64,000 nucleotides of DNA, taken from NCBI RefSeq assembly GCF_037392515.1, contig NC_090291.1:19061501-19125500 (forward strand). The letters are read 5' to 3'. Both the position numbers and the translations under genes were made by a program. Of the stretch, positions 1-64,000 are shown piece after piece. Source of the DNA: Haliotis asinina. Its lineage: Eukaryota; Mollusca; Gastropoda; Lepetellida; Haliotidae. Position 1 is the first letter of the stretch; each line of letters opens with the position of its first letter. Under the pieces are notes generated by a model, which did no database searches, was not told where the DNA came from, and was given only the letters and a program-made list of their open reading frames with translations.

Positions 1-532
1 CCTCACCAAATCAATCGGTCTCATCAAGTCTTTCAAAGTTTCCCAACAACATACCTGTGCTCTTTTCTTTAATAAAAAAAATCGGGGTGGTAGAGTAGAG
101 TAGAGTAGAGGTTTATGTGTTCGCTCGTAACGCCGAAGACATGGGTATAATGAGTGATGCCCATAGCTGGAATATTGCTAAAAGCGGTGTAAACCTAAAC
201 ACACTCACTCACGAAGGAGACAAGACCGGCATTTCTTCAAACATTCCTTCCACCCCATAGACGGGGTGTCCATTCACAAACATTCCACAGAATCAGTAGC
301 AAGAAATATCTACCGCAACACACTCCAAAGCCCGAAAGTCCAACACTGACCAGGCAACCCAACCATCTGCTTCCCGTGTACTTTCTCACTTCGCTGCCTG
401 TCGCCGGTAATGTCTGTTTATTTTTTTGTAAACTGTATGCACTACATCACAAAGCTGTGATACGAGAATAAAACCCAGCAATTGTGTATATCACTACGAT
501 TCACAATATTTGCATAGTTACGTAACTCTAAA
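1..532. other. Non-coding stretch before the first minisatellite
   Basis: No exon could be supported on either strand. The only recognisable object is a degraded family A SINE at 84-211. The rest is unremarkable AT-rich spacer. Confidence 0.5.
84..211 (+). repeat. Family A SINE, degraded copy
   Basis: Retains the GTTCGCTCG block of the tRNA-like head and the 3' tail (GGAATATTGCTAAAAGCGG, then ACTCACTCAC). A short GTAGA repeat sits where the A box should be, and the B box is lost. Confidence 0.6.
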
Positions 533-1066
533 CATGCTGGACATGGTGAGATGCTGGACATGGTGCGATGCTGGACATGGTGAGATGCTGGACATGGTGA
601 GATGCTGGACATGGTGCGATGCTGGACATGGTGAGATGCTGGACATGGTGCGATGCTGGACATGGTGAGATGCTGCATATGTTGAGATGCTGCATATGTT
701 GAGATGCTGGACATGGTGAGATGCTGCATATGTTGAGATGCTGGACATGGTGAGATGATGCATATGTTGAGATGCTGGACATGGTGAGATGCTGCATATG
801 GTGATATGCTGGACATGGTGAGATGCTGCATATGTTGAGATGCTGGATATATTGAGATGCTGCATATGTTGAGATGCTGGACATGGTGAGATGCTGGATA
901 GGGTGAGATGCTGGACATGGCAAGATGCTGGAAATGGTGAGATGAAATGTTGAGATGCTGGACTTTGTGAGATGATGGATATGTTGAGATGCTGGATATG
1001 GTGAGATGCTGGACATGGTGAGATGCTGGGTATGTTGAGATGCTGGATATGGTGAGATGCTGGCAT
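533..1066. repeat. 17-bp minisatellite, about 31 copies
   Basis: The unit reads GATGCTGGACATGGTGA, with a second variant GATGCTGCATATGTTGA interspersed. Seventeen is not a multiple of three and the unit holds no stop on the minus strand, so all three minus frames stay open. The long Ser/His/Gln-rich reading frames here are therefore a by-product of the repeat, not genes. Confidence 0.9.
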
Positions 1067-2002
1067 GTTCTAAGACGCTTAATATGTTGTCTTGTTGGAG
1101 GTACTTACTAATAAAATAAGTCGTATAAAAGATAAATAATAAAAAAGTGTTGTTGCTGTTGCTGAAACACGAAACGACGTCCATGCCGTCGTTGTCACGG
1201 ACCCGTACCCAGTCATATGATCGTCATGTAAAAATGTACCCCTAGAAACGGTGATCCCACCCGGAAACAGAGACCTCCAATCATTATGTTTTACGTTAAA
1301 TCCAAGGCATGAGAAGTGACACTCCGTATGTGCCACGCTCTGTAGCGCTAGTCAAGGAAGTCGTACATAAACCTTGGTTTGTCTAACCAAATAATACTTG
1401 CCCAACCACGATATATCAAGCGCTTCATCCATTATTAGCGCAGATAACATCAATAATGTGACGGTCCATCTCTCACGGATAACAGATGGACGTCATGCAT
1501 GAAGGGTCCATCTGTGTAGCCTATTGCGAATTGTATGTCCTCTCACTCTATTGCAAGTAGCTCTGTGGAGCTCATCTCCAGTTTGAGGGGCACTGTGACA
1601 CGGTTTCGTTACCCAGTTGTTCTGATCAAACGGTATTGTGTGGCAGTTGTCACTCTTGGCCGATCAGTTCGACATCTGCCATAAGTGTTAGTTGTGATTA
1701 AAATCTACTAATTGCTAGGGCTGGCTAAAATGATCGATTATCAGAAATATCGTCGATAAGAAATGTTATAGATATGATTATCGACATGACTATAGGTCAG
1801 ATGTGTAGAGAACTGTGATCGTAGGGCTCATACCATGTCGGTCCTAATTCTGCCAAACTCACCCGGTCCCTTCTAAGACGTATGATATTGAAAGATGCGG
1901 GTATTTTAAGTTGGACAACATGTCCTCAATCCCTTTCACCCTACTGAAGACATTTTATGTTCAAATTACAATACTCTTCTACACGTGTTCTCAATGAGTG
2001 AG

Positions 2003-2065
2003 TGAGTGAGTTTAGTTTTAGGCCGCACTCAGCAATATTCCAACTATATCGCGGAGGTGCACATG
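2003..2065 (-). repeat. Family B SINE, 3' tail only
   Basis: Starts with GAGT repeats and continues through the reversed family tail (CGCACTCAGCAATATTCCA). Truncated after about 60 bp. Confidence 0.7.
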
Positions 2066-3430
2066 TAATCTACTCATCTGATACTTCATAAGATTTCTGA
2101 AAACATTATGCCATAGACTAAATCATTTCAGTAAGTGTCTTTCACACTTCATTTATTCAAACGATCTGTTTGATTCAATATAAGTCAAAAGAGCACCGAA
2201 ATTCTATCCCTTTTGTCTGTGTAATATCATAACCCCCCTCCGGGTAAGACCCATAATTCTCAAACGCTATCAATACTTGCCAATCAACCTCTATACGTAT
2301 GTACGTATTCGAATCTTACGTATGTACATGTGCATGGGCCAGTGACCTTGCACAGTGTGGCGAAAGGCCCTGTGTATAAACCTGACTGATATGGTCAGCC
2401 ACGGGAACCAAGCCGTGAAACCAGAAGTGGACTGATTGTGAGGCTAGTCGAGTTGTTGGCCAAGGCCGTCGCCTCACCAACGGCTACGTCAACGATAAAA
2501 AATTACCGTCCGACTTCTGAATGTGTCTAAGTGTCAGAGCTGGCCTCCACATCGGGAACACTCGGTCCCCATGTGCACGCTGTCACATGTTTATCGCTGT
2601 ATGTACAATTTCGACATTTATGCCCCAGAATAAAATATGGCTGCTGCTGTCTTCATCTCTACCACTGTCTCTTGTCCTCCCTCCATCTCTTGTCCACCAC
2701 CCTGATCTACCACCCGAGAGCAACCAGAACGGACGCTCTTGGACAATTGCATTTGCTCGACTTATCGACTGTGTACAGGACCTGATACGGGGAATATAAA
2801 GACACGCTGCTTCATCCCTGTCTCCGATAAAATCGAACGAGTAAGGGCACCCCGTGAAATCAAATACTAATAATGCATGTTACTGTGAAAGAACCCACTC
2901 TTTCATTTAACTCATACATGCCAATCAACGAAAGTCAATACTATGACATTTCCGACATGTCCAAGTTCCATGACACTGAGTGAGCCCTTTCTGGCAGTTG
3001 AACGCATTCATGGCGCTGTTAATTAACTCGAACGAGGTGTACATGCTACAACACGACGTGGTTATAAGTCATTAAATTCATATTCCTCAAATGCAGGTAC
3101 GATCCAGTTTACAGCGACGTAAAATAAACATTTGCTGTTGAACAAAAGGCAATGTATCCACGAGACAGCATCAGAATAATACAACACTGCCGTCATGGCA
3201 TTTCCCCCCAGCGTTGATTGTTTGCTTTCGGTTTTCATACTCTTGTGAACAGAAACTGACAGTTTGTTCCCTAATGCCGTGCTGCATTAACATTAAACAC
3301 ATCAAAGTCATTATCGCGGAGGTCCGAGCGTTTGCATTTCATATTTACTGTTATTTGAAAACAATTTTCCACATGAAAATCTTCGTTAAGTAACCCTCAC
3401 ATATAGAATCATCGTTTACCGACTGTTGTA

Positions 3431-3575
3431 AATCGCTCAGTGGTTAAAGCGTTCGCTCGTTACGCCTGAGACCAAGGTTCGATTCTCCACATGGGTACAA
3501 GGTGTGAAGCCCATTTCTGGAACCCCCAGTCGTGTTATTGTCAGAACATAAGCGGCGCATGAAAATACTCATACC
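3431..3575 (+). repeat. Family A SINE
   Basis: Head with CAGTGGTTAAAGCG, a B box GGTTCGATTC, the middle GTGTGAAGCCCATTTCTGG and a diverged tail. Confidence 0.75.
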
Positions 3576-4024
3576 CCTGAGGCAATGAATGATTTTAGTA
3601 CAGTCGTTTGGGATAAAAACGAGTCAATATTGCCATGAAAGTTTTCACATGGGTCATAATACTAGCAGTGATGGCACTATCTGAACCTGATATCTACCAA
3701 CAACAACATCACAAACAACAATTCAGGAATGTTGTGTCTGTTTAATAAAACGTCTATGTATATATAACATTTGTAAATACTATGTGAAAATTGAAGCATG
3801 GCACAAGCAGTTTCACTGTGGTTAATATGACAACTGTTATAACAAAATCCCGATTAACAAGATAGCTCCGCTGACAGTGGAATCGTCCTGTGTAACGCCA
3901 AAACGAGGCAAATTATGCTTTTACGTTCATGATTATTCACTATAATAGCCACATGTATGCACAAACTTAACATGGTTGTCCAACTCAAACATACAACAAA
4001 GACACCCGACTGACCAGTCATTTC

Positions 4025-4110
4025 AACGTCTTTTGGTATTGTGGGGTTCAGGGATCAAACCGTCGTCCTCCAGTTCTCGGGGCAAACACTGTATCCACGT
4101 AACCACTGAC
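4025..4110 (-). repeat. Fragment of a third tRNA-like SINE
   Basis: Shares GTCTTTTGGTAT and GGGATCAAACC with the copy at 36580-36775. Only the part near the tRNA-like end remains. Confidence 0.35.
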
Positions 4111-4359
4111 AACTCTCCACGTTAACGAAACTTTGATTCCATCTATACATATGTGTTCCCGGAACGACAGTTCCAAAGAAGACAAATCTGTGGCACGCCT
4201 TTCAATTTGTGCCAACATTTTGGAAATTTCATATCCTTTCAGTCATTTTATCTACGTATATTGAATACTTTTTTTCTGGTAAAGATCAGCTGGATTTTAT
4301 TGCTCAACTCCAGCTTTGAAAACGGAAACATTGCCTCAAAACAAAAGGAAAGATCCACT

Positions 4360-4795
4360 CGGGAAGTTTCAAAGAGTACAAAATGCCTCAGCTCGGCTAA
4401 TTCATCGCTGCAAGGAAACATCCAGTATATTGCCTATATTAATATATCCCCATTGATTCCCAGTACAGGCTAGAATCGAGTTCAAAGATCTATCCCTGAC
4501 TTGCAGCTGTTACCATGACTTTGCTCCAGCATACCGGAAAGAACGTCTCCAGAAATATACTTCAAGGAAAAATCTGAGATCCAGTGATCAATATCAGTTT
4601 ACCATCCCCAAGATCAAATTCAAATCCTTAAGCCAGAGGTCATTCTCATTCTGTGCTCATTCTCTCTGGAACTATCTTCTTTTTTATAACAATACCTCCC
4701 CATCTGCAGCTGTCTTCCAGTCGAAACTTAAAAGCCACCTCTTCTCCAAGTGCGATCCTCAATACCAGTGCTTTGAGCAGCCCCAGCGGGTGTAA
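4360..4795 (+). mobile_element. 5'-truncated LINE: C-terminal end of the reverse transcriptase ORF
   Basis: Frame 2 reads FQRVQNASARLIHR near 4368-4410, then from 4472 an open run to the TAA at 4793-4795. It contains the C-terminal hallmarks of CR1/L2/Jockey-type LINE ORF2: a RIEFKDLSL block, APAYRKERLQKYT, LRSSDQ, FSFCAHSLWNYL and FQSKLKSHLF. One in-frame TGA replaces the conserved Trp of the HWFPV motif just before 4472, so the copy is dead. It lies immediately downstream of the SOCS-box gene's stop codon, in the opposite orientation. The exact clade cannot be fixed without the palm domain. Confidence 0.8.
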
Positions 4796-4853
4796 AATAG
4801 CCCATAATAAATGTACCAAGCACACCACAAATCAGTTCAAACACAAGTTAACC

Positions 4854-6095
4854 CTAACTGGTACCAATGACTGGATTCATACGAATCAAACGTTTCAAAT
4901 TCACATCTACGGGAAGACCATCCACTCTCCATTCCGTGACCATACCCATGTATTTACGGACACTCAGACAGCAGAGGTATTTCAAGGAACACACTCCATT
5001 GTAGGGCATTTTAGTAAAGTTTTCACATATGTTATACAACCATTTGAACCCCTTAAATGACCAGTCCTTATCACCATCAGAGCAGGAGCCAACAACGATT
5101 TCAGCTAGTGTAACGTTCTCAGTAAACAGGGCATCACTTGACATCAGCTCCAGAAGATTCGGTTTTGTTGGATCGCGTTTGTAAGGAACCGAATAATCTG
5201 GAGGTACACTGGTCAAATGGCGGACCGATATGTTCAAGTCCAGCAAGAACTGCCACACGGGTACAATCAGATCAGCGTGTTTTTCGAAATCAGCTCGACA
5301 GACATACTCATAGAGGTCCCGCACAGGTGCGTACGCACCCTTCTCAAACACCATTTGGACGATGTCACGATCACCGACATTTGACACAAAATTTGATATC
5401 ATCGTTTCTCCAGATATCCGAATTTTACTGATATCAGCTCCTGCTTCAATCAACGTCCGAGCCAGGTCCTTCAGTCCCCTGTTGAAGGTCTTGCCCAGCG
5501 GGCAGCATTCCTCGTACCAGTAATGATAATTGGGCGAGCCTTTCATGACAGACAATATGTCTTTCTCCATTTGGTCCCCTATGTTAGGATCAGCTCCTTG
5601 GGAAAGTAGATACTCCACTATGCCATCATGTCTACCAAGAATTGCCCACTGGAGAGCCGTATTTCCTCCTCCGTAGGTATTGACCTCCACCTTATGAACC
5701 TCCAGCAACTCCCGGACAAGGTCAAGGTGACCTCTGTGAGCAGCAAGATGAAGAGGTCCGCGACGAGGCTTCGTGTCAATTTCGTCCTTTCTACTGTCTT
5801 CCTCGAGGGGGGAGAATCCTTTCTCAAGAAGTAGATCAAATATGCCCTTGTGACCACTTTCAGCTGCTACACAAATAGGGCTGACAACCGATCGGGGAAT
5901 ATTCTTTATCTTAGATGTTGCATAAGGTCTTTTGAAGAACCATTTCTCAACGGCGGCTCTGTCTCCCTTGGCAATATGCTTGTTCAAGGATTTCCAGGAT
6001 CCCTTGAGAATTGGTAGTGAGGATTTAGCACTCAGAAGAAATCTTTCTCGGCGAGACCTTCCTTCTGCCATGTTGTACTGTTGGTTTGTAGACAT
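4854..6095 (-). CDS. Ankyrin-repeat and SOCS-box (ASB-like) protein, intronless
   Basis: A single 413-residue frame from ATG (6095-6093) to TAG (4854-4856). Ankyrin repeats are clear at residues 72-102, 112-141 (GPLHLAAHRGHLDLVRELL) and 144-174 (NTALQWAILGRHDGIVEYLL), with weaker ones at 206-222 and 228-255. The C-terminus, residues 370-405, has a BC-box-like helix (SLKYLCCLSVRKY) followed by a Cul5-box-like GLPVDVNLKRLI. Together these form the SOCS box that ASB proteins use to recruit elongin B/C and Cullin-5. By family knowledge the protein would be a substrate adaptor of a ubiquitin ligase, with the ankyrin repeats choosing the substrate, which is unknown. A second ATG at codon 9 is an alternative start. 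The lack of introns differs from the other genes here and fits a retroposed copy or a single-exon family member. The SOCS-box call rests on pattern only. Confidence 0.85.
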   Translation of the reverse strand: MSTNQQYNMAEGRSRRERFLLSAKSSLPILKGSWKSLNKHIAKGDRAAVEKWFFKRPYATSKIKNIPRSVVSPICVAAESGHKGIFDLLLEKGFSPLEEDSRKDEIDTKPRRGPLHLAAHRGHLDLVRELLEVHKVEVNTYGGGNTALQWAILGRHDGIVEYLLSQGADPNIGDQMEKDILSVMKGSPNYHYWYEECCPLGKTFNRGLKDLARTLIEAGADISKIRISGETMISNFVSNVGDRDIVQMVFEKGAYAPVRDLYEYVCRADFEKHADLIVPVWQFLLDLNISVRHLTSVPPDYSVPYKRDPTKPNLLELMSSDALFTENVTLAEIVVGSCSDGDKDWSFKGFKWLYNICENFTKMPYNGVCSLKYLCCLSVRKYMGMVTEWRVDGLPVDVNLKRLIRMNPVIGTS

Positions 6096-6340
6096 GATAT
6101 GTAAGTTCCGTTCTGACTACGCTAGATCACGATTCCCTTGCTCTTGTGACTTCACTATAGTATTGGTGCACTTAATTTTCAGGTACACAGACATGACAAA
6201 GCTGAAACGAGAAATGCAGGAATTAAGCAGAGCGAATGAAGGTTGATTTAGGCGATATTTACTTGTATTCAAAAACGGAAAGGGACTGTACATAAACAAA
6301 TCGGAATATTTTGTGTTTGTTTGTTTACACAAATTGCATA

Positions 6341-6570
6341 TTGCACTCAGCAATATTCCAGCAATATGACGGCTGTCTATAAACAATGAAGTCTGGACCA
6401 GACAATCCAGTGATTGACATCATGACCATCGATCGACGCAATTGAGATACGATGACATGTGTCAACCAAGTCAGTGAACCAGACCTCCCGAACGCGTTAG
6501 TTGCCTCTTACAATCGAGGGTTGCTAAAGACCAATTCTACCCCGAATCTTCACGTGTTCAAATCCGAATA
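6341..6570 (-). repeat. Family B SINE, near full length
   Basis: Reads from the tail (CACTCAGCAATATTCCAGC) through GTCTGGACCAGACAATCCAG and GACATGTGTCAACCAAGTC to the head (CCAATTCTACCCC). Confidence 0.8.
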
Positions 6571-7227
6571 AGTCAAACCAGTGTCAATATAATCAGCACC
6601 CTCGCCGCAATGGTAAGCTGACATAGGGCCTTGTCAACCGGTCTGACCACTTGATCCAACTCTATCGTACCTGTACCAGTTTTACCTACAAATCACGTGA
6701 CTTGGTGCCTAAAGCTCATTCTAACCTTCTTTATCGACCTTAACTGTGGACTCGTCACTATCAATGTGTGATAGCCACTGGCCTCTGGCTAGTAAAAATC
6801 CAGTCGGGCCAGTAAATCTCTACCGTCACTGGCCCGAATGGCTTGTGAATTTTCATGGGGTCATTTTGTAAATATAACACGCTCTCCAACTTCCTAAGTT
6901 ATAATACACTTTTAAATCATGTAGGATTACGGCCTGATGAAAATGTTCCTCACTATTAGAAGCTTAATGATGAAACCATTGTCCGCATGCAAATTCCGGA
7001 CTAGTGAATAATTTTGTGGGATAGTAACTTTCAGGCATGGCTCGCGAAGTCTGGAAACATTTTCGCATACTGGACCCCGTGTGGATCTTCTTGACCAACC
7101 AGTCAACAAAAACCGAAAATTTGTCGATCCCAGTGACAAACAAAAAAGGAGGATGTCATAACTCAACTCATCAAGCTATATTTAAAACCGAGTAAGTATG
7201 ATTGTTTCAAAGATAAAATGTAGAGTC

Positions 7228-7493
7228 AGTGAGTGAGTTTAGTTTTACGCCGCACTCAGCAATATTCCAGCTATATGGCGGCGGTCTGTAAATAATCGAG
7301 TCTGGACCAGACAATCCAGTGACCAACAACATGAGCATCGATCTGCACAATTGGGAACCGATGACATGTGTCAACCAAGTCAGCGAGCCTGACCACCCGA
7401 TCCCGTTAGTCGCCTCTTACGACAAGCATAGTCGCCTTTTATGGCAAGCATGGGTTGCTGAAGGCCTATTCTACCCGGGACCTTCACGGGTCT
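7228..7493 (-). repeat. Family B SINE, full-length and well preserved
   Basis: Best copy in the window. It has GAGT repeats, the shared tail, AATCGAGTCTGGACCAGAC, GATGACATGTGTCAACC, CGCCTCTTACGACAAGC and the head GACCTTCACGGGT. The segment around CGCCTCTTA is partly duplicated. Confidence 0.9.
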
Positions 7494-7532
7494 AAAATGT
7501 AGAGGCTTCAAATCTAAATTGACAAATAATGT

Positions 7533-7614
7533 GCTCATGTGAGGAATCGAACCCGGACCTTTGGCATGGAGAGCGAGCGAAAACTTTAAGCACTACACTA
7601 CCCAACCGCCCCTC
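7533..7614 (-). repeat. Family A SINE, head half
   Basis: Reversed B box (GGAATCGAACCC) and reversed head (TTAAGCACTACACTACCC). The tail half is absent. Confidence 0.7.
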
Positions 7615-7824
7615 GTTAGAAGCGAGGAAGTCACATTCAACTCAGCAGCTGAAAACGTTTTCCTTTCAAACGAGAGATGCATGCTAAATTACTCGTCGCT
7701 GATTGTTTGATGTTCCCGGAAGTAATGATTAACGAGGTAATTGAGTTATGGCTTTTGGTGACTGTTGTCAGAAGATGTCATCAATAATCTCTCTAAGCAT
7801 GTTGCAAAGTGTAATCAATTAGGA

Positions 7825-7985
7825 GATAAACATCATGTGTTGGCCAATTTCCGGGTGTTATTGAGTATTTGAAGCACGGGAATGCATTTGGAACCGACGG
7901 CGTCAGCAGCCGTCGGTTCCAAATGCATTCCCGTGCTTCAAATACTCAATAACACCCGGAAATTGGCCAACACATGATGTTTATC
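7825..7985. repeat. Perfect 76-bp inverted repeat with a 9-nt loop
   Basis: The left arm 7825-7900 is the exact reverse complement of the right arm 7910-7985, with the spacer CGTCAGCAG at 7901-7909. I compared the arms base by base and found no mismatch. Complementarity ends sharply at both outer ends. It is either a very young fold-back element or MITE, or an inversion-type assembly artefact. No transposase or clear target-site duplication is visible. Confidence 0.95.
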
Positions 7986-10689
7986 GACATTGTAAACACA
8001 AAAGTAAACCAAAGGAGTTTTAGTGTCTGCACTCGTTTACATCGAATACGGACACAGCAGTGAAGTGTCATCAGCTGGCCGTTTCAGCTGGTTCTCATGG
8101 TAGCATCTGGAGTTGTTCATTTGTGACGTCATTCTAACTTTACGTCACAATATGATTTGAATGACGTCACCACTGTTGATGACACAACAAAACAATTGTT
8201 TACGTGTCAATACGTGAATAGTCTTTCAGTTTCCGGGAATCTAATACCATTTAATCATGTTTTTCAACCAATCAGATTACAGAACACAGTAACTTTTGGT
8301 TTACAATTAAACATAATCATTTCAAAGGACACGAATGGATGGGCTGGGGAAAATAACAACCCCCAAGTCGTTAACATCATTTAACAAGCTTGGCCGAGAA
8401 TGTTGAACAGATTTGATACAAAGTATATACAATTTGATACAATAAAATGAAAGCAATCTCGGTTTAAAAAACAAACGTATATTCGTTAGTAGTGGTGAAT
8501 TTTTTTTTTTAATTTAATATTTAAAAAATAATAATAATTAAGTGAATTCCTGTGATTTGAAGCCTCTGTTTAAACAATCTTTATGCACTTTCTTTAGTTG
8601 CGGCAACAGAAACCTATAGCTCAGGTATATATGGACATCACGAAGACATCAGTGTGTTGCAGATGTTTTCTTATTCAAACAGTGGGCTAACTTAGGAGGA
8701 AAGACAATTTATTTACCCACTTTTTCGCCAACAATATGGCGAAAGTTGCTGTAAAATCAACTGTTTGCCAGATGACACATGAAAAGGATGGCGGAAGTTT
8801 CCATCCTAAGTAATAAATCTATGTTTGGAAATAATAACATCATCTTTACCTCACGTGCATTTGCAACTAATATTAACTGAAACATCGCCTTCGTTACAAT
8901 CTTTCATCAAATCACATACTGAACGATAAACACCTGTTCAAGGGAGGTAACTCACATCTCTCTCTGGCCCGGACTGTAAACCGGTATCTAATCTCGACTC
9001 TATATTTAGCAGTTACTAAAAAAACCCACATTTTTCTAAATGTCAGTATTTCCATTTCCTCCCCCCCAAAACGATCTCATAACATCAGATGAAATATGAA
9101 ATGAACAACCCCGACAATGGTGTTTGTGAAAGTTATTTATCAAAAACATGTCCACGGTGCGAACTAGGAAGTGTTTGCAGCTGTTCGTCTATTACAATAA
9201 TACCATAACTCTAGCTCCGTGAATTGTCTAACACTGATACAATATCTCAAACATGTGACGACGTCAGCAGTGTTTTAATACGACACTGTACAAAAATGTG
9301 AAACACTTACCGAAATGAACACCTGTTTTACTTACCCCGGGTGAGCTCGGATAACCGCTGATATAGTCTGTTTCAGCCTTTCCTACCGTTATAGTTGCTT
9401 TCCCTGTTCACGGGCTAATCACCGTTGTACACGTTGTGTCTCCGATTAGAGCTTATTAACGACGTATTGCATTAATCCTAGATCTAAACCGCACAAAACA
9501 GATAAGCATGCATTTCTTTACGTTAAAACCATATTTATACTAAATACTGATAGCGAGAATGGGTACTTGAATACTGGACAAGCTTTACGGATAAAGACTT
9601 GTTATATTTCTTTGGTGCGTCTTGTACCTTGCGGGGTGCAATATTGATCTCACTGAGGCAGGTATGAAGATCAGAAAATGCTTATACAGCCTTGTGGGGA
9701 GTTGTTTGTCATTCACCACCCTGATCTTCAAGCTCATGTCTTAATATGAAATACATGGGGCGATCTATTCAAATTGTTTAGTTCAACTCAGTCCAAATCA
9801 GTGGAAGGGATGTGAAGGCGGACCGTCACAAGTTTCGCTTTTTAATTAATACACTTAAACTAAAAGAAAGCATGGATGCTCTGCATCCAGAATTTCCCCA
9901 AAAAACACAAACGGACAATCTTAACCAGAAATGTAACGTTTTGTGAAAATAATATAACTTTAAATCATGGTGGAAATATAAAATGCGTAAAAATTGTGAC
10001 ACATCTTTTTTAATTGCACTACCCTCTTAAAAAATACAAAGTTCTATTCACTGATTGCAGAAAAGAATATCAGATGGGTTTTTCTTATAGCCTCTTGTGG
10101 TGTCATTTTGAATTTTACAGATCACTCTGGAACCAGCGCCAGCGTCAGAGATGTTGTACATAGTTCAATACATTGTACACAGCCGACTGGTGAAAACTCG
10201 AGGTGCACTATTTTGCTTGATAAAAATTTGATCGAAAAAATATTGCATTTCCACATGGTCGTCGTTTGCAAACGTACACAATGTGAAAGAAACATGTTTT
10301 CCATTGCATTTAAGTAATTTTTGAAAAACTATTAATTTCAAGCACAAGCTCTGAACGATTCTGTTATGTGTATTTGAGCTGACTGTGTGTTATCGCGTTC
10401 TGATAGCGTCCATTGTAATCTCCTACAACTGTATTCCATCAAATAAGAGCCATACTTTGTTTACGTGTTTTGGATATAAATCTACACGCGAGCATGTGAC
10501 ACAGTGAGCGAGCGTACCAGCGTTCCATTTATAGCAAGGTGTGTGTTTGGCAGGGGAGGAAATCCCGGAGTATAGGCCCTAGCATATGTATGGTGTTGAC
10601 AATACAAGGGACAACATCAAGATGTAAATGAGATTTTATACCTAGGATTCACGCATACCCTAAAAGCGGAGTGCTGCATAGCCTTGCTT

Positions 10690-10830
10690 CGTTGCACAAC
10701 ATAGCAATTGTTCAGTTATAGGACCTCGGTCTGTAAAAAATGGAGGTGGGACAGACAATCCTGTGACTAAATCAACAATCCCGTTCATCTCTGCTTACAA
10801 GCATGGGTTGCAACACTTCATGACACAAGT
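10690..10830 (-). repeat. Family B SINE, diverged
   Basis: GGTCTGTAAA, GACAGACAATCC and ACAAGCATGGGTTGC survive in the right order. The rest is decayed. Confidence 0.45.
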
Positions 10831-10864
10831 GAATGAATGAATGAATGAATGAATGAATGAATGA
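10828..10864. repeat. (TGAA)n microsatellite
   Basis: Eight to nine uninterrupted copies joining a family B and a family A SINE. Probably grew from the SINE tail. Confidence 0.9.
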
Positions 10865-10995
10865 GGTTTCACGCCGCAGTGTTCCAGAGGGGACACCAGT
10901 AATGGGTGTCACACATTTTACCCATGTGGTGAGTCGAACCCCGGCCTACGACTTGACGAGCAAGCGCTTTAACCACTACGCTACCCTACCGCTCC
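10863..10995 (-). repeat. Family A SINE
   Basis: Reversed tail (CACGCCGCAGTGTTCCAG), middle GGGGACACCAG, B box and head (CGCTTTAACCACTACGC). Confidence 0.8.
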
Positions 10996-11435
10996 ATTTC
11001 AGCTGAGAAATAGCCTTATCCCATTCATGAAGATGCGAGCATAAATTGTCTCTGAGTTTGATACCAATGAAATTATTTGGGAATGCAGTGCTTTGCTAAA
11101 TACATAACATTAAACTTTATTCAGTAAGTTAGTACAGTGAGGAAACATGGCACTCAGACAACGAAACGTAGATAAATATATATCATTATTTTTCAGGCAA
11201 ACTTCAGGCTGTATAGACTGTACCGTGTGCTCAGTGTAAACCACCTGGAAATCAGGGCATGTGTAAACAGTGGTGTTACATGACATGTGTTTTGTAAACA
11301 TAAGGGATATTATCATTACTTGTTTATTGTTGTTATAGTTGTTAGGATAATGCGGAAGCTAAATAAGAAACAAATATACCAAAACCTTTTTGAATAAAGT
11401 ATACCACCTACAAAAACAAGGTAATTGATGGGTTA

Positions 11436-11586
11436 GTGAGCGAGTGTGGTTTTACGCCGCTTTTAGCATTATTCCAACAACATCATGACTGGGGACACAA
11501 GAAATGGACTTCACGGATTTAACCCATGTTGGGAATCGAATCCGAAATTACAGCGCAACGAGCGAACGCTTTAAGTACTGAGCTTC
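11436..11586 (-). repeat. Family A SINE
   Basis: Reversed tail (TTTTACGCCGCTTTTAGCA), GGGGACACAAGAAATGG and a head ending GCGAACGCTTTAAG. Confidence 0.8.
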
Positions 11587-11775
11587 GATCGTTAGATAAA
11601 CGTCTTCTCCAACTACAACACCGTAGTCATATGACTTGCTTACCTATGTTTACTCACATAACGACTTCGCGAATAATAAAAAAGGCGAAATGTGTATAAC
11701 ATACTGCGGTTATAAGGAAGTAAATTTAGTGGCCCTTCTGAGTTCGTTACAACCGAAGTTGGGACTTCAGTTTAC

Positions 11776-11812
11776 AATTAACCCTAACCTAACCCTAATC
11801 CTAACCCTAACT
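11776..11812 (-). repeat. Short interstitial telomere-like repeat
   Basis: About five CCCTAA-type units, several of them CCTAAC or TAATCC variants. This is the complement of the TTAGGG telomere repeat used by molluscs. Confidence 0.6.
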
Positions 11813-12337
11813 TCCGGGGACCCGTAAAGTGCAGTCTGCCCACCGAAGTTACCTATGTTCTTGCATACACTAAAACCTACTTCACTGACAGTGTTATTAA
11901 AGTAAACTATGTTTAAATCGAAATGCGGAACTTACATTGGGTGAAACAAATACTACTATATTTAGAGCTCCCTTAGTGTTCGATATAACCGAAGTTCATT
12001 CATAAACACGTCCCTGCGATACAATAGCGATGCTACTTAGTGTAATGCAACGCTGACTAAAGTTCAAATATAGTATCAGAGTGCATGCTACATACAGTGT
12101 TTATAATCTCTTTAACTTCAGAACCAAAGGTCGTTTTTAACATAAATAAAGCACAAACGTCTCCACTGAAAGAGTCTGGACTATATATCACTTTAACACA
12201 AGACTATCTATCATCTGTATACTATCAGTTAGGTTCGCACCCTGTCACAATACTTCATGATGTCAAACAGAATGTTAAACTGTTGTGAATACAATGTGTT
12301 ACCTTAGTTCGGCGCGCGCATGTTGATGCTCTGGCTG

Positions 12338-12463
12338 CAACCCACGTGACAAGGAGTCGAAGTATCCTCTATATATCTCATCTCACTCGAGTCGTTTCTC
12401 TTTCACTACCAGCAACAGGCTTTACCCATCCCTTTGTCTCATTGTCTTCATTGCTTCAGACAG
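12338..12463 (+). promoter_or_regulatory. Putative promoter and 5' untranslated exon of the fusion gene
   Basis: A CACGTG E-box lies at about 12342-12347 and a TATATAT box at 12370-12376. A start near 12398 would give an untranslated exon ending at the donor CAG/GTAAGC (exon end 12463). The next plus-strand exon with an acceptor is 16738, which carries the first ATG of the fusion gene. The link is inferred from order and strand only; cDNA would settle it. Confidence 0.45.
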
Positions 12464-12670
12464 GTAAGCGGACTTAACGCTTTAATCCCAGAAAATAAAT
12501 ATTACTTGTTTACAAGAATTACCGATCGATGTAGATTGTAGACGATCATTGTGATTTAGGTACTTACGGTTATGAGAATGTGGCGGGATGGTTTTATAGC
12601 TATATCGCAGAGGGAACAGTTGTATTTATGTTCTGGAGTGTATTATTTGATTATAATATCGCAGTGACAT

Positions 12671-12830
12671 GGGGGCGGTGAGGTAGCCTAGTGGTTAAAA
12701 TGTTCGCTCGTCACACCGAAGACCAGGATTCGATTCCCCATATGTGTACATTGTGTGGAGCCCATTTTTGGTGTCAGCTTCGTGATGCTGGAATATTGCT
12801 AACAGCGGCGTAAAACTAAACTGACTCATT
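12671..12830 (+). repeat. Family A SINE, full length
   Basis: A box TAGCCTAGTGG, B-box region GATTCGATTCCCC, GTGTGGAGCCCATTTTTGG and the tail GCTGGAATATTGCTAACAGC. Confidence 0.85.
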
Positions 12831-12956
12831 CAGGCAGAGACACACATCGGGTGATATTAAACAACGTGGAGAGTAGCTGCATGGGTGTGTGTTCTCTGTC
12901 TTACTCCTCACTGAACCGTTTGTGAGGCTGGTGTCGCCTGATGGAGGCGACATGGT

Positions 12957-13127
12957 TCAAAATATGAATCCGTTAACGCAACAGTGAACGGATACCCGGT
13001 AGCATAAGACGGTGATGGGGTTGTAGACCTTCGAGCCAACCATGCGTTGTATGAACCCCAAGGAGTTGAGCACGAAAATCGAGAGCTCATGGATGACTTG
13101 ACCGGATAACATTGTCTGTATCCCCAT
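12957..13127 (-). pseudogene. Antisense 56-codon frame resembling the N-terminus of the fusion gene
   Basis: The frame runs from ATG at 13127-13125 to TGA at 12957-12959. It starts MGIQTML and contains FVLNSLGFIQ and KVYNPI. Set beside residues 2-39 of the fusion protein (MGISRAIL...YVYTPL), it aligns without gaps, sharing MGI, F, L, VY and P. Exons 1 and 2 of the fusion gene are contiguous here, so it may be a retroposed or differently split fragment of a CDP-alcohol phosphotransferase paralogue. A chance match is possible; the identity is low (about nine residues). Confidence 0.3.
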
Positions 13128-13502
13128 CTCCTCCTGAATTCATTTTTCATTCGAACGTGATGTGTTTTAAAAGTTTTCTTAGCTCATTATCCTCGACGCC
13201 GGAGACATTCATGCGCTGATCTGATACGAAAACTCTTGAACACTTGATTTTTCTTTTTCTACATTAATAAAATGTTTCCTAAACAAAGCGAATCGATCTA
13301 TATCGTAAATTCATTCAGTTTAAATTCATTCAGACCATTACCGCTTAGTCTAAATTTTAAAGTTCATAAAAAGAAATTATTTTTTATTATCTGTAAGTTT
13401 CGCCCAAACGTTTTGCCAGAAAAAGCAAGAGGTGAAAAAAGAAATATAACAAAACGTTCACTTGAACGGAGGAAACAGAGGCGTCATCATCCAAATAGAA
13501 GC

Positions 13503-13590
13503 GTCATCATCATCATCATCATCATTATCGTCGTCGTCATCATCGTTATCGTCATCATCATCATCATTATCGTCGTCGTGGTCGTCGTCA
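13503..13590. repeat. (ATC)n/(GTC)n trinucleotide repeat
   Basis: Mixed CAT and CGT triplets. The Ile/Val-rich reading frame across it is an artefact of the repeat. Confidence 0.9.
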
Positions 13591-13847
13591 TTAGATAAAC
13601 GTTGTCGTGTGACATATATGGTAAGTTGCATCACCTGACGACCTCGCGATTAATCAACAAAGAACCCTTTCATCGCACCGTACTTTCGATCTTGTGTCAA
13701 GGAGCCTATCACACCATGACATGCACAGCGACGTGTGTGCATTACATGCAGTCTTGAAGAACCGTTATGACAGGATGATATCAACACGCTCTATCACCCG
13801 ACTAAGAAATAATAACACTCATGATCTCTTGATAACTGGTTCTTGTT

Positions 13848-14070
13848 TTACGCCGCACTCAGTAATATTCCAACTATATGACAGCGGTCTGTAAATAATC
13901 GAACCTGGACCAGACAATCCAGTGATCAACAGCATGAGTATCGCAATGCGCAACTGCGATACGATTACATGTCAAAGTCAGTGAGTCTGACCATCCGATC
14001 CTGTCAGTCGCCTCTTACTACAAGCATGAGTTACTGATGATCAATTCTAACCCGGAGCTTCGCGGTATTT
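13848..14070 (-). repeat. Family B SINE
   Basis: Tail TTTTACGCCGCACTCAG, GACCAGACAATCCAGTGAT, ACTACAAGCATGAGTTAC and a decayed head. Confidence 0.8.
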
Positions 14071-14529
14071 TCAAACATTGGAAGAACAGTGCTGGTTCGG
14101 TGTTTTTCGGGGCAACAATTCCAGATCACCAAAATTACAGTAAATAATATCATTTGCCTGCTTGAAGTACATGCCAACTTCGGAGACCCAATCCATCATA
14201 AGTAAAGTATTTACGAAACGTGTTGTTCAATATTTATCATCTATACAGATCTCCATGTCCACACTGCAACCGGAACCGATTTCAGAGTTGCAGGAGAAAA
14301 GTGTCTTTCACGTGCTGCTCTCGCTTTGCATTGATATTTGACGTTGTCAGGGCCGATGATGTTTGAAGATGTGCCCTGAACACGACTGTTATATCAGGAC
14401 TGTTGAAATACACTGGAAACGTCTTCGTTCCATTAGCTCTGAAGCAGCAAGGATATTGTTTACGGAATCCACGAATCCACTTTAAAATTTATTGCTCGAT
14501 TATGTGGGTGCATACTGTAGTTGCCGCGA

Positions 14530-15540
14530 ACATCATTGAGTGAGTAAATTGATCTGGGTGGGGGTGTATGTAGTGGTATGGATTTTGATGTAGACGGTTG
14601 TGTGGGTGTAGAAGGAGAAGTGCCAGTAGTGTTGGAGTTGACGCAGATGTTGGTGAGTTTGTAGATAGTGGTGAGGGTGTAGATGGTGGTGTTGTGCGTA
14701 GATGGTGTAAGTGTAGGTGCAGCTGATGAAGTGAGCGTGAATGTGGGTACGGATGGTGGTACGGGTGTAGACGTAAATGATGTAGAGGGTGTGGATGTAC
14801 ATTGTGGTATGGGTGTTGATGAAGACTGTTGACAATGTGTGGATGTTGGTGTAGGTGTGGTTGTAGATTGTGGTGTTGGAGCGGGTGTGCATAGTGAAAT
14901 GGGTTTCGCTGTTGGCGTAGATGGTGGTGTCGGTGTTCCTGTTGGGATGTGGGTGTGGGCGTGGATGGTGGTGTCGGTGTTCCTGGTGGGGCGTGGGCGT
15001 AGATGGTGGTGTCGGTGTTCCTGTTGGGATGTGGGTGTGGGTGTGGGCGTGGATGGTGGTGTCGGTGTTCCTGGTGGGGCGTGGGCGTAGATGGTGGTGT
15101 CGGTGTTCCTGGTTGGATGTGGGTGTGGGCGTGGATGGTGGTGTCGGTGTTCCTGTTGGGATGTGGGTGTGGGCGTAGATGGTGGTGTCGGTGTTCCTGG
15201 TGGGGCGTGGGCGTAGATGGTGGTGTCGGTGTTCCTGGTTGGATGTGGGTGTGGGCGTGGATGGTGGTGTCGGTGTTCCTGTTGGGATGTGGGTGTGGGC
15301 GTAGATGGTGGTGTCGGTGTTCCTGGTGGGGCGTGGGCGTAGATGGTGGTGTCGGTGTTCTGGTTGGATGTGGGTGCGGGCATAGATGGTGGTGTCGGTG
15401 TTCCTGGTTGGATGTGGGTGTGGGCGTGGATGGTGGTGTCGGTGTTCCTGGTGGGATGTGTGTGGGCGAAGAAAGTGGTGTTGATGTTCTGGTGGGATGT
15501 GTGTGTCGTCGTAGATGGTGGTATGGGAGTACATTGTGGG
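14530..15540. repeat. GT-rich minisatellite, unit about 39-44 bp
   Basis: The core at 14925-15470 repeats GTGGATGGTGGTGTCGGTG and TTCCTGTTGGGATGTGGG with two length variants in a higher-order pattern. The plus strand is almost free of C and A over 1 kb. Open frames of up to 377 codons (Thr/Pro/His-rich on the minus strand, Val/Gly-rich on the plus) are repeat artefacts: several frames are open at once, and no start or splice context is seen. Confidence 0.9.
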
Positions 15541-16460
15541 GTTTTGGTGTGGATGTAGTTTACAGAGGAGTTATCAATACATTTCGGTGTCACTTAAAAG
15601 CCCAGACCTGAATTCTAGTATAAAATAACTAATTCTAACCCCAAGTTTCAAATATCACGTCTTTAATTTTTATGCTGCACATTCATAGTCGATAATACAA
15701 TAGCATGTTACAATCTCCGGCTTTCCTGCACTGTTTTCTACAGCACAATACCTTCACGTGAATAATGCCATACCTTTCTGAATACATACATTCTTACATG
15801 GTACGGAGTATCTACCTGATAATGTATGTTACCATGAAATGTCCGGTCTGTGTTGTATCTACAGACAGTGGAACATAGATAAGGCAGAATGACACATGTT
15901 TTGGTTCATGCTGGTGTATTCACAACAGCATATGTTGACGTCCATTGTACATGGAAACATTGTTGTGGACCACTAGTCATAGCAGATTTAATAATGATTA
16001 TAATAATTTAATATAACATAGCCTTCGGACATATCACCATCGTCATTTCTTGCACGGGGAGACCAGGTATGTTGGTATACTTGTACTCGTGTAAATACGC
16101 ATGTTGTTGAATATTTTATTTCACATATTCGTTCACGGGGTTCATACTTAACTGTCTTTGAACAAAAAGTGCGTTCAGTCTCTGTTGTAAAAGTAATGTT
16201 GTTTAATGAATACAGTGATGTTTTTGTGTGCGTCTGTTATGGCCACTGTGGTATGTGGTAAGTGACGGTGTGGATGGTGGTGTGGATGTTTGTCGCTGAT
16301 GAAGCGGGTGTTGTTGTCACAGCAGCATCGGTAGCAGCGACAACAGTAGTAACTCGTACAGCGTCAGATGTCACAGATACGTTTTAATTCAATTGAATGC
16401 ATGGATTTCATTTTGAGATCACAAAATAAAGTCCAAGTGTGTTTTTCACAACTGTACAAA

Positions 16461-16622
16461 GGGGAAGTGGGGTAGCCTAGTGGTTAAAGCGCTCAGTCGT
16501 CACGCTGAAGACCCGTGTTCTATTCCCACCATGGGTACACTGTATACTGACTGGTCCAGATTCGATCATTTAAGGATCATTATAGCTGGAACATTGGTGA
16601 GTGCGGTGTTAAAACCTAGCAA
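16461..16622 (+). repeat. Family A SINE
   Basis: GGTAGCCTAGTGGTTAAAGC head, a B box decayed to TTCTATTCCC and a tail ending GGTGTTAAAACC. Confidence 0.8.
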
Positions 16623-16739
16623 ACAAGCAAATATTCCACCATTATTTAATGTAGGGTAAAAGCATAGTCTGTAGGTTATTCTTGTAGTGTCCTCTCCATC
16701 CTACCCCATCTGTGACATCCTACCCCATCTGTTACAGTT

Positions 16740-17218
16740 ATGATGGGGATATCCAGAGCAATACTGTCGCCGCTAGAGGTCGTCACACACTTCATTGAGA
16801 GTCTTCTCTTCGTCTTGGTATGTATCACGGCACTGATTTGACTGTGTCTTCGCAACCAATATAGTACACTTTCTGCAACATGTTAGTGTATACTATATGA
16901 ACTGGGTGATCAGTTTGGTATAGCATTCGTTTTATCACTATCATTATAAAGGCAAGTTAAACTTCATTCAGTTTTAACACTTATTAAGATGTATAAAAGA
17001 CGACAATGTCTCAATATCATATTTTTGAAATTACAATTGGTGGTTCCTTGAATTAATAGCTAGAGGTGTTGTGTGTTGTATAAACAGTTAACACTTAAAA
17101 GTGCGTCACATATCAATGTGCAACTTCCACTGGTACAACAACAACAGCTACTACAACTACAACTTTTCTAGCTCTACCGCACTACTACTTCGTTTCGCAC
17201 TACTACTGCTGCTGCTCT

Positions 17219-17301
<83 letters not shown>

Positions 17302-17719
17302 GTTCTTCTACTACTACTAGCTACTGCTTCCATTACTATTATTTCTACTACTACTTCTACTACTACTACTACTAGTTCTTCTTCTTCTACTACTACTACT
17401 ACTGCTGCTATTACTACTTGTCCCATAGTCTTTAGTATGGTGATCTACCTTCAGTTGTTGGCAACCTATAGCTCATTTTTATATTGCATTGTCCTCTATA
17501 GATACATTGTTTTAGGTCTAATCACTAGTTTTACTTTCTCTTCTGTGATATTCTAGTTAGTTTTACTGTCCTTCATTGATAGGTTTTCACAATGTATGTG
17601 CTATTAATTCATTTGTATTTTTATAATTTATCGTTCTCGTCACGATATGGCTGCAATATTGCCGATGTGACGTTAAATATTGACTCACTCACTCACTACT
17701 TCTTGTACTACTACTTGTT

Positions 17720-17803
<84 letters not shown>

Positions 17804-18044
17804 GCGTGGTCTGACGCGCTCTCTTGGTCCACACATGCCATCGTATCCCAGTTGCGAAGATCGATGCTCATGCTGTTGATCACAGGGTCGTGTCCAGATT
17901 TGACCATTCGCAGACTATCATAACATGGACTGGAAAGAGTGCGTGCGGAGTTAACAACAATCTATCACTACAATCACTACTAAATCAACAAAATGGCGTT
18001 AAAGATGCACTTGAAAGTAATATGTCTGAAAAAACATGCAATCA

Positions 18045-18107
<63 letters not shown>

Positions 18108-21100
18108 CGTGCGTGTGAATGATTTCTGCACAAGCATTTCCGTATAAGCATTAAGTATATAAAGATGAGTCCAGATAATTCTTCGTGCAGGAACTCCTTT
18201 ATAATAATTCATATTTAACGGGTTTTTGCTAAAAAATGCCTGGTTCTGACCAGCAAGTTCAACGGACTAAGTATTGTTGCTTTGTAGGTGGAAAGGTACG
18301 ACACCTACGTCTACACTCCGCTCCAGACGACGTTGTCACCCGCCGTGGAACGTGTGCCGCGGTCCGTGCATGTCAAAGGTCAAGATTACGTTGTCTTCTC
18401 AGCTAACATCGTGTCGTGGGCAAGAACGTTTCTGGTCATCCCCATCGCCGCCTGTCTTAAGTAAGCCAGCAAATAAAACTTCTCTGACCCGTGAACATCC
18501 GGGTAGAATCGGTCTTCATTAACCCAGCTTGTCACAAAAGGCGACTATGCTTGTCATGAGAGGTGACTAACGGGATCAGGTGGTCTTTCTCGCTGACTTG
18601 GGTGACACATGTCATCGGTTCCCAAAAAACGTAGATCGATGTTCAAACTTTTGATCACTGATTTGTCTGGTCCAGACGTGATTATTTTCCGACTGCCGAC
18701 ATACAGCTACAATGAGTGCGGCATTAAACAAACAAACACACAAACAAACAAACAAACAAACAGAGCATGTCTAAAGCATATGAATGGTTCAGGTACAACT
18801 GCTGCTGGACAGCGTTTCTGCTGGTCTGTCTCCACGACTTCCTTGACCATCTGGACGGCATTGTGGCCAAAGTCCAGAAACGGACACTGGGGCAGGTGGA
18901 TGACCCTCTACTGGGAGGCTTCATGGATGCTTTCTGTGACAAGGTGAGCTAAATGAGATTGATTCAGATGACAAGGTCATCGCGGCATCTTTCTTGCAGA
19001 TCATTAATGGCTGTGTCAATCACGGACACCCATCTTCAGCTTCTCATGCACCGCGCAATGCCGAAGGTTGTTGAAATCGTTAGGCTATTCGTAGCCGACT
19101 CTAACAGTTACAAATCTCTTTTAAAGTTGTACGTCAGTTCTAAGTCTATAAGCTTCGACCCGATTCTCCAGAGTCTAATATATGTCAGTGATACGGCACT
19201 GTATGTCTATCAAAATTAATTGAATACACAAAGCTGAACATTGAAATGCGAGAACATAGCCTCACTGCATTGCAATCTCCTGACGTCACAGTTTAAATCC
19301 AAATAAACTTTAATATGCTAGCCCGTTCTAAACATGTTTTATACAGACAAACCTCGCCGTGTACCCAGGTGTAACTGCAGTGCTACTCCCTATTCATCTT
19401 ATGATATGTTGTAATTCCGATATGACGATAAGACTGAAGGGCATGTCACTATCTTTTGATCTACTTATGACACCTGCAGTGTATATTACCATGTCGATCA
19501 CAGGTGAATTGTTCTGATCCAATCAAACCTCAAACCCACTCAATGTCATACATATCAGTTTACATCCTCTGATAACAATGAAGGTCACTGGAGGTGTTAA
19601 ACTATGTACGTCATGAATTACATCATTCCTGATGTGTAGACATATGTGTTTGTAATGCACACATATTCCTTGTCAAAGATAATATTATAACTTATGGAAA
19701 CGATAATCCTCTTTCACAACTGTCTTGGTTCATCTGTAATTTCGGGATGCCAGACTTTAATCTGTATGAAATACTTTTTTGTTCAAAAGACTGAGTGAAG
19801 ATCTAAATGAGGCGTTACCCGTTTAATACCTAAATGCAAACTGTTAGATGCAACCAAAATAAAAACTTGGAAATCAGTCATTCGATCAACACCGACCGAC
19901 CGATCGATGGGACAATCAATCAATCAAGCAAGCAGGCAAGCAATCAAGGAAGCAAGAAAGCAATCAACCAAGCAGTCAGTCAGTCAGTCAGTCAGTCAGT
20001 CACCGAAGGCCAAGTGGGCTCATATACCTTAATTATACAAAAAATATAACAAGGTTTAACATGTTATATAAACACATGCCTAACTAGACTTTAGACTTTA
20101 CTGTTCAGTTCGTATAGTATGCACAGGTTCCCCAAAGCATGGAAGAAATAAAGATATGTTCAAACCATGTGTTCGATGTGTTTAAAGTTTCCTGTATTTC
20201 CCTCTATGATTTTCATCATAAAATGGACATGTGAACGCAAAATAGTATTCGTCGTCTTGACAGTTTTTACAGACTAGATAAGTTTTACAACATAGGATCA
20301 ATGTTCTCAAAGGGCTCACAGAGCAAACAATAACAATATCGGTAAATGATTGTTTGGTGCGTGACAAAAATGTTCGCTCAGTGATAATTTACGACTTTGT
20401 TTAACCCCCAGATTGTAAACGTTCTGGCACTATGGTCCATCACCATGGTGACAGATTTCTCTGGAATGACGTGGACGCAGATGGTGATCTATCTCGTGCC
20501 GTGTGTCATCATCATGGCATATGAGTTCATCCTGGGTGTGGTGCGCGTGCAAGACTATTTCCGGGCATACTATCTGAGGTAACTTCCGGTTGTTACAGGG
20601 CATGTGTGGATCTTGTGTCATCGTTGATTTTCGTGAGTAGTTGTTCGTGCCTTTACGATCATGGAATCTGTTTCCATGGAGACTTGTTAGTCTCAACGAA
20701 GACGTTTACTAATGCTAATGTTGGGCAGACTGTTTGACTAATGCCTACATATATCTCATCTCGGTTTGGTTGAAGTGTCTTTAACGTCAAATTTGATTTA
20801 ATGCATAAAACACCGTGAATAGCGACATTAAACGTTTGATAAACGTGTTGAATTATTATTGAGTTGCTGAACACTTAGTACGAGGAATGATCCCGTTTGA
20901 AAGCCTCGTTGTAGCCTCTGTTTTGTGCATCCTTTAACAGGGAGTTCAAGAAGAGCGATGACATTCCGTGTTCCACCACAGCAGCGATCATGGAGGGGAA
21001 ATTGAAGGAAAAGTTGGAATCAATGGGCATCGCCTTTTTGTGTTTGGCCCAGTCTTCAGCTTCTGGTGTCTGCACCATATGTGAGTACCAGCAGAACGTC

Positions 21101-24100
21101 CGTTGTCACTGGGGCGGTGGTATAGCCTAGTGGTTAAAGCGTTCGCTCGTCAGGTCGAAGACTCGGGTTCGATTCCCCATATGAGTTCAATGTGTGAAGT
21201 CTGTTTCTTCGCCGTGGCATTATTAGAAACATTGCAAAAAGCGGCGTAAAGCCATACTCATTCACTTACACCAACCATTTGTAGCCCTTGTACAAGCTTT
21301 CAGTAATGACCAGGGTGGTAAAAAATGGCGTCTTAACCACATATTTGTCAATTGAAACGTCATTTCCCTTTACACAATTTCCAATGCCTTTCTGGCAGTC
21401 GTCATCGAATTTTGCCAACTTAGTCACATTACACTGCCCGCACGCGAAACTATAGACCCTTGTTTAATAGTGTTCGAGAAACACAACGATACGTTATTTG
21501 TCTTGGTGATGAATTAGGTTGTCAGAGTGGTGTTTCTAGCATTATATTTGCAGTGTTTGGGCAAACGTTTCCAGCCTGTTAGACCCGGTGTTTATCCCCA
21601 TAGAGGTATAGTGTATGAAGCCCATTTCTGGTGTCCCCTGTAGTGATATTGCTAACCCTCACTCCTTTGAAAAAACCCAAAAGCTGTGAACACATCGTAC
21701 AATTATCTGAACACACTGCCACCCTTGGTTTTCCAGCTGGGATCACGGGATTGGTCTGCTTGACCCTGTCTATCAGGCTAGCCCACGCCAGTCTGACGTC
21801 CAAGTTGAAGGCGCGACAGACGGACGTACCAAGATCCGATGTGATGAAAGATGAAGAAGACGAGCTCGAGAAGGAGAAGGGACAAGATAAGGAAAATGTA
21901 AACCTCTAGAAACTTCCTTTATCCTTGCACTACCTTTGACTTTCATTGCATTGCAAAAATCACCGCTTTGCCATTCAAATCATGTTATGTCTGCTGAATA
22001 TATATCAATTTTGCTTAGTGTGCATACTGTCAAATACATTATCCCAGTAGTAAGTTTGGATTTTGTTTTCATTTTCCATCTGTTAAAAGTATATTTGTGA
22101 GATACTTTTTATCTCAAGATGTTAGTACTTCGTGCTTTAATAACTGAGGAATGGCTTTCATGATGGCTTACCATGGCAACCATTGGCACCGGCACATGTG
22201 TTTGTTGTTTTCAGTCATATCTAAGAGGTATTCTGGTGTCCAGGCTGTCTGACTGTGTAGATCGAATCATGGTATCATTATGAAGACTCGGTTATTTACA
22301 AACGGCAGTCATATAGCTGGAATATTGCTGAGTGTAGGACTAAATGAGAATACTAACGCAAAGGTAGTTTTTTTCACAGGGTAAAAACATTTTGAACGTC
22401 ATCTTTCATGATAATAAATGTAATTAAAAAAAGTAAAATCGCAATATACACGTAAAAACACTCTCATATTTCCGCCTATTACGGAAACACCGGACAGTTA
22501 ATAAGCAGGCATCACGTTCATTACGTCATATGAGTTTCTGGTGACCGTGATCTTTAACACAGAGGGTTTTTTGTGTGCAATTTTCAGTATTCTCCTTTGA
22601 AAACTAAAGTAGCAACTCGCGTCATGGTTGTTGGTAACGCATTAGATTTGATTAGTCAGTCATATGGATAAACATATGCCGAAAAATATCCTGAGTATAT
22701 CCAATCGCACAAGCAATGTAAGTTTGTTTAACCATGCATGGGTGTATTCAAATATATTAAAATTAATCAGCTGTAACAGCGTATCAATAGTCATTTATTT
22801 CTTGGTGTCTTCGTGCATGTATTTGCTCATGCCTGGGATATTAAAAAAGTGCTCTATTTGTATGAACTCAAACATGTGGTTGGCGAGTTCATATCTCTCT
22901 TCTATGGTCTCCTACAAGAGAAATCGTCACGTTGTCGTATGGTTGCCCTCGGGAACAAAATTACAAAATTAGCGAAATTGACAAAGCTTGACATTTCAGC
23001 ATATTCATTATGTCGCATTGTCGCGCATTTTAAGGCTCTTTTCACACACCTCAGATGGGGCAACGTTGCGAAAAGGCAACATGTTTTGACCTTGAACATT
23101 ATCGTTGTGTCGCATTGTCGCCGGTTGAATGAATAAAATATTCAAGGCACGAGGGTGCAGCTTTGCAACAATGTACTTTCTAGGATTCCATACTGTTCTT
23201 GTTCTGAATATGAACTGTAAGCTCCAATTAATCCAAATACGTATGAATAATGTGGAGTTTACACCCGGGTTCGATTCCCCATATGAATACAAAATGTGAA
23301 GACCATTTCTAGTTTTCCCCGTTGTGATACTGCTGTAACATTGCTAACAGCGGCCTAAAACTAAACTCATTCACTCACATATCTTGTGTTCTGTAGTCAC
23401 ACTAACCCTGTTACCCACTGTTGTGTCAAGTTCGGACTACTGGACATTCGCGAATTCCTTCATATAATTCGATAGCATGGTGCTGAATGTGATAATCAAT
23501 TCATGTCACGGCGAGATGATCACATGACAGTCACGTGACTATTAACTAGTAGCATACAAGATGATAACTTATAAACACTCACCGAACTGTTGTATAGCGA
23601 ACCGAGTGCATGTTTTGTACCAGTTGTACTGATAACATAAAGTACCTCACGGCAGACAGGTAATGTGAAGGTCGTATGGTCACGTGACTCCACCTGACGT
23701 CAATGAAACTCGACGTGGAATGACCGTGACATTGGGAATGTGCCGTACGTGCATGCACGTGGAAGCAACTGTGAACGTAACCATATGACGGTTGCTTTAC
23801 GTGATAAGAGAAATGACAACCGGATTATTTTAGAATCTAATCAGCATAGGGTGTTTCCTGGTGTGTCGATCACACGTAGAGTCGTTCGTCTTGTCATATG
23901 GTTCTCTTTTACGTGGAGGTAGTAGAGTCGCAATGAAATGACATACTTTCTCACTTCTTTACTTTTTGAACGGAATCCTTTATAGGTCGTTAGGCATAGT
24001 AGTCGAGCACCGTTGTGTCGAACTCTGCTAATTCTATATCTCTGTTGTCTCGATATAACATCTCGATCCTTCTCTTTTAACTCGACTTCTAAAATTATAA

Positions 24101-27100
24101 TTTGGAGATGTTCAGGATAATCAAAATATATTAACATAACGTGTACTTCGACGTACAAACGTGTTTACATCAATACGATGATTGAAATGTAAATATGACA
24201 ATAGCTTGAAGTTTAAAGTTACAGTATTAAAAATACATCAACTTATGTTCTTAAACGTTCACGATCATTGTCTTAAAATTTCAAAAACGACATGTAAAAC
24301 TCCAAAATGACGTACAAGCGTACTATTTGGAATGAGGGAGGTGTTGTTTTATTTTTGTCCGCTGTGACTAGAGGTTGAGGCAGGTCTCTCGCCATTGTGA
24401 CAACGTCTCATTGCTTTTGCGAACCTGACGTATGCTAAAAAAAAAAAGGAAAAAAAAGAACAAAGCCAAAAACAAAACAACATAAGGGTCATTCAGATGA
24501 ATATTGATGAGTGTATAAGAACATTCATGCACGTTTTACTGCATTGAAATTTCTGGAATATTGCTAAAAACGGTGTGTAAAACTATACCCACTCTCTCAT
24601 TGTTGTATGTAGCTTTGCAATGTATGATATGTGTGTCAGGTGGTTATCATTGTGGCATATCTAACTAGGAGACTCTAGCAAGTTTATCACCTAACTTTGA
24701 TAGTAGATAACATGTATCTCATTACACAGACAGGTATTGTAACCGAACTTCTTAGAGGCGCTGTTATCTTGTACTTGACACGTGAGGTGACACTGAACTG
24801 GTTCAAGGATATGATGTATATGACCTACCCACTTGGGTACACACTTGGATTCTTAATTAATCACGGTCATGTTCGGTTTGAGTGCATACGTGTCATTTTA
24901 ACCCTACGACGCCTTTTTACTCATGATATCAATCACTGGACTGTCCGTCAGATTGGTATTCAGACACCCATTCCTGTCATAAGTTCCAACAAGAAGCTCG
25001 ATGCTCATGATGTCACTGGCTTGGCAAGTTCAAACTCCATTGTTGCTCTGTCAGATGAAAAACAAACAAACAAATAAACATTCGTCACTGTTTGTTCGCT
25101 ATGAGCACCATTTGGAAGGAAGCACAAAATATTAAGTATCAAATATCAAATGTCGCTGTTGGGATGACGTCACTTCCGAAACAACTCTTTCGAAGATTGG
25201 GGCTCAAGGGCTTCAGATACATTAAATAATTGCGGCTGTACTGGTCTGTGCAAATCCCCACAAACATGGATGAAACAAATAGTTCGACATAATAAATATT
25301 AAAAGCAGCCGACTGAATCATTTGATGACGTTTCAAACGAGAAGATTTGTGAATGTCGAATTCAGTTAGCAGATATGGCGGAATTTTTCTTTCTTTGCGG
25401 TATTTTAAGTGGCAGTTAGTGGAAATAATATCACGAAATAATATCACGTTTGTGTATTGAAAAACACCGACACTGTTAAACTAGTCCTCACAAGTATCTG
25501 CATATTTATCATATATATTGAACAAGTTTCGAAAAAATGAAATCTGATAAAAGTAAGCGTTCAGGTTTGTGTCTACTCTCTAAAAACCTGACAAAAAACA
25601 GAGTTGCGTTTATTTTGGTGTTTAGTATATATGCATGTTACGAACGAGGTTATTCACAAACGTTTCTTATCATCACAATAAGGAGGCGGTGGGTTAGCCC
25701 AGTGGTTAAAACGTCCGCAGTGATGGTGCCAGCTCTTTACTGCACTGACCCAGACCCGACCGATCTGTCCTTATTGTGTCCACTTAATGCAAAGCACCAG
25801 GCTCGGTAACAATGTGTACCATGTCGTTGGATATGACACAGCATGGGTTTCGAACCATCCACTCTCCCCTTCCTCGTCAGACACCCTGTCCACAACACCA
25901 TCACAGGAGCGCAGCATTTTCCATTGTTTAAGATATTTTTTTCTCTGGTGTTTTGAAAGGTGCTAGGAATTATACTATTTAAATTATAATGTGAGTTTAC
26001 TTCTAGCAACATTTCCAAGATGTTTGATTGCTGTTTCGGACGGAAATTTTGATAACCATTTATACATGGCATCATGTCTACTGCACACGAAAACCTCAAA
26101 TCGGAATTCTGCGCTGCATTGATGAGAAATCACATTTTAGCTTTTTTTTTGTTAAAGACTAGTTCATTTACGGCATAAATGACATCAATCACAAAAGAAT
26201 GTCGTGAAAGAATATCAGCTCATATGTCAAAACCTTGTCAGAATGTGCGATAGTTGATTTGCTGATAGGTATAAAATCGATATTACTTTAATTCAAATGC
26301 ATACTGATTCTGTAGGTTAGCCATTGCGACTGCCCAAACTACCATACTTATAGGGTTGCAGTGAGTTACTAAATTGAAGGGAGAGAGAAGTTATTTCCGA
26401 TTAGTAGATACATTAATTAATAACACTCTCTACTTTATTTAGACAAAATTGAAATATACTTTAAATCTTCTCTAAGTTTCCTTCTCCATCCTGTATAACT
26501 ACCACAACACTGAAACAAGAGCACTTTGTCAAGTAACTCAGAGATGTATGTGATTTTAGACTAATTCCCCCCCCCCACCCCCCACCCCCCCCCTTGTCAG
26601 GACACCCCATTATGAGAGTAGGGGTGCATTGTCTGACCCTAATTAACCTCTGATGTTTTTGTGGGCCAATTGGGATGTGGGCAATTAGGGATGTGGGCGA
26701 ATAAAGACTAAACCGCTCATCTAATACTTGTCAAGCAGTAAGCTGTTACAATATGTTCCATCATAAAAGTTGAAAAATGATCCCTCCCTCATTTTGTTCG
26801 GCAGACAAGTTTTCATAATAACTGACAGTGGGTCCTTCATTCAAATTGGCAAATGACACATGGTGATATTTGACGAATTATCTTTAACAGGAATTTAGAA
26901 TAATTACTTGCATGTTTGGTTGTCTTTGTTGGTTGTTTGGGTGACAAACAAACGCTTTAATAATTTAAATTTACTGTATATACGTCACTGTTATACCAAG
27001 CCCCCGTTGCTTGGAGAAATAGTCAACCTACACACGCAAATGCCACTTGTCAATTTCTCGCGATTCATTTGCTAATGCAGTAAACGCTCAAGTTGTACGT

Positions 27101-30100
27101 TCCCTGCCATTAAGATAGTTACCACGACATAAAGGAAATACCATTGGGAGACAAATCATATATTTAGATACAACGTTCAGTACGATACAATTAACTAACA
27201 CAAACTGATTCTTGCAAAATATTATTCAGGGTCGAAGGTCAACTGGAACTCAAGTTCAGCCAATCGAAGAAGAGGATCTAAAGGTGGATCACATCAAGAT
27301 GGAAAATAAGTATGTTGCAAAGTTCCTAGTTGACGAATAAAATATTTGAATTCTTACAAATTAGCAAATAATCACCCCGATCCTTTTTGTAAAACATCCT
27401 GCAAGAGTTTGTCCCTGTACCTATGCATCCATCTTGTGAGTACCCCATTGTCGCTTGATGTATTAAACTATAAGATAAGCCCTAAATGGTCTTGCCTACA
27501 AAACGTTCACTAATGTTCTTATAAAGTTGTAGAAAAATTTTCAGGGTTTTCTAAGACATGACCATTTCTGAATACAACACATAAATATCCACGATGCTTT
27601 CCAACAACACAATGTGCTGATACAAATTTTTGATACATGTTTTACAAATTGTTTAATTTGTGACCATTAAAATAATATTCAGACAGAATTAGCCCAACGC
27701 AGTAAAACGTATATCTATCTACGACAGTTTCAATTTTTCAAAAGTAATAGTGTATATTTGAAGTATAACGGATTTATTGTTCACATTAAGACGTAAAGAA
27801 TGTCATCGTTTCTACTGAATTTAACTCCATGAAGATACACGCGGAGCCTTTAGCGTCACCAATAGTTGTGTAATGGAATGAAACTTATATACTGAGGGAA
27901 ACAAATAAGGGAACGCGCTCCTGTATTCATTGTCAGGTTTCTTCACTGGCTTTGTATTCCACTGCGGGTGAAAATTTGAGAATAAATATGGGACACATCC
28001 CTGAAGTGATGGTTCCCTTATTTGCTTCCTTCAGAGTATACAGTGGCAGCTGTCAAAACCGGCATCTGCCCAATCCGGCAAGTTGTCAACACTGGCATAA
28101 AATCTCAGACCTACCCGTGGTTTGCACATTTATCATCAGCTCTACAAGTCGGCACATTGTGTAAACCGGATTATTTCTTCAGTCCCAATGAGTGCCGGTT
28201 TAGACAGGTTCTACTGTATATTATTTATTTTTCAATGTGCGATCTATCCCATATATGTGTTTGCAGTGTATTTCGTACGGCTTCTGTTCCACTTGTTTTT
28301 ACAATTATTGTCAAGTACAAGTATTGTCAATTACACCCTGCATCTGTCAAAGTAAATTCAATTTGTAAGCATCGTTTGCATAATGTATGTATTTTTAACT
28401 GCATTTTCAATTTCAGACGAGTCACACGAATCATATCAAAGGAAGTCAAAGGAAATGGTATTGGCGGACACATTTATATAGCTTTTGTAATATTGCCATG
28501 TTTATTTTGCGATGCATCCACCTTGGTTTGTTGTTGTCAACCAACTGTGTTAATCCTGTCCAAAATGTTTCCAATGCTTTACAGGTAATCAAGGAACAAT
28601 TCACCACGAAACACTGACAGAATTCTTCAGTATATCTTTGTTCTATCTAAACATCGTTTTATCATTAATACCAACGTTGCTTTTGCACATACTTTCCCGT
28701 AGGCATTCCTACGAACGGGATGATCCGGGCTAGAACTGGTCTTCAGTAACCCATGCTTGTCGTAAGAGGCGAATTACGGGATCGGGTGGTCATGCTTGCT
28801 GACGTAGTTGACAATGTCATGGTTTCCCAGTTAGGTACATTTATGCTCATGCTGTAGATCACTGGATTATCTGGTCCAAACTTGGTTATTTACAGACCGC
28901 CGCCATAAAGCTGGACTTTTGCTGAGCGTGGCGTAAATAAATCCCCAAAAATCGTGCACATGTCAAATGAAACAATGTTCAAAGTGGCGTTTTACTAAAC
29001 GTCACTATCTCAATCTTGACACTAAAGCCCACCGCTTTCGGCCTCATAACCTCACTCTCGTATGCACATCAAGCATATACTACCAAAATTAATACATTTG
29101 CATTTCTTTTTACATAGAGGTATATGTATCCAATCGGAAAACATTGATAAGCCGTGGTTAACGTGTTTTACATAGATGAACCAAGGAAGAAAAGATCGAA
29201 GATCTACGTCTTTTTCCTTGCAGCGAGTTGTACGAGAAGAGGACGATCTTACAGGACTCGGTACCTATCACTCATCTGGACTCCAGGGTGGAGAGGGTGT
29301 ACACCGTCGGCTGCTTCGACCTCTTCCATCACGGCCATGTGAAACTGATGCAAAGAATGAGGAAACTTGGCAAACAGGTCAGTGACCTTTGTTTCAAAGT
29401 GATGTCCACTGTTTATTTGATCCCGATTTCATCTTCAGTGCTCACCAGGATTTTTTAGACGTAATATTCTTGTAAATTTGATTGTAGCTAGCGTTCCTTA
29501 CAATCGCCGGCGGCTGAAAGGCTGGTGTAAATCCAACTAGGGTCCCTGCAGGTAGTAAAGGTACTGCAAGTCCCCATGGTCCCTAATGTGGTGATCTACC
29601 TTCAGTTGTTGGCGATTTATAGCCTGTTTTTATATTGTATTGTCCAAATAGTGATATTAGTTTTAACTTTCCACACTAGTTTTAAGTCAAACCGTGATAT
29701 TCTAGTTGTTTTACTGTCTTTCGTGGACAGGTTTTTTTTATAATATACATATAGTACTTTTCTGTGTTAACTATTCTCGTCACGATATGGCTGCAATATT
29801 GCCGATATGACGTTAAACATTAACTCACCCACTCACTCATCGTCAGTGTTACGAAATGATTTCCAGATTCAAATACTAAGTTTGTCGGTTCGTGCAGAAC
29901 AAAGCTGGGAAAGCAGTAAATGTCCACACAAAATACATGACTATCTAACAAATTATTCTAAAACACCCTATTTTATATTTCAAGACCGAAACACAACGTT
30001 GAAGGTAGAATATGTGACTGTAGCAAATTTGACTGTCCTTGCAATATGGCAGTCATTTTCAAGTGTGTGGAAGCATCTGTCTGTTCATAAATCAAGAAAA

Positions 30101-32583
30101 GTGGAAGGAATTTGATATTTCCAGTCAGGCTTACCGTCAAAGCAGATGGAAATTTAATCGGGTTGTAATTGTTCTGGAATAGCCCTATGTCTCTAACACT
30201 GCTACATGTTTACAACTAGATTTTCGAACCTGTGGTACCACTAAACCTTTGCCAGTCAATTTACTTTCTACCTGTGTGTGCTGGTCAAATGAGGCTATGA
30301 CAGAATTTGGTATTTTACCAACGCTTCAGTCGTTTGCGGTTACTGAAAGTTGCTACAATTTCGCCTTTAAAGTCACCGGGTTATCAGATCAACTCCTTGT
30401 GACATCTGGGTATACGCCACTATATATAGTTCCCAAGAACGTTGATAAATGTCCGAGATTCAACCTGATGATAACGCACAGTTCGTTATCACCATACATG
30501 TGATGACGGACATTACGGAAATGCGAAACGTCAAAGACCCGTGAAGGTCCCGGGGTAGAATAGGCCTTCAGCAACCCATGCTTGCCATAAAAGGCAACTG
30601 TGTTTGTCGCAGAGCTTCCAACCCCAAGAAAAAAAGCTTGAGAAGCCGGGGTTCAGGGCGGAGACCTGGTTGGGGGTCAGGGGGATTCGTCCCCTCTGAA
30701 ACTGAAGAAAAGTAGTGTTTTTAACACCCTAAAAGTGGAACTGATAATCGAAAAATGAGTGAAAAGTGACTTTGATTAATTTACGTTATTTTTTATAAAA
30801 AAGCTTGACATTATCACTGTCCGCCGTGAGAGCGTGACAAATGCTTAAAAACCGAGTCTCAAGCCAAAGGCGTGAGAGTTGGCAGGTCTGTTGTAAGAGA
30901 CGGCTAACGGGAACGGGTGGTCAGGCTCGCTGAACTTGGTGGACACATGTGATAAGACGGATGTATGTCTTAGGCGTCTATCTGTTCGTCATGAACGCCA
31001 GCAAGAGAATACTGTACATTCTTCGGTCATGCGTTGTGTAACAGACAGTACCAAATACTCCTCGTTCTTATCAGTGAAGACGACACAGTGATGGTATTCT
31101 TCTCTGCCATCAGGTCGTCGTCGGCGTGCATGACAGTCGAAGTATCTGTACGCTCAAGAAACGGGTACCCATTGACAGCACCCACACCAGGATGATGAAT
31201 GTCAAGCAATATGCGGACGTGGTAAGAACATATCAACTGTTATTTCAGTTTCATTTCATATTTAGAGTTTAAGCAACATCCATCGTTTTTCCCAGTACAT
31301 AATTGACCCTGTATCGAGCTATAGTTCACCGACCAGTGAGAGATAGTATAAACATCTTGATACTCTGACACGTATAAACCCGGGCCCTTATTCGCCAAAC
31401 GTTCGTAGCCCTAAAAATTCGTAACTTTGATCGTAGCCAAAATGTTAAGAATGGGCTTACGAAGTTCGAAAGGTTCCGAACGTTTCGAGAATAGTCTGGC
31501 AGATTACTAAAGCTATGATTTCACAGAGTCTTCTAGAAAGGGTGTGATCACCTGATCACGAGCGTGATGTTTTTGTGTTCCTCTTACGATATGCCTATGT
31601 TGCTGTGACACCATTCAAAACCGTGATCCCAATGGTAAACTTCTCCCTTATTTTTCCAAAGTGAATGCGGTTGGGAAATTCGAAACTGTAATCACTGAAC
31701 ATTAATTTGTCTGCTGACACTTTTTTATGTGCAGTTAGATGTGCAACTGTAGTGGTATCTTAGCAATTAACAATACGCAGAGTGAATTAGTTTTACTAAC
31801 CTTACGAGCTCGTTGACTGGGTGCAGTTTTACAGAGCGACTTAAGCGCTGATGTTAACGTAACTCCCATACCTTAACTTGGATTTGCGACAGCTGTAGAT
31901 CTGTGTTGTTTTCAGGGGTGACACCCTTGACTGGAAAAGGTCCACACTCTAAGACTTATTTCTAGGGTCATAAGCTCATGCTTGTCATAAGAAGCGACGT
32001 TGGTGATCGGGTGATCAGACTTGCTGACTTGGTTGACACGTGTCATCGTACCCCAGTTGTGTAGTTTTAGTGCTAATGATGTTGATCACTGGACTGTCTG
32101 GTCCAGAATCGATTATTTACAGACTGCCGTCACATAGCTGGAATATTGCTGAATGCGGCGTTAAACAACAACCAGACCAATCAAAGGTCGGATTCAACAG
32201 TCTGCAGCTGAAGACTAGCCCACTCCTTTTGAAACGGATCGTTTTCGCACATGGATACACTATGTGAAGTCCATTTCTGGTGTCGCCCGCCTTGCGGCGT
32301 AAAACTATACTCACTCACCCCTTTATAAACTCAGGTCTTCTGTGTTGCTGGCACGGATCCAACCCCGTACATCCGTGCAATCTTCGACAACAAAACCGAA
32401 AGCGCCCTTTACGTGCGAGGTGACGACATGCAGAACTTCCCAGCGCGTGAACTGTGCGAGAAGCTGATGACCGTCAAGTTCTTGCCCTACACAGAAGGCG
32501 TGTCCAGCACAAAACTGAGGAAAGAGTATTGTAACTCGTCTCAGTGGGACTCCAGATTCGATGATCTCAATCTCTTCTACTGA
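16740..32583 (+). CDS. Bifunctional CDP-alcohol phosphotransferase / cytidylyltransferase fusion, about 495 aa
   Basis: Ten coding exons: 16740-16817, 18288-18460, 18766-18943, 20412-20578, 20941-21080, 21737-21897, 27230-27309, 29224-29377, 31113-31221 and 32335-32583 (TGA). All nine junctions are GT-AG and phase-consistent. Residues 1-270 form a multi-pass membrane domain with the CDP-alcohol phosphotransferase signature D111-x2-D114-G-x2-A118-K119 ... G134-x3-D138-x3-D142 (HDFLDHLDGIVAK, GGFMDAFCDK); Lys replaces the usual Arg. Residues 275-325 are a charged linker. Residues 350-495 are a cytosolic-type nucleotidyltransferase: YTVGCFDLFHHGH (HxGH at 361-364), VRGDD and a YTEGVSSTK variant of the RTEGISTT motif. 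Expected chemistry: CTP plus a phospho-alcohol gives CDP-alcohol, then head-group transfer to a lipid. The membrane part is most like ceramide phosphoethanolamine synthase-type enzymes, by inference. Exon 9 has one extra base near 31137 that breaks the frame. The exon 3 acceptor lies in a SINE tail. Confidence 0.85.
17205..17410. repeat. (CTA)n and related triplet repeats
   Basis: Long CTA array at 17217-17300, then mixed CTA/TTC triplets. It produces spurious poly-Leu and poly-Ser frames. Confidence 0.95.
17416..17695 (+). mobile_element. LINE 3' end (family C), copy 1
   Basis: Matches 29540-29835 over GTGATCTACCTTCAGTTGTT, TTTTTATATTG, GTGATATTCTAGTT and CGTCACGATATGGCTGCAA, then GACGTTAAA and ACTC repeats. 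No coding part is left. The tail is related to that of SINE families A and B. Confidence 0.7.
17695..17802. repeat. (CTA)n microsatellite
   Basis: About 30 triplets, sitting directly between the ACTC tail of the LINE copy and a truncated family B SINE. Confidence 0.95.
17810..17935 (+). repeat. Family B SINE, internal fragment
   Basis: CATGCCATCGTATCCCAGTTG, GATCGATGCTCATGCTGTTG and GTCCAGATTTGACC keep the family order. Both ends are missing. Confidence 0.65.
18045..18116. repeat. (TA)n(TG)n microsatellite
   Basis: About 11 TA units followed by about 22 TG/CG units. Confidence 0.95.
18484..18765 (+). repeat. Family B SINE abutting exon 3 of the fusion gene
   Basis: Head GACCCGTGAACATCCGGGTAG, GACACATGTCATCGGTTCCC, GTCTGGTCCAGACG, tail GAGTGCGGCATTAAAC and an (AAAC)n run. 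The last bases of the run, CAGAG, form the acceptor of exon 3 at 18766. Confidence 0.85.
19912..20003. repeat. (CAAT/CAAG)n and (CAGT)n repeats
   Basis: Imperfect tetranucleotide run passing into seven CAGT copies. Confidence 0.9.
21111..21268 (+). repeat. Family A SINE, best preserved
   Basis: Has a consensus RNA polymerase III A box (TAGCCTAGTGG, 21123-21133) and B box (GGTTCGATTCC, 21167-21177), then GTGTGAAGTCTGTTTCT and the tail AAAGCGGCGTAAAGC. It sits 30 bp downstream of the exon 5 donor. Confidence 0.9.
21598..21655 (+). repeat. Family A SINE, middle fragment
   Basis: GAAGCCCATTTCTGGTGTCC and GTGATATTGCTAA only. Confidence 0.65.
22250..22350 (+). repeat. Family B SINE, tail half
   Basis: GGTTATTTACAAACGGCAGTC, ATATAGCTGGAATATTGCTG and AGTGTAGGACTAAA. 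Confidence 0.7.
23263..23378 (+). repeat. Family A SINE, lacking the A box
   Basis: Starts at the B box (GGGTTCGATTCCCC) and runs to the ACTCAC tail. Confidence 0.75.
24551..24600 (+). repeat. Family A SINE, 3' tail only
   Basis: TCTGGAATATTGCTAAAAACG and ACCCACTCTCTCA. Confidence 0.6.
25682..25722 (+). repeat. Family A SINE, head only
   Basis: GGCGGTGGGTTAGCCCAGTGG, TTAAAACG. It is broken by the following third-family SINE. Confidence 0.55.
25735..25915 (-). repeat. Third tRNA-like SINE
   Basis: Aligns with 36580-36775 over GTCC(A/C)TTAATGC, ACCATG(T/A)CG and TTCGAACCATCCACTCT, which resembles a reversed B box. Not assigned to a named family. Confidence 0.4.
26567..26594. repeat. Poly-C tract
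   Basis: Nearly pure C broken by two CACC steps. Likely to be a weak spot for sequencing. Confidence 0.9.
28041..28216. mobile_element. pogo/Tigger-like MITE, 176 bp, copy 1
   Basis: Flanked by TA on both sides. The inverted ends begin CAGTGGCAGCTGTC and end GACAGGTTCTACTG. It has exactly the same length as the inverted copy at 33986-34161. No transposase. Confidence 0.75.
28708..28945 (+). repeat. Family B SINE
   Basis: GGGCTAGAACTGGTCTTCAG, GTCGTAAGAGGCG, GGTCCAAACTTGG and a tail with GAGCGTGGCGTAAAT. Confidence 0.85.
29540..29835 (+). mobile_element. LINE 3' end (family C), copy 2
   Basis: Longer copy of the element at 17416-17695. It starts near AGGTAGTAAAGGTACTG and ends GACGTTAAACATTAACTCAC plus ACTC repeats. 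Confidence 0.7.
30535..30950 (+). repeat. Family B SINE split by a roughly 280-bp insertion
   Basis: The head half is at 30535-30605 (GACCCGTGAAGGTCCC to TGTGTTTGTCG). The next family segment resumes at about 30890 (TTGTAAGAGACGGCTAACGG). The inserted 30608-30890 has no recognised family and a G-rich start. Confidence 0.7.
31389..31493. repeat. Imperfect inverted repeat, 17-18 bp arms
   Basis: TTATTCGCCAAACGTTCG at 31389-31406 pairs with CGAACGTTTCGAGAATA at 31477-31493. Between them lie further CGTAG/CTACG-like pairs. Resembles a small fold-back MITE. Confidence 0.5.
31905..32180 (+). repeat. Family B SINE
   Basis: GACACGTGTCATCGTACCCC, TGATCACTGGACTGTCTGG, ATAGCTGGAATATTGCTGAA and GCGGCGTTAAAC with an AAC-rich tail. 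Confidence 0.85.
32251..32320 (+). repeat. Family A SINE, middle and tail
   Basis: ATGTGAAGTCCATTTCTGGTG then GCGGCGTAAAACTATACTC. Ends 14 bp before the exon 10 acceptor of the fusion gene. Confidence 0.75.
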
Positions 32584-32753
32584 TCTGATCTTTGGAGGGC
32601 CTCCTCTTCTTGCCAACCGATATTTTTGTAAAATACACTTGTTTCATTTCCCTCACATTTCATTGTATAGTTCTGTAACATTTGAACAATTCAACACATA
32701 ATTTGAATTGTATTGGTTGTTTTGAAATAACATGTTAAAATATCATTTAAAAA

Positions 32754-32976
32754 TAAGAATGAAGATTTTTATGGATAACAACTTCTTTATGTGAGAACAC
32801 AACGTTTCGGAGTTAATGCTTACTCCTTCATCAGGTATACTCCGACGTTTCGGAGTTAATGCTTACTCCTTCATCAGGTGTATTCCGATGTATACCTGAT
32901 GAAGGAGTAAGCATTAACTCCGAAACGTTGTGTTCTCACATAAAGAAGTTGTTATCCATAAAAATCTTCATTCTTA
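32754..32976. mobile_element. 87-bp inverted repeat with hammerhead ribozyme cores; Penelope-like element remnant
   Basis: The arms 32754-32840 and 32890-32976 are reverse complements; the 49-nt spacer holds a third partial copy. Each copy has CTGATGA, a stem (GGAGT/ACTCC closing an 8-nt loop) and GAAAC, the invariant core of type I hammerhead ribozymes. The cores lie at 32896-32926 (+), 32847-32877 (-) and 32804-32834 (-). Two minus cores run in tandem, separated by GTC and a GTATAC-containing segment, as in Penelope-like element terminal repeats. No reverse transcriptase is present; this is a terminal fragment. Confidence 0.65.
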
Positions 32977-33067
32977 TGTATTTTCACTTCTAAATGACAT
33001 TCAAAGAATTCATTTAAAAATGTTCTTTGCTTTCTCATTGACTAGCAACACGATACAGTACATTGCT

Positions 33068-33247
33068 CCCGTGACGATCTGGGTTAGAATTGGTCTTCAG
33101 TAACATGTGCATCTCCTGAGAGGCATCTAACGAGATCAGGTGGTTGCTGATGTTGTTAACACATTTCATGGTATCCTAATTGCGTTAATCAATGCTTAAG
33201 TTGTTGATCACTTGATTGTCTGGTTCAAACTTGATAATTCACAGACT
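33068..33247 (+). repeat. Family B SINE, tail missing
   Basis: CCGTGACGATCTGGGTTAGA, GATCAGGTGGTTGCTGATG, GTTGATCACTTGATTGTCTGG, cut at CACAGACTCAT. Confidence 0.75.
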
Positions 33248-33477
33248 CATAGGCGGATCCAGAGGGGGGTTTCAGGGTGCGCACCATCCCTTTTTTCCTG
33301 ACATTTTGCTATATGACCATTGAAACTTGGGTGAAAATAAAGTGTGAAGCCCCCATCCCCACCCCCTTTTTCAATAGTATGCGCCTCCTCTTTCTCAAAA
33401 AGCTGTATCCATCCCCGAGACCGCATCATGTTACCTTATCACTGTTGTTTTTGTTTGTTTGTCGTTTCACTGTTCAC

Positions 33478-33625
33478 AGACTAAGTGGCTATGCTTATTC
33501 AAAGTGCCTAAGATTATTTGAAGTGGCTAAGCCTATTCGAAGTGGCTAAAGCTTATTCAAAGTAGCTTACTGCAAGTGGCTTATTCGAAGTGGCTAGGCT
33601 TAATTGAAGTGGCTAAGCTTATTTG
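33478..33625. repeat. About 20-bp minisatellite
   Basis: Seven imperfect copies of GAAGTGGCTAAGCTTATTC. Confidence 0.85.
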
Positions 33626-33630
33626 TCCAT

Positions 33631-33748
33631 GTTAACCTAGTGTTTAAAGCATTCGCTCATCAGGCAGAAGACCAAGGGTACAAGGGTGTGTGAAGCCTAT
33701 TGCTGGTGTCCCCCACCATGATATTGATGATAAAACCATACTCACAAA
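33631..33748 (+). repeat. Family A SINE
   Basis: TTAACCTAGTGTTTAAAGC head, ATTCGCTCATCAGGC, GTGTGAAGCCTATTGCTGG and a decayed tail. Confidence 0.75.
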
Positions 33749-33985
33749 CTCCACTTCTACTGAGCCTCAGCAAATGTAGACATGCTATTTGGAGATGACC
33801 CCTAGGATTTGCTCGGACTCAACAAGTCTTAAAATCTTCCTTGTGGTGGTGCTCTTCAGATATTACTATTACAGGTAGCACATTGCTCTTGACAGAATCA
33901 AATCCTTGAACTTTGACACTCATGTATCACTGGGTTATGAAATGATATGGTTACAGAATGATTAAACTTGGAAATGTCCAATATA

Positions 33986-34161
33986 CAGTGGAAGCTGTCG
34001 AAACCGGCACTCACTGGGACTGAAAAAATGATCCTGTTTAGACAGTGTGCTGGATTGTAGAGCTGATAATAAATGGATAAGCAACCGATGGGACTGAGAA
34101 TTTGTACTGGTGTTTACAACTTGCCGGATTGGACAGATGCTGGTTTTGACAACTTCCACTG
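33986..34161. mobile_element. pogo/Tigger-like MITE, 176 bp, copy 2
   Basis: Inverted relative to copy 1. TA flanks, ends CAGTGGAAGCTGTC and GACAACTTCCACTG, with internal GCCGGATTGGACAGATGC shared with copy 1. Confidence 0.8.
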
Positions 34162-34555
34162 TACTTAACTTTCAGCATCAACCCTAAAGTCTGCCTGTTC
34201 GTGCTGTCAGTATCTGTACATAGAAGAACCATATATTGGGGTGTCAGTGTCATATTAAATGTGAAGGGGAAATTATGTTTTCATTCCAAAAAACACCTCA
34301 TATACATGTGACATACACATTTATTTTCACAAACAAAAGCTGTATATATTTGTTATGATTTTATGTGGGCTTATTGTTTTCAGTTCTCTTTGACATATTT
34401 TCTCATAAATAAAATACACTGGAAAAGTTTTACGTTCATGTTTATTTTTATGAACATTGGACAGATGTGATGATATTGAATTGTAAAATGGATCATTAGA
34501 TCATTCGACCCAGTGGCTTACAGCTGATGCAGCTCACTGAATGTTGAAACAAACT

Positions 34556-34818
34556 TTTGGATCACAAGTCACTGGCCATCAGACCATGTGACATGTTGAC
34601 CAACATCTCATCTCATTCGACCCACCGACCAACAGATCATGTGACACACAAACATTTGGATCACAAGTCACTGGCCATCAGGCCATGTGACATGTTGACC
34701 AACATCTCATCTCATTCGACCCACCGACCAACAGATCATGTGACACACAAACATTTGGATCACAAGTCACTGGCCATCAGGCCATGTGACATGTTGACCA
34801 ACAGATCAAAATTGACAT
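34556..34818. repeat. 99-bp tandem repeat, 2.7 copies
   Basis: Period exactly 99 bp (TCACAAGTCACTGGCC at 34562, 34661 and 34760), nearly identical copies. Because 99 is 33 codons, one frame stays open; no gene is inferred. Confidence 0.9.
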
Positions 34819-35689
34819 CAAATGCACACATGTAGTTAAATTATGCCAGACAAAAAAACTATTATCTTCCATTCAAAATCTGCTAAGACCAGACCAGTTT
34901 TATTTCTTGTTTTATGGATTTTTGTCTTCAGAAAACCTAAGGCAGGTGGGACAAAATCACCAGTCACAGTCATATTCCTTCTTAATACTAAAAGTATTTT
35001 ACTTGTAGCAATTTATGAAGGGTATATGGCTCAAAAATACAATTTAAATATTTTGTTTTAATAGAACTGCACAGCATACCCAGGTAACCAGGCTTATCAC
35101 TTGGTTGATACTGGGATCATCTGACCTTTGAACCTGACCTGCCTTACAGTATATAAACAAATATGCTAAAAACAGGGATGAACAGCTCACAGATGTAAAG
35201 AGATGATCACAAAATTATGTCTACAGTTCTGGTTAATGTCCATCTAGACAAGACAATCCAGTGATTGATATTGTGAGCATCAATCCAGGGCACTGAACAC
35301 ATAAGCATGTCATTAACGAACTTGCAAAGTCTGATCATCTAGCTGGTGAATCTATAATATTGTAAGCCTGTGATTCAATGATCACATCCCATGTCATACG
35401 GAATGATCAGTTAAGTAACATGTTCCATCCGCTCACATTATACCATGACCGTCATACCACTTCACACATTAACCAACAGATGACATCAAACACTTCACTT
35501 CAACTGAAGTTCCTCCTGGTCACATAATACTAGGAGTTTGAAATCATGTGACACAATAACCATCACATGACTCTCAGTGCATCTTGAAACTCTTGACCCA
35601 TCAGGTCACATTAAACCACAACCATTACATCATGTGGCATCCTAACCATCAGATCATGTGACACATTGTTTAAAACTCCATGGTTTACA

Positions 35690-35988
35690 ACTTTTCAGAC
35701 ATCAGGATGAGCCATACAAAACACAACTATTCAGACATCAGAGCTGGTCACACCAAACACAACTGTTCAGACATCAAAGCTGGTCACACCATACACAACT
35801 ATTCAGACATCAGAGCGGGTCACACCAAACACAAATGTTCAGACATCAGAGCTGATCACACTAAACACAACTGTTCAGACATCAGGACTGTAACAGAAAA
35901 CACAACTGTTCAGACATCAGAGCTGGTCACACCAAACTGAACTGTTCAGACATCAGGAGTGGCCACATCAAACATGGTTGTTCAGACA
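35690..35988. repeat. 36-bp minisatellite, about 8 copies
   Basis: Unit includes CAGACATCAGAGCTGGTCAC and ACCAAACACAACTGTT. It runs up to the stop codon of the Schlafen-like gene. Confidence 0.85.
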
Positions 35989-38900
35989 TCAAGACTTGTG
36001 GTTCATGTTCTGATCTTCAGCATCAGATTGGCAGGACAAACTTGCTATTTCTGTCTTTAACCTGCAAGAAGAAAAATGTTCTTTTGCTCATATAAACACT
36101 TAACAGCATTTTTAAATTATAGAACTTTTACGGCACATAACCATGCATTCCCAACATTATGAGTAAAACAGAAAAGATTGAACCTTGTTTTCAATCAATC
36201 GTCAGCACTGGATTTATATCAATTCCAAATCTATTTCCTTTGAAAAACATACTGGACACACATTATTTTATCAAAACTGGGATTTTTTAAAACTTGTTTT
36301 TTCTTTGCTGTCTCTTCAGTCCTTCAGCAATGAAGTTTCCCCAGTCAAAACGTTTGATAAATTATTATTAATTTTAACAGACATTTGATGTGTTTTAATT
36401 TCCCAGTACAGTGGAAGCTGTCTAAACCAAGCTGTCTAAAAAAAAACTGAGGAAATAATACAGTTTAGACAACATGCCGGATTGTAGATGATAAATGTAC
36501 AAGCCACGGACGGGATTGAGATTTTATGCCAGGGTGGACAACTTGCCGGATTAAATAATAGTGCCTGCTCACTGTGACACCATGTCGCAGTAAAGCATGA
36601 AAGATGTCATGCAGACACATTATACTGCCTCCGAGCCGACCAGTTCTTGTTGTACCCATTAATGCTGAGCGGTAGGCAGGGACCAACAAATACCATATTT
36701 TGATGTCTTTTGGTATGACATGGCTGGGGATCAAACCTATGACCTTCCACTCTAACCACTACACCATGGAGGCAGTCGATGATGCAACAGATGCATCAAT
36801 ATTACTTCTGTTTTAATTCCCAGCTAACAGACAAGTCAAGTAACACTTCACAAGGGCTGCCTGGTAGTGAAACAGTGACAAGGAACCAGTTGTCGAGATG
36901 ATTGTGAATATGACTCATCCTACCTTCTGATCTCTGCTTCACATTCTTCCTTCACCTGTTGTCGAGTTAACTGGGCAATATCGTTCAGTGAATACTGTGA
37001 AAAGAATTACAATTTGCCTTGAAACATGGCACTAATGCAAAAGAGGGAGTGAGGTTAGTTTTCTGATGCTTTTAACAATATTACTATGATACCATGGTAA
37101 GGGACACCAGAAATAGACTTCAAACACTGTACCCGTGTCAGAATCAAACCCTGACATGACAAATAAACAGTTTAATCACTTGAGTACCCCTCCATCCAAA
37201 GAAACATACTGATTCATAAGACAACAGTCCTCGAATATGTACTCACTGCTGCCAAGTTCTCCAGACCATTTCTTCACCAGACCATCATATTGCCTACGAA
37301 GATCCTTAAAATTGAAAATAGGGGGTCCCCAGGTCTCCCATGTTTGTGAGTTGAGGTAAAATATTTTTGATGCTCGCTATACCATGTAAAAATGTGAAAT
37401 AACGTCTGATGCAGACAAGGACATTAAGGTAAATTTGACTTTGTTTGGGGTTACATATTCTCTGTAAAGTACAGATTCTAGTACATTAAGGAATGGTTCC
37501 CATTTGGGATTTAAACCCAAACTATCAGGGTAAAGCTCCTAATCATCCTAATAGGAGTCAACTAAAAAAACTTGAATCTTTACTTTGTTGAGAAAAAGTA
37601 ATATCTGAAATATAATGTGTTACTTTTAACCACTTTCTAAATGTCATTGTGTATTCATAAATATGACCTATGTGATAATAATGCCATATTACTATGACTA
37701 TTATTGTCTATGAACATGGACTGTATTACTATTATTGTCTGTGAACATGGACTGTATTACTATTATTGTCTGTGAACATGGACTGTATTACTATTACTGT
37801 CTATGAACATGGACTGTATTACTATTATTGTCTATGAACATGGACTGTATTACTATTATTGTCTATGAACATGGACTGTATTACTATTATTGTCTATGAA
37901 CATGGACTGTATTACTATTACTGTCTATGAACATAGACTGTATTACTATTACTGTCTGTGAACATTGTGGCATGGCTGTCCTATTCAAGGTGTTAAAATC
38001 TAAACCAGTATTGTCATAATCAAATATTATTATTGTAGCATTAATAAATTCTTGTATACTATTGACACGCGATCCATCCAGTTGTGCCAGTGGATCAGAG
38101 GAATACTTCTTTACCTCACAGGGGCAGATATTGCTTTTTGATATAGGGATGGGGGTACACTATAGGAGGGTGCTCACTTCATTTTCACCCATTTTCAATG
38201 TTCATTTGTATAAACCGTCAGGATGTGGGGATGTGCTACCCACCACACTCCTCCCCCCAACCCCCCTACCCCATCCCCTATGTCTTTGTCTTCATTCACT
38301 CATATCAATATTATCTTGATGATATTTGATGATGAACTATTAAATTCCACAATGTTACATTTTCATGGATATAAGCACAGTGTATCTATCAGTGAATAAG
38401 GAAATAAACAAACTCTTGTCATATATCTACAAGTTTATCAGTGATGTGTTGCCTGCTTGTATGAAGTGGCGCTGGCTATCGCTCACAATAAGTAGAATAA
38501 TAACTGGAGGTCGATAATAAAAAAAATCTCACCTCAAACTTCATGCGGGAAATCACAACAGAATACAAGCATATCAGACACCTATTAATACATTTTGCCA
38601 TGATCTATACAATTGAGGATACTGCCTGTTGAGAAAGGCATGAGAGTAACTTGTTTACACTGCAGGAAACTGTATCAGTTGAACTCGTTTATATCTTGAT
38701 TCAACAAACATAAAAATAAGAAACATATTTTCTAAACTTAAATTTGATGGGTTTCTTTCATGAATATCGATTGTACTACTGAGCTCATCGATAATGACTG
38801 ACTGCATGAGTTTTCAGCCACACAAAAATAAACTAAAATGCTGGATACATAACACATACTACAAAATTTCTCTTACCTTGACAACGCTGGCTTGCCTCCT

Positions 38901-41900
38901 CATATAAACATTGCCCTCCTCATCTTCGTGTGTGGGGTGTTGGTTTACCACAGTCCCCACCCCGTCAGTGTTGTGGGGGTCATCAGGGTCCCATGGCTTG
39001 ATGGTGATCTCTATCACATAGTCTGGAGACAGCACCCCCTAGTGTCATCAGACAATGCAAAACATTGCTCTTGCAGTTTGGTAGACAGAGGAAGAGGGAG
39101 TCAGTTACATTGATAGATTTATTCAAATTCAACTGCAAGATTTATATATGTGTTGAAATGTAATAAAGAACTCTATAAATTGTCAGATTTCCCAGAACTT
39201 ACTTATTAAAAAGTAACAAACGTGTTTTTAAGAATAATATGAAAAAATGCAATGGTTTTAATTGATTTGGGGGTTATCTTCAACAAAGACATAACGTACC
39301 GCTCTTCTCACCTAAAACTGACAGTAGTACTAGTGTTGGGAAGTGGTTGAAATCTTTTAACAGATGATTGCTTCATTATCAATGAACAATCATGAAAAAA
39401 AATTCAGTAGCATCACTTTTTTTATTTTTCAGTTGAGGTTGTTCTTGCAGATATGTATAACATGATACACTGTGCTGCTTTAAAGAGATGATCAATAATA
39501 ATTATAATATTAATATATCATGAACATAGGCTTCCTGGAGTCTTTAAGAAATATTCAGTGATAACTTCGGAGATACGTTCCACTGTCAAGTGTTTCAAAG
39601 ACTAAAACAGTAGTTACAACACTGTCTTCAATAATGAGAAAATGTGATCGATTGCTTGGTCATTTGGTAACTGTGACCCATCTGCAATAATTTAAATTAA
39701 TTGGAACACCACTAACTGACTGGTGACACAATTAGAGGAATATTGTATTTCCAGCCAAGAACAAAATTTGCAACAAATTGAAAATTACTCTGCATCTCTT
39801 TTGGCATTTGTACACACTGGATGCTCATTTCTGAAATGAATTTCATGGAACTTTGTGAAAGTACTACCTGGAAATAGCACACAAAAGAGAACAGTTAATT
39901 CTTGCTTCCTACCATGTTGACCTGGGCAAAAGCGTCTTTATCACACCAGCAGTAATGGTAGGTACGGAACTCATGGGTTCTGTGTCTCTGGGAGGTGTCG
40001 GAATAGTCACTGAAATAGGAGTACAGTTTTGCACCGCTTTTAGAACTATTCCAGAAACATCATGGTGGAGACACCAAAAATGGCCTTCACATATTGTACC
40101 AATGTGGTGAATTGAACCTGTGTGTGACCAGCAAATGCTTTAACCACAGGGCTACCCCCACACTGAAAAAGGAGGATGTGTAGAATGGTAAGTGCTGCTG
40201 CTATGCATGGATAATTTGCAAGGGGGTTCATTCCCAGCTCTACTTACCAAATTCATTCTAGAAAGGTACAATGTGTTACAATTACTGTTAGTCCCATACT
40301 CTGACTCTCTGACCTGTCTATCCTAATACAAACTGTCACCTGCCTGACCTGAACACAAACACACAAGTGCTTGACCTGACACCAACTCTCACACCAACTC
40401 TCACTTGTCTGACCAGACATCAACTCTCACTTGTGTGACCTGACACCAACTCTCACCTGTCTTCACCTGTCTGACCTGACACCAACTCTCACCTGTCTGA
40501 CCTGACACCACCCCTCACATGTCTGACCTGACACCGACTCTCACCTGTCTGACCTAACACCACCCCTCACCTGTCTGACCTGACACCACCCCTCATCTGT
40601 CTGACCTGACACCAACTCTCACCTGCCTGACCAGACATCAGCTCTCACCTGTCTGACATGGACACTATCTCATCCCTATCTGTCCAAACACAAACTAACA
40701 CATATATGACTTGGATACAAATTCTCACCTCTCTCACCTGGACACAAAATCCTGCCTGTCTGACTTGTGTACAAACTCTCCACTCCTAACACAAACACTT
40801 CTGTTGACTTCAACACCAACTCTTGCACACAAACTCACCTGTCTGACTTGGAAATAAGCCTAAGAACCTCTTCCTCAGTGCTGCCCTCTCCAAACACGGG
40901 GACAAACTTCACCTTGTACCTGTGTGATTGTACAGGAGGATGGTAGCGAGAGAACAGGTCCTGGACACTAGCCACTACATGGTCTTTCTGAAAACAAAAA
41001 AACCAACACACTATCACAAAATGATACTTTCAAACAAACAAACAGTATACTGATGAACCCTGTAGATTCATAACTTCTTAAGGGGCATTTTTGAATTATG
41101 GATTAAAAACTTTTTGTGACTACGACATTTTGGTCTCGATTCATTATCACTTTCTGAAATACCATCTGACTGATTATCATAAATCATGAACATTTGGAGG
41201 TGTAGTGATTGAGCTGTCTAAGGTGCCAAGCTGGTGATATAGCGAGGCTGAGTTGACAGGATCAAGGCTACCTGTAACCATATGTAAAATCCTTGGTGTC
41301 AACTTTGCGTGCAGACTCATTCAGTATTGTAACAATCCCTACTGAACAGTACACAGCCCTGTGCATTTAAAACTACCAACATATCTGATTGAGTGAGTGA
41401 GTTTAGTTTTACGTCGCACTCAGGAATATTCCAGCTATATGGCGTTGGTGCGTAAATAATCGAGTCTGGACCAGACAATCAAGTGATCAACAACATGAGC
41501 ATCGATCTGCACAATTGGGAACCGATGACATGTGTCAACCAAGTCAGCGAGCCTGACCACCCGATCCCATTAGTAAATGACCAGATGATGATCATATGAA
41601 TACATGCAAACACCTAGTTGCAGGTATAGCAATGTGCAGTAAACTTGGACAAAGTACTGTGACTACGTGTCCTAGTCCACCCAGCTGTGAATGGGTGCCT
41701 CATTAGGATGGGGAAAGCCACTTTAACTTGATGCGCCTATTGGCTGCAAGAGTTGTACATTCCCCAGAGAGTCGAGATTGATAATACAATGTGACGCTGA
41801 GATCCATCCAATGAGCAAGGAAAAAAACAAAGGGCCATTCAGCTGCTGAACTGGATATCAGCGCTATACAAATGTTAGAAAAATAATAGTAACATTGAAC

Positions 41901-42772
41901 CAACTCTATCTTTGACCATTTCTCTTTAAAAACTACTATTTTCAGACATTTACTACAAATACCAACTTTAGACATCTGCAACAAATTACAAATTTCAGAT
42001 ATTTGCTACTTTCTTCAATTTTTCAAGAAAGGGTTATTAAGAATAATAACAAATTCATCACTGCAAGTTTGAGATTCAAACTCAACAAAAGCAGATCCTT
42101 TCACTACAAAGCGATACAACTCCAATCACTAAACCTTAAAATCATCTACCCTTGTTGAACCCTTAAAAATCTACAACTTTACAAGTAAACATCTTTCACC
42201 TAATTATTTAAAAATGCATGAAACCAACCTGATAGAGTGTGAGCTTCAGTCCAAGAACAGTGCCATTATCAATCACTCCAAGATAGACAGTGCCACCTTT
42301 GCCAGTATTGAGGAATGCATTCAGAGATCTGTGGAGAAAGATATCACTTTAATCATCTTCTAGATGTCTGTGTTTATAACTCTGTAAATCAGTCGACAGA
42401 TAACAAGGTACTTCCATAAGTAAACTAGAAAATTGCTTGAAAAAGTACATGCATCAAATGAACCAGCCCCTCCCTGGCAATATTTTTTCCAGTTCTTGCC
42501 CTCCTGGGAGGGGTCACACAGAAACTTGCTAAAGCATCATTGACCAATGAAATTAAAGCATTTTATTATCATTATTTTTATTAAAGATACTACCTTGACA
42601 CAGCCTTTCTAGATGCTCTTGTTGTTTTTGTTTCCTTTGTCCAGGGAGGTAACTCTTCAACTGCCAAGTTGCGGTGACCTTTGAATTCATGTGTGGCATC
42701 TTCTTCAATGGTAACGACATCTTTTCGCCTGTAATAGTGCTTTTTCTTCACTTTTTGAGACATGTCTCTCAT
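35989..42772 (-). CDS. Schlafen-like AlbA_2-domain protein, about 295 aa
   Basis: Eight exons read on the minus strand: 42772-42594, 42328-42229, 40987-40839, 40009-39913, 39038-38877, 37304-37247, 36994-36924 and 36061-35989 (TGA). All have GT-AG ends; phases agree throughout except 37247 to 36994, where the visible donor leaves one extra base (a short exon, another donor or an indel is needed). The N-terminal 60 residues are basic and include HEFKGHRNLAVEE. Residues 61-93 read SLNAFLNTGKGGTVYLGVID and NGTVLGLKLTLYQ, the EFK plus LNTxGGxxYLGVxDxGxVxG pattern of the AlbA_2/Schlafen fold. A VYMRRQASVVKDLRRQYD segment and a charged helical C-terminus follow. The family includes RNA-cleaving Schlafens and the small Schlafen-like protein 1, which this most resembles in size. 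The activity here is unknown. The ATG chosen is at 42772; codon 4 is also ATG. Confidence 0.75.
36419..36556. mobile_element. pogo/Tigger-like MITE, truncated copy 3
   Basis: Starts CAGTGGAAGCTGTCTAAACC after TA and loses its far end after GCCGGATTAAA. Lies in the last intron of the Schlafen-like gene. Confidence 0.7.
36570..36775 (-). repeat. Third tRNA-like SINE
   Basis: GTACCCATTAATGCTGAGCG, ATGTCTTTTGGTATGACATG and GGGGATCAAACC, with CTCTAACCACTACACCATGG resembling a reversed tRNA 5' half. Confidence 0.45.
37048..37195 (-). repeat. Family A SINE, diverged
   Basis: GAGGTTAGTTTTCTGATGC, GGGACACCAGAAATAGAC and AATCAAACCCTGACATG in reversed family order. Confidence 0.7.
37683..37965. repeat. 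31-bp minisatellite, about 9 copies
   Basis: Unit TATGAACATGGACTGTATTA plus CTATTATTGTC, very uniform. Intronic. Confidence 0.9.
39331..39714. mobile_element. hAT-like MITE, older copy
   Basis: Starts TAGTGTTGGGAAGTGGTTGA and ends TTAATTGGAACACCACTA, as the element at 62464-62902 does. Flanking 8-mers no longer match. Confidence 0.6.
40018..40163 (-). repeat. Family A SINE
   Basis: TTTTGCACCGCTTTTAGAAC, GGAGACACCAAAAATGGCC and GCTTTAACCACAGGGCTAC. Confidence 0.75.
40318..40740. repeat. 26-bp minisatellite
   Basis: Unit CTGTCTGACCTGACACCAAC plus TCTCAC, about 15 imperfect copies, just downstream of exon 3 of the Schlafen-like gene. Confidence 0.85.
41393..41575 (-). repeat. Family B SINE, head truncated
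   Basis: GAGTGAGTTTAGTTTTACG, AATCGAGTCTGGACCAGAC, GACATGTGTCAACCAAGTC, ending at CCCGATCCCATTAGT. One of the least diverged copies. Confidence 0.9.
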
Positions 42773-43736
42773 CTGTCAGTGTCTACAATGATTCTTTTTT
42801 AATCTTCATTTTCTGTAACAACATAAAGTTTGCAAAAGCTATAAGTATCTCTCACTGAAATCCAATCTCTCATTAAATAAAATCATAGATCATTACAATG
42901 TGACATTGATAACTGCATCATATCATATCCTTTAGTAAGTGTAGGACCGACTAAAACTTGGAATCCTCAAAGCAAGTGTGTAGAAAATCAGTGCTTGACT
43001 TTCATACAAGTGATTACTATATTCATGCAAAAAAGATGGCCTAACTTGACAAAATAGGCCCTAAACTCAGTCTTAAAAACGATCGTAATCCAAGTTTTGA
43101 CCAATACAACTGACAGCAGCGCATTCTTGTGGCACTGGACCATTTGTCAGAGTTTAGATTTGGTTGTGTGCTGGTGATGATTGACTGGGGAGGTGGGGGT
43201 CTTTAATTTTGGAAACAATGGGGGTGGGTGGGGGTTGCGCGCGCACATACACACACGCATGCACGCACACACATGCGAGCGCGCACACACACCGCCACCA
43301 CCACCAGCGAAATATTGGATGAACTAACCTGTACACAAATGATAAAAAATAATTGAATATAGCGCACTCGGCTTCGTGCTGTCAGCTCTATTTATAGACA
43401 GTGTTTATTGGTCGGGTGGGCGACTTCACGCAAGTTTTCGAGGGGATTAAAAAAGGGAAATAATTCCAAATTCTAATCTTGTGTGCGTAAACCAGGAACG
43501 TCACGAGAGAGTTTCAAAAGCACGACTAATGTATCAGTCAGTAATTCGTTTTCGGACTCTAAATTATTTCTTTTATTTAGAGAACATACCATAACTTTGT
43601 TCAGAGAATATACACAAATATATTTTTCCGGAATTTTACGTCAATGTTGCCAATTGATATTATATGATTATGGGTATTTTCAGCGAAAGGTAAAACAATC
43701 CTATTTCATTTCATAATATTATTTTTGAATTTCAAA
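42773..43736. promoter_or_regulatory. Divergent promoter region between the Schlafen-like gene and CIAO2B
   Basis: The two start codons face away from each other across 964 bp. On the minus side a donor-like CAG/GTTAGT at about 43323-43328 could end an untranslated first exon transcribed from near 43400; this is a guess. A G-rich run and a CA/CG repeat lie at 43180-43310. Shared control is inferred from layout only. Confidence 0.4.
43180..43310. repeat. G-rich run and (CA)n-like repeat
   Basis: GGGGAGGTGGGGGT and GGGGGTGGGTGGGGG blocks, followed by mixed ACAC/GCGC dinucleotides. Confidence 0.85.
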
Positions 43737-46700
43737 ATGGCGGGGGACCTCGATAACGCGAACCCAGTCATTTATCAAAAAGCCAAGGACAGGGATATTT
43801 TGCCCGAAAATGAAGACGAAGACGTAGTTGATGAAATAGACGCAAGAGAAGTGTTTGATATCCTTTCAAGTTATTTCTGGTGTAAGCTACAGACCGATTT
43901 AATTGATACCAATTAAGTATTGTTCGGTTTTCGGTCAACTTGACGGTGAATCCCTGCTCAAGACCACGTTATGTTCGTGAACGTTGATCTACGGTCATAT
44001 CGGCATTTACTTTTTATGTTAGTGTATGGTGCCTTTTGGAACGATTTAACCCAAACAACGATTAAATCACTGGTCAAATAGGAGTGACTATATTTTCTTG
44101 ATATATATGTACCCCTAAAAAATATTACGACACATTAACAGTCATGGAGGTATACAAAAAAACCCGGCAAATTTGATGTTCATTTCATGATAGTAAATGA
44201 CTAATTTGCTTTGATGTTTTACAAGAGTATTTCAAGTTGTATCCTCAGGGCTTGCAAGTAATCAAATCTGGGCTTTACAAACGTGTAGTTGATATTAGCA
44301 ACAGCCCTTGCTGATGGGTACCGTATGTCATCCGAAAATGTTGATATAGTAACATCTGTCAAAAATATCTTTTGATCAACACAGGCTTTTTGATATGCTT
44401 GGCAGTGATCTGTTTTTCATCCATTATATTTATTTGCCAATAGCCGATGTATTGTACTTGTTGTATTTTGCAAGGAATTTTGGGCAAATGAGTGGTTACC
44501 AATGAAAAGGAGTTGATTTGAGTTTAATGATGCTGGTAAGGAAAAGGATGTGGACCAGTTGTTGTTATTGATTAACAATGTGAAACACTGCTATGCTTCC
44601 TTAATTGCACCAAATCTTATCCGCATTATTAATGATCCAGAACATCCTCTGTCCCTTGAAGAGCTGAAGGTCGTGGAAGAGTCAAGAGTTCAGGTAAGCT
44701 GTCATGTGGGGATTTGAGTGAGATTTATATGTCCGGATTGTTGAAGAATAGATCTGATGGCTGTTTGATATGCAAGAAGTGTAATGTTTTAAAGTTACGG
44801 AAAATATGATGATGGTGTAATGGCTGAAGCATACATGAATGGGCCAAAAGTTAACATGGTCCAATGAACACAAGAAGATATAGTTTATGGAACCATAATA
44901 TGGCACTACATTTGTTTTTTCGTCTGCCTAAGCTGTTATTTTGGGGGAAATTCATGACAAAAATACAGTAAAAATAGCCATCAAGGAATTGTGATCAGTT
45001 GAATGTGATATAGTTATGTAAATATTTGTAATAGTCTTAGAACCTGTATTGAGTCAAAAACTTTGGTTTAAAGGTCCTATATTCAGAAAGGGTATGTTCA
45101 GCATGTTGGCCATTACACAGCAGCCAGTGGAGATCACTCAGCAAAAATGTTTTACATTGATGTAACATGTTTACAGCTATTTATGGTTTTATGGAATCTC
45201 TGTTAACTATGATCTGAAGTACATTTCAGCACAATGTTCATGTTCAGGTGAGTGACCAAGACAACTTTGTGAAGATTGAGTTCACCCCCACTATCCCCCA
45301 CTGTAGCATGGCTACACTCATCGGACTGTCCATTCGGGTCAAGCTCATCAGGTCACTGCCACCAAGGTTCAAGGTAGGTCAGAGACTTCAGTCATTTACT
45401 TTTACCATGATAGTGATTATCATGGAGTTTTCTCTCTCAGAGACCAATATTTGGCACCATGTCTGCTGCCAATGATGCAAAATTCATACCAGTTTGGGTT
45501 ATAGTTATAACTATTTCATGGGGCCAAAGGGTAGCCTAGTTGTTTGAGCATGTCCTTGTCACACCAGAGACGTGGGTTTGATTCCTCATATGGGTGCAAT
45601 GTGTGAAGCCCATTTCTGGTGTCCCCCTCCATGATATTGCTGGAATATTCTTACAGCTGTGCAAAACCACACTCACTCACTATAACTAATTCATTATAGA
45701 GATAACCTGTATTAGTGGTGATAAATAATGCATGATAGAGGTCACATGTGCTTATTTCTTTACTAATAGTTAATGCATGACAGGGGTAGGTGGTATCTCA
45801 CAAAAAAACAAACTGAATATGTACCATTTATTTCAGTTGTACATTTCATCAATACATCAATTATAAATGAAGTGTACATAAAATCAAGAGACATAACTTG
45901 TTTGTTTACTTGTTTTTTACACTTGTGCAAGATTACAGTGAAAACTGAAAACAGTTGGGTCCTAACCATAGAATTAAATGATTGATGTTGTGACTGAAAA
46001 CATGGTGCAGGTATGCATGGGACCAGGTTACATTGCGTGGTATAAATGACAACCAACATTGTCAGTTATCACTAACTTGCATGGTTTAGTCTGGTGAAGG
46101 TTGCAGCTAAGCCATTGCCTCGTGGATGCCACCATATAGCATTTTTCCAAAACTTGGAATCATACAAAACATAGGTTTGTAAATGGAATTGGAATGCAAA
46201 CGAAATAGGATTCATAAATAATGTATTGACCATTTAGGCCCTAAAAGGACTTTGTAACAGTGACTACACAAGGCCCATTAGAGTAAAATTTATTAAAGAC
46301 AACATTGCCTGTCAGTGATCACATGTAAGTACTCATGGACTCAAGATTGGCTGGAGCTCTGTGATAATCTTTGAATTGAAAAGCTTTACTGGAAATTTTG
46401 GTCTTTATGGTGAATTTCTGCTTTGATATGAATAGAATTCTTGAAAAGAAGATGTCTAGAAGGGTCCTTATCCTGAATTGTCCTTTTATTGGTTTGCAGG
46501 TTGATGTGACTATTACACCAGGAACCCATGCTTCAGAGGAAGCAGGTATGTACAGCTCGGCTGTGTCCAATTCTCTTCATTGCAATAATGGGAACAGAAT
46601 TTAGGTGCATGAGTTGTCCACCCGTTTTTGTTTTGAGGCTCATTATGAGTACCTATGTGTGAGTCCCTTTCCTTATCTCATGTTTACATTTAGAATATCA

Positions 46701-47588
46701 AATTAGAATGATTAGATTCACACCCCAGTTTCATTTAACTGAATATTATTCAATTATCTGTGTAATTCAGGTACTACAAGACGAGGTAGTAGTTAATTCA
46801 GACTCCCAAAACATTTTGCTAATTTTCAGGAATAATATTTTAGAGAGGTTCCATTGTGTCCATATGACATTTATGAGAATCTTGCAGCCTTGTGATAATT
46901 AGGGGTTTAGGAGAGTAGCATCTCTCTTTCTAGCCCCCAAACTCTGGAATCTGGAACCAACTACTGTAACACAATCAGTGTTCATACTAACCCTAATCAG
47001 TGATACATAGTTTAACAGTATGTTGATTAGTATGTATGCAGCGATTCGTTTCAGTTCATCAAAAACTGACTGTGATTTTTTATGACTATTTTGATTCGAT
47101 ATTTGAATACCTTTTTAAATTATTTCCATGCAATAATGTAATTTTTACTCCAACTTCAGTAGTTTCAAGCACTGGAATAAGGCAAAACATGATTGGTTGA
47201 TGCTGGGCTAAATAAGAATTGTTGTTCAAGGACAATGGATTTCACACTAAAAAACTGACTCTGAGAGTTAAATGAAATCTAATGTTTTTGCTTTTATGAT
47301 GAATCTAGTAAAAAATAATTGGATCAAGGGTCCAATAAGGAAAATCAAATCGAATCGACTTAGCGAGGCTTTGAAGAATCATTGCAACCCTAAAGTTGAT
47401 ATGGACCTGGTGTGGTGAGTACCACTGTAGGTCTATCTTTGGACAATGAACAGATTGTGGCGTTTATGAGTGAAGGGCTGTTTATTTCAGTAAACAAGCA
47501 ACTGGCAGACAAGGAGAGAGTTGCTGCAGCCTTGGAAAACACACACTTGTTGGAGGTGGTCAACCAGTGTCTTTCTACACGGAGATAG
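43737..47588 (+). CDS. CIAO2B: CIAO2B, cytosolic iron-sulfur assembly (CIA) targeting component
   Basis: Five exons: 43737-43857, 44614-44693, 45248-45373, 46500-46545 and 47491-47588 (TAG), giving 156 residues (human about 163). The sequence shows the family landmarks: NANPVIYQ near the start, [44 protein letters not shown] with the reactive Cys, [20 protein letters not shown] and the C-terminal [20 protein letters not shown]. It works with CIAO1 and MMS19 to hand 4Fe-4S clusters to nuclear and cytosolic proteins such as DNA polymerases and helicases. NANP and the C-terminus mark it as the B, not the A, paralogue. Introns 2-4 are ordinary GT-AG; intron 1 is U12-type. Poly(A) signals AATAAA occur at 47737 and 47915. 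The gene appears intact. Confidence 0.96.
43858..44613 (+). other. U12-type intron 1 of CIAO2B, apparently AT-AA
   Basis: The 5' splice site reads ATATCCTTTC right after GTG TTT G. Near the 3' end, TTCCTTAAT at 44599-44607 is a perfect minor-spliceosome branch site. No AG lies between that branch site and the exon. Joining at 44614 restores the conserved VFDLIR; the intron then ends CAA. An AC end at 44610 would instead insert an extra codon (VFANLIR) and leave only about six nt from the branch point. Confidence 0.75.
45520..45680 (+). repeat. Family A SINE, full length
   Basis: GGGTAGCCTAGTTGTTTGAGC, GGGTTTGATTCCTCATATGGG, GTGTGAAGCCCATTTCTGG and an ACTCACTCAC end. In intron 3 of CIAO2B. 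Confidence 0.9.
47033..47392. mobile_element. hAT-like MITE in intron 4 of CIAO2B
   Basis: The left end TATGCAGCGATTCG and the right end GAATCATTGCAACCCTA form imperfect inverted ends of the TAGGGTTGCAATGATTC type. GTTGAT occurs just outside both ends. Boundaries approximate. Confidence 0.45.
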
Positions 47589-48924
47589 GCACAGAGGGGA
47601 TATCTGTATCTGATCATATGCAATAGATCTTGCATGAAGATGCCAAACCCTGCTTTGGTTCCGACAGGCAAGAATTCAGGCTGCAGACCTAATTGCTTTA
47701 TTACAAAATGGACATGAAAGTTCACTTCTGAATACCAATAAATTAAGGTTGCATTTGTATATGGTTATTGACATGTGCCGTGACATCCACACAGAAGGTT
47801 GTGCAAACAAGAATCTTTGTTTGTTCTGTGTCAGTTTTTCTATTATATTTTTCATATCATTATGCATTCTTTGTAATTCTTGTAAGACCTTCATGCAGAG
47901 AGGTATTGTAACAGAATAAACTATTGGATCATCATAGAATTGAGAGACACTATGATGGGAATCTCAAGTTGTTGCTGCCGAAATGTATTTGTTTATCACC
48001 ATAACCAGAACATGTTTCACACTGATAGGGAAAATAATATTGTTTAAGTTTTGCAGGGTTTCCATTAGCAGCATGAAGCGGTCTTGAGCAGTGTCTTTCA
48101 TGTTTTATTTTCATGATATTAACTTAAGGTAACTGATTCTTAATGTAAGAGTACATACGTTGTTTCAGTTGACAAAGTAGGTGTTTTACTATAGTTCCAT
48201 TAGGTTGATATATGTCAGGAAAACACTGTTGTTAACCCATGTGATCAGATCCAACAGGTCAGTGAACATTCCTGATGTGACACTTGACTGGCAACAGTAT
48301 TTGAGGAAACAAACTAATAGTGATTATATATTGGCTGGTTTGAGAGCATGCGGACGTTAATGAGGAATGTCCCTCCTTACATATTTTGTTTGCTGTTTGT
48401 CTTCAGAAACAACTGCAGATTGATATTAGTGTGAATGCTTGTTGCTTGCAGAATTTGTATAATTATCTTGGTGTTACAAGTTTCCAGATTTACAGTAATC
48501 AGTCGGATGTGTGTCTTAGATGATCATGGTTTGTAAATGTCCTCTTAGTCCAAACCATTTTTGTTGTTTCCACATTATAATGATCAATTCAACAAAAGTC
48601 AGAATGCAGAATGTGGATACTGTGCATCAGACTTGATTTTATCAAACACGATTTATTTCCTTTGGTAAATGTGTCACTCATCATAAACAAAAAAGATATA
48701 TTAATAAAATATATATGGTGACTGTCTTGTACATAATAAATATATTATATGTAAATAAAATATGTATAATGAATATCTGTTTGTCATTTACTAGCTGCAA
48801 TTCCATTTAGTGCTTTGACTTAAAGACTGCCTGTACACACATAGGGCTGGAATCTGCTTCTGTATTTCCAAGTGCATTTATGGGTCTTCCATACGTTTCA
48901 GTTGTATACTTTTTTATAGTAAAT

Positions 48925-49150
48925 GACTGTGAAGATTCAGGTTAGAACTGATTTTAAACAACCCATGCTTGGAGGTGACTAAAGGTTTGGGTGGTCAGGC
49001 TCAGTGACTTGGTTGACACATGTCATTGTATCCCAGTTACGTAGATTGATGCTCATGATGTTAGTCACTGGATGTGTGGTTCAGGCGGTTATTTTAAGTC
49101 TGCCATCACACAGCTTTAAAATTGAGAAGTATGGCTTTAAAAACAAGCAA
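48925..49150 (+). repeat. Family B SINE
   Basis: GGTTAGAACTGATTTTAAAC, GACACATGTCATTGTATCCC, GATGCTCATGATG and a decayed tail with AAACAAGCAAAC. Confidence 0.8.
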
Positions 49151-49199
49151 ACACAAAACAAATATTAAGAATAGATTAGTGTAAACGTGATTCTTCATT

Positions 49200-49320
49200 T
49201 GATCATGCGAATTGCATAGGTTGATGTCATTCTAGATTGTCTTGTCTAGACTTAATTATTTACAGGCTGTCGCCATATAGCTGGAAAATTGCTAAGTGTG
49301 GCATTTAACAACAAACAAAC
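49200..49320 (+). repeat. Family B SINE, 3' half
   Basis: TTGTCTTGTCTAGACTTAAT, GCCATATAGCTGGAAAATTG and GTGTGGCATTTAACAAC. Confidence 0.75.
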
Positions 49321-49468
49321 CAAACCTACGTATGCCAACAGTTTAAGCAATGGTCAATACATATAGCGAAGTACAAATATGTACATCTTCATCATCCACA
49401 TTTTTGGTGTATTACAATAGGTCTTTGCTTGGCATAAACATGGATATTCTTGAATATGTGTTTCAGGG

Positions 49469-49628
49469 TGTGGTGTGGTAACCTAGTGGTTAAAGTGTTT
49501 GCTGGTCACACCAAAACCTGGGTTTGATGCCCTACATGGGTACAATGTGTGAAGCCCTTTCCTGGTGTCCCCTGCCATAATACAGCTGGGATATTGTTAA
49601 AGCAGATTAAAACACAACTCGCTCACTC
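49469..49628 (+). repeat. Family A SINE
   Basis: GGTAACCTAGTGGTTAAAG, GGGTTTGATGCCCTACATGGG and GTGTGAAGCCCTTTCCTGG, diverged tail. Confidence 0.85.
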
Positions 49629-50321
49629 CAGTGTCTCAAAAACAATGTGACTAGACTTACACAGAATATAATAGTTTATTCTCAACATGGAAAAATTGGT
49701 TATATATATATATATGCACACAAATATACACAAGAAACAACAGATATGCATGAAAGTGTCACACAAGCAGGTTGTTATATATACAAAATATCCAAAATGT
49801 TTTGATTATTATGTACCTGTCCATTATCCTCCTTGAGAACCCATGCGATAAATAAAGTATACACAGCACTGAAACGTCATTGTAACATGACACGGTTGAC
49901 AAGGACAAATTCATTATGCAAATATACAAAAATAATATAGAAAAAATCCATAAGAATCATTCATTCTCAGACAATATCATCAGAAATTGCATGCTCATGT
50001 CTTTTTGATTTGAGATGAGTTACTTTGGGGGAAAATGGTGAAAAAGGTGCTTTTGTGTCGTGGGATAAGTTGTTACTGTAAATCTCCTAGCACCTCACAA
50101 TGCAAGTTATCCGGGGTAATAACAGTTTGCTTGTTAGTTGTATGAGCATCCACCTAGTGAATGGAGTATAGTGCATTATAAATGCACTTATCATTAAATT
50201 GAATTGGAGGATTGCTATTTTGATATGATTGTTATTTTATTTTATTTTGTTTGTAATAAATAATCATGTCAGTCAAGAGATTAGCTTCGATCTGTGCAAG
50301 ATGAAGGGATATGGGCTTTAA

Positions 50322-52048
50322 AGGGGCACTGATGCAGAGCAATTTCCGTGGACTGGTGTAAACTTTTGTTATTGTCTTTCTCCCGTCAATACCCAGATGA
50401 TATCCCAGAATTCGTGACTGGTTCGTGACCTCTGCCGCGCAGTCTGTATGCGCAATTGAGAGTTTAATTATAGACAGATAGATTGCCAATGTGGATCCTA
50501 TTTCACACACATACGCGATCTAGTGTTTGTTTTCTGTCATACAGATTCTGCTGAATGCTACAACAAATAAATTAAAACAAACTGCAAATAATGAATGTAA
50601 AACAGACTAATTTTATAGCAACAATATCAGTCTACTACCTTGTTCAAGAATGTATCCATCAATATCCACATAAAAGAACGATATTCCATTCATCTGGAGC
50701 TGGTAAATAATCCTGCTCTGTGTCGTGTGTCTGCGAAAAAGGAAAACATGTTTTAACGTCTTTCACATTCGTTAAAACCTGACAAACCACTCATTGGTCA
50801 CCCAAGATAGCACGCCTGGCAACTAATTGTATGATGTCCGCCATTCTAGGTAATTTAGTTAACCAATAATGAGCAATATATCAATCAATGCAAGGGTGGT
50901 TAATTCTTTGAAGGGAGGATGTTGTCTTTACACTCGCACTTTACGACAGGATGTAGTCAGTATAGATTAGTACATCTGCACACACTGCCTTTTGACAAAT
51001 CCACTGTAGAAGATAAAAGTAATTAATCAATCAGTGTGTTATCGGCTAATCCTTCGATCGCTGTTTGTTTTTGTAACTCAGCTGATAAACCCTCTTACAT
51101 CACTTACATGCACATATTACATAACATACAATACATTTGCCATTACATACCTTAATTTATGATGTTGAGTATTTACCCCAGACAGGAGAAATGCCAAAAG
51201 GGAACCTATGTTGAGTGACCTGAGTGCTGTTACTACTAATTATACCTGTTATAAATTCATTTACTGACCATCAAGAGAATGATGACAAATAACATGTGTA
51301 GGTTTACACCATCAAACGCGAGTTACAGCAAGGAAGATGCAATCTCTGTGTTGCATGCAGTCTGAAAACACTTATGGGGCAAAACTGTTTTGAGGATACC
51401 AACTGAACTTCATCACATAAGTAATACACACAGGCATTTGCTGTGTATTTGGTGTAGGTGTAATAAGTTGGTTGTTTTACGTAAGAAGATTTTCAGATTT
51501 CTGTACCAAAGGCAAAGTCATCGTTTTTAGTTTACGAATTCAAATAAATCAACTGTGTGCTTTTATTACCATAAAAAATAAACCAGGGTAGCTACCATAG
51601 CTACCAAAATTTACGTATGATATTTGCTATCACAGCTGAACCAACTATCTAAATATGAAGCTTTGCAATCTTTCGGACTGAAACAAATGGCTTGCTACGT
51701 CCCTGTAGACATCATATTTTCACATAACATGATTTAACATCAAGGTTAACAACACAGAAATAGGATCAAATTGGATCAGTCACTATACCATCCAAGCATC
51801 CGAAAAATACTACACTGCTGGGATATTTCGTTACGATCAGACAAGGAATAGGAAGGATATTTTTAAATAATGGCATATGATGGGCATCCGGCCTCCTGAC
51901 TGTTTTGGCGAAGAAATTCTGATAATATGGACAGGAGCCCAGTTCCTTGTCCGTCACGGTCGAGGGAGCGGGCGCTGACCAATTTGCAGTTTGGTTTCGT
52001 AATTAGACCGTTGGCGAGAAACATTATTCGCTCCGCATCAGTGCCCCT
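50322..52048. mobile_element. TTAA-flanked 1.73-kb element with about 25-bp inverted ends
   Basis: The left end AGGGGCACTGATGCAGAGC follows TTAA (50318-50321). The right end GCTCCGCATCAGTGCCCCT precedes TTAA (52049-52052). The ends match over about 25 bp with two mismatches. TTAA target duplication is the mark of piggyBac-type insertion. No transposase frame is visible inside, so the copy is non-autonomous. Confidence 0.65.
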
Positions 52049-52849
52049 TTAAATGAATCTCAACATCATAGCGAGATTAGATAACACACAGAGGTAGATG
52101 ATAAATGCTGACATTGCTGTTTTCTTTCCCTACTATTGGTACCTTGTAACTAAACATACTGGCTTATCTTTTATACGATTTAACAAAAGTTCAAAAATCA
52201 AATTTGGAAGTATATAAGGTTTCTTATAGGTAGTACTGACATAACTGTATATAAACCTGTCTACCAAATAATATTTTAATATTTGAATATAAAATATTGG
52301 CAGCTATATTGATATAACCTTTGACATAGTAAAATCATTTTTTTATGCTAACCTTTAAGTCCTACATTATTAAGTTGTTGAATTGCTAATATGTTTACAT
52401 GAGAAGTGTAAATAAATAAATGATGAACAATACAATATGCAGTAATAAACAGTGGATACCACAACTAAAGGATGCTTGTTGACAACTTGAGTGACACAGC
52501 TTCATCCTGAATGTTTCATTTATGTTTGAACTTAAATGGTCAGTATTAAAATTATTTGCAAAGATTGTGATGTAGAGAGATTCTCCATCATGTCAACTCT
52601 GGTTTCTGATGAAGCTGTGTTGATGTATGTTCAGCAATCTCCACAGCATGATAAATAAGCACACCATTTACAGTTAGGATATGTAATATCCAAAATAAAT
52701 ATATGTTGAATAAATACTGATCTTGAGCTTTACACAGCAGCATGTAAACTGATTCATTCATCCAGTCAAAGGGGCAGGTATACCAGTGTAGCAGTGATAT
52801 CTTGTCATATCCCACTATTGTCTCATGTCACGCTTTCTCTTGCCTGACT

Positions 52850-53680
52850 GTGTCTCTCTAATCTCTCCTGGCTCAACTTCATCTTCTCATGCCCTCTTCA
52901 TCTTTCCTTGAAACACTTCATATTTATATTTTAAATGCCTCTTTATCCTTCCAATCCTTCCGATTTTTCCCTACATCATTGTCCTTCACCCAACTTCATC
53001 TTTCTTTGCCCAACCTCAGCCTTGCTATGCCCACTTATTTTTTTCAAAACCCACTTCATCAACCCTTATCCAACTTCATTTTTGTTTTCAACACTTTAGC
53101 TGTGCCTACTTTATCTTTTCCAAACCCGTTTCCTCTTCCTTTGCTCCACTTTACCCTTCAACTTTCTCTTGCCCCACTTCAATTTCCCTTGCCCTACTTT
53201 GACTTTCTCTTGCCCCACTTCAATTTCCCTTGCCCTACTTTGACTTTCTCTTGCCCCACTTCAATTTCCCTTGCCCTACTTCGACTTTCTCTTGCCCCAC
53301 TTCAATTCCTGTTGCCCTACTTCGACTTTTTCTCTTGCCCCAGTTCAATTTCCCTTGCCCTACTTTGACTTTCTTTTGCCCCACTTCATCTTCCTTTACA
53401 CCTTCTTATCTTTCCGAAGCTCTCTTCATCTTCCTTTATCCTTTCCTGTCCCATGTAATTTTCCCCTGCCTGCTTCATTTTCCCTTGTCCCATATTATGC
53501 TCTTCAAACTCTTCCCTTGCCCCACTTTATCCTCCTCAAGTTCACTTAACTTTCCCCTTCCAACTTCATCTTCTTTGACCCACTTTATCCTCCTCAAGCT
53601 CACTTCATCTTCCCTTGCCCACTTCATCTTCGCATGCCCACTTCATCTTCCCTTGCCCAACTTCACTATCATCTCTCCTC
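52850..53680. repeat. Pyrimidine-rich minisatellite, unit about 41 bp at its core
   Basis: At 53160-53380 the pair CTTGCCCTACTTTGACTTT and CTCTTGCCCCACTTCAATTT repeats. The flanks are looser CTTCATCTTCC variants. Leu/Pro/Ser/Phe-rich plus-strand frames here are repeat artefacts. It lies just past the armadillo gene's stop, so a transcript running on would be purine-rich. Confidence 0.85.
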
Positions 53681-56600
53681 CCCTCCAACCATGAGTGAGT
53701 TCTGTGTCCTCTGACTGTCCAAGGACAAGTGACTATTGTGGACTGACTCTGTCCTGTGTCCAGTCCTGGAGGACTGTGAGGAACGGCCAGTCAGGTTGCC
53801 CTCCTCTGCCACCAGGTTGGATGTAGAGCTCCGGATGTTGGAGCTATTACCTGTGCCATCAAAACTCAAGTTGGTCACTGGTCGAATTGCTTCCTCATGT
53901 GGTCGGAACTGTATTAGACTAGTCTTCCCTTCTCTGTGGATTAAATAATTCTCAATATGAAATCAAATTGCATCACACAATATAACACAATCTGATGATC
54001 TGACATTTATCAAATGTATTCATATTTTAATTTACAGTGTTTGGAACAGTTGGAATTATATATGACCGCAGGTTGTCAACAGAGTATTTCCCCTTGTTTA
54101 AAAACAAAAGTACATGGCATGAAGTTTTACTGCCTTGTATTTACACAAAAAATAAAAATTAAACAGAACTTACGGTATAGCTGGCAGGCCAACTCTCTTG
54201 CAGTGTTTCCAACCCTCCACAAACTCAGGAGACAGGCGTGTCCGCTTCGTGTAGTACTTGAGGACCTGCATCAGGTAAGGGTTCTTGCGGCACCTGGAAT
54301 AACATAGTTATCTTATAAACTGACCAATAACCATGTCTTATCCTTTGTGTTAAGCTTCAGTCAACAATATTCAAACTGTATGGTCTGGACCATACAAACA
54401 AGTGATTGATAGAATGAACACATCATTTGTCAACTAATCATGTTTGTGTCTGTTGTGTAATACTTCACTCAACAATTTGCCACCTATTTTGGCGCAGTCT
54501 TTAAACAATCAAGCCTGGACAAAACAGGATGGCAATTTTCCATAATTTTAGTTTTAAACTGGTGATAAATTGTGTCATTGAACCACTGAACCTCCCATTT
54601 CATGACACAATAGAAAAAGAGAAAAGATTTCCCTGTTGCCATCCCTGATCATGATCATTGAATCACGCTGACGTACACTGCAATCAATGACATCATTTTA
54701 TCTGTAGTCTCCTTGTTATGCAAATACTGAATATCTGAATAAGTACAGTTATCCAGTCATTATATGTGTCTGCAGCAGGATCAAAATGGGCTGTAACTAT
54801 GTTCAGGATTATGCCCTTACATAGCAACATGGAGATGTAGGTGAACATGCATGCATTCCTGTGCTTGTATTAGTGCAGATAAAAGCTGGGTTTATTGTGG
54901 TATACAGTAGTATAGGGAATGGGGGTTCTGGACCGCAGAGCAAAATCGCCTGCAGATTTGCAGGGAAAACCAAGGTGCACACACATCTAGTACTAATTAT
55001 TTTTGCTCTGCAGTCCACAACCCCCATTCCCTATACTAGGCATACTGATAGATATTCTGCTACAATTTATTATGGATACCTCACTAACACGCAGTCTAGA
55101 GACATCCAGGCCTTGTTTTATAATCTTCATGGTGATCATAACGCAGGGCGAGACAAAAATAACAGTTTTTGGTATGACACTTCTGTGGATCAAAGTACAA
55201 ATATTCCTCTCTCTGCTGGCAGATATTCTTACCACCAGGCCACACAAAGTGGGCTTAATAACTTGCTGCCAAAGGACAATATTTCAACCTTAGACACCAA
55301 ACAAATTTGCAAGATTCTTTAATATTCATTTGAAACCTTCAGTTAACTGATGTTATTTTATCAACTAGTCAATAACTAACCCACACATCAAAACAGATCT
55401 TTGATCTGGGAGCGATAGGGTACACCGGTGGTTAAAGTATTTGATCATCACATCAAAGGCCCCGTGTTCAATTCCTCACATGGACACTATCTGTGAAGCC
55501 CATTTCTGGTGTCCCTTGCCATGATATTGCTGGAAGATTGATAAAAGCTGCAAAAATTCAACTCACTCTTTGATTTGGACAACATAGTACACAATATGTA
55601 GAATTTTGCTTGTCTCACCTGTGAAGGAGCTCTCTGCCTCCCTCATGGTTGAAGGTGAGATAGCCTAGTGCAATGGCTGCACATCCACGAACCTGCTCAG
55701 CAGCTGATTGCAGAAGGCTGCACAAGTAATGCACAGCCTCTATGGCCACAATGGCTGATGGAACACCTACACAAACAGAAATGACCATATTTTGCCAGGT
55801 GGAAAATAGGCTCCTACACCTTGTAATCTTACATTGTGTTTGCAAATTTGCATGTACATGGATATTATCTCAATACACCAGCTTCAGTACTAACCTGATG
55901 ATGAGTCAGGATTTTGTTTGTTTCTTTGTATGTCATTTGACACTGCAATCAGGAATATTTCAGCGCTATGGTGGCATTCTGTAAATAAGTAAGTCTGAAC
56001 CAAACGACATAGTGATCAACATCACGAATATCGACTGACTCAGCTGGAATACATTGTCATGTGTCAACCAACTTGGTGATCCTGTAAGTCACTTCTTACG
56101 ACAAGCATGGGATACAGAAAGACCAATTTTAACCCGCATCTTCAAGGGAGAAGAGTGAGGAAGAGGCATGTAACATCCTTACAAACAATAAAGAAGATTC
56201 TTATCTTCATGATTTGCCTGATGGATTAGGTACACCTGACAACTCAAACCAAGAAACCACCCAATACACCAGAACACCCAGTACACCACAACACCCATCA
56301 ACCACACACCCAATACACCATAACACCAAATACACCAGAACGCCCAAACACCTATCAACTGAACATCCAATACACCAGAACATCCAAACACCAAATACAC
56401 CCAAACAACCAATACTACCAAACAACCAATACACCTGACCACCCAATCCAACCAAAACCTATATCGTTTCTTGGAAACCTCATTTATCAAGACATTTAAT
56501 GAAAAGAGGCCATTTCTAAAGTGAGACCTACTTGATGCCTGTACATTAAAGAGTGTGACAAAACACACCAATGAAATGCTTTCAACCGCATTCAAGCAAA

Positions 56601-59600
56601 AACATTTATGCTACATCAGCTAAACTCTCTTAGAATCTAAGCAACCACTCCCCACTAGAACCAGACCAGTATATATTAACAGGTGATAGAGTATTGTGTG
56701 ATACACCGATGTTACAAGAATAGATATACCTGCTCCTTTGTGCCAATCTAGCTACACTGTCACTGGCCAGACCGAGACCAATATGTTTGAGAGGTGACAG
56801 AGTATTGTCTAATGCACTGATGTTATGGGAACAGATGTACCTGCTCGTGTGTGTGCCAGTCTAGCTACACAGTCACTGGCCAGGGCCAGGATGCTGTTGT
56901 CCTTGGAGTCCTGGAGGAGGTCCACAATCAGTTTGATGCCCAGAGCTGAGGACTTTGCCTGTTCCTCATCCGGGATGATCCGAGCCAGGATCACAATCTG
57001 ACACAGACATGGAGAACTCAGAGCAGTATTCCAGATGTATGACAGTGGCCTATGTCTGATTAAGTCTAAACGGGACAAACCAGTCAATGTTATTAATACA
57101 AAGTAAAACATTAAAACCTATTCTTGTTCTTAATAACATTTCTTTCTTACATTGATAGGTCAATTCGTTGGTCTGGACTGGACAACATTTCTGCAGACTG
57201 GAAACATAGTTCTGCAGGGTGGACACATATATCTACAGACTTGGAATTCAAAAAATCATAAAATCTAACATCTGACTGAGGTGAACATACCTGATAAGCA
57301 GCGTTACATCTGTAGAACTCATCATGAGATTTCAGGAAAGGCAGGAACGCAGCAAATCTGACCCCTCCCTGCTCCAGAATGTCCTGCTGCTGACTAATGT
57401 TGTTGTAGGCAAAGGCTGCCAGGGCCTCCCCTGCCAGGAGACGCACCCGGTGCTCTGTCGAGTACATCATCCGCAGGATCCGCACAAAGCTGAAGTCAGG
57501 GTAGCGATGGATCTCATCCAGGATTGCTTGGTTACCTGTGGAGGAAACAGCTCACGCTGACATTTTGTCTCCATCATCTACTTACTCTTCTTTGACATCA
57601 ACCTATCATATTCTGATCCATGGGGGTGGCCTTGTGGTTAAACCATTTGCTGGTCATGCTAAAGCCCCAGTTTGATTCCCCACATTGATGCAATCAGTGA
57701 AGCCCATTTCTGGTGTCTCCAGTTGTGAAATTGCTGGTATATTGCTATAGATGGTCTAGAGCCTCTCACTACTCAACAGATTATAATCTGCAAAAATTTG
57801 CTTACACTGTTTAATAAGCAATAGCGGCACAATACTTTACTACTAATTACCAACCTTGAGCAAGATTAGTTGTGCATAAGTTTGAATCAACCAGTCAGGA
57901 TCCATAGTCTAAAGTTATTCATATAAAAATTATTCATTATCTATTAAATATGTTAAAGAAGTGTAAAAATTATAACCTGTAGATGGAAAAGGACTTTTGG
58001 TGAACTGTGAGATTGAATGAACACATTACTTCCGCAACAACATTTGCAGAACTATACTGGGCAAAAAAATTTAGGGATATATGTACATTTTGAAATTATG
58101 AATAATGATGTATTTATTCATTGACACACTGATAAAATACCAGTCACAGAAATACCAATATCCCTAACTTATTTTGTCCAGGATATATGGTTACTTTGTT
58201 CACAACTGGCTTGTTTTTTTCATCCAATTCTCTTCGTTTAAGTTGTCTTATTATTCTGAGTTATGTAACTTTTGGGCCACGTAGAAGTACTGATGTGTTC
58301 ACAGGGGTTTAAAAAATCCCATCGCCCTATGTTTTCATTTCAGGCAATCACACAATGGTATACATCTTCCTTATAATTTCCGCTTACAGCTTCAAACTGT
58401 AAATAAAATTGGATTTCATTTAATATCAGCTCAAAATGTTGCTACTGAATTCTGTAATGATGATAAAGAAGAGTTATCTTTCTTTGCTACTTATCACTTC
58501 TTGATAAATAGTCAAGTAAACATTAACATCAAATACCATATTGATTTATTCTTTCATAATTTTTGTTTTGCATCATTATTATGTAATAAAAATCTAGGCA
58601 AGAGGATAATTAGTCACTTGTCCAGTGTCCAGTGGCTTTTAAAAATTTTTGAAGCCCTGATTGAGCAGAATGAGTTCTGAAAGTTTGTTGTATCTGATAT
58701 TCTTCATACAAAAGTACACTATTTATTTATTTGTTGTGTGTGTCAAATTGTCATCACTCAAACCAGAAAATAAAAACATTTTACTTTAAAACAACGAAGA
58801 AACTGTAATGTGAAATAATTGTTAGTTTTGACAATTATATTCTTAAAACCAAATCATCAGTTGAACACCTGTCTTCATACAATGTTCACAGTGTCATGGA
58901 ATGTTTCAAGTAAAGATATTTCATATTCCAATATTTATACACCTACATTTATGACTCAAATGTGTCTAGAGGAAACACACCAGAATGAGTTGCAGTGCAA
59001 TGATATTTTTTATTTCATTCAATTATCTTTTAAATTTATTGAAACCAATTCATACTGGGAATATTTGCCAATATGCGTTTAAATCAGTCTATTCAGTTTA
59101 ACAAGAGGCGTTGCACATTTCTGTGTCAAGTATCTATCGGATATAAAATCAATAATCCCATAACTGACATCATACATTCCTTGTAGCTTATCCAAAAAAG
59201 AAGACACAATATTTCATCTCTAAGTCAACAAAACCAGACAGGTTACTGATAATCAATATCCGGATTAATGATTATACTTCAACAGCTATATTAATCATTG
59301 TCAGTCTTAAAAAAATAGTAATCAATAATCAATAATCTGAAACCTTATCCCCTATTTTGCTCTGAACACTGACATAATCGCGTAGAAAACTATTGTATCG
59401 TCTAAACATGATATATCTCCTGCACAAAAAACGCCCTCCTTACAACAAGTCGTGATAAGCATCTCATCAAAATCACAGCTGTTGTGACTGAGACTCTCTG
59501 GTTTCTGTTCCAGAGAGTTGTTCACAAAGGACATTGCCTGTCTGTGTTTTAGCGACGTGTTTTGTTGTCGTCTTGTAAACATTGATCATTGTCCCAGGAG

Positions 59601-62600
59601 TAGAATTAACACGCAGCAGTCATGTACGTGCAACAATAATGATCGCAACAACGCTAGGTGTGCATGGCGATGAGTGGACAGAGGAGCGATGGACACAGGC
59701 TAAGTGCTGTTATCAAATCTATGAGAGTGATCATTTTGACTGGGTAATCACTTCTGATGCATCTGTATCATGATACACCTGATACGTGGCGAAGACAGTT
59801 CATTATTCATGCATGTCATGCACTTTAAGTTGATCATGAAAGGATCTGAAACTTTGGTATTTATGAGAGCACTCATTTGTTTACCCACATCGCTAAACAT
59901 TCATGAGACATAAGCCTGCCCAGTTATAAGCTTATTTTTTTATGCATTAATCTAAAAGTCTATTGAAGCTGTATTTCTGTATTATTAAACATCTTTCAAG
60001 AATATTTAGAAATTAGAAATCTGTTAGAAAAAGTCAGATAACTAATTATTACCATGTTGGACAATACTTACTTAAAACGTGGAGTAAAATTCAGGAAATA
60101 AATAGGCAAAATTCACAGAGAAAGACATAAAAAAGTCTACTAGAAATAACATTAGAACTACTTCTAATTTAGAAAAATGGAACACACCATGGGTGGCATT
60201 GATATTGCTTGCTTATGTATTCATATTGCAGAATTTTGTCAGAATTGGTTAAACAATTGTAACAATATGAAAAACATAAAGTAAACTCTAGACAAAAATA
60301 CAAAGAAAAAAATTACATATTCTGAAGCAGTGTTGACTGAGAAAGACACAAAATGCCTGTTGTAAACACAGTAGTGTTGTTCGTTAAACCCTAAAATAAA
60401 CTCCCTATATCACTTCACCTGCTTTCACTACCCCATACATTATTCAGTTTATCTATTTGGTAACGGATAGCATTTCAACATTTTCATATTTAATTCATAG
60501 GTTCCCAAATGATACAATTTCCTTAATATCAGTCTGCACTATCTACACAATCCAGAAACTCTATTCAAACGTCCAGCCTTCATTAAATCCATCAGATCTC
60601 GGAAAGATTGCAATCTCGCCGCGATGCATTGTATTCCCACTGCGGCGTTTCTGTTTCGCCCTCTTGCTCGCTTATTCATGAGGAGTAATTACTTTCAATG
60701 ATCCTAAAGCACTCGATCCAACCAGCCATGAAACTAAGGAGAGTGATATGTATAGGTATTTGCAGGTCTCATTCTTCTCCGTCCATACTACAAAGAGCAA
60801 TTTATTAGGATATATTTAGGTTAAGTTCACTTAGGAAAAATGAAAACATTATGGCACTGCAATAATTCTCAGTACAGTAGAGGTTTTATTAACCTCAGTT
60901 CCCATAACATAAGTAAATAAACAACTTAAGCAGATAATAAGTATATAAACAAACAATAGTATGTATCTTACTTTGTCATGAAACAGAATCATGAAATCAA
61001 AAGAAATGAGAAGTAAGAAAAAGAATAAGATATTCTTAGAAAATAAAAACCTTAATGAAAAGCATCTAAGAAATATTAAAAGAAATGTATTTTTGTCTAC
61101 GGGGCATAAAAAATGAAACATTTTGTACTTACAGATCATTGTGAAAATCCTTCTACTGTCCCTAGTAAGAAAATCTACAAACCAGAGGAGACGTCTGTGC
61201 TTTGTAATACAAGAATCTGATGTTATCTTAAGTGATTGCAGTCAGCTGAGGATATTTTCTTTTTGACAAAAAATAAAATTCATGCAGTACTAATATAACA
61301 AATAATTTGTCTATCCTACATTTTAGAAAGGGCAAAAAACAATGGAAAACCTGCTGAGTGTGGTTGAAAGGAAGTTTAGAACACGGTACTTTAACTGTAA
61401 ACTCTTACACATTAGTTAGATATCTAAACAAAAGTCCACACACATATTCAGTTTTAAAATGTTATTTGATCGATCAGGATATAAAACTTTACATAAAAGG
61501 GATGTCATATGAAAGCATATTATTAACACAGTCTAAAAATACTTATTGAAAGTATCTTGAGAAATCAAAAGTATCTTGAGTAATCAAATAGATCAAGGCC
61601 TGTTTTATTTAACCTCTGGCCTCAATGATTATGACTGTTTGACTGTGAAGATTGATCTGTCTTTTTTAGGTAATATGTGAACAGGAAACAAAGTGATGCT
61701 TCATTAAGTGATGCTTCATAAAGTGATGCTTCATAAAGTAATGCTTCATAAAGTGATGCTTCATAAAGTGATGCTTCATAAAGTAATGCTTCATAAAATG
61801 ATGATTTAATGTTAAGAGTACTCTTTTAAGGATTTAGTAAGGAGCTCCTTAGTTAATGAACCTGTTACCCTAATTCATGTGTTCAAATGACAAAACATGT
61901 GCAATGAAACTGAAAAGAGCCTCTGAACTGTCATTGACCATATTACACAAACACCCTCACACAATTTTAGTCTAATATATTTATTGGACGTAAATAGAAG
62001 TATCACCAATAAAGCCCAAAAGCAAACAGAAAAAGCTATGAGCTAATTCTATACTTCTAATGACCCAATCCTGGCGATGATACCGAAAACTACTCGACAC
62101 CATATATCTATCGATAAGAACCCAGACAGCAATAACCATACGCCACATCTAATCTTTTGTAACTTCAATGATATATCTTCCGTGCAACTTATCTTAGATT
62201 ATTTGTCAGGACATTTATCTGCTTCCTAATCTCAGGTATTGAACAAGTGGGGACACCCTGCATGGACATTTTATGATAAATACTCAATGATGACGCTAAT
62301 AAGCCACATGTCTGTGGTTTGTGTTTGTAAGCCGTGTAAGCTGTACTTTGATAAGATAATTATGGTTCTTGAACCATACCAGGAATCACTGAGCTATGGT
62401 TCCTTAAAAGATTGATTTCATGAAGAATTGGCATTCTGCCACTGTTGGCAGACATGAGCACACTAGTGTTGGGAATTGGTTGAATTTTCATGATTGATCA
62501 TTGGATATCAAATCAATTGATCATTGATTAATGATCGATCATAAAGTTAATGTTTAACTTCCAGACAAACATCCTTGAAAAAGAAGAAACAATATGATAC

Positions 62601-64000
62601 AAGACTATTATGAGTCTTGGCATTGGCTGTTACGGATTCTCATGCAATCGTGTGAGTCAGTCAGGAATCTCCTTGTTATGTGCTTATAAATATATTCTTG
62701 CCTTTAATTCATAACACTTACATGACCCGAGATGGATAAACATGTCATGATGTAAGATTAAATGGATGAAATTCACATTGAAAACAGTGTAAATACTTAT
62801 TGGCTGACATTGCACACATATGTATGACATTATGACTGATTCCTTGATTACTATTTACTACTGATCGATCATCAATGAAATCGATTAATTGGAACATCAC
62901 TAGAGCACACACAATGGTATTTAAAAGTTGTCAGATGTAAACATGTATGTTTGGGATTACACTTCCTCAGTAAAGTACAGGGTCAGTGCGGTAGCCTAGT
63001 GGTTAAAGCGTTCGCTCGTCATGCCAAAGGCCCGGGTTCAATATCTCCCATGGGTACAATGTGTGAAGACCATTTCTGGTGTCCCCAGCGTAAGAATGCC
63101 TGGATATTGCTGGTCCCATCTGGAGTTCAAACCCACTTTTAGGCACCTAATCACCAGCACACAAAGTCAGAGATCTAACACATTTAGCCTCAGCATTTTC
63201 CACAAAAGTTTAAAAAAAAGCCTGGGCTTATACATGATTTTGAAAATGAAAGTCGGATTAGCTGTCATACATTTGTTAACACAGTGCTCTCTTGTAGACA
63301 CTAACACTTGTGTGTGACTCATTCGGTCACCTCATTCCACCTCACTCACTCCCTCCCTCCCTCCCTCCCTCACTCACTCACTAACTCACTGAGTCTCTAT
63401 ATTCACCACTGCTCACCTGTTGGACACAAACACAAGTGTGTCAGTCACCTCACCTCATCTCACCTGCTCACTCACTCACTCACTCACTCACTGAGTCTAT
63501 ATTCACCACTGCTCACCTGTGGACACAAACACTAGTGAGTCAGTCACCTCGTCTCATCTCACCTGCTCACTCACTCACTCTCTCACTGACTCACTTCACC
63601 TCATTCACTCACTCACTCAATCAATCACCTCGAGATTAAATACAGTACTCACCTGTGAACACAAACGCTAGTGTGTCACTCACTAACTCACTCACCTCAC
63701 CTTGAGATTCAACACAGTACTCACCTGTGGACACAAACACAGGTTTGTCACTTGCTCACTCACCTGACCTAACTGATTCAACACAGTACTCACCTATGGA
63801 CACGTATCCCAGCGTAACAGCCGATTCCACTCGGAGAATCTCACTGGCCGAGTGCACCATCAGGGCAACCAGGTATCTGATACCCTGAGACTGGGAGATT
63901 TTCTTCTGGTTCTGATTGTGAGGAACATTCCCCACTCCCACAGACAGATACCTGAGTGTCCGGATTACGCTCAGACCAATATAGTCTTTATCTGATTTCA
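53669..64000 (-). CDS. Armadillo-repeat protein, C-terminal part (probable ANKAR)
   Basis: Six exons on the minus strand: 64000-63794 (5' end outside the window), 57535-57291, 56997-56841, 55766-55619, 54293-54174 and 53933-53669 (TGA). All junctions are GT-AG and all five phases agree, giving 379 visible residues. Successive armadillo-type helices are seen: KSDKDYIGLSVIRTLRYLS, GIRYLVALMVHSASEILRVE, RVRLLAGEALAAFAYNN, SALGIKLIVDLLQDS, ASDCVARLAHT and EQVRGCAAIALGYLTFNHEG. Then come a basic CRKNPYLMQVLKYYTKR and WKHCKRVGLPAIP, and a Ser/Thr/Asn-rich tail of about 85 residues likely to be disordered. The tail motifs fit my memory of ankyrin-and-armadillo-repeat protein ANKAR; the ankyrin part would lie beyond 64000. 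Armadillo repeats bind proteins; no specific partner is visible. The intron 57536-63793 is about 6.3 kb. Confidence 0.85.
54350..54450 (-). repeat. Family B SINE, diverged fragment
   Basis: CAGTCAACAATATTCAAACTG and GGTCTGGACCATACAAACAAG keep the family order. In an intron of the armadillo gene. Confidence 0.45.
54908..55038. repeat. Imperfect inverted repeat, 38-bp arms
   Basis: TAGTATAGGGAATGGGGGTT through GCAGAGCAAAA (54908-54945) pairs with TTTTGCTCTGCAG through CCCTATACTA (55001-55038), with few mismatches and a 55-nt loop. MITE-like; intronic. Confidence 0.8.
55408..55569 (+). repeat. Family A SINE
   Basis: GGTACACCGGTGGTTAAAG, GTTCAATTCCTCACATGG, GAAGCCCATTTCTGGTGTCC. Ends about 50 bp from exon 55619-55766. 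Confidence 0.85.
55935..56150 (-). repeat. Family B SINE, diverged
   Basis: CACTGCAATCAGGAATATTTC, CATGTGTCAACCAACTTGG, CTTACGACAAGCATGGG and ACCCGCATCTTCAAGGG. Confidence 0.75.
56240..56455. repeat. A/C-rich minisatellite
   Basis: Irregular copies of CCAATACACCAGAACACC. Intronic; open frames across it are artefacts. Confidence 0.8.
56681..56791 (-). pseudogene. Tandem duplicate of the 3' end of an armadillo exon
   Basis: The 111 bp at 56681-56791 resemble the stretch beginning at 56792, which covers the 3' end and donor of exon 56997-56841. The copy keeps LASDSVARLAQ (exon: LASDCVARLAH) and a GTATAT donor-like end, but it is two bases shorter and lacks an acceptor. A decayed partial exon duplication. 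Confidence 0.6.
57621..57752 (+). repeat. Family A SINE
   Basis: GGTGGCCTTGTGGTTAAACC, CAGTTTGATTCCCCACATTG and GAAGCCCATTTCTGGTGTC. Confidence 0.8.
58057..58181. mobile_element. mariner-like MITE, about 125 bp
   Basis: The ends CTGGGCAAAAAAATTTAGGG and CCCTAACTTATTTTGTCCAG are inverted matches, with TA close to both borders. Confidence 0.55.
61690..61806. repeat. 15-bp minisatellite, about 8 copies
   Basis: Unit AGTGATGCTTCATAA. Confidence 0.9.
62464..62902. mobile_element. hAT-like MITE with intact 8-bp target duplication
   Basis: The ends TAGTGTTGGGAATTGG and TTGGAACATCACTA are imperfect inverted repeats. GAGCACAC occurs at 62456-62463 and again at 62903-62910, the 8-bp duplication typical of hAT. 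The interior is full of GATCGATCAT and ATCAATTGAT motifs. No transposase. Confidence 0.8.
62984..63112 (+). repeat. Family A SINE
   Basis: GCGGTAGCCTAGTGGTTAAAG, GTTCGCTCGTCATGCC and GTGTGAAGACCATTTCTGG; the tail is lost. Confidence 0.85.
63340..63760. repeat. TCAC-rich compound repeat, unit about 110 bp
   Basis: Repeats CACTGCTCACCTGT, GGACACAAACAC and GTGTCAGTCACCTCA alternate with long ACTC runs, in four to five copies. It ends 33 bp from the donor of exon 63794-64000. Confidence 0.85.

Follow-up and report, generated by a model that had tools for sequence, protein, structure and literature searches.

In the window (the whole stretch of Haliotis asinina DNA analysed, 64,000 nucleotides), a plus-strand gene of 10 exons (1461 nt; 486 amino acids) appears, from its sequence, to join two usually separate enzymes, which respectively activate a lipid head group and attach it. 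We propose, with a probability of roughly 0.57, that this gene encodes a bifunctional membrane enzyme that would activate the head group and then transfer it to a lipid, beside the ordinary Kennedy pathway. In so doing, we infer that there is one transcript, that both domains are catalytic, that CTP is the donor, and likewise the sidedness of the protein, its head group and its acceptor. The features of the gene are as follows.

16740..16817, + strand: exon 1, translation start and a hydrophobic N-terminal helix
18288..18460, + strand: exon 2, N-terminal part and transmembrane segment 1; the Pfam match begins here
18793..18943, + strand: exon 3, second transmembrane segment; also contains the CDP-alcohol phosphotransferase motif D-x2-DG-x2-AK-x14-G-x3-D-x3-D
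20412..20578, + strand: exon 4, third and fourth transmembrane segments (gene model, Pfam, hydropathy)
20941..21080, + strand: exon 5, charged loop and transmembrane segment 5 (gene model, hydropathy, residue map)
21737..21897, + strand: exon 6, transmembrane segment 6 and beginning of the charged linker
27230..27309, + strand: exon 7, part of the linker; the fusion hinges on this exon
29224..29377, + strand: exon 8, beginning of the cytidylyltransferase domain, with HHGH (Pfam)
31114..31221, + strand: exon 9, central part of the cytidylyltransferase domain; holds the conserved lysine (KKR)
32335..32583, + strand: exon 10, the motifs RGDDM and PYTEGVSST, plus the stop codon

This model is the sole open GT-AG combination when the exon borders are allowed to lie up to two bases from anchors picked by eye, and its start and end are those given in the preliminary description. 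The placement of both domains in a single frame, also put forward there, was borne out: the unique open model of 486 residues carries two Pfam domains above their curated cut-offs, namely CDP-OH_P_transf (PF01066) at residues 65-174 (31.8 bits, cut-off 22, E 2.3e-7) and CTP_transf_like (PF01467) at residues 343-467 (51 bits, cut-off 21, E 2.2e-13). Chance does not explain either domain. They are separated by an 81-residue charged linker, and the gene model suggests that both would be carried by one transcript. Exon 1 is supported by its open frame, by a GT donor and by a hydropathy peak at residues 8-26; its codon score shows no preference for the frame of the model, and a 5' non-coding exon is possible because an acceptor-like AG lies directly upstream. 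The acceptor of exon 3 has a low score (-0.30), and that of exon 8 reaches 7.23. Neither the Rfam scan nor the tRNA scan of the window had any match.

The first domain contains the motif DHLDGIVAK-x14-GGFMDAFCD (residues 102-133), in which every acidic residue is kept and K takes the place of R. The hydropathy peaks are compatible with six transmembrane helices in addition to the N-terminal hydrophobic helix. Basic residues in the loops facing the motif and tail count in favour of the proposed enzyme; counting against it, three of the four regions called cytosolic, including the tail, have more acidic than basic residues.

The join of the two domains depends on exon 7, and the following lines of evidence bear on it. 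First, among the 247 cassettes that keep the frame between exons 6 and 8, exon 7 ranks 1st on the sum of splice and codon scores, 14th if the splice score is taken by itself and 3rd by total codon score (both higher-scoring cassettes overlap it), this codon score being a poor separator of known exons, since exons 1, 2 and 4 stand at or below zero and the wrong frame outscores the right one in exons 1 and 8. Second, exon 7 is in frame with both neighbours and carries on the acidic linker of exon 6. Third, the frame of exon 8 is open upstream only to position 29180, and no ATG occurs in that stretch. The third point counts in favour of the proposed enzyme, and the first two argue against two adjacent genes on the same strand, the phosphotransferase ending at the in-frame TAG a few codons past exon 6 and the cytidylyltransferase having its own first exon at 21.9-29.2 kb. 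This arrangement, which we regard as possible but doubtful, draws on the weak donor of exon 6 (-0.98), the poor sites on both sides of exon 7 (-0.31 and -0.05), an in-frame ATG inside exon 7, the 237 possible ATG first exons that could splice in frame into exon 8, and the poly(A)-type signals (AATAAA/ATTAAA), of which 16 lie in the interval from exon 6 to exon 8 as compared with one within 1 kb past exon 10. The junction 27309/29224 (AA/C), said earlier to fit exactly, was reproduced; on its own it is weak evidence for the join, as all 247 open cassettes keep the frame.

The second domain retains HxGH (HHGH at residue 352), the lysine and GDD in the alignment. In its YTEGVSST motif, Tyr takes the place of the Arg found in PCYT1 and in the first domain of PCYT2 (RT[EQ]G[IV]ST; Arg in all three PCYT rows). 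Its identity is 20, 24 and 26% to the three PCYT rows and 28-33% to 14 bacterial rows, a comparison biased by the fact that 13 of these 14 were fetched for their likeness to this domain. The YTxGxSST pattern is common to the second domain and to prokaryotic PEP-mutase-fused cytidylyltransferases, and occurs in part in some other enzymes. Relatives of the second domain occur in 11 phage and 28 plasmid records, at less than 60% identity among the matches listed (20 of the 28 for plasmids); one close-relative scan of viral contigs found none.

It is improbable, in our view, that the second domain works as an adenylyltransferase or, lacking catalysis, as a regulator, in which case the protein would not channel a CDP-linked head group. 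This idea is favoured by the loss of the Arg of RTEG, by the position of the domain in the trees described below and by profile matches, as the best NCBIfam match is the bacterial HldE adenylyltransferase model (59.3 bits, where the cut-off is 181.5) and the sole PHROG match is likewise to the HldE adenylyltransferase domain. However, GDD is shared with the TagD and PEP-mutase-linked rows, whereas E. coli HldE and the HldE-like locus L032 have GGD, and the substrates of the partner domain are CDP- or CMP-linked. Furthermore, Tyr at the RTEG place also occurs in 73 of 80 fetched prokaryotic matches, a biased sample (the best 80 of 165) with counts skewed to the Fom1 type because the search query included a Fom1 fragment. 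This Tyr is not phosphonate-specific, as the HldE-like L032 and L109 from a Bacteroides capsule-type cluster also carry it.

Trees of the second domain, a long branch, were built from 35 rows (24 of the 80 fetched loci) and then, after removal of L059 and L110, from 33 rows (23 of the 80). Both place it beside the HldE-like rows (support 89/48 and 77/83, unstarred), and in both best trees it falls outside the PEP-mutase-linked clade, which is marked to include L043, a locus that does not have the exact EDK-x5-NS string. Membership of that clade is suggested by the shared PYTxGxSST. In the AU test, grouping with PCYT (p-AU 0.339), with the PEP-mutase-linked rows (0.389) or with TagD (0.437) was in no case rejected.

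An extra Kennedy-pathway copy, which would combine diacylglycerol with phosphoethanolamine or phosphocholine to give PE or PC, is consistent with the non-rejected PCYT grouping and with the lowest PDB E-value of the second domain, which belongs to an ethanolamine-phosphate cytidylyltransferase (3e-15). We nevertheless consider it unlikely for the following reasons. First, the value of 3e-15 adds up two domains (30.4 + 26.9 bits), whereas TagD reaches 47.9 bits in one. Second, RT[EQ]G is lost in the second domain. Third, the first domain gave 0 matches to PDB sequences at E 10. Fourth, genes that we read as PCYT1, PCYT2 and EPT1-like already occur at separate places in the same genome, in keeping with the preliminary description of the Kennedy enzymes as separate proteins; the fusion would therefore be additional to that pathway.

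The same genome also has a PEP mutase gene (contig C1), with a strong match to PDB 1m1b, the source of which we take to be Mytilus edulis. This match fits a molluscan origin, and the gene itself fits an animal predicted to make phosphonates. An intact second copy of the fusion gene was looked for and rejected: of the 11 rows that the protein search returned, 10 were the gene's own exons and one was a weak exon-2-like stretch at C13:28507568 (E 0.995, 31%). Around it, regular-expression searches over five contiguous pieces (C13:28488001-28535500) gave two chance-like matches, one with a stop and one an HHGH out of context, and tblastn of four of these five pieces yielded no further convincing exon among the matches listed.

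The proposed bifunctional enzyme may be compared with several known systems. The Kennedy enzymes (PCYT2 or PCYT1, then EPT1 or CEPT1) catalyse the same two consecutive reactions as those proposed for the fusion, but they are separate proteins, whereas the fusion would be one chain. Prokaryotic PEP mutase-cytidylyltransferase fusions (Fom1 type; PF01467 with PF13714) share CTP_transf_like, YTxGxSST and GDD with the second domain, but have ADLxH in place of its FDLFH. Their cytidylyltransferase is joined to PEP mutase and the abalone one, in the gene model, to a phosphotransferase; Pfam finds no PEP mutase domain in the 486 residues. A CDP-alcohol phosphotransferase motif lies nearby in 7 of the 80 fetched prokaryotic loci (the best 80 of 165). 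The archaeal bifunctional IPCT/DIPPS (NF041135) likewise combines a nucleotidyltransferase, which is MobA-like, with a CDP-alcohol phosphotransferase in one chain. Its profile matches the 486 residues partially, in the phosphotransferase part (17.7 bits, cut-off 580), and its domain order looks reversed because the phosphotransferase corresponds to profile positions 259-351 of 419.

Drosophila CPES is, like the first domain, a CDP-alcohol phosphotransferase; to our knowledge it has no cytidylyltransferase domain. CPES is active in the Golgi lumen, whereas the charges of the abalone protein weakly point to the cytosolic side. The CPES motif is printed with (A/Y)R and a spacer of 8-16 in PMC9550178, and with AR and a spacer of 7-12 in PMC9875363; the abalone spacer of 14 falls inside the former range and outside the latter, and the abalone AK agrees with neither printed form. 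In the abalone chain the cytidylyltransferase follows the phosphotransferase, while the fly phosphoethanolamine cytidylyltransferase is Pect (PMC3861124).

We propose that the C-terminal domain would use CTP as the source of CMP and attach this to a small head group bearing a phosphate or phosphonate, for instance phosphoethanolamine or 2-aminoethylphosphonate. The N-terminal six-helix CDP-alcohol phosphotransferase would then take the head group off CMP and load it onto a lipid alcohol. The charged linker would keep the second active site on the same side as the first, probably the cytosolic one, and the enzyme would run alongside the ordinary Kennedy pathway. Ceramide and 2-aminoethylphosphonate are putative substrates, attractive but unproven. 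More tentatively, and with the balance leaning against it, the gene could be the missing ceramide aminoethylphosphonate synthase of marine invertebrates. In that case, CTP and 2-aminoethylphosphonate, from a route starting at PEP mutase, would give CMP-2-aminoethylphosphonate on the second domain, and the first domain would hand the phosphonate directly to ceramide; the protein would then correspond, in animals, to those bacterial sets that have a CDP-alcohol phosphotransferase close to a PEP-mutase-linked cytidylyltransferase.

Within the open-licence PubMed Central literature found, as far as the retrieved parts go, no animal gene is named for the last two steps of phosphonolipid synthesis and no fusion of these two domains is described. 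The phosphoethanolamine cytidylyltransferase of Trypanosoma brucei is reported to be unable to accept 2-aminoethylphosphonate (PMC2784872), and therefore a dedicated enzyme may be needed. Counting against a dedicated enzyme, ordinary PCYT2 and EPT1 were proposed from KEGG for the same steps in a diatom (PMC9765203). The fusion gene is a candidate maker of the unusual phosphonate-bearing membrane lipids of molluscs. The occurrence of a single fused candidate gene and of PEP mutase in one genome makes the phosphonolipid question testable; and if the product is ceramide phosphoethanolamine instead, the fusion would show how an activated head group reaches the site where the sphingolipid is formed.

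The ten-exon candidate gene, in which a CDP-alcohol phosphotransferase (first domain) is followed by a charged linker and a cytidylyltransferase-like second domain, was rebuilt by script from anchors placed by eye, with GT-AG borders allowed at most 2 bases off these anchors. Within this tolerance only one combination was open (1461 nt, 486 aa), which bears out the start, the end and the 27309/29224 junction assigned in the preliminary description, together with its claim that both domains share one frame, as both exceed their Pfam cut-offs in the 486-aa model. The parts of the gene and other features of the window are as follows:

16740-32583, forward strand, candidate fusion gene
21737-21897, forward strand, exon 6
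24730-24836, runner-up frame-keeping cassette of the exon 6-8 interval (TGIVTELLRGAVILYL...), which could be an alternative exon
27230-27309, forward strand, exon 7 (linker)
29224-29377, forward strand, exon 8
32790-32975, just downstream of exon 10, a direct repeat and then its inverted copy (seen by eye), which looks like a small hairpin element
4854-6116, reverse strand, open frame of 420 codons that encodes ankyrin repeats (Pfam Ank at 69.2 bits) and, below threshold, a SOCS box

The Pfam domains, encoded by exons 2-4 and 8-10, are CDP-OH_P_transf (residues 65-174; E 2.3e-7; 31.8 bits, cut-off 22) and CTP_transf_like (residues 343-467; E 2.2e-13; 51 bits, cut-off 21). The phosphotransferase motif (DHLDGIVAK, 14 residues, GGFMDAFCD) spans residues 102-133, the HHGH of the second domain lies at residue 352, and hydrophobic helices are encoded by exons 1, 5 and 6.

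The joining of both domains in one gene depends on exon 7, one of 247 open frame-keeping AG..GT cassettes (30-250 bases) between exons 6 and 8. On a crude splice matrix, it ranked 14th; both its sites score below zero, as do the exon 6 donor and likewise the exon 3 acceptor. On a codon score trained on 900 codons from other genes of this genome, it ranked third in total and fourth per codon, all higher-ranked cassettes overlapping it. On splice plus total codon score it came first (9.0 versus 7.4 for the runner-up), a rank to be taken with caution because exon 7 was probably picked on similar features in the first place. The codon score is also a poor judge of this gene's exons, with in-frame values per codon of -0.11, -0.06 and 0.00 in exons 1, 2 and 4, and a wrong frame outscoring the true one in exons 1 and 8. 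Regarding two separate genes, the exon 8 frame extends upstream only as far as 29180, without any ATG, so that the second domain requires an upstream exon, a role that 237 ATG-containing exons could play. The exon 6-8 interval contains 16 AATAAA/ATTAAA signals, of which the first is at 22413, and the 1017 bases scanned beyond exon 10 contain only one. We estimate at about seven in ten the probability that the domains belong to a single gene.

This gene is present as a single copy: a protein search of its own genome returned 11 rows, namely its ten exons and a weak fragment on C13. The PF01467 profile search gave five rows out of seven scored candidates, which we read as CoA synthase, PCYT1 (two exons), PCYT2 and the fusion gene; additional PCYT1 and PCYT2 exons were located by motif and with human probes. 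The PF01066 search gave two rows, read as cardiolipin synthase and an EPT1/SELENOI-like gene, and it missed the fusion gene, so its list for the genome is incomplete. The PF14360 search gave seven rows, three of them above the cut-off, and sphingomyelin-synthase-type genes therefore probably coexist with the fusion gene. The corresponding loci of this genome (G000) and that of PEP mutase are:

G000:C13:28507568-28507762 (L013, L020), exon-2-like stretch, 31% identity to the fusion gene
G000:C5:41418957 (L119, L120) and C2:28935012 (L121), PAP2_C matches above cut-off
G000:C1:97514320-97520714 (L113-L116), PEP mutase gene, with EDK-x5-NS motif and very high similarity to PDB 1m1b

A second similar stretch about 1 kb beyond the C13 stretch, and tyrosine-recombinase-like sequence in its vicinity, were seen by eye; a mobile element may have carried the C13 stretch there as an exon.

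We conclude that the cytidylyltransferase-like second domain is either old or fast-evolving, and that it is unlikely to have been copied recently from PCYT1 or PCYT2. First, one alignment gives it 20% identity to PCYT1 and 24% to the first PCYT2 domain of its own genome, 26% to the human one, and 28-33% to 14 bacterial rows, a comparison tilted by the fact that 13 of these were fetched for likeness to it (the other, E. coli HldE, is 28% identical). Second, the Arg of RT[EQ]G in PCYT1, the first PCYT2 domain and TagD is replaced by Tyr (PYTEGVSST), as also in the fetched loci L032 and L109. Third, YTx[GDN]xSS[TSG] occurs in 73 of 80 prokaryotic loci and EDK-x5-NS, in the same frame, in 70, in a sample (the best 80 of 165) biased by a query that included a Fom1 fragment; in the one locus scanned, Pfam confirms PEP mutase and CTP_transf_like. 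Fourth, adenylyltransferases of the HldE type come out ahead in the NCBIfam and PHROG profile searches, the PDB sequence search places PCYT2 top by E-value and TagD best by single-domain score, and trees left the domain unplaced, rejecting none of the groupings tested.

In L109/L126, a capsule-type cluster on a Bacteroides finegoldii plasmid, a cytidylyltransferase with PYTPGVSTT adjoins a class-V aminotransferase, a CDP-glycerol glycerophosphotransferase and an LTA synthase; no PEP mutase is annotated in the 19 kb viewed.

At least seven of the 80 loci (L031, L042, L053, L065, L076, L098 and L104; Acidobacteria, Aminicenantes, Verrucomicrobiota and Nonomuraea), a lower bound because flanks reach at most 5 kb, carry a CDP-alcohol phosphotransferase motif that follows the cytidylyltransferase-PEP mutase gene on its strand at a distance of a few kb, and are likely phosphonate-lipid gene sets. 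In L031 and L104, the intervening open frames resemble phosphonopyruvate decarboxylase plus a further enzyme. The phosphotransferase of L104 shows no close sequence similarity to the first domain (BLASTP E 0.18). Together with cyanobacterial clusters described as combining pepM, ppd, an NTP transferase and a CDP-alcohol phosphatidyltransferase (PMC5987646), these loci offer a precedent for pairing both activities for phosphonate lipids, but as separate genes. An archaeal NF041135 protein likewise joins a nucleotidyltransferase and a CDP-alcohol phosphotransferase in a single chain, but in apparently reversed order and with a nucleotidyltransferase of another family. The part of the literature consulted gave no report of an animal fusion of both domains, which may already be annotated elsewhere.

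The Haliotis genome is itself probably able to form C-P bonds. On C1, three PEP mutase profile rows lie in order, one above the cut-off (63.9 bits), with the EDK-x5-NS exon between the first and second; four joined pieces match PDB 1m1b, from Mytilus edulis, at E 1.2e-104. The motif EDKXXXXXNS is stated to tell PEP mutase from its relatives (PMC6697681). According to PMC2784872, the phosphoethanolamine cytidylyltransferase of T. brucei was unable to use 2-aminoethylphosphonate; this result, PEP mutase and the Tyr motif make us lean towards an aminophosphonate head group. Against what the T. brucei enzyme implies stands a KEGG-based proposal (PMC9765203) that a diatom incorporates 2-aminoethylphosphonate by PCYT2 and EPT1. 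We consider it rather unlikely that the gene is a full CAEP synthase, whose second domain would make CMP-2-aminoethylphosphonate and whose first would pass the phosphonate to ceramide.

Hydropathy indicates six helices and an N-terminal hydrophobic segment, with K+R counts of 5 (N-terminus), 3 (2-3 loop), 8 (4-5 loop) and 14 (tail), versus 1, 0 and 0 in the other loops. The evidence on sidedness is weak, because these low-K+R loops comprise just 5, 5 and 1 residues, and elsewhere K+R is balanced by acidic residues (6, 4, 7 and 21, in the same order). The motif, the tail and the second domain may all lie on one side, the cytosol by the positive-inside rule; the N-terminus alone would switch side if its segment also spans the membrane. 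In contrast, Drosophila ceramide phosphoethanolamine synthase is described in PMC9550178 as acting in the Golgi lumen. Tethered to each other, the active sites of the fusion protein could hand the activated head group from one to the other.
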